From Kordiimonadaceae bacterium (GTDB lineage: Bacteria > Pseudomonadota > Alphaproteobacteria > Sphingomonadales > Emcibacteraceae): a stretch of 35,740 nucleotides of DNA. Both the position numbers and the translations under genes were made by a program. The notes beneath the pieces are model-generated. The model saw only the letters and a list, made by a program, of their open reading frames with translations, was not told where the DNA came from and ran no database searches. The stretch spans positions 1-35,740 of the forward strand of contig JABJKT010000136.1 of the NCBI GenBank assembly GCA_018660225.1. Direction: 5' to 3'. Positions 1-35,740 of the stretch are shown one piece after another; the first letter of the stretch is position 1, and each line of letters opens with the position of its first letter.

Positions 1-539
1 AACGTAAACACGCCCGCTTCAGCACTTGATGCATCACCGTCATTTACTTTAAAGCTAAAGGCCGTAAAATTATCACCAGCAGCATTCTCATCAGGTGAAT
101 AAAGGAACTGAAGTCCAGTTTCGTCATCATCGGGGCCAGTAATTTCACTTACATAAATCTTTTGACCTAATACAACAACATCTCCATTCAACATCAGAAC
201 CCCTTGTTCAGGACTAGGTAATGCAGTCACAATAATATGATCAAGTGTATCGCCTGAATCAACATCAAAAAATGCAAAATCAGATTTATCAGGATCAGTA
301 GGATTATCAGGATCGTATTTGAAAGTGTAAAGTTCGTCTTCATCAATTTGGATAGATGTATTAATAGTCGTCGGTGCATCATTTGCCTGATTAACGGCAA
401 TTGTCGTAATCGCCGTGTTACTCACATCCGTTCCATCGGTCACTTGAACCGTTACAGTACGGTCAGTAGTGTCCGGATTATCACTGGTATTGTTGAATGT
501 TACCGCTTCAATTGATACGCCCCTAGATTTGTAGACACT
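1..539 (-). pseudogene. 5'-truncated cadherin/VCBS-repeat surface protein (fragment)
   Basis: The minus strand is open without a stop from 539 to the window edge. It encodes an Asp/Asn-rich secreted-type sequence with the linker AVNQANDAPTT and repeats such as DVDSGDTLDH and FKVNDGDASSAEAGVF. This is the style of cadherin-like/VCBS domains in very large bacterial adhesins, usually exported by type I secretion. The frame is closed by a TAA at 540-542, inside sequence resembling an insertion-sequence terminus. No start codon, signal peptide or N-terminal part follows; the next thing upstream is the gshB terminator. I read it as a gene whose 5' part was removed by an IS insertion plus deletion. 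The 3' part continues past position 1, so the C-terminus cannot be judged. Alternatively, a shortened product could start internally, because type I substrates carry C-terminal secretion signals. Confidence 0.65.
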
Positions 540-622
540 TTACTTGTTATAAAATGGAAGCAAGGAGTTAAGGTATTATGTCTACAGGAATATCTCATGA
601 AGCCAATCCAACGCGCTCTTGA
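513..622 (+). mobile_element. Left-end remnant of an IS3-family (IS2-group-like) insertion sequence
   Basis: The adhesin reading frame stops resembling a domain at about 513, where the sequence TGATACGCCCCTAGATTTGT begins and continues into GTAGACA. This resembles IS2-group terminal repeats, which have a C-rich block followed by a CAGACA/TAGACA-type end. It is followed by a TATAAA-like -10, a Shine-Dalgarno AAGGAG (562-567) and an ATG at 578 opening only 14 codons before TGA at 620-622. That is the expected layout of an IS left end with the orfA start. No matching right inverted repeat or transposase body follows, so only the terminus survives. The family assignment is from memory of terminus style, not a database match. 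Confidence 0.45.
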
Positions 623-660
623 TACATCCTTCAGGGAAAGATAAGAAATCCATTTAAGTA

Positions 661-694
661 AAAAAGCCCCGCATAAACTGCGGGGCTTTTTTTT
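661..694 (-). terminator. Rho-independent terminator downstream of gshB (probably bidirectional)
   Basis: A stem GCCCCGC (666-672) / GCGGGGC (680-686), extended by A:T pairs, closes a 7-nt loop. It has a run of A on its left and eight T on its right. It lies 16 nt past the gshB stop and can work in both directions, insulating the IS/adhesin scar from the gshB operon. Confidence 0.9.
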
Positions 695-709
695 ATGTTT
701 TTTAGAAAC

Positions 710-1651
710 TTAAAGTTTTGCTTCTATCGCGTTCCAGATTAAGGCGGAAATATCCGTGCCGTCGAAGCGCTGGATTTCCTGTATGCCGGTCGGTGATGTG
801 ACGTTAATCTCGGTTAGGTAATCACCGATCACGTCGATACCGACAAAAATCTGGCCTTGTTCTTTAAGTATGGGGCCGATTGCCTCACATATCTCTTGCT
901 CACGGGCCGTGAGTTCTGTTTTTCGGGCTTCACCGCCTACATGCATGTTGGAGCGAACTTCGCCTTCCCCTGGCACTCTATTGATAGCGCCTACGGCCTC
1001 ACCGTCTACAAGGATAATTCTTTTATCGCCCCTGCGCACATCGGACAGATATTTCTGAACAATGAAAGGCTCACCGTAAAATTCCTGAAACATTTCAATC
1101 AGGCTTGAAAGGTTCTGATCATCTTCTTTAATTCTAAAAACCCCAGCCCCGCCATTGCCGTAAAGCGGTTTGACGATAATATCACCATATTGTTTGCGAA
1201 ATGACCTCACATCATCCCCGTTCATGGTGATCATCGTTGGTGGCATAAGGTCCGGAAAACGGGTCAGAAAAATTTTCTCAGGCGCGTTTCTGACCGACGC
1301 CGGGTCATTAACCACCAGCGTTTTCGGGTGGATATGCTCTAATATATGTGTCGCGGTAATATAGCCCATGTGAAAGGGCGGATCCTGACGCATTAAAATA
1401 ACGTCGATATCATCACCTAGATCGATATGGCGGGGACTCCCAAGCGTATAATGATTTCCCTCCTCACGTCTAAATTCGAGCGGTTTTGCATGCGCTTTCA
1501 CCTTATCATTAACGAAAGACATGTCTTCCACAAGATAATGAAACAGCTTATGACCACGCTTTTGGGCTTCTAGACCCATTGCAAATGTACTATCACCATT
1601 TATATCAATGGTCTCGACCGGATCCATTTGCAGTGCCACATTTAAACTCAT
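710..1651 (-). CDS. gshB: Glutathione synthetase
   Basis: Joins gamma-glutamylcysteine and glycine using ATP to make glutathione, in the cytosol. The 313-residue length matches the family. The N-terminal part (about 1-120) is the prokaryotic glutathione synthetase domain with [11 protein letters not shown]. It is followed by an ATP-grasp domain with [13 protein letters not shown] and, near the C-terminus, [19 protein letters not shown], which carries metal/ATP ligands. It is the last gene of a tight minus-strand operon (rsmI, yraN, SirB1-like, gshB), with the ATG 3 nt after the preceding stop, and is followed by a strong terminator. The yraN-gshB neighbourhood is common in alphaproteobacteria. 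Confidence 0.95.
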
Positions 1652-1654
1652 TTA

Positions 1655-2551
1655 TTATTCACCTTTATCAATATCGCCTTTGATTATTTCAAAGACATTG
1701 GGGCTTTGGTAAGCCCGCATTTCTTTTAAAGTACCCAGGATATGTTTACGCATATCGGCATCGTTCGAATCCACATTATCATCCATATAATCCAGACAAT
1801 CGATTAAATTTTTGCGCCCTTCGTCTGTACTACGGGTATGAATTTGCAACATTCCAAGTTCATATTTATGCACGATTTTCTCAGGGTCAATATATATGGT
1901 TCTTTTTAATGCATTCATCGCCAGATCAAAGTCACTGGCATTAAGGCAACGGATCTTGATATTATTAAGAAGCCGCACCAGTATTGCCCTTTTTCCAAGC
2001 GGTGCGTGGTGCCACTTTTCAAGATCATGGCTGCCGCCAGAAATGGTACCGACAAGTTCCCGAAGATCATGGGCATTGAGCACTTTGCCTTTATGAAAGG
2101 GATCAAGAATAACCTGATCATTTTCACCAAAAACACGGATCAGAAAATGAGCCGGGAAATTAACCCCTTCGGCGTTCCAGCCTTGCGAATGAGCCGCATG
2201 GAGATATAAAATGCCGAGACTGATCGGAAGCCCCAGCCTTCGGTCAATGACTGACATTAAATTGACGTTTTGAAGATCATCATAAAACTGATCATTGCCC
2301 CTATATTCATGGCGACGCCACATTACTTCTATTAGTGAATTTGCCCGTTCTTCGGCCGTTTTCGCGTCATGGCTTTCCGCCGCAGTATCAAGCTTTAATA
2401 TTTCAAGGTGGTGATGATATTTTTGCAACGATACACCGGGCCGATCCAGGCTTGCTAAAATCAAACCCGTTTCGGCAATATCAATGTCATCTTCGGCTGT
2501 TTCGCCAACCTTTTTTAAATATTCGATTTGTTTATCTAAAGTGGGGATCAT
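1655..2551 (-). CDS. SirB1-like transglutaminase-fold/TPR protein
   Basis: Member of the SirB1/Transglut_core2 family, of uncertain biochemical role. The diagnostic central block is NVNLMSVIDRRLGLPISLG, then HAAHSQGWNAEGVNFPAHFLIRV and VILDPFHKG. This corresponds to the transglutaminase-like fold, here without a clear Cys nucleophile. The C-terminal third is helical and TPR-like (NALKRTIYIDPEKIVHKYELGMLQIHTR region). A GTG at 2560 is possible, but the ATG at 2551 sits 2 nt after the yraN stop, is the better start, and gives 298 residues. It lies between yraN and gshB, apparently translationally coupled. No catalytic claim is made. Confidence 0.8.
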   Translation of the reverse strand: MIPTLDKQIEYLKKVGETAEDDIDIAETGLILASLDRPGVSLQKYHHHLEILKLDTAAESHDAKTAEERANSLIEVMWRRHEYRGNDQFYDDLQNVNLMSVIDRRLGLPISLGILYLHAAHSQGWNAEGVNFPAHFLIRVFGENDQVILDPFHKGKVLNAHDLRELVGTISGGSHDLEKWHHAPLGKRAILVRLLNNIKIRCLNASDFDLAMNALKRTIYIDPEKIVHKYELGMLQIHTRSTDEGRKNLIDCLDYMDDNVDSNDADMRKHILGTLKEMRAYQSPNVFEIIKGDIDKGE

Positions 2552-2553
2552 TA

Positions 2554-2928
2554 TTACCACGCATTTTTAATATGAACGGGCCACCGCCACGGCATGACCA
2601 ATATCATATCACATCTATAAATTTCATTCTCTATCTTATTGTTAGCATTATTCATTTTCAAGTGCGACATATAATATTCTGCTGATCTGGAAATTCTCTG
2701 CCTTTGTTTTTCAGACAATGATTCCACAGCCGTCACATAATCTTTTCGGGCCTTTACCTCACAAAAGATAGTCGTTCTTCCCTTTTTGGCAATGATATCT
2801 ATTTCCCCAAGTGGCGAACGGTATCTCCGTTCTTTAATGGCGTAGCCCTTAATGCTTAACACTATAACAGCCAGATATTCAGCATAATGGCCTAACCTGT
2901 ACGCCTTTATTTTTTTAGATTTAGTCAT
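2554..2928 (-). CDS. yraN: YraN / UPF0102 nuclease-fold protein
   Basis: Small (124 aa) protein of the UPF0102 family, with an endonuclease-like (restriction-enzyme-like) fold. Visible motifs are GHYAEYLAVIVLSIKGY, then RSPLGEIDIIAKKG and IFCEVKAR. The E-x-D...E-x-K pattern is the metal-site signature of this fold. Its function is not firmly established; the family has been linked to DNA processing. The start overlaps the end of rsmI by 8 nt, and the stop is 2 nt from the next start, indicating one operon. Confidence 0.9.
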   Translation of the reverse strand: MTKSKKIKAYRLGHYAEYLAVIVLSIKGYAIKERRYRSPLGEIDIIAKKGRTTIFCEVKARKDYVTAVESLSEKQRQRISRSAEYYMSHLKMNNANNKIENEIYRCDMILVMPWRWPVHIKNAW

Positions 2929-3775
2929 TCCCCGACAACTCTAACGCCCTTTTATAAACTTCTTTTCGTTTTCTGCCGCTCATATATGTAACCGCAGCGA
3001 CCGCTTCTTTAACGGTTAATTTTTTAAGCGCCGCTAGAAGTGCATCATCAAGATCGTCGATGACCGACTGATCCTTTGCGGGCGGCTCAACAATAATAAC
3101 AATTTCGCCTTTTGGGTTTGGGCGGCCTTCATAATATTCAATTAGTTCGTCTAGTTGATCTTTTCTGACTTCTTCATATAATTTTGTCAGCTCCCGGCAC
3201 ACCGCAACAAGGCGGTTACCGAGCATAGATTTCATATCTTTTAAGCTGGCAAGAAGTCTTTTGGGACTTTCGTAATAAACAAGTGTCGCTGGAACTTTTA
3301 AAAATTTTTCAAGCTCTTTACATCTCGCTGTGGTTTTTGAAGGAAGAAAACCGCAAAATAAAAAATTATCCGTCGGCATTCCAGATATTGTGAGCGCACA
3401 TAATAGCGCACTAGCGCCGGGAAGACTGGTGACCATCACCCCTTCTTTTTGGCAGTTATTAACAAGTTTATAGCCCGGGTCGGAAATAAGCGGCGTTCCC
3501 GCGTCACTGATAAGGGCGACAATTTTACCGGCATTTAGTTCATCCATCAGACGCGGCATAACACTATCTGCATTATGATCATGATAAGAAATCATCGGCG
3601 TTTTAATATCAAAATAACTGAGCAGTTTCCCGCTGACCCGCTTATCTTCACAGGCTATTAAATCAGCCGCTTTTAATAAATCAACGCCGCGAAGCGTGAT
3701 ATCACCTAGGTTTCCAATTGGTGTCGCGGTGACATAAAGGCCACCTTCAAATGTTTTTTTTACTTTAGTTAGCAT
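2921..3775 (-). CDS. rsmI: 16S rRNA (cytidine-1402-2'-O)-methyltransferase
   Basis: SAM-dependent tetrapyrrole-methylase-fold enzyme that 2'-O-methylates C1402 in the ribosomal P site. Family motifs are all present: YVTATPIGNLGDITLRG near the N-terminus, then ACEDKR, SDAGTPLISDPGY, LPGASALLCALTISG, FCGFLPSK, YYESPKR and CRELTKLYEE. The frame can be extended upstream to a GTG at 3814. I prefer the ATG at 3775, which gives 284 residues, very close to the usual length of about 286. It is the first gene of the minus-strand operon ending at gshB and is divergent from the LpoA-like gene, a pairing also common in gammaproteobacteria. Confidence 0.92.
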   Translation of the reverse strand: MLTKVKKTFEGGLYVTATPIGNLGDITLRGVDLLKAADLIACEDKRVSGKLLSYFDIKTPMISYHDHNADSVMPRLMDELNAGKIVALISDAGTPLISDPGYKLVNNCQKEGVMVTSLPGASALLCALTISGMPTDNFLFCGFLPSKTTARCKELEKFLKVPATLVYYESPKRLLASLKDMKSMLGNRLVAVCRELTKLYEEVRKDQLDELIEYYEGRPNPKGEIVIIVEPPAKDQSVIDDLDDALLAALKKLTVKEAVAAVTYMSGRKRKEVYKRALELSGND

Positions 3776-3863
3776 TTTTTTTAATATTTCCACACCATTG
3801 CCATAATTCAGCACTAGCCTATCTGAATTCCTTTGCTATAACTAATGAATTATTGAATTTGCA

Positions 3864-5405
3864 ATGAAAATAGAAAGCGCCCTATTGCTATTTAAAAAGT
3901 TACACATAAAAGCCATTTTAATTGGTGCAATCCTCTCGTTAAGTGCCTGTGGTCCGGAAGATGGAACGTCTCCTGTTGTACGCAGTGCGCCTCCGGCTCC
4001 GACGTCCGTACTTGAGCAGGATATTACCCGCGACGCTCCCAGAAACATCATTGTTTATGAAGAAGATGAAGAAGATTTTATCCTCACCGATGACAGACCG
4101 GCCCGCCTTAAAATCAATGTCGGAGTTATGTTACCCCTTAGCGGTGATACAGCGCAGGTTGGTCAGGCTCTGCTTAACGCAGCAACAATGGCATTGTTTG
4201 ATGCGAGTGATAAAAGGCTTGAAATAATCCCCGTTGATACGAAAGGCACACCGGAAGGATCATTACTAGCCGTCAATCGTCTGATTGAAAATAACGTCGA
4301 TATCATTATCGGGCCACTTTTTTCAGAAAATATTAAAGCCGTACATCCAATAGCAAAAGATGCCGGCATTAAAATAATCGGCTTTTCCACCGACCATGAC
4401 GTCGCCGGCGAGGGGGTATATTTACTTAGCTTCAGGGCCGAAGAGCAAGTTGCCCGCGTGGTTAATTATGCCTCAGATCAAAGATACGAAAAATTCGCGG
4501 CGCTTATTCCGGACACTCTTTACGGTGGCCGGATCATGAGTGTACTTGAGCCGCTTGTGGCAACAAAATTTAATGACCTTGTAGCACTCGAGATATACCC
4601 CTCTGATCCTTCAATGCTTGATGATCCCGTTAAACGCATCACCAATTATGATTTTAGAAGACAGGAATTCCTTGATGAAATGAGCTTCCTGCGTTCCCTT
4701 GGTCGAAATGATGACATGGGTCAGGAATATATCAATGAAATAAGAAACTTAGAAGCACTTGGTGATGTTAATTTTGATGCCATTCTTCTCCCCGAAGGCG
4801 GCTCATTGCTCGGCTCCCTTGCGCCACTTCTATCTTATTATGAAATAGATTTAAGCAAGGTAAAAGTGCTTGGTACTGGACTTTGGAATGATCCGATGCT
4901 GTTTAATGAACCGCAGCTTCAGGGCGGCTGGTTCGCGTCCCCTGATGATGAACTGGCAACAGCATTTATTGAACGCTACGAGCAAGCATTTTCAAGAACA
5001 CCGCCGCGCATCGTCACTCTTGGTTATGATGCAATGGCGCTTATTGCCAATATAGTCCGTGCTCAGCGCGCACCAACATTTTCAAACCGCATAATGACCA
5101 ATCCGGATGGTTTTTCGGGACTTGACGGCATATTTCGTTTTCATAAATCTGGTCTCGTAGAACGCGGCCTTGCCATCTACGAAGTCACAACAGAAGCCTT
5201 CATAAAAATTGATGACGCCCCGAAAAGTTTTGTTGAGGAAGAAAGACCGCTTTATGTGGAACTTCCGATCGATTTTACGCCAAAATTTGACCCAGTATTT
5301 GGTTTAACAGCGGACGTCCCTTCGCTGAGAGTTGAAGTCGATCTTGATGAGTTGGCGAGAGAAACCCTTGAGCTTTCAAGAGCTCCATTGGACCCGCCTG
5401 AGTAA
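3864..5405 (+). CDS. Penicillin-binding protein activator-like lipoprotein (LpoA/LppC type)
   Basis: Predicted outer-membrane lipoprotein with a type I periplasmic-binding-protein fold. The N-terminus has a hydrophobic stretch ending in the lipobox LSAC, with Cys29 as the likely lipidated residue. The binding-protein-like domain begins near residue 75 (INVGVMLPLSGDTAQVG) and runs through DIIIGPLFSENIKAVHPIA to ATAFIERYEQAFSRTPPRI and TLGYDAMALIANIV. In gammaproteobacteria LpoA activates PBP1A; a similar role here is inferred from family and context. It is divergent from rsmI. Its last 131 nt overlap the antisense end of hemW, yet the reading frame is intact to the stop at 5403-5405. Confidence 0.8.
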   Translation: MKIESALLLFKKLHIKAILIGAILSLSACGPEDGTSPVVRSAPPAPTSVLEQDITRDAPRNIIVYEEDEEDFILTDDRPARLKINVGVMLPLSGDTAQVGQALLNAATMALFDASDKRLEIIPVDTKGTPEGSLLAVNRLIENNVDIIIGPLFSENIKAVHPIAKDAGIKIIGFSTDHDVAGEGVYLLSFRAEEQVARVVNYASDQRYEKFAALIPDTLYGGRIMSVLEPLVATKFNDLVALEIYPSDPSMLDDPVKRITNYDFRRQEFLDEMSFLRSLGRNDDMGQEYINEIRNLEALGDVNFDAILLPEGGSLLGSLAPLLSYYEIDLSKVKVLGTGLWNDPMLFNEPQLQGGWFASPDDELATAFIERYEQAFSRTPPRIVTLGYDAMALIANIVRAQRAPTFSNRIMTNPDGFSGLDGIFRFHKSGLVERGLAIYEVTTEAFIKIDDAPKSFVEEERPLYVELPIDFTPKFDPVFGLTADVPSLRVEVDLDELARETLELSRAPLDPPE

Positions 5406-6441
5406 TATCCTGAAATGTGAGGCCGGTTCGTTTTTCAAAATCCTGCTCGTCAATACCTTCGGTTAACCTTAGCCCCATCATGATCATTTCTTCTGCCATG
5501 ATTTTTTTATCAAGCGGCTCCATTACCTTCGTCGCATGTCCCTGATTTTGAACCTTCTTCAACCATGTCTCAGGCTTCTTGTTTTGCTCAGTGGCAAAGG
5601 TCTGCCCATCCACCGTAATACGGCCATGAGCCCCCGCCCCTATGCCCATATAATCATCATATTTCCAGTAAGTCAGGTTATGTCGGCTTTGCTCACCCAT
5701 TTTTGCATAATTTGATACTTCATAGGCCGGATAGTCAAAATCCGCACACATCTGATTTGTTAAATCATACATATCCGCTGACAGATCTTCATCAGGCACT
5801 ATGAGTTTTCCTTGGCGCCAACGTCCGTAAAAGGGCGTACCTTTTTCAATAGTGAGCTGATAAAGCGATAAATGACCATTTGCCATAGCAAACGCCGTTT
5901 TCAGCTCAACCTCCCAACTTGAAATAGTTTGCCCCATGCGGGCATAAATCAAATCAAAATTGGAACGTTTGAAATATTTTTGTGAAAGCTCTATTGCGGC
6001 CAGCGCCTCAGCGACGGAATGCTCGCGCCCCAGCGCCCGCAGATCTTCATCATTAAGCGCCTGTATACCTAAAGATACCCTGTTTACACCTGCTGAAGAA
6101 AAGTCGGCGAATTTCCCGGCTTCAACACTGGTCGGGTTAGCCTCCAAAGTAATTTCAATATCATCAGCAAACTCAAAATGGTTTGAAGCTCTATCAATCA
6201 CGGCTTCAACCGCACGGGCAGACATCAATGAAGGCGTGCCACCACCAAAAAATATACTTTTTACAGTTCGGTTGCCAATCAGGTCCGCAAAATAGTCCAT
6301 TTCACTCAATAAAGCAGACGCCATCTCAGCCTCATCAATATTTTCACGAACATGGCTGTTAAAATCACAGTAAGGACATTTGGCCAAACAAAAAGGCCAA
6401 TGAACATAGATGGATATTGGTTTATAATCTAAAGCAGGCAT
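5275..6441 (-). CDS. hemW: Radical SAM heme chaperone HemW (HemN-like)
   Basis: Cytosolic radical SAM protein of the HemW family, often labelled oxygen-independent coproporphyrinogen oxidase-like. The N-terminus has [20 protein letters not shown] with the CxxxCxxC iron-sulfur motif at Cys18, Cys22 and Cys25. It is followed by [32 protein letters not shown] and [13 protein letters not shown], and it has a HemN C-terminal domain. HemW proteins lack the extra N-terminal cysteine of true HemN and act in heme delivery. Length is 388 aa, normal. The start overlaps the rdgB stop by 20 nt (rph-rdgB-hemW operon). The 3' end overlaps the convergent LpoA-like gene by 131 nt. Confidence 0.93.
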
Positions 6442-7030
6442 CGATCAGTTTCTTAAAAGCGTTGGCGCGGTGACTAATAGCGTGCTTGGCCTGTGCTTCC
6501 ATTTCACCGAAAGTCTTACTCAGGCCATCAGCGACGAACATCGGATCATAGCCAAAACCATTTTCACCGCGGATCGGCCAAACCAGCGTGCCGTGAACCT
6601 TGCCTTCAAATGTTTCCACATGGCCGTCCGGCCAGGCCAGTGAAAGAGCGCAGGAAAAATAGGCGCTTCTGTCCTTATTTCCCAGTTCAAGATTAAGCTT
6701 TCCCATGGCATATTTAAAATCCCGCTCATCCGTATAGGGATTTAAAGCATAGCGCGCCGAATGTATGCCGGGAATACCGCCAAGCGACGGCACAACAAGC
6801 CCACTATCATCCGCCAGTGAGACAAGCCCGGATTCTTGCGTTGCGCTTTTTGATTTAATTTCGGCGTTTTGGATAAAACTATCACCGTCTTCAACGGGTT
6901 CACTAAGATCAAGTTCAGCGGATGAAAACACCTCCGCACCATATGGAGCAAGCAATTCGCTAATTTCACGAACCTTGCCTTTGTTATGGCTGGCAACAAC
7001 CAGTTTATCTTCAGCGAACTTCCTGGACAT
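6422..7030 (-). CDS. rdgB: RdgB/HAM1 non-canonical purine NTP pyrophosphatase
   Basis: Hydrolyses dITP, XTP and related deaminated purine nucleotides to monophosphates, keeping them out of DNA and RNA. Motifs are [14 protein letters not shown] at the N-terminus, [34 protein letters not shown] and [11 protein letters not shown]. Length is 202 aa, as expected. The ATG shares one base with the rph stop (TAATG), indicating translational coupling within rph-rdgB-hemW. Confidence 0.95.
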
Positions 7031-7746
7031 TAAAGACCTAATGTTTTTCTTTGAAGTTTGGTTATTTGTTCAACGCCGATCCGTGCAAGACGCATCATAC
7101 GCATCAGTTCTTCCTCGCTAAAGGGCTCCTCTTCGGCGGTGCCCTGAACTTCGACAATCTGTCCGGCACCTGTCATAACAAAATTGGCATCAGTTTCAGC
7201 GCTGCTATCTTCATCATAATCCAGATCAAGAACAGGCTGGCCTTTATAAATGCCGCATGATATTGCCGCCACTTCGTGTTTGATCGGAACTTCGCTGAGT
7301 GTTCCGTCACTGACCATTTTCTGAAGGCATTGATAAAGTGCTACATAGCCACCGGAAATAGAAGCCGTTCTTGTACCGCCGTCCGCCTGTATAACATCAC
7401 AGTCAATTCGTATCTGACATTCACCAAGCGCTTCCATATCAATAGCAGCCCTGAGAGAACGACCAACCAGACGCTGAATTTCCTGTGTGCGTCCTGATTG
7501 TTTGCCGCGCGCTGCTTCACGGCCCATCCGGCCATGTGTAGAGCGTGGTAACATACCATATTCACCGGTTACCCATCCTTTACCGCTTCCGCGCATAAAG
7601 GGTGGTGCTTTGTCTTCGAGTGTCGCTGTGCAAAGCACATGGGTATCACCGAATTTAATGAGGCAGGACCCTTCGGCATATTTTGAAAAGCCGAGTTCCA
7701 TTGATATGTCACGCATTTGATCCGCGCTACGACCGGAAGGACGCAT
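7030..7746 (-). CDS. rph: Ribonuclease PH
   Basis: Phosphorolytic 3'-5' exoribonuclease that trims tRNA precursors; it works as a hexameric ring. Motifs are [12 protein letters not shown] at the N-terminus, [50 protein letters not shown] and [20 protein letters not shown]. The 238-residue length is full. It is first in the rph-rdgB-hemW operon and divergent from hrcA, an arrangement typical of alphaproteobacteria. Confidence 0.97.
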
Positions 7747-7850
7747 ATATTTTCTCCGATTAAGTTATAAAATATTTATATTTCTGCTTTTACAGCCAAT
7801 TTAAATTCAATTCTACTAAATAGCACCGAAGAATTTATTTATCTGTGCCG

Positions 7851-7879
7851 TTGACCTTCTCTATAAGCGTACCTACATT
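7851..7879 (+). promoter_or_regulatory. Putative housekeeping promoter of hrcA-grpE
   Basis: A -35 TTGACC (7851-7856) and a -10 TACATT (7874-7879) are separated by exactly 17 nt. The predicted transcription start is only a few bases upstream of the hrcA start, so the leader would be very short. No CIRCE inverted repeat (TTAGCACTC/GAGTGCTAA) is visible in the rph-hrcA interval. Confidence 0.5.
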
Positions 7880-7893
7880 ACATTCAGAGATTG

Positions 7894-8943
7894 ATGATGA
7901 ATATATTAAACGAAAGATCACGGGAAATATTCCGCCAAATTGTCGACGCCTATATTATGACAGGTGAACCGGTTGGCTCTCGCACGCTTTCAAAAAAGAT
8001 CCAGATGCCACTTTCGCCGGCCTCGGTCCGTAATGTCATGGCCGACCTTGAAGAAAGCGGTCTGATATATTCACCCTTTACATCAGCGGGGCGGATTCCT
8101 ACCGATATAGGGCTACGTTTATTTGTTGATGGGTTACTCGAAGTGGGTAATCTAACCAAAAAAGAACGCAATAACATCGAAATTCAATGTAAAAATGAAG
8201 GCCAGCGTATGGAAGACGTACTGGTACAAGCGACCAGCATGCTTTCCGGCCTTTCTCACTGCGCTAGTATGGTTATGGCCCCAAAAAGGGATAAACCACT
8301 TAAACATATTGAATTTGTACAGATTGCACCGGGGCGCGCCCTGGTGGTTATGGTCAGCGAAGGTGATGATGTTGAAAACCGGGTCATTGATATTCCACCG
8401 GGCATTACCCCTTCCGCACTCATTCAGGCAGCTAATTATATAAATTCAAAACTTTTAGGTCACAGCTTCGAAGAAGCCAAAAATCTTATTGAACAGGAAA
8501 TAAGCATACAAAAAGCTGAACTTGACGGCCTGACGCAGAATATAGTCGAACAAGGCCTCGCTGTATGGAGCGGAACACGCAAGGATTCTAATAAAATAAA
8601 CAGAGAATCACTTATTGTACGTGGTCAGGCTAATTTACTGGATGATCTGGAAGCAGAAGAAGATTTAGAACGTGTCCGACTTCTTTTTAGTGACCTAGAG
8701 CGAAAAAAGGACCTGATTGAGCTACTTGGACTGGCAAAAAACGCTGAAGGAGTAAGAATTTTTATCGGTTCTGAAAATAATCTCTTTTCTCTTTCCGGCT
8801 CATCTGTTATCGCTGCACCTTATATGGATGAAAAAAACAATTTACTAGGCGTGATTGGCGTGATTGGCCCGACAAGGTTAAACTACGCACGGATCATTCC
8901 TATGGTTGATTACACTGCTAAAATTATTGGAAAAATACTCTAA
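7894..8943 (+). CDS. hrcA: Heat-inducible transcription repressor HrcA
   Basis: Represses class I heat-shock genes by binding CIRCE elements, with GroEL assisting its folding. It has an N-terminal winged-helix domain (RSREIFRQIVDAYIMTGEPV, then GSRTLSKK and SPASVRNVMADLEE, GLIYSPFTSAGRIPTD). This is followed by a GAF-like dimerisation region with the C-terminal GVIGVIGPTRLNYARIIPMVDYTA. The frame also allows a TTG at 7891; the tandem ATG at 7894 and 7897 are better starts. Its stop shares a base with the grpE start (TAATG). Since no CIRCE is seen here, its target is probably groESL elsewhere. Confidence 0.95.
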   Translation: MMNILNERSREIFRQIVDAYIMTGEPVGSRTLSKKIQMPLSPASVRNVMADLEESGLIYSPFTSAGRIPTDIGLRLFVDGLLEVGNLTKKERNNIEIQCKNEGQRMEDVLVQATSMLSGLSHCASMVMAPKRDKPLKHIEFVQIAPGRALVVMVSEGDDVENRVIDIPPGITPSALIQAANYINSKLLGHSFEEAKNLIEQEISIQKAELDGLTQNIVEQGLAVWSGTRKDSNKINRESLIVRGQANLLDDLEAEEDLERVRLLFSDLERKKDLIELLGLAKNAEGVRIFIGSENNLFSLSGSSVIAAPYMDEKNNLLGVIGVIGPTRLNYARIIPMVDYTAKIIGKIL

Positions 8944-9533
8944 TGGCTAAAAATAAAGAAAATAACGATCAAGAAACACCTGAAGAAGAACTCGTGGATC
9001 AAATTGATAATGAAGATGAAAGCGGACAGGAAGAAGTAACACCGCTTAGTGTCGCGGAAGATGAAATTAATGATCTTCGTGATAAACTGCTTCGTGCTGT
9101 TGCTGAAACAGAAAATGTCCGTCGTCGCTCTGAAAAAGAAAAAACAGACGCTGCCAATTATGCAGTGACTAATTTTGCCCGTGACATGCTGGCAATCGGC
9201 GATAATTTAAGCCGTGCGCTTGAGGCATTACCAGAAGAGGCAGAATTACCAGATAATATTAAAGTTCTGGTCGAAGGCGTTAAAATGACAGACCGGGAAC
9301 TTAATAATATTTTTGAGCGCCACGGCATCAGTAAAATCGAGCCAAAAGGCGAAGCTTTTGACCATAACCACCACCAGGCCATGTTTGAAGCGGAAACGGA
9401 CGATCCAAACGGCACCATTATTCAGGTAATGCAAATAGGCTATAAAATAAAAGAACGTCTGCTGCGCCCTGCCATGGTAGGCGTTTCAAAAGGCGGCGGT
9501 GATAAATCACAAGGCGTAGATACGAAGGCCTGA
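8943..9533 (+). CDS. grpE: Nucleotide exchange factor GrpE
   Basis: Co-chaperone that releases ADP from DnaK. The acidic, disordered N-terminus (about 1-40) is followed by a long helix with LRDKLLRAVAETENVRRRSE, YAVTNFARDMLAIGDNLSRA, and the beta domain FERHGISKIEPKGEAFDHN, HQAMFEAE and GYKIKERLLRPAMVGVSK. Length is 196 aa, normal. It is co-transcribed with hrcA through a 1-nt overlap and ends 1 nt before the convergent PCuAC gene. Confidence 0.96.
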   Translation: MAKNKENNDQETPEEELVDQIDNEDESGQEEVTPLSVAEDEINDLRDKLLRAVAETENVRRRSEKEKTDAANYAVTNFARDMLAIGDNLSRALEALPEEAELPDNIKVLVEGVKMTDRELNNIFERHGISKIEPKGEAFDHNHHQAMFEAETDDPNGTIIQVMQIGYKIKERLLRPAMVGVSKGGGDKSQGVDTKA

Positions 9534-9534
9534 A

Positions 9535-9969
9535 TTAAGGCTGCTTAGTCATAACCTTTACGATTTTTTCAATGGCGCCAGCTTTTTCAAACGTAAGTGT
9601 CAAATCAATCTCATCACCCGGCACATATTTTTTTGTGCTTTCAAATATCATAATATGATATCCGCCGGGTTTTAGCTCAACACTGCCACTGGCTGGCACA
9701 TCAATAAAGTCTACCTGACCCATTTTCATCACACCGTCTTTCATGGTGTGCTCATGAATTTCTAGGCGCGGTGAAATAGTAGAGGTCACGCTCGTCAGCC
9801 GATCAGCAACACCCGCATTGTTTTCAATATGAAAATAGGCGCTTCCCGGACGGCCGGCGATCAATATTGGGCGGGCCCACTCAGCCGAAACAATAATGTC
9901 GCTTTGCTCTGCCTGTACCGTTAGCGGCACTGTAATTAACACAATTATAGCCAGTAATAATTTTTTCAT
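9535..9969 (-). CDS. Periplasmic copper(I) chaperone PCuAC (DUF461)
   Basis: Periplasmic Cu(I)-binding protein that helps load copper into cytochrome c oxidase. It has a cleavable signal peptide (MKKLLLAIIVLITVPLTVQA, residues 1-20). The copper site H-x10-M-x21-H-x-M is exact: His72, Met83, His105 and Met107. Length is 144 aa, typical. It stands alone between grpE and dnaK on the opposite strand, with AGGACC upstream of the ATG as a plausible ribosome-binding site. Confidence 0.9.
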   Translation of the reverse strand: MKKLLLAIIVLITVPLTVQAEQSDIIVSAEWARPILIAGRPGSAYFHIENNAGVADRLTSVTSTISPRLEIHEHTMKDGVMKMGQVDFIDVPASGSVELKPGGYHIMIFESTKKYVPGDEIDLTLTFEKAGAIEKIVKVMTKQP

Positions 9970-10081
9970 TTAGGGTCCTCATAAAAGATATAATTTATCG
10001 CAGCTTTTATAGATTGTAGCGCATTTTTTCACAACAAGATTAAATAGAAATATAAAAAATAAAAAAACTTCACAGAAAAAC

Positions 10082-10109
10082 CTTGCAGTCATGAAAAACA
10101 GCCCTATAT
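10082..10109 (+). promoter_or_regulatory. Sigma-32 (RpoH)-type heat-shock promoter of dnaK
   Basis: CTTGCA (10082-10087) and CCCTATAT (10102-10109), with a 14-nt spacer, match the RpoH pattern CTTGAAA...CCCCATNT well. The leader to dnaK is about 100 nt and contains small inverted repeats (TCCGG...CCGGA around 10170-10190). A ribosome-binding site GAGGA lies at 10209-10213. No CIRCE is visible. Confidence 0.75.
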
Positions 10110-10217
10110 AAGCACAATGAGATAAGCGCAAAAGGCGCATTGTTATATATTAATGAAAATACTTATTTCCGGGGCATTAATGACCGGATACAAGTGATTT
10201 AGATAAACGAGGATAGT

Positions 10218-12140
10218 ATGGCTAAAGTTATTGGCATAGATTTAGGTACAACCAATTCATGTGTCTCCATTATGGACGGCGCGAAACCAAAAGTTATTGA
10301 AAATGCAGAAGGGGGTCGTACGACACCTTCAATGGTCGCATTTACAGAAGATGGTGAAAAACTAGTAGGAATGGCAGCAAAGCGTCAGGCGGTTACAAAC
10401 GCTGAGAACACGCTCTTTGCTATCAAACGTCTTATTGGTCGTTCATTTGATGATCCGGCAACCAAAAAAGATATTGAAATGGTACCTTATAAAATCATCA
10501 AATCAGACAGCAACGATGCATGGGTGGAATCACGCGGCGACAAAATGAGCCCTTCACAGGTATCTGCACTGATTTTGCAAAAAATGAAAGAAACAGCGGA
10601 ACAATATCTTGGTGAGACGGTAACCCAGGCAGTTATTACTGTTCCTGCTTACTTTAATGACGCTCAGCGTCAGGCAACTAAGGATGCCGGTAAAATTGCC
10701 GGTCTTGAAGTTCTGCGTATCATCAACGAGCCAACGGCTGCTGCTCTTGCATACGGTCTTGATAAAAATGACGGTAAGACAATTGCTGTTTATGACCTTG
10801 GTGGCGGTACTTTTGATGTATCAATTCTTGAAATCGGTGACGGCGTATTCGAAGTGAAATCTACTAACGGTGATACTTTCCTTGGTGGTGAAGATTTTGA
10901 TATGCGTCTTGTTGAATATCTTGCTGACGAATTTAAGAAAGAAAACGGTATTGATCTTAAGGGCGACAAAATGGCGCTTCAAAGATTAAAAGAAGCTGCT
11001 GAAAAAGCCAAAATTGAGCTTTCATCTGCTACTCAAACAGAAATCAACCTTCCATTCATCACTGCCGATGCATCTGGTCCTAAGCATTTAACATTAAAGC
11101 TTACCCGCGCTAAACTTGAAGCACTTGTTGCAGATCTTCTTAAGCGCACCGTTAAGCCATGTGCCGCAGCCCTTAAAGATGCTGGCCTTACTGCAGCTGA
11201 AATCGACGAAGTGGTTCTTGTTGGTGGTATGACACGGATGCCTAAAGTTGTAGAAACCGTAAAAGAATTCTTTGGTAAAGACCCTCATCAAGGTGTTAAC
11301 CCTGATGAAGTAGTTGCCATGGGTGCTGCCATTCAGGCTGGTGTGTTACAAGGCGATGTTAAAGACGTACTTCTACTTGATGTTACACCGCTTTCACTTG
11401 GTATTGAAACACTCGGTGGTGCGTTCACAAGACTTATTGACCGCAACACAACAATCCCGACCAAAAAATCACAAACTTTCTCAACGGCTGAAGATAGCCA
11501 GTCTGCTGTGACAATTCGTGTCTACCAAGGCGAGCGTGAAATGGCCGCCGATAACAAAATCCTCGGCCAATTTGACCTTGTAGGTATTCCTGCAGCTCCC
11601 CGTGGTATCCCACAAATCGAAGTGACTTTTGACATCGATGCCAACGGCATTGTGAACGTATCTGCGAAAGACAAGGGTACAGGTAAAGAGCACGCCATTC
11701 GAATTCAAGCGTCCGGTGGTCTTAGCGACGACGATATCGAAGATATGATTAAACAGGCTGAAGCGAACGCCGAAGAAGATAAAATACGTCGCGCTTTGGT
11801 TGATGCTAAGAACAAAGGTGAATCATTAGCCCACACAGTAGAGGGCCAAGTGAAAGAACATGGTGACAAGCTCGAAGATGCTGATAAAGAAACCATCGAA
11901 GACGCTATCAAAGCTGTAAGAGAAGCCCTTGAAGGCGAAGATGTTGATGCCATTAGCGGCACAACTGGCACGCTAGAGCAGGCCGCAATGAAGCTTGGTG
12001 AAGTGATCTATAGTGATCAAGCCGCTGATGGCGAAGCTGGTGAAGCTGGTGAAGCGGGCGCAGAAGAAGCACCCGAAGCTGAAGCTGATGATGATATTGT
12101 TGATGCTGACTTCGAAGAAGTTGATGATGATAAAAAATAA
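10218..12140 (+). CDS. dnaK: Molecular chaperone DnaK (Hsp70)
   Basis: ATP-driven Hsp70 chaperone that works with DnaJ and GrpE. Motifs are [59 protein letters not shown], the hydrophobic linker [19 protein letters not shown], and an acidic tail ending [17 protein letters not shown]. Length is 640 aa, full. The segment [20 protein letters not shown]-like near the C-terminus is a short low-complexity repeat. It is preceded by a sigma-32-type promoter and followed, after a stem-loop, by dnaJ. Confidence 0.98.
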
Positions 12141-12172
12141 GCAGAAAACTTTCTGTTTTATTTACTAAATAA

Positions 12173-12206
12173 TAATTGCGCTACTTTACCATTAGTAGCG
12201 CAATTA
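12173..12206 (+). other. 13-bp perfect stem-loop between dnaK and dnaJ
   Basis: TAATTGCGCTACT (12173-12185) pairs with AGTAGCGCAATTA (12194-12206) around an 8-nt loop. There is no T-run after it, so it is not a standard Rho-independent terminator. It is more likely an mRNA stability or partial read-through element that sets the dnaK:dnaJ ratio. Confidence 0.6.
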
Positions 12207-12233
12207 CTGTAAAAAGACTAAGCGGGACGACTA

Positions 12234-13373
12234 ATGTCAAAACAAGATTATTACGAAACACTGGATGTCGATCGCAGTGCCGATGCCTCGGTACTCAAAT
12301 CTTCCTACCGTAAACTTGCTATGCAATATCATCCTGATAGAAATCAGGGCGATCAAGCCGCTGAAGCAAAATTTAAAGAAATCAGTGAAGCCTATGAAAT
12401 CCTGAAGGATGATCAAAAAAGAGCAGCATATGATCAATTTGGTCATAGCGCCTTTGAAAATGGTGGCATGGGCGGCGGCGGTGGCGGTGGCTTCCATGGT
12501 TTTGAAGCGTCCGGTTTTTCAGATATATTCGAAGACCTGTTTGGTATGGCTGGTGGTGGTAGACGCCGTGACCCTAATGCGGCGCAACGCGGCGCAGACC
12601 TCAGGTATAATTTAAGCGTCACACTCGAAGATGCCTTCCGCGGCAAATCCGAAAAAATTACCATACCGACATCTGTTCCCTGCGACACATGTAACGGTAA
12701 TGGATCAAAAGATGGCTCCAAACCAAGCGCCTGTACCCAGTGTAATGGGGTCGGCAAAGTCAGAAGCCAGCAAGGTTTCTTTATGGTTGAGCGCACCTGC
12801 CCTTCTTGTCAGGGACAGGGACTTGTCATTGAAAATCCCTGCAATGATTGTCACGGAAGCGGCAAAACAAACAAGAATAAAACCCTTGATGTTAAAATCC
12901 CGGCTGGTGTTGAAGAAGGAACCCGTATTCGTCTTAGTGGCGAAGGAAAAGCGGGAACCAGAAACGGTCAAACCGGGGATCTTTATATCTTTATTGATAT
13001 TGAATATCATCCTATTTTCCAAAGGGACGGCTCAACAGTATTTTGTGAGGTGCCAATCCCCATGACCACCGCAACACTTGGTGGTGTGATAGAAGTACCA
13101 ACCGTTGGCGGCGAAAAAGCAGAAGTAAAAATCACTCCCGGCACGTCAACTGGACAACGTTTTCAAATTTCAGGTAAAGGAATGCCCGTATTAAATAGGG
13201 GTACTCACGGAGATATGGTCATTGAGACCATTGTTGAAACCCCCGTTAATTTGAACAAAAAGCAAAAAGATCTTCTACGTGATTTTGCTGAGGAATGCGG
13301 CGATGATGTAAGCCCAGAAGCATCCGGCTTTTTTAACAAAGTAAAAGAATTGTGGGAAGACCTCACCGATTAG
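12234..13373 (+). CDS. dnaJ: Chaperone protein DnaJ (Hsp40)
   Basis: J-domain co-chaperone that stimulates DnaK ATPase. It has an N-terminal J domain with YHPDRN, a Gly-rich linker (GGMGGGGGGGFHGF), and a zinc-finger region with four CxxCxGxG repeats (CDTCNGNG, CTQCNGVG, CPSCQGQG, CNDCHGSG). The C-terminal substrate-binding domain contains IPAGVEEGTRIRLSGEGKAG and LGGVIEVPTVGG. Length is 379 aa, full class A DnaJ. It is linked to dnaK across a 93-nt gap containing a stem-loop. Confidence 0.98.
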   Translation: MSKQDYYETLDVDRSADASVLKSSYRKLAMQYHPDRNQGDQAAEAKFKEISEAYEILKDDQKRAAYDQFGHSAFENGGMGGGGGGGFHGFEASGFSDIFEDLFGMAGGGRRRDPNAAQRGADLRYNLSVTLEDAFRGKSEKITIPTSVPCDTCNGNGSKDGSKPSACTQCNGVGKVRSQQGFFMVERTCPSCQGQGLVIENPCNDCHGSGKTNKNKTLDVKIPAGVEEGTRIRLSGEGKAGTRNGQTGDLYIFIDIEYHPIFQRDGSTVFCEVPIPMTTATLGGVIEVPTVGGEKAEVKITPGTSTGQRFQISGKGMPVLNRGTHGDMVIETIVETPVNLNKKQKDLLRDFAEECGDDVSPEASGFFNKVKELWEDLTD

Positions 13374-13375
13374 AC

Positions 13376-13403
13376 ACAAAAAAGGGAGAATAAATATTCT
13401 CCC
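13376..13403 (-). terminator. Rho-independent terminator of the marR-like gene
   Basis: A GGGAGAA...TTCTCCC stem (13384-13390 / 13397-13403) is followed, on the minus strand, by a T-run (the A-run at about 13378-13383 on the plus strand). It therefore terminates the leftward marR-like transcript. It may also weakly stop dnaJ, but has no T-run in that direction. Confidence 0.75.
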
Positions 13404-13429
13404 TGATTACTTTCTATATAGCGATAACT

Positions 13430-13903
13430 TTATTTTGCTTCAGAAAAATATTCTGCTTGTCTATCCATCTTATCAAGAAAAGTGTTCATAAAACTAACTT
13501 CATCACTATCCACACAAGCCATAAGCTCCCTTATCCAGACACCATGCTTTTCAGCCGCCACTTCAAGTCTGCTTTTACCTTCTTCGGTTAAGGCAACACT
13601 ATAAATTCGACGGTCTGTAGGAAGCGATCTTTTACTTACCAGCCCGTCAACTTGAAGGCGCGAAGTCATTCCTGTCATATTGGCATTAGACACCAAAAGT
13701 TCGCGTGACAGATTACTCATTGTAATCTCACCATTTTCCGCGCGGTCTATTGCTATCAAAACTTCATACTTGGCAAGTGACAATGACAGCTCCTGTTTCA
13801 TGCGGCGGTTTAATTCCTGCATAAGTCTGCTGCTATTACCAATTATGCGATTCATGAGTCTTGTCTTTTGGCAAGATCCACTATCCAACTTTTTTTCATT
13901 CAT
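13430..13903 (-). CDS. MarR-family transcriptional regulator
   Basis: Winged-helix dimeric regulator, 157 aa. The DNA-binding core is ITMSNLSRELLVSNANMTGM followed by TSRLQVDGLVSKRSLPTDRR and YSVALTEEGKSRLE, matching the recognition helix and beta-wing of MarR proteins. AGGAG lies upstream of the ATG. It is divergent from the PLP decarboxylase gene at 14177, with a palindrome-rich AT-rich interval between, so that gene and marR itself are the likely targets. The effector is unknown. Confidence 0.88.
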   Translation of the reverse strand: MNEKKLDSGSCQKTRLMNRIIGNSSRLMQELNRRMKQELSLSLAKYEVLIAIDRAENGEITMSNLSRELLVSNANMTGMTSRLQVDGLVSKRSLPTDRRIYSVALTEEGKSRLEVAAEKHGVWIRELMACVDSDEVSFMNTFLDKMDRQAEYFSEAK

Positions 13904-14066
13904 TAACTAAACTCCTAATACTCAACTCTTACTAACTACCGATTGTATTAAATCATATATATCTATGGTTTTTTTATATCAAAACAACCATGAAGTGCTC
14001 TACTTCTAAACTAGTTATAATATATCATTGCTCGTTGGGTACACTAATTAAAATTAATGGTCATTG

Positions 14067-14085
14067 ATATAGATCAAATCTATAT
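14067..14085. promoter_or_regulatory. Candidate MarR operator palindrome
   Basis: ATATAGAT (14067-14074) and ATCTATAT (14078-14085) form a perfect 8-3-8 inverted repeat in the divergent marR/decarboxylase interval. Another short palindrome, AACTAGTT, occurs at 14009-14016. Size and placement fit a MarR dimer site. The AT-rich background makes chance palindromes possible. Confidence 0.4.
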
Positions 14086-14126
14086 TATAAATACATCTTT
14101 TAATTTTTAGAATATTATTTTACCGA

Positions 14127-14155
14127 TTGAATTGTTCTATACATAACAGTAGGAT
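14127..14155 (+). promoter_or_regulatory. Putative promoter of the PLP decarboxylase gene
   Basis: TTGAAT (14127-14132) and TAGGAT (14150-14155) are separated by 17 nt. The predicted start is about 15 nt before the ATG at 14177. The 8-3-8 palindrome lies about 40 nt upstream of the -35. Confidence 0.35.
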
Positions 14156-14176
14156 CGGCTGATATTAATAGATTAT

Positions 14177-15628
14177 ATGAGTTGCTTAATGTCTAAAGAA
14201 AATTTTAAAAACAACGCAAAAGCCGTTGTATCAGCATTGTCAAAATACTTGGATCAATGTGAGGAACCCTCATCGCCTGTTATTCATCAACGGCCTATTT
14301 TTGATATACTTAATAAGCTTAATGTTGAAGAGTTAATAAAAACTGGTGATCTGGATGGCCCCAAACTTGAAAAATTCACAACTGATTATTTAGATGAAAC
14401 GACAAAATTACATAACCCTCATTATATGGCTCATCAAGTCAGTGTCCCGCACACCACAGGTGCACTCGGATCTTTCATTGATGGATTAACAAATAACGCC
14501 ATGGCCATTTACGAAATGGGCCCAGCTGCCACCGCCATTGAATATTTCATGATCAACTGGATGCTTGGGAAAATTGGTTGGAAACAGGCTCCTATTCCCG
14601 GAAAACCTGATGATACAACTACCAATTCACATGGTAGCGGGGTGATGACCCACGGTGGATCACTGGCTAACTTAACCGCGTTAGTCGCCGCGAGAAGCGC
14701 GAAGTTTCCAAATATATGGCGTGATGGAAATCCGGGAAATATCGTTGTACTGGTTCCTGAACAATCGCATTATTCATTAAAACGAACCGTTGGCATCATC
14801 GGGCTTGGTGAAAATAACTGTATCTCAATGCCAGCTGATGAAGATGGCCGGGTCATGGCGGAAAAGATTCCAGAACTGATTGAAAAATTAAAAAATGACG
14901 GTAAACAAATTATGGCGATTGTCGGCAATGCCTGCGGCACAGCGGCGGGCCTATATGATCCTCTGGACAAAATTGGTGAGATTTGCAATGAGCAGAATAT
15001 CTGGTTTCATGTTGATGCCGCCCACGGTGCTGGCGCAATAATATGTGACGAATACAGGTATTTGGTAAAAGGGATTGAACGCGCCGATAGCGTCATATGG
15101 GATGCCCATAAAATGTTCAGAACGCCCATTCTTTCAGCTGCGGTACTGGTTAAAAATCATCATCATATTGATCATGCATTCTCGCAGAAAGCCAGTTATC
15201 TGGTACATGAAAAAGAACAACCCGGCGTTGACCAAATGATGCGCGCCGTTGAATGTACAAAATCAGGACTTGGCCTTAAGATGTTTATGTCTATCGCCGC
15301 AATCGGTGAAGACGGCCTTTCCGACTTTATAAGTGGCCGCACGAAACTCGCCGCTCAAGCAGCAAATTATTTAAATACGCTTAATGATTTTGAATGTCCG
15401 GTCATGCCGGAAACAAACATTCTATGTTTTCGCATTGGAAATAATGATCAACGGCAGTTGGAAATACGCAAAAAACTTCTTAAAGCAGGAAATTTCTACA
15501 TTTCAACAACCATGTATAAAAATGCCCGCTGGTTACGTTGCGCTATAATGAACCCTGATACGTCATTTGATGATTTAAAAGAGCTGTTTGATGAAGTGCG
15601 AGAAATAAATACCAAACTAGATATTTAA
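14177..15628 (+). CDS. PLP-dependent group II decarboxylase family protein
   Basis: Pyridoxal-phosphate enzyme of the glutamate/aromatic-amino-acid/diaminobutyrate decarboxylase superfamily. It shows the family blocks HNPHYMAHQVSVPHTTGALG (N-terminal), GVMTHGGSLANLTAL, FHVDAAHGAGA (the Asp contacting the cofactor pyridine nitrogen) and VIWDAHKMFRTP, whose Lys should bind PLP. Length is 483 aa. The substrate cannot be read from the sequence; an amino-acid decarboxylase or related lyase is expected. ATG at 14177 or 14189 are both possible, and neither has a clear ribosome-binding site. It is divergent from a MarR regulator. The stop overlaps the convergent DsbD-like gene by 4 nt. Confidence 0.85.
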   Translation: MSCLMSKENFKNNAKAVVSALSKYLDQCEEPSSPVIHQRPIFDILNKLNVEELIKTGDLDGPKLEKFTTDYLDETTKLHNPHYMAHQVSVPHTTGALGSFIDGLTNNAMAIYEMGPAATAIEYFMINWMLGKIGWKQAPIPGKPDDTTTNSHGSGVMTHGGSLANLTALVAARSAKFPNIWRDGNPGNIVVLVPEQSHYSLKRTVGIIGLGENNCISMPADEDGRVMAEKIPELIEKLKNDGKQIMAIVGNACGTAAGLYDPLDKIGEICNEQNIWFHVDAAHGAGAIICDEYRYLVKGIERADSVIWDAHKMFRTPILSAAVLVKNHHHIDHAFSQKASYLVHEKEQPGVDQMMRAVECTKSGLGLKMFMSIAAIGEDGLSDFISGRTKLAAQAANYLNTLNDFECPVMPETNILCFRIGNNDQRQLEIRKKLLKAGNFYISTTMYKNARWLRCAIMNPDTSFDDLKELFDEVREINTKLDI

Positions 15629-17694
15629 AGAGCCTCAATAACGATATCTGGTGTTAGGATTTGCGGCAATATATCGGGGTTATCAATGCTGCGCCCGCTT
15701 GGGAAATATAAATAAAGTGGCACACCGATCCGTCCGTAGCTTTGCAATGTTTTGGTAATATCCGGATTTTGGTTAGTCCAATCACCGACCATCACCTTGA
15801 TATCATTATCTTCAAACGCCTTATGTACAAGGTCTTGCGAAAGCGCAATCCGTTCATTTAGTTTGCAAGTCACACACCAGTCTGCGGTAAAATAAACGAA
15901 TACCGCCTGCTTTTGATTTATTAAATTGCGTAATTCATCTGAATTAAATGAAGCAGCATTTAATCCGCCCTCTTCTGAAACGTTATTCTTGCTTTCTATA
16001 TCCAAACCGGAAAGATAAAATCCAGAGAAAAGCACACCCACCATACAAAAGCCGGAAAACAACTTCCATAAAATGCATTTTGAAAAAGCCCATAAGGCCA
16101 TACCAAGCAGCAAACTAGCTGTAAGGGCTAGCGTCATTGCATTAATACCAACCTGATTACCCATTATCCAGAAAAGCCATAGAGCCGTCGCCAGCATTGG
16201 AAAGCCGAGGATCGTGCGCATATTCTCCATCCAGGCGCCAGGGCGCGGTAGTATGGCTCTAAACACTGAACTATAACAAAGTAATAGATAGGGAAAAGCC
16301 AAACCAAGTCCAAGCATTAAAAATACCAGCCAACCGGTCAGATCACCACTTATAAAAGCAAACCCGAGTGCCCCGGCCATAAAGGGTGCCGTGCAAGGTG
16401 TCGCAACAATAACGGCGAGAAAGCCGGTAAAAAATGATGCTTGTCTATTGCTTCCCTTAACAAGTCCCTGCCCCATTCCAGCCAAACTGCTGCCAAATTC
16501 GAAGACACCAAATAAATTAAGTCCGATCGTCACCATCAACAAGCCAAGTATGAAGTTAACCACGGGCATCTGCATATGAAAACCCCAGCCAACCGATAGC
16601 CCGTTAACAAAAGCGCCGATGATACCAAAACAGAGCAGCACACCTGCCGTATATAAAAGCCCGCTCAAGCGCGCTTCTTTCGGGTCTTTCTGTGACAGTC
16701 CCGCCACGCTCATGGCTTTTAAGCTTAAGATTGGAAAAACACACGGCATTAAATTAAGGATCAGACCACCTAGAAAGGCAAAAGCCAGTGCGGTCATTAG
16801 CCCCATATCTGGCTGCGCGGTTACAGCTGCAACTTCTTCTATAGGATCAACAAACGGGCATAATGTTTCCTGCGCCGCCAGTGATAAGGCAAGTTCCTCG
16901 CCTTCACCGGTTTTTATGCGAAGCACATATTCAAATTCATCATTATCCACATAGCCATAAGCATTTTTAAAGCGGCCTATAATTTCGCCATTGATGAATG
17001 ATAAATCTTGAGCATAAATATTTTCCATCATGCCTTCAGAGCGGGGAAATAAATAAGCGCTTTCGATCACTTCATATTTTTTGGATATTTTTGCTTTGAC
17101 AGAAAAATTCTCACCGTCTGTATAAAAAACACTGGGCCAATTAACCGTCTCTGGCATATCTGCTTTAGCGGCGTTCACCAACGCCTCGCCGCGCTGATTG
17201 CCCGCATCTTCACCAACATTAATCACCGTGCTAATAGCCGCTTCCTGCGGCACACATAGAGTATCTGAACATATAAGCCAGAAAGCATCCCCACCAAGGG
17301 CGATATCAGGACCAGAATAATCATCAGACACCGACACCTCGGCTATAATAGTGACTTTACCGTCATAACCGTATGATACAATTTCCTCAAACGGGATAAG
17401 ATGCGGCGTGGTAAACTGCAAATCGCCGATTTGTACTCCGTCAATTTCGTTCCAATTCATTTCAAGCTTAAGGCCCGCATCACCAGGGTTTTCCCAGTAA
17501 GCATGCCAGCCCTGATCAGGTTCAAGCTCGAAGACTATATTAAATTTTGCGCCGGAGGTTACAGAACTTTTATCGACGAGCAATTCTAATTTTGATAAAT
17601 CCGTACGCACAACCTCAGCCGTAGCCGGCATTAGGCAGCATAGAAGCATAACATTTATCGCAAAAATTAATTGGTAGATTTTTTTAAATTTCAT
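15625..17694 (-). CDS. DsbD/ScsB-like protein-disulfide reductase
   Basis: Inner-membrane protein predicted to carry electrons from cytosolic thioredoxin to periplasmic partners. It has a signal peptide (MKFKKIYQLIFAINVMLLCC...), then a periplasmic N-terminal domain with a Cys pair in WLICSDTLCVPQEA. The multi-spanning domain has conserved NLMPCVFPILSLKAMSV and VATPCTAPFMAGALG (one Cys each), and the C-terminal thioredoxin domain has FTADWCVTCK. All three redox-active Cys pairs are present. The frame extends to a TTG at 17730, but ATG 17694 has a good GAGG site and begins the signal peptide, giving 689 residues. The long N-terminal domain is more ScsB-like than classical DsbD. It is divergent from galE. 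Confidence 0.88.
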   Translation of the reverse strand: MKFKKIYQLIFAINVMLLCCLMPATAEVVRTDLSKLELLVDKSSVTSGAKFNIVFELEPDQGWHAYWENPGDAGLKLEMNWNEIDGVQIGDLQFTTPHLIPFEEIVSYGYDGKVTIIAEVSVSDDYSGPDIALGGDAFWLICSDTLCVPQEAAISTVINVGEDAGNQRGEALVNAAKADMPETVNWPSVFYTDGENFSVKAKISKKYEVIESAYLFPRSEGMMENIYAQDLSFINGEIIGRFKNAYGYVDNDEFEYVLRIKTGEGEELALSLAAQETLCPFVDPIEEVAAVTAQPDMGLMTALAFAFLGGLILNLMPCVFPILSLKAMSVAGLSQKDPKEARLSGLLYTAGVLLCFGIIGAFVNGLSVGWGFHMQMPVVNFILGLLMVTIGLNLFGVFEFGSSLAGMGQGLVKGSNRQASFFTGFLAVIVATPCTAPFMAGALGFAFISGDLTGWLVFLMLGLGLAFPYLLLCYSSVFRAILPRPGAWMENMRTILGFPMLATALWLFWIMGNQVGINAMTLALTASLLLGMALWAFSKCILWKLFSGFCMVGVLFSGFYLSGLDIESKNNVSEEGGLNAASFNSDELRNLINQKQAVFVYFTADWCVTCKLNERIALSQDLVHKAFEDNDIKVMVGDWTNQNPDITKTLQSYGRIGVPLYLYFPSGRSIDNPDILPQILTPDIVIEAL

Positions 17695-17811
17695 TTTCCT
17701 CACATACACCCTTTTAATCGGTCCGAGCAAGTAAATTTTATCTGTTCTACATACACTTTTTTGTTATATAGTCCCTAAAATAACTTAAAAAATAAGAATT
17801 TGGAAACAATA

Positions 17812-18816
17812 ATGAATATCCTGGTTACAGGTGGTTGCGGATATATAGGCAGCCATACCGTCCTAGCATTACTTGAAGCAGGCCATAAAGTTACCATCAT
17901 TGATAACCTATGCAATTCATCACGCGAAGTACTGGAGCGGATAAAAAATATAACAGGCATCAATGAACTTACTTTTGTTGAAATGGATATTCGTGATGCT
18001 GACGGGCTTGAGATCGTCTTCAATCATTATAAGTTTGATGCCGTGATGCATTTTGCCGGTTTAAAATCCGTTGGTGAAAGCACAAAAAAACCACTTGAAT
18101 ATTATGATAACAATGTTGGCGGCACGGCTATTCTTTTAAATGTTATGAAGCATGCCAATGTTAAAACTTTGGTATTCAGCTCTTCAGCCACCGTATACGG
18201 CGATCCGATAAGCGTTCCAATATCTGAAACAGCGCCCACCGGCGGCACGACAAACCCTTACGGCACAACGAAACTAATGATCGAACAAATGCTTAGTGAT
18301 TTATACGCCTCCGATCAAAGCTGGAATATAGCCCGTCTTCGTTATTTCAATCCCGTTGGCGCCCACGAAAGCGGCTTGATCGGTGAAGATCCGGGCGGTA
18401 TTCCAAATAATCTAATGCCCTATATCACGCAGGTCGCCTCAGGGAAACTTGATGAGCTATCCGTTTATGGTGACGATTATGACACAGCGGACGGTTCTGG
18501 CGTGCGCGATTATATCCATGTTGTTGATCTGGCGGCGGGACATTTAAAAGCGCTTGATAAGCTTGAAGGACTTGCCACCTATAACCTAGGCACCGGCAAA
18601 GGCTATAGTGTCCTTGACGTCATAAAAGCATTCGAAGACGTAAACGATATTAAAATATCTTATAAAATAGCCCCAAGACGCGAAGGTGACATTGCAAGCT
18701 GTTATGCGGATCCGACACTCGCCGAAAGTGAACTTGGCTGGAAAGCAAACAAAGATATAAATCAGATGGTCCGCGATGCTTGGAACTGGCAATCAAAAAA
18801 CCCTACCGGGTATTAA
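17812..18816 (+). CDS. galE: UDP-glucose 4-epimerase
   Basis: NAD-dependent short-chain dehydrogenase/reductase that interconverts UDP-glucose and UDP-galactose. Motifs are the Rossmann GGCGYIGSHT near the N-terminus, FAGLKSVGES, FSSSATVYGDP, the catalytic Tyr/Lys in NPYGTTKLMIE, and RYFNPVGAHESGLIGEDP. Length is 334 aa, typical. The frame can be extended to a TTG at 17800, but the ATG at 17812 has GGAAA just upstream. It stands alone, divergent from the DsbD-like gene and convergent with the NDUFA9-like gene (8-nt gap). Confidence 0.95.
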   Translation: MNILVTGGCGYIGSHTVLALLEAGHKVTIIDNLCNSSREVLERIKNITGINELTFVEMDIRDADGLEIVFNHYKFDAVMHFAGLKSVGESTKKPLEYYDNNVGGTAILLNVMKHANVKTLVFSSSATVYGDPISVPISETAPTGGTTNPYGTTKLMIEQMLSDLYASDQSWNIARLRYFNPVGAHESGLIGEDPGGIPNNLMPYITQVASGKLDELSVYGDDYDTADGSGVRDYIHVVDLAAGHLKALDKLEGLATYNLGTGKGYSVLDVIKAFEDVNDIKISYKIAPRREGDIASCYADPTLAESELGWKANKDINQMVRDAWNWQSKNPTGY

Positions 18817-18824
18817 AGCGGATA

Positions 18825-19751
18825 TTAAGTTGCCGTCCTGAACTGCCCGCTCGGTTTATAATGCATCAGATAATTTGGAATGATCGCCTCTACCGGTGTG
18901 CCTGTTACACCAAGCGAAGCTAGATCATTGCCGCTGGCAACATTATCCTGCTCAAGTAAGCGCACTTGATCAATAGTTACCATAGGGTTTGGCAACATTC
19001 CAAGGAAAAATGCTTTATAATAAGCAAGCCACGTCGGAACAGGGATAAGCGGAACATTCTGTTCAGTCGCTTTATTGACCAGTTCCATAAGTTCACGCAT
19101 GCTATAAACGGTTGGCCCGCCAATTTCGTAAGTTTTTCCTTCATTACCCAGTGAATTTACAATAGCACTGGCCACATCACCGACATAAACCGGCTGCATT
19201 TTACTATCACCGCAAATAACAGGTAGAATTTGAAACATTTTGGCAAGCGCCGCAAACTTGTTAAAGAACAGATCGTCCGGTCCAAAAATTACACTGGGGC
19301 GAATAATGGTCGCGCCTGGGAAATTCTTACGGACAGCCGCCTCACCGGCCGCTTTTGATCTGGCATATTTCGATGTTGCCTCAGCGTCGGCACCAATAGC
19401 CGACAAATGAATAAGGCCTTTAACACCGGCAATGGCTGCCACTTCGGAGATTAGTGCCGCGCCCTGATGATGAACTTTATCAAATGTTTGCGAACCACTT
19501 TCATGAAGTATGCCAACCAGATTGATCACATAATCACTATCCATAATCGCCGCTTCAATGGAATTTCTATTTTTGATATTGGCCTGGGAAATCTGTATCT
19601 GACCAAGATCACCAAGCGGTTTTACAAACAGCGCATTATTAGGACGACGCACCGCCACACGAATGCGGTATCCGGCATGCGCCAGATGCTGCACCAATGT
19701 CTTACCAATAAATCCTGATCCGCCAAAAATAGTAACCAGTTCACCGCTCAT
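18825..19751 (-). CDS. Complex I NDUFA9-subunit-family NAD(P)-binding protein
   Basis: Atypical short-chain dehydrogenase-fold protein, 308 aa. It has the N-terminal nucleotide-binding GGSGFIGKTLVQHLAHAGY, then VAVRRPNNA, VINLVGILHESGSQTFD, IHLSAIGADAEATSKYARSK, IIRPSVIFGPDDLFFNKFA and PVYVGDVASAIV. This pattern matches the bacterial relatives of mitochondrial NDUFA9, an accessory complex I/quinone-binding protein. A ribosome-binding site GGGAG lies upstream of the ATG. It is usually encoded alone in alphaproteobacteria. Its precise biochemical role is not established. Confidence 0.88.
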   Translation of the reverse strand: MSGELVTIFGGSGFIGKTLVQHLAHAGYRIRVAVRRPNNALFVKPLGDLGQIQISQANIKNRNSIEAAIMDSDYVINLVGILHESGSQTFDKVHHQGAALISEVAAIAGVKGLIHLSAIGADAEATSKYARSKAAGEAAVRKNFPGATIIRPSVIFGPDDLFFNKFAALAKMFQILPVICGDSKMQPVYVGDVASAIVNSLGNEGKTYEIGGPTVYSMRELMELVNKATEQNVPLIPVPTWLAYYKAFFLGMLPNPMVTIDQVRLLEQDNVASGNDLASLGVTGTPVEAIIPNYLMHYKPSGQFRTAT

Positions 19752-19875
19752 ATTCCGTCTCCCATTAAAAAACTCTATGAAACAGTTTTATACGCTTTTA
19801 AGGCTCTTCGTCCAGAGGGTTTATTATATTTTTGTTAAAAATTTTTAACAGCAACCCTATTCAATCGTAATGGTA

Positions 19876-19905
19876 TTAGGAGAATGACCCTCGTCATTCT
19901 CCTAA
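19876..19905 (-). other. 13-bp stem-loop just past the BlaR1/DLH chimera
   Basis: TTAGGAGAATGAC (19876-19888) pairs perfectly with GTCATTCTCCTAA (19893-19905) around the 4-nt loop CCTC, starting 4 nt after the stop of the minus-strand ORF. No T-run follows in either direction. It is therefore a Rho-assisted terminator or transcript-end stabiliser at best. Confidence 0.5.
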
Positions 19906-19909
19906 CAGA

Positions 19910-20677
19910 TTAGCCTTTTAAATTCTCGCCGAAAAACGCGAGGGTTCGGTCCCAGGAAAGTTGTGCCATTTCTTCGTTAAAACGTCCCGTACTGTCATTA
20001 TGAAAACCGTGACGTGTGCCTGGATAAATATGCTTAGTGTAAGGAACATTGTTTGCTTTCATCACTTCTTCATAAGGGCCCCAAGACGTATTCACACGCT
20101 CGTCATCTTCAGCAAGCTGTCCCATAATAGGTCCCCTCACATTTCCGACAATATCCGTGCGGGCCGGTGTGCCGTAATATGGCACCGCCGCATCAATGAC
20201 ATCCGACTGCCAGTTATCATTTTCCGTCACAAATGGGTAGGCGCTACTCCGTAGCTTGGCCGCATTATAACCTGCTACCGCTAGCTTAAATAATGAAATT
20301 AAAGTGCCAATAAACCAAAGAATAATGAGTGACGTTTGAATTTTTTCCATTGTGATAAATGGTTTTTGAGCCTCTTGAGGTATAATAAGATTAGTACTAT
20401 TTTGTTCAAATTGTAAGGGAGCAACAAATTCTATTTGGCTGACTGAACGCTCACTTAATGCCAAATCTTGCTGCCATGTAAATCCTTCCCCGGGCAGAAA
20501 GGCCGCCATTGGCAGTATCGCCAGCGCGAGTAAGGTCGCGCTCCAGCTCCAGGATTTTTCCTCTGCGCTAGATCCCTGAATCACTTTCAAAATAATAAAG
20601 ACCACAGCAAATATAATTACACTTTGCCAGATATTATGACCGGCCAGTAATCCTAAATTAAAATCGGTATTAAACAT
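19910..20677 (-). CDS. Chimeric ORF: truncated BlaR1/M56 membrane domain fused to the C-terminus of a YghX-like dienelactone hydrolase
   Basis: The 255-residue product has two unrelated parts. Residues 1 to about 155 have three hydrophobic segments (about 15-32, 45-60, 115-135) like the N-terminus of BlaR1/M56 sensor proteases, but it stops before the HExxH zinc motif. Residues about 158-255 (AAVPYYGTPARTDIVG, MGQLAEDDERVN, HIYPGTRHGFHNDST, WDRTLAFFGENL) match the last third of YghX-type dienelactone hydrolases. The Asp and His region is kept, but the N-terminal part with the nucleophile is gone. The join lies near nucleotide 20206 and is in frame. The start ATG overlaps the end of blaI by 8 nt, as expected for the original blaI-blaR1 pair. 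Neither parental activity is likely to survive. Confidence 0.75.
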   Translation of the reverse strand: MFNTDFNLGLLAGHNIWQSVIIFAVVFIILKVIQGSSAEEKSWSWSATLLALAILPMAAFLPGEGFTWQQDLALSERSVSQIEFVAPLQFEQNSTNLIIPQEAQKPFITMEKIQTSLIILWFIGTLISLFKLAVAGYNAAKLRSSAYPFVTENDNWQSDVIDAAVPYYGTPARTDIVGNVRGPIMGQLAEDDERVNTSWGPYEEVMKANNVPYTKHIYPGTRHGFHNDSTGRFNEEMAQLSWDRTLAFFGENLKG

Positions 20678-21071
20678 TGTCGTTTTCCTCAAGTTTTATG
20701 GCCGTATCAATGGCCTGTTCCAATGCCGATATTTCACCTTCATCAATATCACTATCTTTTAGTAAATGTTGCGCCAGCGCCGATGTAGACCCACCGAAAG
20801 CACTTCCAATTAAATGCTTTAACGCCTGCGTTCTTGCCTGCGCCCGACTAAGCAGCGGACGGTATAAAAAGGCCCTACCCTCTTTACGTTGATCAACAAA
20901 ACCTTTGTCTTTCATTATCCCTAAAAATGTCTGGATTGTCGTATAGGCTTGCTTCTTTTGCGATGAAATCGCATCCACAACATTCTGAACACTAGCTTCG
21001 CCCTGCTTCCATAGAACTTCCATGATGCGGTTTTCCGCTTCAGTTAATATTGTTGACGGTTGTCTGGCCAT
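20670..21071 (-). CDS. BlaI/MecI/CopY-family transcriptional repressor
   Basis: Winged-helix repressor of 133 aa. It has the N-terminal family block LTEAENRIMEVLWKQGEASV, then AYTTIQTFLGIMKDKGFVDQ and RKEGRAFLYRPLLSR, and a C-terminal dimerisation helix. Such repressors are normally cleaved after signalling by a BlaR1 sensor protease encoded next door. Here the partner is reduced to a chimeric ORF lacking the protease, so repression may be permanent. Two direct repeats upstream are the likely operators. Confidence 0.9.
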   Translation of the reverse strand: MARQPSTILTEAENRIMEVLWKQGEASVQNVVDAISSQKKQAYTTIQTFLGIMKDKGFVDQRKEGRAFLYRPLLSRAQARTQALKHLIGSAFGGSTSALAQHLLKDSDIDEGEISALEQAIDTAIKLEENDNV

Positions 21072-21094
21072 AAAACGAATCCTTAATGTTTATA

Positions 21095-21158
21095 ATTACT
21101 AATTATTTAGGAGTTTAATTCAGAAGTCAAGCTTAATTACTAATTTTTTAGGAGTTAG
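21095..21158 (-). promoter_or_regulatory. blaI promoter with two BlaI-type direct repeats
   Basis: ATTACTAATTATTTAGGAGT (from 21095) and ATTACTAATTTTTTAGGAGT (from 21136) differ at one position over 20 nt and are 41 nt apart, about four helical turns. Each contains an imperfect dyad with ACTAA and AGT ends, reminiscent of BlaI boxes. On the minus strand a -35 TTGACT (21130-21125) sits between them, and the proximal copy covers the expected -10. This fits autoregulation of blaI. The distal copy overlaps the stop codon region of the upstream cupin gene. Confidence 0.6.
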
Positions 21159-21700
21159 TTTACAGGACGGCTTAAATTAAGATAATTTTCATGAACATAT
21201 TGCCTAGGGTTTTTACCGTCCATATCCCACACATGACGCTTCGCCATCTCCAAATCACCAAAGTAAAAATGAATGGTTTGATTTGGCCGCTCACCAAGGT
21301 TTGAAATAGCATGGACCGCATTAACATCCAGGTCCACAACATTAGGCGCATCAAACGTCACTTGACTGCGCTCAACCACATCATCACCATCACGGTCATA
21401 AAATATATGCGTCTCTGCCCCGCCATAAATGGCTGACACGGCGATCATACCGTGTTCATGCGGCGGATATAAAATTTGCGGTGTCGTGGCAATATAATAA
21501 GCGGTGACATGATCATCCAAATAAAGCAGAACTTCATCACAGTCAAAATCCGGCATATCGGAAATAATAGCTGCCGGATTTGCGACGGCTTCTTTTAAAT
21601 GATCGACGGCAGCATCTATACTATTTTCAACATATAGTCTACGAACCGTTTCGATTAAATCTTTAACGGCGTCACCTACTTCAACTTCATAATCATTCAT
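21155..21700 (-). CDS. Small cupin / cysteine-dioxygenase-like metal-binding protein
   Basis: A 181-residue protein with a double-stranded beta-helix pattern. PPHEHGMIAVSAIYGGAETH supplies a His-x-His metal motif, and AVHAISNLGERPNQTIHFYFG supplies a second-motif His, as in predicted cysteine-dioxygenase-superfamily enzymes. The N-terminal about 60 residues are helical. The actual substrate is unknown. It is the last gene of the long glycoside operon, 9 nt after the crotonase-fold gene, with AGGGGCC as ribosome-binding site. Its position suggests that it acts on a product of that operon, but this is inference. Confidence 0.65.
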   Translation of the reverse strand: MNDYEVEVGDAVKDLIETVRRLYVENSIDAAVDHLKEAVANPAAIISDMPDFDCDEVLLYLDDHVTAYYIATTPQILYPPHEHGMIAVSAIYGGAETHIFYDRDGDDVVERSQVTFDAPNVVDLDVNAVHAISNLGERPNQTIHFYFGDLEMAKRHVWDMDGKNPRQYVHENYLNLSRPVN

Positions 21701-21709
21701 GAATGGCCC

Positions 21710-22498
21710 CTATTTTTTCTTGATACTTTTGATGGTCTCGTTACGGTATTTGGTTGCCTCTTCATCTTTAGCGCAAAGAATTAAATCTTCCGTATCCGCA
21801 TAACCCGTCGCAGGATTAAGGGCGTTTGCTGCAACATTAACGCCGCGTTTGATAAGCTGCACAGGCAGACGCGGGAACGCCGCTATTTCTTCCGCCATCT
21901 CAAGTGCTTTATCCATCGACTTGCCATTTTCCGTAACATAATCAGCCAGTCCCCACTTCTTACATTCTTCGGCTTTATGTTGATAACAGAATATTGACAT
22001 TAGCTTTGCTTTAGCAGGTCCCACAAGGCGTGTTAAACGCGGAAGTGAGCCCATTCCGAAATTAAGACCTACTTTTACTTCAGGAACATAAGCATAAGAG
22101 CCTTCTGCCATCACCCGAAAGTCACAGGCCATTGCAACGGCAAGCCCGCCGCCAACAACACCGCCTTCGATAGCCGCGATAGTTGGCTGATTGACAGCTT
22201 CCCACGCAACACAGACATTGGCCGCTTTAGCACCCATAACCCGCGTTTTATTAGTGTCATTTTCATTTTGTATAGCTTGCAGAACTGAAAAGTCTGCCCC
22301 ACTACAAAAATAACCGCCTTCGCCTGTTAAAATGACGGCACGGATATCACTATCCATGCTTATTTTCTCGGCCGCCTCTTTTAAACCGTCCATTACTTCT
22401 GCTGTAAGTGAATTATAATTCTCAGGCCTGTTTATGCTGACAACCGCTATATGAGGATTAGTTTCTGAATGACTTATTTTCACCACTTGGTTTACCAT
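21710..22498 (-). CDS. Enoyl-CoA hydratase/isomerase (crotonase-fold) family protein
   Basis: A 262-residue crotonase-superfamily protein. Visible motifs are INRPENYNSLTAEVMDGLKE, the oxyanion-hole block GGYFCSGADFS, IAAIEGGVVGGGLAVAMACD and AYVPEVKVGLNFGMGSLPRL. The first catalytic Glu (VPE) is present. Aligning TRLVGPAKAKLMSI to the classical hydratase puts Leu where the second Glu (E164 in rat crotonase) should be, so simple hydratase chemistry is doubtful. The frame extends upstream to 22576 over the previous gene, but ATG 22498 has AGGTGAG in front and starts the domain. The 11-nt spacing to the upstream gene indicates an operon. Confidence 0.85.
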   Translation of the reverse strand: MVNQVVKISHSETNPHIAVVSINRPENYNSLTAEVMDGLKEAAEKISMDSDIRAVILTGEGGYFCSGADFSVLQAIQNENDTNKTRVMGAKAANVCVAWEAVNQPTIAAIEGGVVGGGLAVAMACDFRVMAEGSYAYVPEVKVGLNFGMGSLPRLTRLVGPAKAKLMSIFCYQHKAEECKKWGLADYVTENGKSMDKALEMAEEIAAFPRLPVQLIKRGVNVAANALNPATGYADTEDLILCAKDEEATKYRNETIKSIKKK

Positions 22499-22509
22499 AA
22501 TTTTCTCAC

Positions 22510-23469
22510 CTAAAAGTCCACTTCCTGGGCAAGCCCTTGTTCGATGGCTATATCTAATACTGCCGTTGCCACACATAAATCCTGTAAGGCAATGCCTGAG
22601 CTGTCAAATATTGTTATCTGATCATCATCTGTTCGCCCGTCATGTTCACCCACTAAAACGGCCCCAATAGCCGTAATATCAAGATCTGGATTTTCACCGT
22701 AAGCCGCTTCAAATTCACCATTTACCCTTGATTGGGGCGGGTAATCAGCAAAAAGACTGGACTTTAACACAAGTTCCACCGGAAGTTCCCTCTTACCCGG
22801 CTGATCCGCACCCATGGCAGAAATATGAGTGCCCGGCTTTATCCACGCCGCGTCAAAAAGCGCCTCACGCGCCCCTGTTACTGTAACAAGTATATCCGCT
22901 TGGCGACACACAGTCTCAGAATCCGCATATTCCGCAAAAATCCCACTAGAGGCGAGTTCCATCATCGCTTTTGAAACGGTTTTTTCATTTCGGCTATGAA
23001 TAAGAACTTTCTTAATATGGCGAATAGCGCATATTGCTTTAATTTCAAAAATCGCCTGATGTCCTGCACCAAGAACACCAAGTGTGCTTGCGTCATTTCG
23101 GGCAAGGCTGTTTGATGCCACCGCATTGGCCGCCGCGGTTCTAAGGCCATTAAGGTACCCCGCATTAAGTACCGCTCTTGCAAAGCCGGTTCCTTCATCA
23201 AGAAGGATCGTCGTTGTACCGTGATTAGGGATACCTTTTAAATGATTTCCGGCCCAATATGATCCGGTTTTAAGACCACTAATTCTGAGGTCTGTAAGAT
23301 TTCCAGATTTTACCGAAAAAGTATTCCCTTCATCACAGCCCCGGCCGTGAACCACAGGAAAAATATTACCTTTTTGCTGATAAGCAGCGATAAAAGCCTG
23401 TTCAACAGCATCAAAAGCAATTTTCTGATTAGCAATTTTTTTAATATTTTCTTCGGATAAAATATGCAT
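22510..23469 (-). CDS. Ornithine cyclodeaminase / mu-crystallin family protein
   Basis: A 319-residue NAD(P)-dependent protein of the OCD/mu-crystallin family (ornithine cyclodeaminase, alanine dehydrogenase, ketimine reductases). It has VVHGRGCDEGNTFSVKSG at the N-terminus, the nucleotide-binding STLGVLGAGHQAIFEIKAIC followed by HSRNEKT, and GTHISAMGADQPGKRELPV. The substrate cannot be decided. It overlaps the stop of the upstream TIM-barrel gene by one base (TAATG), so it is translated with the glycoside operon. Confidence 0.85.
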   Translation of the reverse strand: MHILSEENIKKIANQKIAFDAVEQAFIAAYQQKGNIFPVVHGRGCDEGNTFSVKSGNLTDLRISGLKTGSYWAGNHLKGIPNHGTTTILLDEGTGFARAVLNAGYLNGLRTAAANAVASNSLARNDASTLGVLGAGHQAIFEIKAICAIRHIKKVLIHSRNEKTVSKAMMELASSGIFAEYADSETVCRQADILVTVTGAREALFDAAWIKPGTHISAMGADQPGKRELPVELVLKSSLFADYPPQSRVNGEFEAAYGENPDLDITAIGAVLVGEHDGRTDDDQITIFDSSGIALQDLCVATAVLDIAIEQGLAQEVDF

Positions 23470-24314
23470 TAGCTGATTTTAAATTCTTTCATTGTTTCCA
23501 ACCCATAGCGGATAGTCTCTAGCGGGTTTTCTGGTTCATCATGCTCGACGAAGAAATGCTCAAAACCAGCCTGCTTAATGCGGCTTAAATTTCTTTCAAA
23601 ATCAATATTTCCTTTTCCCACATCAGCAAACCAGCCATTATCATCAATATCTTTTAAATGACACATGGGGAAACGGCCAGGATAGCGATCATACCAATCA
23701 AAGGGGTCCTGCTTAGCGACAGCCATCCAGTAAAAATCCATTTCAATCTTCATTAATTCAGGATCAGTTTGCTCAAAAACCAGCTCGGCAGGCTTAATGC
23801 CATCAAGCTCGATAAATTCAAAATCATGATGATGATAACCGAACTGAATACCGGCATCCTTACACATATGTGAAGCAACATTAAGCTTTTCCACCAAAGG
23901 CTTATACTGTTCTATCCTCACCCTGTCTTCCGGCGGAACCCACCCCATAATCATATATTTCTGACCAATAGTATGGGCATCTTCAATATAGGTCTTGAAT
24001 GTTTCGACTTCCAGTTGGATCGGGTCGACATGACGGGAAACGCAGTTGAGGCCATTTTGATCAAGAGCCGCTTTAAAATCTTTTGCATTGCCACCTAAAT
24101 TAAGAATTCCCTCCACTTCCTTAAAGCCAATTTCGGCCACTTGTGCCAAAGTACGCTGCATATTTTCTGCTAGCAGATGCCTGATAGTATATAGCTGAAC
24201 ACCATAGTTTGATATTTTACCAGTTGCGCCATGAGCGCTCATTAATCCGGGCATTCCCAAAAGTGATGCAAGACTAAGGCCCGCCGTTGATTTTATAAAT
24301 TTGCGTCTGTTCAT
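23469..24314 (-). CDS. Tat-exported sugar phosphate isomerase/epimerase-like TIM barrel (copy 1)
   Basis: A 281-residue xylose-isomerase-like TIM barrel with a twin-arginine signal (NRRKFIKSTAG, followed by a hydrophobic stretch to about residue 30), hence periplasmic. Expected metal ligands are visible: Glu in FKEVEG, GYHHHDFEF, Asp in KIEMDFYWM, His in FPMCHLKD, and Glu in FFVEHDEPEN. Members of this fold in comparable clusters act on 3-keto-glycosides as lyases or epimerases; that is inferred from context and not shown by residues. It is closely related to copy 2 at 26056-26895 and lies 10 nt after the GMC gene. Confidence 0.85.
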   Translation of the reverse strand: MNRRKFIKSTAGLSLASLLGMPGLMSAHGATGKISNYGVQLYTIRHLLAENMQRTLAQVAEIGFKEVEGILNLGGNAKDFKAALDQNGLNCVSRHVDPIQLEVETFKTYIEDAHTIGQKYMIMGWVPPEDRVRIEQYKPLVEKLNVASHMCKDAGIQFGYHHHDFEFIELDGIKPAELVFEQTDPELMKIEMDFYWMAVAKQDPFDWYDRYPGRFPMCHLKDIDDNGWFADVGKGNIDFERNLSRIKQAGFEHFFVEHDEPENPLETIRYGLETMKEFKIS

Positions 24315-24324
24315 TATGATCCTC

Positions 24325-26019
24325 TTAAAGGTTATTTGCTTTCATCTGCGTCACGGCATAATCCACCGCCCGCGCCGTTAACGCCATATAAGTAAGCGAC
24401 GGGTTCTGGCAGGCTGATGACGTCATTGATGATCCATCGGTGATAAAGACATTATCCACATCATGGCACTGGTTATGAGAATTGAGTACGGATGTCTTGG
24501 GATCCCGTCCCATTCGCGCCGTGCCCATTTCATGAATACCAAGGCCTGGATATGTATCCTCATCCAGATACCCTTTTACATTTTTAAGCCCCAGATCTTC
24601 TAACATCTTCACCGATACACCAACGATCTCACGGCGCATGGTCCAATCATTTTCACCGTATGCACAATCAATATGAAGCTCAGGAATACCCCATTGGTCA
24701 ATTTTAGTTTTATGAAGTGAAACATGATTTTTATAATCTGGCAGCATCTCGCCAAAACCATCAATACTAAATGTCCATGGACCCGGTTTATTAAAGCTTT
24801 CCTTAAAATCAGCGCCGAAGCCTTTATCATCTAGTTTGTCTTTCCAGCCACGGCGCTGCGCACTACCCTGAAAGCCGAAACCACGATAATAATTTTCTTC
24901 TTGAGCGCGCAAATTTTGAAAGCGCGGAATATAAATCCCGGTGGCACGGCGCCCTACATAATATTTATCATCGTGACCCGGAAATTCGCCGCTCGCTCCC
25001 TGATTATAAAGATGATCCATTAAATAATGACCAAGCGCGCCACTGTTATTTGCAAAGCCATTTTGGAAAGTCTCACTTGTGGAATTAAGCAGTATTTGTG
25101 TAGACCCGAGCGTTGATGCGCACATGAAGATCACTCGCGCGCTGTATATTTTTGTCTCTTTGGTTTTTGAATCTATGACGCGCACACCGGTCGCCTTCTT
25201 TGTTTCCGGGTCATATACCAGACTATGAACTATGCTATCTGTGACGACCGTTAAATTGCCAGCATTTCTTGCGGCGGGAAGTGTCGCCGACTGACTTGAA
25301 AAATAGGCCCCAAATGAACACCCTCTCTGGCATTGATTTCGGTTTTGGCATGTACCGCGACCAAGAGCGAGCTGCTCTTCAGTCGGTTCAGTCAGATGCG
25401 CCGCACGCCCGATAATTAACCTTCGGTCTTCGTAAAGTTCTTCCATACGTACTTTGATGTCTTTTTCAACACAATTAAACTCCATCGGCGGTTGAAATTT
25501 CCCGTCAGGAAGTTGCGATAACCCATCATTATTACCTGTAATCCCGGCGAACAATTCAACATGATCGTACCACTTTTTCATATCTTTATAGCGGATTGGC
25601 CAATCAACGCCGTGGCCGTCTTTTTTATTGGCTTCAAAATCAAGATCTCCAAGGCGGTAACTCTGACGGTGCCAGGTCAGCGAACGCCCGCCCAGATGAT
25701 ATCCCCTGATCCAGCTAAAGGGTTTTCCCTCTTCGTGTGAATATGGGTGATCTTTATCATTAACAAAGAAGTGCTTGGTGCTATCGAGAAAAGCATAACA
25801 AAGCTTTTGAACTTCATGTTCACTATCTGCGGTTTTCCTGTCGACTTTATCGCGGAATTTCATTTCCCACGGGCCTAGCCCCTCACCAACATAATCTTCC
25901 TGATGTTCAACATGGTGACCGCGCTCAATCACTAAGGTTTTCATTCCTTTTTCAGAAAATTCCTTAGCGGCCCAACCGCCTGAAATGCCTGAACCGACTA
26001 CTATTGCATCAAAATCCAT
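24325..26019 (-). CDS. GMC-family FAD oxidoreductase with 3Fe-4S-type cysteine motif
   Basis: A 564-residue flavoprotein oxidising a sugar or alcohol hydroxyl. It has the N-terminal FAD motif GSGISGGWAAKEF (residues 9-21), then RGYHLGGRSLTWHRQS, the C-terminal GIHEMGTARMG with catalytic His496, and Asn539 in CQNPSLTYMA. Cys224, Cys230 and Cys234 form C-x5-C-x3-C, the spacing reported for the 3Fe-4S cluster of bacterial FAD glucose dehydrogenase. It has no signal peptide, so export by hitchhiking on the Tat-bearing subunit-3-like protein (27041-27577) is likely. Related enzymes include glucose 3-dehydrogenases; C3 oxidation here is inferred from context. A second GMC gene in this operon has been deleted. 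Confidence 0.9.
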   Translation of the reverse strand: MDFDAIVVGSGISGGWAAKEFSEKGMKTLVIERGHHVEHQEDYVGEGLGPWEMKFRDKVDRKTADSEHEVQKLCYAFLDSTKHFFVNDKDHPYSHEEGKPFSWIRGYHLGGRSLTWHRQSYRLGDLDFEANKKDGHGVDWPIRYKDMKKWYDHVELFAGITGNNDGLSQLPDGKFQPPMEFNCVEKDIKVRMEELYEDRRLIIGRAAHLTEPTEEQLALGRGTCQNRNQCQRGCSFGAYFSSQSATLPAARNAGNLTVVTDSIVHSLVYDPETKKATGVRVIDSKTKETKIYSARVIFMCASTLGSTQILLNSTSETFQNGFANNSGALGHYLMDHLYNQGASGEFPGHDDKYYVGRRATGIYIPRFQNLRAQEENYYRGFGFQGSAQRRGWKDKLDDKGFGADFKESFNKPGPWTFSIDGFGEMLPDYKNHVSLHKTKIDQWGIPELHIDCAYGENDWTMRREIVGVSVKMLEDLGLKNVKGYLDEDTYPGLGIHEMGTARMGRDPKTSVLNSHNQCHDVDNVFITDGSSMTSSACQNPSLTYMALTARAVDYAVTQMKANNL

Positions 26020-26055
26020 TATTTGACCTATCTTTATTTTATTCAGTTTTTAAAT

Positions 26056-26895
26056 TTAGCTAATCATAAAGCCCTTAGCTGTATCATAGCTCGTTATCAT
26101 CATCTGTACTTCGTCCCCAGGTGTGTCATGCTCAACAAAGAAATGTTTTAGCCCTGCATGACTTGCTTTTGCTAAAATTGCGTTAAAGTCAATGGCGCCA
26201 TTACCAACATAAACCATTTCACCGTCCTCGCGTCTGTCTTTGACATGACACATATGAAAACGTCCCGGATATTTATCAAAATATTCAAATGGATCATGAC
26301 CCGCTTCAATGATCCAGAACAGATCCATTTCCATTACCATAATATCATCTGATAACTGTTCAAGCAGCATGTCATAGGGCTTAACACCGTCAAATGGTTT
26401 AAATTCAAATTCATGGTTATGATAAGCAAAATTGATCCCCGCTTTATTACACTGCTCCCCCACCGCCTGGAATAGCTCGGCATTGCGCTTGTACTGATCC
26501 ATCGATTTTCTGTTTTCTTCACCGAGCCAGGCAAGTGTAATATATTTCTGATCCATGGTTGCTGCATATTCAATAGTTGCTTTCAGCGCATCACCGCGAA
26601 GTTGATCAATATTCACGTGGATTGACGGGCTAACAAGACCGTTTTGATCGATCATCGCCTTCACATCCCTCGCACTGCGGCCATAATAATTGAAGAACTC
26701 CACTTCTTTGTAACCAATTTCCGCTACCTGCGCGAGGCTTGCTTCCATATTTTCAGCCATCATATTGCGGATGGTATAAAGCTGAATCCCAACATTTCCA
26801 ATTGGCGCTGCAAAGGCGCGTGTAAGACCGCCCATGCTCAACATGCTCGCCGCACTAAAAGCTGCAGTGGTTTTGATAAATTTACGTCTATTCAT
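26056..26895 (-). CDS. Tat-exported sugar phosphate isomerase/epimerase-like TIM barrel (copy 2)
   Basis: A 279-residue TIM barrel with the twin-arginine signal NRRKFIKTTAAFSAASMLSM. It shares most motifs with copy 1: GIQLYTIRNMMAENMEASLA, QVAEIGYKEVEFF, FAYHNHEFEF, MEMDLFWIIEAGHDPFEYFD, KYPGRFHMCHVKD and FFVEHDTPGDE. The Glu/Asp/His/Glu metal site looks intact. Copies 1 and 2 alternate with GMC genes (one intact, one deleted), suggesting a duplicated two-gene unit. A role in periplasmic cleavage or isomerisation of 3-keto sugars is inferred. Confidence 0.85.
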   Translation of the reverse strand: MNRRKFIKTTAAFSAASMLSMGGLTRAFAAPIGNVGIQLYTIRNMMAENMEASLAQVAEIGYKEVEFFNYYGRSARDVKAMIDQNGLVSPSIHVNIDQLRGDALKATIEYAATMDQKYITLAWLGEENRKSMDQYKRNAELFQAVGEQCNKAGINFAYHNHEFEFKPFDGVKPYDMLLEQLSDDIMVMEMDLFWIIEAGHDPFEYFDKYPGRFHMCHVKDRREDGEMVYVGNGAIDFNAILAKASHAGLKHFFVEHDTPGDEVQMMITSYDTAKGFMIS

Positions 26896-26911
26896 AAAAT
26901 AATTCTTTCAG

Positions 26912-27046
26912 TTAAAGCGCATTTGCTTTCATTTGTGTGACGGCATAATCCACAGCTCTTGCCGTAAAGGCCATATAAGTTAGTGAAGGTTTCTGACACG
27001 TCGATGAAGCCCGCTGCCCCATCGGTGATAAAAACATTCCCTACGT
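26912..27046 (-). pseudogene. 3'-terminal remnant of a second GMC oxidoreductase gene
   Basis: The minus strand here encodes DVGNVFITDG, then after a frame change CQKPSLTYMAFTARAVDYAV and a C-terminus ending in stop at 26912-26914. This parallels DVDNVFITDG...CQNPSLTYMALTARAVDYAV at the end of the intact GMC gene (24325-26019). A nucleotide comparison between the conserved GATGG and ACTTATATGG gives 38 nt here against 40 nt there, a net 2-nt deletion causing the frameshift. Only about 45 codons remain. The body of the gene is missing, and the remnant abuts and slightly overlaps the end of the subunit-3-like gene. Confidence 0.85.
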
Positions 27047-27577
27047 CGCCCACGTGCGGCCAACTTGCTCAAACGGCACACATCCCTGATATGGTCCTGG
27101 ATATTGTTCGTAACGAAGTTCTTCTTCGGCACCGATCTGCGATGTAAAATACCCGACTAGAGTAAGCTCTTTAAATTCGGCAAAAAAGCTCTTGTCTTCT
27201 GTTTCTTCATTATCCATTTCGCTCATAATGCTATGACGTTCATCCGCTGAGCCGCTCATAAAGCGGCTATCGACAGCCGCCAGACCTTTCATGAAATTTT
27301 CTCGCTCGTCGTCGTAATACCAATCAGATACAATCAAATGGATATAGTCTGGCACTCCCGCCATTATAGCACCGGGTGTGTCGGTATCAGGAATAATCAT
27401 TTGTGCCATTTCACTAACCAAATTTAGCTGATCCGCTGAAAAGGCCGCATTGTTAATATCCTGTGCGGCCGCACCACTAAGTACACCGCTTATAACCGAT
27501 GCGGATAATGCACCACCAGTCATAAGGGCAACCGTTTTAAGCATTTGCCGCCTGTTTAAATCATTAAAATCTGTCAT
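27041..27577 (-). CDS. Gluconate 2-dehydrogenase subunit 3-like Tat protein
   Basis: A 178-residue small subunit of GMC-type dehydrogenases (gluconate_2-dh3 family). It has a twin-arginine signal (NRRQMLKTVALMTGGALS), then DQLNLVSEMAQMIIPDTDTP, GAIMAGVPDYIHLIVSDWY and the C-terminal YPGPYQGCVPFEQVGRTWAT. Such subunits escort the signal-less FAD subunit through the Tat pathway and assist maturation. The last codons and stop run into the remnant of a deleted GMC gene, so its original C-terminus may have been changed by a few residues. It is now the only visible partner for the intact GMC protein. Confidence 0.85.
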   Translation of the reverse strand: MTDFNDLNRRQMLKTVALMTGGALSASVISGVLSGAAAQDINNAAFSADQLNLVSEMAQMIIPDTDTPGAIMAGVPDYIHLIVSDWYYDDERENFMKGLAAVDSRFMSGSADERHSIMSEMDNEETEDKSFFAEFKELTLVGYFTSQIGAEEELRYEQYPGPYQGCVPFEQVGRTWAT

Positions 27578-27580
27578 GGT

Positions 27581-28633
27581 TTATAGTCCTAAAACTTTAT
27601 TATTTAAATCCGCATCCGATCCTGCACCGGCAAAATCATCAAAGCTCCGCTCGGCTGGCTTGATGATATGATCACTAACAAACTGTGCACCCTCTTTTGC
27701 GCCAGTTTCCGCATCCTTAATGCAGCATTCCCATTCAACAACGGCCCAGCCATCAAATCCGTACTGTGTAAGCTTACTAAAAATGCCGTTAAAATCGATC
27801 TGACCGTCGCCTAGCGATCTAAAGCGGCCCGGCCGGTCAACCCACGACTGATAGCCACCATAAACACCAGAGCGCCCATTTGTATTAAGCTCACCATCTT
27901 TGACATGGAACATCTTAATACGTTCATGGTAAATATCAATAAATTCCAGATAATCCATTCCCTGCAAAATCAGATGACTTGGATCATATAAAATATTTGC
28001 TCGCGGGTGATTATCAACCGCCTTAAGAAACATTTCAAAACTTACCCCATCATGAAGATCTTCACCGGGATGGATTTCATAACAAACATCAACACCAACG
28101 TCATCAAAGGCGTTGAGAATTGGTAACCAGCGCCTGGCAAGTTCGGCAAAGCCCTGCTCAACCAACCCCTCAGGACGCTGCGGCCATGGATAGACCGTAT
28201 GCCAAAGAAGTGCCCCCGGGAATGTCACATGTGCCGTCAGCCCAAGGTTCTTACTGGCTTTTGCTGCCAGCATTAATTGCTCAGTGGCCCATTTCTCTTT
28301 GGCTTTATGATCATCCTTAGCGTGATCGGGGCCAAAGGCGTTAAAGAGCGTATCATATGCCGGATGGCAAGCTACCAATTGACCCTGAACGTGGGTCGAT
28401 AGTTCAGTGATTTCCACACCATATTTTGCTGCTGTTTTTATTAGATCGTCGCAATAAGTCTGATCTTCCGCCGCTCGTTCAAGATCAAATATACGTCCGT
28501 CCCACGACGGAATTTGAACACCAATATAACCGATTGACGCCGCCCATTCGACAATGGATTCAAAGCTATTATAGGGCGCTTCATCACCTGCAAACTGTGC
28601 TAAAAAAAGCGCTGGTCCTTTAATTTGTTTCAT
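27581..28633 (-). CDS. Cytoplasmic sugar phosphate isomerase/epimerase-like TIM barrel (copy 3)
   Basis: A 350-residue TIM barrel, longer than copies 1 and 2 and without a signal peptide. Visible motifs are SIGYIGVQIPSWDGRIFDL, ELSTHVQGQLVACHPAYD, CYEIHPGEDLHDG, ANILYDPSHLILQGMDYLEF, MFHVKDGELNTNGRSG and WAVVEWECCIKD. The putative metal ligands Glu (YEIHP), Asp/His (YDPSH), His (FHVKD) and Glu (VEWE) are present. Proteins of this type sit beside Gfo/Idh/MocA oxidoreductases in 3-keto-glycoside and keto-sugar pathways, and a cytosolic keto-sugar lyase or isomerase is inferred. It lies 10 nt after the oxidoreductase gene and 3 nt before the subunit-3 gene. Confidence 0.85.
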   Translation of the reverse strand: MKQIKGPALFLAQFAGDEAPYNSFESIVEWAASIGYIGVQIPSWDGRIFDLERAAEDQTYCDDLIKTAAKYGVEITELSTHVQGQLVACHPAYDTLFNAFGPDHAKDDHKAKEKWATEQLMLAAKASKNLGLTAHVTFPGALLWHTVYPWPQRPEGLVEQGFAELARRWLPILNAFDDVGVDVCYEIHPGEDLHDGVSFEMFLKAVDNHPRANILYDPSHLILQGMDYLEFIDIYHERIKMFHVKDGELNTNGRSGVYGGYQSWVDRPGRFRSLGDGQIDFNGIFSKLTQYGFDGWAVVEWECCIKDAETGAKEGAQFVSDHIIKPAERSFDDFAGAGSDADLNNKVLGL

Positions 28634-28643
28634 ATTTTAGTTC

Positions 28644-29807
28644 CTAGTTTTCAATTTTTATCCATTTCTCATTTGAATTGGTGCTTTTCACCAACGCTTC
28701 AACGAAGGCCATGCCACGCACGCCTTCTTCAATTCCGATAAGGCCGTGCCCCATATAATCCCCCTCGAAGGCTCTGATCGCTTCAGCAAACCCTGTATAT
28801 AGATTGGCAAATGCCTCAAGATAGCCTTCTGGATGTCCTGATGGTAAGCGGCAAGCACTGTATGCTTCTGCCGATAAATTGCTTTTATCCAACCCAGCCG
28901 TATATGTCTGCATCGCTGCACCGTGCGGTTTATAATAAAGATTAAATGGTTCCATCTGGTGCCATTCAAGACCGCCTTTTTCGCCGTAAATTTTAATCTT
29001 CAGGGCATTTTCCTCACCGGCGCAAATCTGGCTCGCCGTTAAAGTGCCGCTGGCTCCGTTTTGCATACGGAATAAAACAGAGCCGTCATCATCGAGAAGG
29101 CGCCCTTTAACATATATATTCAAGTCCGCGCAAACATCGACCATTATATCACCAGATATATATTCCGCCAGATTATGGGCATGTGTGCCGATATCACCCA
29201 TCGCACCCGCAACACCCGATTTCGCGGGATCCATGCGCCACTCAGCTTGTTTATTATCCACATCCTGCGAAAGCCAGCCCTGGGGATATTCAACCAGTAT
29301 TTTACGAATTTCACCTAACTTGCCATCTTTAACCATCGCTCTAGCCTGCTTGACCATCGGGTATCCAAGATAAGTATGGGTAAGGCCGTAAAGGAGGCCT
29401 GTTTCATCTACAATATCCTGAAGTTTTTTTGCTTCATCAAGATTAAGTGTTGCCGGCTTATCGGACATCACATGAAATCCTGCCCTGAGGGCCGCCTCGG
29501 CTGGCGGTAAATGCAAATGATTTGGCGTGACAATGGCCACGAAATCCATCCGCTCACCGATCGGCAGGGCCGCTTCTTTTTCCATCATCTGGTTATAATC
29601 CTCGTAAACTCTGGCAGGATCAAGAAACAGATCACTGCCTGTCTGTTTGGATTTTTCAAAATCACTACTGAAAGAACCGCAGACAAGTTCTATTTGATTA
29701 TCAAGTCGCGCCGCCATGCGGTGCACTTCGCCGATAAAAGAACCCGGTCCGCCACCGACCATCCCCATTCTTATTTTACGGCTTGAGGCATTAATTTGAT
29801 CAGACAT
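28644..29807 (-). CDS. Gfo/Idh/MocA-family NAD(P)-dependent oxidoreductase
   Basis: A 387-residue cytosolic oxidoreductase and first gene of the long minus-strand operon. It has the Rossmann motif GMVGGGPGSFIGEVH, FVAIVTPNHLHLPPAEAAL, the catalytic-Lys block MSDKPATLN (variant of EKP), and GDIGTHAHNLAEYISG with the conserved Asp/His pair. The C-terminal domain contains SGHPEGYLEAFANLY. The family oxidises or reduces sugar ring hydroxyls, including C3 of glucosides; that substrate is inferred. TTG at 29810 extends the frame, but ATG 29807 has AGGGAG upstream. It is driven by a LacI-operated promoter at 29843-29871. Confidence 0.9.
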   Translation of the reverse strand: MSDQINASSRKIRMGMVGGGPGSFIGEVHRMAARLDNQIELVCGSFSSDFEKSKQTGSDLFLDPARVYEDYNQMMEKEAALPIGERMDFVAIVTPNHLHLPPAEAALRAGFHVMSDKPATLNLDEAKKLQDIVDETGLLYGLTHTYLGYPMVKQARAMVKDGKLGEIRKILVEYPQGWLSQDVDNKQAEWRMDPAKSGVAGAMGDIGTHAHNLAEYISGDIMVDVCADLNIYVKGRLLDDDGSVLFRMQNGASGTLTASQICAGEENALKIKIYGEKGGLEWHQMEPFNLYYKPHGAAMQTYTAGLDKSNLSAEAYSACRLPSGHPEGYLEAFANLYTGFAEAIRAFEGDYMGHGLIGIEEGVRGMAFVEALVKSTNSNEKWIKIEN

Positions 29808-29840
29808 CAAAACTCCCTATTTTTTATCCTATATCCCTAA

Positions 29841-29862
29841 AAAATGTAATCAATTACATTTT
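29841..29862. promoter_or_regulatory. LacI-family operator in the glycoside operon promoter
   Basis: AAAATGTAAT (29841-29850) and ATTACATTTT (29853-29862) form a perfect 10-bp inverted repeat around CA, the right size and shape for a LacI-family dimer. It covers the spacer and -10 of the leftward promoter. A related site lies at 34815-34838 upstream of zwf. Confidence 0.75.
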
Positions 29863-29871
29863 AATTGGCAA
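29843..29871 (-). promoter_or_regulatory. Promoter of the glycoside operon (minus strand)
   Basis: On the minus strand, -35 TTGCCA (29871-29866) and -10 TACATT (29848-29843) are separated by exactly 17 nt. The operator lies within the spacer and -10, so bound repressor would block RNA polymerase. The zwf promoter has the same 17-nt spacing, the same -10 and the same operator phase. Confidence 0.65.
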
Positions 29872-29893
29872 GCTATATTTCCTTGTGTAATAT
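29865..29893 (+). promoter_or_regulatory. Promoter of lacI-like gene and DUF1080 gene
   Basis: -35 TTGGCA (29865-29870) and -10 TAATAT (29888-29893) have a 17-nt spacer. Its -35 overlaps the -35 of the divergent operon promoter by 5 nt. The operator lies just upstream of it, which allows autoregulation or competition between the two promoters. Confidence 0.5.
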
Positions 29894-29941
29894 GAGCTGA
29901 AATAACAAAAATAACAACACATCTTTAATCAGGAAAGAATG

Positions 29942-30940
29942 ATGGCAACAATTCGTGATGTCTCTAAAATAGCAGGCGTATCGGTCGCGACCGTTTCACG
30001 AACCCTGAGCAAACCTGATAAAGTATCAGCAAAAACCAGAAAAATAGTTGAAGCCGCGATCAAGAAAACCAATTATAAACCAGATATGCTCGCCCGTAAT
30101 TTCAGAACCAGAAAATCTTCAACCATCGTTGTACTGGTGCCTGATATCGCAAACCCGTTTTTCTCCCGTGTTATTCGTGGCATTGAGCAAACCGCCCAGA
30201 GCCTTGGATACGCAGTTTTGCTTGGTGACACACAAGGCCTGCGTACACGGGAATATACATATGCCAACATGGTAAGAACCTCGCAGACCGACGGCATTAT
30301 CCAACTTGACTGCCATATACCGTTTGAAGATGGAATTGATACGTCGGCACCACTGGTCAATGCCTGCGACTGTATTCGCGGCACGGATATTCCAAGCGTT
30401 GAACTGGACAATGTAACGGCTGCTCAAAAGATGACTGAACATCTAATCTCTTTAGGGCACATCAATATTGGCCTTATCACCGGACCGTTAAGCAGTACGG
30501 TCACGAAGGACAGGCTTAAAGGTTATAAAAATGCGTTAAAAAAGAATGCCATTGCTATCAATGATACAAATATAACAGTTGGCGATTATTCTATTTCTTC
30601 CGGGACATTAGCGGCAAACGATCTTTTCAAAAACAAAACGCCACCAAGCGCCATTTTTTGCATGAATGATGAAATGGCCATTGGCGCAATTCAACAGGCA
30701 AAAAAAAATGGACTAAATGTCCCAAATGACATTTCCATTGCAGGCTTTGATGATATTAGCTTTGCCGAATTTTGCGACCCACCGCTTACAACCATTTCCC
30801 AGCCCGCTGAAGAGTTTGGCACAAAGGCAATGTCAATGCTGTATGATGTCATTAATGGAAATGAGCCAGAAAACAAGAATACCTACCTGCCCTTCGAACT
30901 TATCATTCGTGATAGTACAGGCCCAAATAAAAGGATATAA
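29942..30940 (+). CDS. LacI-family transcriptional regulator
   Basis: A 332-residue regulator with an N-terminal LacI helix-turn-helix and hinge (TIRDVSKIAGVSVATVSRTL, then NYKPDMLARNFRTRKSSTIV). It has a periplasmic-binding-protein-like effector domain (VPDIANPFFSRVIRGIEQTA, PSAIFCMNDEMAIGAIQ, ISIAGFDDISFAEFCDPPLT). AGGAAAG at 29931-29937 fits the second ATG (29942) better than the first (29939). It sits divergently from the glycoside operon, is co-transcribed with the DUF1080 gene (1-nt gap), and probably binds the two operators at 29841-29862 and 34815-34838. The effector is most likely a sugar or keto-sugar; this is inferred. Confidence 0.93.
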   Translation: MATIRDVSKIAGVSVATVSRTLSKPDKVSAKTRKIVEAAIKKTNYKPDMLARNFRTRKSSTIVVLVPDIANPFFSRVIRGIEQTAQSLGYAVLLGDTQGLRTREYTYANMVRTSQTDGIIQLDCHIPFEDGIDTSAPLVNACDCIRGTDIPSVELDNVTAAQKMTEHLISLGHINIGLITGPLSSTVTKDRLKGYKNALKKNAIAINDTNITVGDYSISSGTLAANDLFKNKTPPSAIFCMNDEMAIGAIQQAKKNGLNVPNDISIAGFDDISFAEFCDPPLTTISQPAEEFGTKAMSMLYDVINGNEPENKNTYLPFELIIRDSTGPNKRI

Positions 30941-30941
30941 A

Positions 30942-31715
30942 ATGAAATTATTTACCCTGTTAATACTCTTCATCAGCTTTGCAAACGCCTCAGTTGCCGC
31001 AGAAGAAAAATGGATATCTCTTTTCAATGGTAAAAATCTCGATGGCTGGACCGTTAAATTCAGTGGTTCCGATCTAGGCGTAAATTACAAAAACACCTTC
31101 CGCGTTCATGACGGCATGCTATCGGTGAATTATGATGAATACGACGAATTTAAAGAAGAATATGGCCATATTTTTTATAATCAAAAATTCTCGCATTATA
31201 AAATTAAACTTGAATATAGATTTACCGGCGAACAAATAAAAGGTGGTCCCGATTGGGGCATCCGTAATAATGGCATTATGTTCCATACCCAATCGCCTGA
31301 GAGTATGAAAAAACTTCATGGCTGGCCAGTCTCGCTCGAATTTCAGCTTCTTGGCGGTTTGAGTGACGGTAAAGAGCGCCATACGGGAAATGTCTGTACG
31401 CCGGGCACACACATCGTGCTGGACGGAAAACTTGAAAAAACTCATTGCATTGATTCAAATTCCAAAACTTATCACGGTGATCAATGGGTCACCGCCGAGC
31501 TGGAAGTCAAAGATGACGAATATATGCGCCAATGGATAAACGGCGAATTAGTTATGGAATATAAAAAGCCGATTGCTGATAAATTTGATCCTGAGCAACC
31601 TGCCCATCCCATGGCCGACGGCATACCAGTTACTGAAGGATATATCGCCTTACAAGCTGAAAGCCATCCAACTGATTTTCGAAATATCATGATTTTAAAT
31701 TTGGATGATCAATAG
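30942..31715 (+). CDS. Secreted DUF1080 protein (3-keto-disaccharide hydrolase family)
   Basis: A 257-residue protein with a Sec signal peptide (MKLFTLLILFISFANASVAA) and a single concanavalin-like DUF1080 domain. It shows the family opening WISLFNGKNLDGWTVKF, YGHIFYNQKFSHYKIKLEYR, PDWGIRNNGIMFHTQ, SLEFQLLGG, WVTAELEV, IALQAESHPTDFRNI and the C-terminal beta strand. Members of this family are annotated as 3-keto-disaccharide hydrolases. The start is the ATG right after the lacI stop, with AAGGA 6 nt upstream; an in-frame extension to 30717 inside lacI is spurious. It converges with glk, 6 nt apart. It is probably exported to cleave keto-glycosides made by the GMC enzyme. Confidence 0.88.
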   Translation: MKLFTLLILFISFANASVAAEEKWISLFNGKNLDGWTVKFSGSDLGVNYKNTFRVHDGMLSVNYDEYDEFKEEYGHIFYNQKFSHYKIKLEYRFTGEQIKGGPDWGIRNNGIMFHTQSPESMKKLHGWPVSLEFQLLGGLSDGKERHTGNVCTPGTHIVLDGKLEKTHCIDSNSKTYHGDQWVTAELEVKDDEYMRQWINGELVMEYKKPIADKFDPEQPAHPMADGIPVTEGYIALQAESHPTDFRNIMILNLDDQ

Positions 31716-31721
31716 ACAGTT

Positions 31722-32684
31722 TTATAAAAACATACCTGAATAATAGCCTGCGGCACCGAATAGTGCCGGCTGTTCTTCCAGGATAATCTGTGTTTTAATA
31801 TCTTTTACGAAGGGCAGCTTTTCATTTTCTTCAAATTTTTCTCGAAAATCACTTTTGAGGAATATATCCATGATTTTAGGTAGCACACCACCGGCAAGGT
31901 ATACCCCGCCCGTTGCATTAAAAGTCCCCGCCATATCACTGACATATGAGCCAAGCATGCTGCAAAATAACTCAAAGGTCTCAATGCTGTCTTCGTCTTT
32001 ATCCTCTGTAGCTTTTTGGTTTATTTCTGCTGGCGCGAGTTTTAAATAATGCTTTCCTTTTATTGCACCAAGTCCGTAATAAATATTACTTAGCCCACGG
32101 CCAGACACAAGATCCTCTACGGTTAGGCGTTGATATTCTTTATTAAGCACTGCACAAATTTCTTTTTCTAGATCACTGCTTGGTGAAAATCCTATATGAC
32201 CGCCTTCACTGGCAATCGCTTTCCATTTATCCCCGGCCGAGACAAGCGCGCCGACACCGATACCTGTACCGGGCCCGACAACAATCTTATTTCCACGTTC
32301 TTCAATTTCACCGCCCCCTATTTGCTGAAGCTGGTTTTCTTTAAGCAGCGGTAGCGCGCAAGCTTTTGCGCAAAAATCATTAAGGACTTTTACCTCATCC
32401 ATTTTCATAAAGGGTGCTAGCTCAGATTGATTAAACTGCCAAGTGCCATTGGTCATTGACACTTCGTCCTTATTTACCGGCCCGGCAAATGCAATTGCTG
32501 CACGTTTTGGTCTTGCCCCGATATGATTTAGGTAATCAGAAACCGCATCTTCCAGATAGAGCCAGTTTTCGGTTGGCAATACAGACAGTTTTTCAAGCTT
32601 GATATCATTTTCTTCGTTGATATGGGCCAGCGCAAAACGTACGTTGGTTCCTCCGATATCTGCTACTAAAAATTCTGAACTCAT
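31722..32684 (-). CDS. glk: Glucokinase
   Basis: ATP-dependent glucose kinase producing glucose-6-phosphate, 320 aa. Motifs are VADIGGTNVRFALAHI at the N-terminus, AAIAFAGPVNKDEVSMTNGTW, KVLNDFCAKA, VVGPGTGIGVGALV, SEGGHIGFSP and GGVYLAGGVLPKI, typical of the bacterial Glk family. It is downstream of pgl with a 109-nt gap that contains its own apparent promoter. It would phosphorylate glucose released by the glycoside system. Confidence 0.93.
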   Translation of the reverse strand: MSSEFLVADIGGTNVRFALAHINEENDIKLEKLSVLPTENWLYLEDAVSDYLNHIGARPKRAAIAFAGPVNKDEVSMTNGTWQFNQSELAPFMKMDEVKVLNDFCAKACALPLLKENQLQQIGGGEIEERGNKIVVGPGTGIGVGALVSAGDKWKAIASEGGHIGFSPSSDLEKEICAVLNKEYQRLTVEDLVSGRGLSNIYYGLGAIKGKHYLKLAPAEINQKATEDKDEDSIETFELFCSMLGSYVSDMAGTFNATGGVYLAGGVLPKIMDIFLKSDFREKFEENEKLPFVKDIKTQIILEEQPALFGAAGYYSGMFL

Positions 32685-32740
32685 TTTAATTTAAAATCCC
32701 AAACGGCTATTCATTGTATAATTAAATTTCATCTAATAAG

Positions 32741-32769
32741 ATTTAAGTTTCTTTGGTACTCAATGTCAA
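32741..32769 (-). promoter_or_regulatory. Putative glk promoter
   Basis: On the minus strand a consensus -35 TTGACA (32769-32764) and a -10 TTAAAT (32746-32741) are 17 nt apart in the pgl-glk gap. No LacI-type operator is visible here, so glk may be expressed independently of the glycoside regulator. Confidence 0.5.
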
Positions 32770-32793
32770 CATCCATTAATTTTCTTAACGTAC

Positions 32794-33492
32794 TTAGTTG
32801 GCCCAATAAAGGCTCACCGGGACTTTATTTTGATGCAATAGATAACTTACCGGTAACGCATCAGTTTTAAATAGCCGCGCACGTTCAAATATCTTTAATT
32901 TTTTGGTGCCGTAAAATAATAATATTATTTTTTTAGCGTTCAATAGAGAGTTTAATGTCATCGACATTCTAGGAGTGTCACCACCGCCGCGCCTTATGCC
33001 ATGACAAAAATTTTCATTCTTTTCATCCATTGCCGCAGCCGTATCTTCAAGGCCGGGAAATAAGGATGCCACATGGCCGTCCTCGCCCATTCCAAGCAAA
33101 ACAACATCAAAAGGCATCACCATAGCGGCAATATTTCTGTTACTCTGCTTCTGGCCAATGAAAGGATCATCGCCTGCTGATTTAAGTCCAATATAATTAG
33201 CATTCTTTGCATTATTTTGCAGCAGTGTTTCTCTGATTAGTCGTTCATTGCTATCCTGATGGTCAGGCTCAACCCACCTTTCATCCGTGGGCGCGAACCA
33301 AACATTGTGCCAGCTTAATTCCTGTTCAGATAATAAATTATAAAGTGGCCCCGGTGTTGTTCCGCCAGAAAGTAGCATCGAAGCTTTATTTCTGCTATCC
33401 AAGCCTTGTGATAAACTGCTCATCACATCATCTTTCAGCTGTAATAAGAGCTCATCCCGGTTATCAAATTTATAGTCATTCAAATCTGTCAT
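32794..33492 (-). CDS. pgl: 6-phosphogluconolactonase
   Basis: Hydrolyses 6-phosphogluconolactone to 6-phosphogluconate, 232 aa. Motifs are MLLSGGTTPGPLYNLL, WHNVWFAPTDERWVEPDHQD, SNERLIRETLL and VVLLGMGEDGHVASLFPG, characteristic of the DevB/SOL-type enzyme. It lies 4 nt downstream of zwf in the same transcript. The product would feed the Entner-Doudoroff or pentose phosphate route, although no edd is present at this locus. Confidence 0.95.
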   Translation of the reverse strand: MTDLNDYKFDNRDELLLQLKDDVMSSLSQGLDSRNKASMLLSGGTTPGPLYNLLSEQELSWHNVWFAPTDERWVEPDHQDSNERLIRETLLQNNAKNANYIGLKSAGDDPFIGQKQSNRNIAAMVMPFDVVLLGMGEDGHVASLFPGLEDTAAAMDEKNENFCHGIRRGGGDTPRMSMTLNSLLNAKKIILLFYGTKKLKIFERARLFKTDALPVSYLLHQNKVPVSLYWAN

Positions 33493-33496
33493 TACA

Positions 33497-34792
33497 TTAC
33501 TTTATCATTGGACCTTCTGAGCCTGATGGATAAATTCTCATAGGCATATTTACAGTATCCCATGCGCTACGAATACGATCAATCCATTTCCAGGATGACA
33601 TAATCTCATCACCTCGAACGAAATGAGTTTGATCACCGTTTATCACGTCGAACAATAAAAGCTCATAAGCCTCACGTATTCTCATTTCTTTTTCCATGAC
33701 GGGTAAGGGTTGAATGGGAATTGTGAGTGGTTCTCGATCTTTAAAATTAACAATTATTTCGGCAAAACGTGCAGTTAACCTTTTTCCCGTACGGAGGTAA
33801 AAGGGAACATTATGCCAACGCAGCATATCAATATTAACTTTTAACGCGACATAGGTTTCACCAGTTCCGGAAACTTTGTTTTTTGATAATTTTATATCAT
33901 CCTGATAACTACTTAACCCATTACTCGATCCATATTGTGCTCTAATGCTATGTGTATTAACATTGTCTACTCCTATGGGGCAAAGAGCATTAATCACTTC
34001 GAGTTTAGCATCACGAATATCATCTGCATCAAATGATTTTGGTTTTTCCATAGCAATATAAGTGAGTAATTGCATAAGGTGGTTTTGCACCATATCACGA
34101 AGTATACCCGCACGATCAAGAAATTCTGCGCGGCTTTCCACCCCTACTGTTTCAGAAACAGTAATTTCAATATCCTCAACATGATCATTATTCCAGATTT
34201 CTTCCAATTCTCCACCATCAAACCGAAGTTTTGGTATATTCTGCACAGGTACTTTACCTAAATAATGATCAATGCGATAAATTTGTCTTTCTTCAAAACT
34301 ATCTCTGATAATATCATTAATAATTTCGGCACTTTTCAGGCTCTCCCCCAGTGGTTTTTCAACAACAACTCGAGTATTTTCTGCATTTAGACCATTGGTT
34401 TTTAATTCTTTACTGATCGGGGCAAATATAGTTGGAGGGACCGAAAAATAATATATTATTTTTTTGCCTACTTTGGAATTGGTGATATCCAGGCACCTCG
34501 ATAATTTCTTCCAATCTTTTTTGCCGCCTAGATCAATATCTATATATTGCAAGAGTTCGCTAAAGTCGCGCCATGAATCATCATTAAAATCATCATTAAT
34601 AAAATGTTTCAGCCTCTCTTCAACAAGCGCTAAAAAATCTTCATAATCAATTTTAGCTCTTGAAACACATAAAATTCGGCTATTGGTCGCTAATTTTCCA
34701 TCGAGTTTCAAATAATATAATGCTGGCAAAAGTTTCCGCAGCGATAAATCGCCTACACCACCAAATATAACTATATCAAGCATACTTTTCAT
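33497..34792 (-). CDS. zwf: Glucose-6-phosphate dehydrogenase (compact form)
   Basis: NADP-dependent oxidation of glucose-6-phosphate. Motifs are FGGVGDLSLRKLLPALYYL (Rossmann), VVVEKPLGESL, the active-site YRIDHYLGK, GILRDMVQNHLMQLL, PFYLRTGKRL and AYELLLFDVINGDQTHFVR. Length is 431 aa against about 490 usually. Between FKDREPLTI and REAYELLL only about 20 residues separate blocks normally 60-65 apart, so roughly 40-45 residues of the C-terminal beta-sheet region are missing, in frame. The catalytic segment is intact. ATG 34792 is used; ATG 34783 is possible. It is first in the zwf-pgl transcript, under a LacI-type operator. Confidence 0.92.
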   Translation of the reverse strand: MKSMLDIVIFGGVGDLSLRKLLPALYYLKLDGKLATNSRILCVSRAKIDYEDFLALVEERLKHFINDDFNDDSWRDFSELLQYIDIDLGGKKDWKKLSRCLDITNSKVGKKIIYYFSVPPTIFAPISKELKTNGLNAENTRVVVEKPLGESLKSAEIINDIIRDSFEERQIYRIDHYLGKVPVQNIPKLRFDGGELEEIWNNDHVEDIEITVSETVGVESRAEFLDRAGILRDMVQNHLMQLLTYIAMEKPKSFDADDIRDAKLEVINALCPIGVDNVNTHSIRAQYGSSNGLSSYQDDIKLSKNKVSGTGETYVALKVNIDMLRWHNVPFYLRTGKRLTARFAEIIVNFKDREPLTIPIQPLPVMEKEMRIREAYELLLFDVINGDQTHFVRGDEIMSSWKWIDRIRSAWDTVNMPMRIYPSGSEGPMIK

Positions 34793-34814
34793 ACTTTATC
34801 ATTAATATTGACCC

Positions 34815-34845
34815 AAAATGTAATCGGTTACACTGTTTATAGCAA
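34815..34845 (-). promoter_or_regulatory. zwf promoter with LacI-type operator
   Basis: On the minus strand -35 TTGCTA (34845-34840) and -10 TACATT (34822-34817) are separated by 17 nt. The operator core TGTAATCGGTTACA (34819-34832, plus strand) lies across spacer and -10, with AAAA on the left. The geometry is identical to the glycoside operon promoter at 29843-29871, so the same LacI protein probably controls both. Confidence 0.65.
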
Positions 34846-34881
34846 CACATTTTTCTCATCTACAATAGTCCAGTTTTTAGT

Positions 34882-35740
34882 TCACCACCAGGTGATATAA
34901 ATAGCTGTTAATACGAGGAATATAGAAAGAGCAACCAAATTGTAACCGGGCGTCGTTCTAAAATCTGCCTTTTCAACATCATGAATAGGCTTGTTTTCTT
35001 CTTTAAATAAAAGCGATGTACCAACAGCCAGAACAAAACAAATAACAAAAATATAATTCATCCGGTCAAGAAACGGTAGCGAAGGCCACAGCACCTTAAA
35101 CGCTATCGACGTTACAAATGAACCAATTGCTGCTGCAAGTGCGCCAGCGGGTGTCGTTTTGCTCCAGAACATGCCGAGAATGAATATGATCACGATGCCG
35201 GGTGTAAAGAAACTGGTAAATTCCTGTACATACTGAAATGCCTGATCAAAATTACCAAGGAGTGGCCTTGCGCATATCATAGCAATTATCAGTGATAATA
35301 AACTGACAATACGTCCAACCATAACATAATGATGCTGGCTTTTATCCGGCTTATAATAATTATAAATATCCATGGTAAAAATCGTCGATATACTATTGGT
35401 CATTGATCCGAGCGAGGAAACAATGGCCGCGACAAGTGCCGCAAAAACAAGCCCCATCATTCCGACCGGCATTAATTTCATCAATTCAGGGTAGGCTTGG
35501 TCCGGCGCTTCAAGATCAGGAAAAAGTGCAAATGCGGCAATTCCTGGAAGCACAACGATCACCGGCATAATAAGTTTTAACACGGCCGCAAAAGCAATCC
35601 CCCTTTGTGCCTCAACCAGATTTTTAGCCGCGAGCGCCCGCTGGATAATATATTGATTAAACCCCCAATAGGCGAAATGGAGCCCCCAGACACCGCCTAC
35701 CATCGCCGTAATCCCCGGCAAATCTTTATAAAATGGATTA
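34882..35740 (-). CDS. Sodium/sugar symporter, vSGLT-type (SSS/SLC5), 5'-partial
   Basis: The frame runs off the right edge; the visible part begins NPFYKDLPGITAMVGGVWGL and continues LHFAYWGFNQYIIQRALAAK. This last block is a hallmark of the vSGLT-like sodium/galactose-glucose symporters. It is followed by VVLPGIAAFALFPD, VFAALVAAIVSSLGSMTNS, STIFTMDIYNYY, AFQYVQEFTSFFTPGIVIIF and ILGMFWSKTTPAGALAAAIG, all aligned with the family. Several transmembrane helices are evident, the last ending at ITWW near the C-terminus. An internal start at 35721 (TTG) is not real. Substrate is probably a hexose, a keto-sugar or a glycoside, and it sits upstream of zwf in the sugar regulon. Confidence 0.9.
   Translation of the reverse strand, partial: NPFYKDLPGITAMVGGVWGLHFAYWGFNQYIIQRALAAKNLVEAQRGIAFAAVLKLIMPVIVVLPGIAAFALFPDLEAPDQAYPELMKLMPVGMMGLVFAALVAAIVSSLGSMTNSISTIFTMDIYNYYKPDKSQHHYVMVGRIVSLLSLIIAMICARPLLGNFDQAFQYVQEFTSFFTPGIVIIFILGMFWSKTTPAGALAAAIGSFVTSIAFKVLWPSLPFLDRMNYIFVICFVLAVGTSLLFKEENKPIHDVEKADFRTTPGYNLVALSIFLVLTAIYITWW

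Follow-up and report, generated by a model that had tools for sequence, protein, structure and literature searches.

A decayed 3′ end of a GMC oxidoreductase gene beside an intact subunit-3 gene in a Kordiimonadaceae gene cluster

Composition of the locus and related systems

Complexes of the Burkholderia cepacia glucose dehydrogenase (BcGDH) and fructose dehydrogenase type combine a GMC α subunit with a Tat hitchhiker γ subunit, and the catalytic subunit of BcGDH depends on this small subunit to fold and to be secreted (PMC6719666). Two further activities bear on the present locus: FAD-GO of Rhizobium sp. GIN611 is an FAD-dependent glycoside oxidoreductase that oxidizes the 3-OH (PMC4650693), and enzymes which cleave 3-keto-glycosides by β-elimination are known (PMC10628242).

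The window analyzed here, the whole stretch of 35,740 nucleotides of Kordiimonadaceae DNA, contains a cluster which can be compared with both kinds of system. Its features are as follows:

23469-24314, minus strand: TIM-barrel gene 2 (PF01261), of the clade we call TIMb
24325-26019, minus strand: retained intact, full-length GMC oxidoreductase gene (PF00732 and PF05199), GMC-B
26056-26895, minus strand: TIM-barrel gene (PF01261) of the TIMc clade; its orthologue follows GMC-B in relatives G024 and G028
26912-27047, minus strand: 3′ remnant of a GMC oxidoreductase gene, about 45 codons, with a 2-nt deletion near 27012, a catalytic Asn codon changed to Lys and a native stop at 26912-26914
27030-27047, minus strand: deletion junction GACGTAGGGAATG, compatible with the end of subunit 3 (GCGACGTAG, also in relative G026) as well as with a GMC tail (GAYGTNNNNAATG)
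27041-27577, minus strand: gluconate 2-dehydrogenase subunit 3 (PF13618), intact, with a twin-arginine N-terminus and a native stop
27581-28633, minus strand: TIM-barrel gene (PF01261) upstream of subunit 3, a conserved neighbor
28644-29810, minus strand: Gfo/Idh/MocA oxidoreductase gene, a conserved neighbor

As in the BcGDH type, subunit 3, which scores 88 bits for PF13618 (curated cut-off 23.4), has a twin-arginine N-terminus (NRRQMLK, read from the sequence); GMC-B, read in the same way, does not. GMC-B can be aligned along its length with fructose dehydrogenase, and for the most part also with the large subunits of glucose dehydrogenases. It has the catalytic His/Asn pair (located by aligning it with 6a2u, the residues being those given in PMC6719666) and, by eye, a Cys-rich motif C-x5-C-x3-C where cysteines occur in these enzymes. 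Unlike in those systems, several GMC genes go with one subunit 3, TIM-barrel and Gfo/Idh genes are present as well, and the sequence similarity is only distant. Comparison of subunit 3 with PDB sequences gave no convincing match, and among the genes examined at the locus none next to the cluster was identified as a cytochrome.

The GMC, TIM-barrel and Gfo/Idh genes can be likened to FAD-GO and the 3-keto-glycoside cleavage systems in their gene combination, which suggests a role in sugar or glycoside oxidation, probably in the periplasm. By analogy with the Burkholderia glucose dehydrogenase, subunit 3 would carry the Tat signal and co-export the signal-less GMC subunits.

In a tree of GMC proteins, those encoded next to subunit 3 in relatives form a clade, GMC-A, separate from the GMC-B clade which holds the retained gene.

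The remnant and the subunit-3 end

In local alignment, minus-strand positions 27038 to 26872 match the intact GMC gene at its 3′ end, the short spacer behind it and the start of the next TIM-barrel gene. The alignment scores 129, whereas 300 shuffles reached no more than 26, and it contains a 2-nt gap which falls after GGGGCAGC (~27012). Searching with the intact GMC protein by tblastn likewise splits the tail over two frames (residues 520-531 and 524-564, E(2)=2e-12), and the search of the window's own genome lists it as a 40-residue match. With a disabled reading frame and homology to the end of a GMC gene, this is a pseudogene remnant. The preliminary description, which had proposed a C-terminal GMC scar of about 45 codons with a 2-nt frameshift relative to the paralogue at 24325, is borne out on both points. 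The limits it gave, 26912-27046, are right to within a few bases, and the stop codon is indeed at 26912-26914; the similarity, however, carries on past 26912, across the spacer and up to where the next gene starts (26872). At the other end it begins at DV/GN, ~27047-27038, overlapping the last subunit-3 codons by a few nucleotides.

Two of the 21 codons which are invariant across 23 intact reference GMC tails have been lost from the remnant, against 0-1 in intact genes in this small sample, as have three of the 30 that are invariant among GMC-A tails. One of the two was destroyed by the frameshift; the other, Asn539, aligns with Asn519 of BcGDH, which is part of the His/Asn catalytic pair (PMC6719666). 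Small as the sample is, these losses indicate that selective constraint has been lost and that the remnant would have decayed without protein constraint after it arose. Since its changes are few, the deletion may be recent relative to the species splits. No intermediate relative for dating it was found, and the second assembly described below is nearly identical to the window.

We considered whether the remnant could have a function. As a promoter or terminator it was rejected: promoter-like sites number 1, with 0.7 expected, and there is no terminator. It might also be expressed as a short GMC C-terminal peptide of 41 codons, re-initiating at an ATG 4 nt past the subunit-3 stop, as no stop interrupts the reading frame from 27037 to 26912, which finishes in the GMC tail. 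That ATG, however, is found in another frame in almost every GMC tail (it is the aATGt of the Asn-Val codons), chance opening is needed for only ~8 codons, conserved residues are lost and the frame is common to no relative, so we give this explanation very little credence.

The stop codon of subunit 3, at 27041-27043, follows VGRTWAT, and subunit 3 ends in this way in all genus relatives in which that end is sequenced; in G026 the end is identical in nucleotides (TGGGCGACGTAG). The stop is thus native to the family, which means that subunit 3 has been neither fused nor shortened, contrary to the earlier wording of a GMC gene "fused" to its end. The placement of the deletion endpoint at this stop, with a GMC gene deleted between subunit 3 and the TIM-barrel gene, has held up. 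The junction can be read as the subunit-3 end or as the Asp-Val...Asn-Val stretch of a GMC protein. Because it fits the two alike, with apparent microhomology of up to ~6 nt, the exact breakpoint cannot be placed.

The same junction, identical over 351 bp, is found in a second assembly, on contig C180 of relative G025 (JABIPV010000253, Kordiimonadaceae SI072_bin126). This contig and the window share 14,560 bp, in which there is one SNP, and its ends differ from those of the window's contig. As the other G025 loci compared are only ~65-75% identical to the window's genome, C180 appears to derive from the window's species and to have been placed in the G025 bin; we treat it as independently assembled, from the same population or one very close to it, and not as an independent lineage. 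Cross-binning is probable, the bin holding this 27-kb contig as well as a diverged cluster copy of its own (C61).

An assembly collapse or chimera, in which the contig lacks a GMC gene that the cell possesses, was a check that the preliminary description had called for, and both the metagenomic origin of the assembly and the repeated paralogues in the cluster could favor it. That a second assembly, whose contig ends elsewhere, has the identical junction makes a collapse unlikely. The remnant moreover bears decay (the frameshift and the Asn-to-Lys change) which would not be expected in the tail of an intact gene, and the exact repeats it shares with GMC-B are short, ~14 nt as read from the alignment. 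We therefore regard an artefact as highly improbable.

Intact counterparts in relatives and the lost copy

An intact GMC gene directly follows subunit 3 at nine loci of the genus (G020, G024, G025:C61, G026, G027, G028, G029, G030 and UBA4441/G021), which speaks against the alternative, raised in the preliminary description, of relatives with the same short spacer and no GMC gene. The spacers are 18-64 bp long in the first eight; the UBA4441/G021 contig starts inside subunit 3. The GMC-A proteins of these loci are 64-69% identical to the retained GMC. The arrangement recurs in another genus (G004), and in G032 a TIM-barrel gene sits between subunit 3 and the GMC gene. Intact GMC-A genes comprise 561-563 codons, so that with ~45 left the loss amounts to about 1.55 kb plus the spacer. 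The search of the window's own genome for a GMC-A elsewhere found none (best matches GMC-B at 68%, C219 at 57% and C72 at 46%), and a relocated copy was rejected on that ground.

G029 (L046) and G032 (L051) present the mirror image, having kept an A-type GMC with no GMC-B in the cluster; their spacers are short, with no room for a remnant.

We consider it likely that the remnant was left by a deletion of ~1.6 kb in a GMC cluster typical of the genus. The ancestral order would have been Gfo/Idh, TIM barrel, subunit 3, GMC-A, TIM barrel, GMC-B, TIM barrel, and a single event with one end at the subunit-3 stop would have taken the spacer and ~517 GMC codons. The case resembles gene remnants from partial deletion in tandem paralogue arrays, in that a stump stands beside an intact paralogue and relatives carry intact orthologues, and differs from them in nothing fundamental; differential gene loss in such arrays is a known, ordinary kind of event.

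Position and likelihood favor GMC-A as the lost copy. Maximum-likelihood placement of the 130-nt remnant is best inside the GMC-A clade, with a c-ELW, summed by hand, of ~0.72 against 0.13 for GMC-B; attachment to the window's own GMC-B is worse by 3.7 lnL units and is not rejected (AU 0.22). The remnant might instead be the end of a second, B-type GMC gene preceding TIMc, if a larger deletion (~3.3 kb) removed the whole of GMC-A and most of that gene. Its highest raw nucleotide identity is to the tail of the window's own GMC-B (101/130), and its C-terminus, VTQMKANAL, resembles that of GMC-B. The adjoining TIM-barrel gene falls in a clade with genes that come after GMC-B in G024 and G028 and, in G020, after a divergent GMC; G024 has the same 16-nt gap between GMC stop and TIM start. 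The history may accordingly include two GMC genes or a rearrangement. Against it, the placement prefers the GMC-A clade, the required order (A, B-type, TIMc, B) is seen in no relative, and an extra duplication is needed; we judge the larger deletion improbable. Any placement of the remnant is weakened by gene conversion, which is suggested in G026 (L057), where the 3′ tails of GMC-A and GMC-B (genes 6552-8240 and 9130-10824) are 0.83-0.90 identical and the remaining windows 0.58-0.75.

Subunit 3 and its GMC partners

Neither subunit 3 nor GMC-B looks relaxed as judged from substitutions: subunit 3 is changed at 2 of 84 sites that are invariant in its relatives, whose own range is 0-4, and GMC-B at 9 of 343 such sites, against 2-15 in relatives. 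Decay of subunit 3 as an orphan was considered and there is no sign of it.

The sole difference between the window and C180 is at window position 25867 (L015:7711), where Trp51 of GMC-B, TGG, reads as a TGA stop in C180. This would leave the C180 strain without an intact GMC gene at the locus; a consensus error is possible.

The preliminary description had concluded that the original partner of subunit 3 was lost and that the other GMC protein was left as its only local partner. This is too strong. Relatives have two or three complete GMC genes alongside a single subunit 3 (at G025:C61 the end of the contig interrupts a fourth), and GMC-B belongs to the same cluster there. Subunit-3 genes without an adjoining GMC are moreover found in three species of the genus (G000:C154, G026:C140 and G032:C62). 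With several GMCs per subunit 3 in relatives and GMC-B in the same cluster, GMC-B probably still uses subunit 3; most likely subunit 3 now serves this pre-existing member of the cluster and is not an orphan deprived of its sole partner.

A second subunit-3 gene in the window's own genome, on contig C154 (L092:5043-5627), has no GMC gene, and a convergent gene lies 13 bp past its stop. A GMC gene follows its homologue in G025 (C289); the homologues in G026 and G032 have no adjoining GMC.

More tentatively, and with slightly less than even confidence, we propose that in this genus one Tat hitchhiker subunit 3 serves several different GMC catalytic subunits, so that GMCs may be lost, swapped or added without loss of subunit 3. 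The remnant would then record one turnover of partners, and in the sister strain the last local GMC may be breaking, with the stop at Trp51. The case documents gain and loss of members in tandem GMC dehydrogenase arrays while the shared small subunit stays, and it makes testable the idea of one export subunit serving several catalytic subunits.
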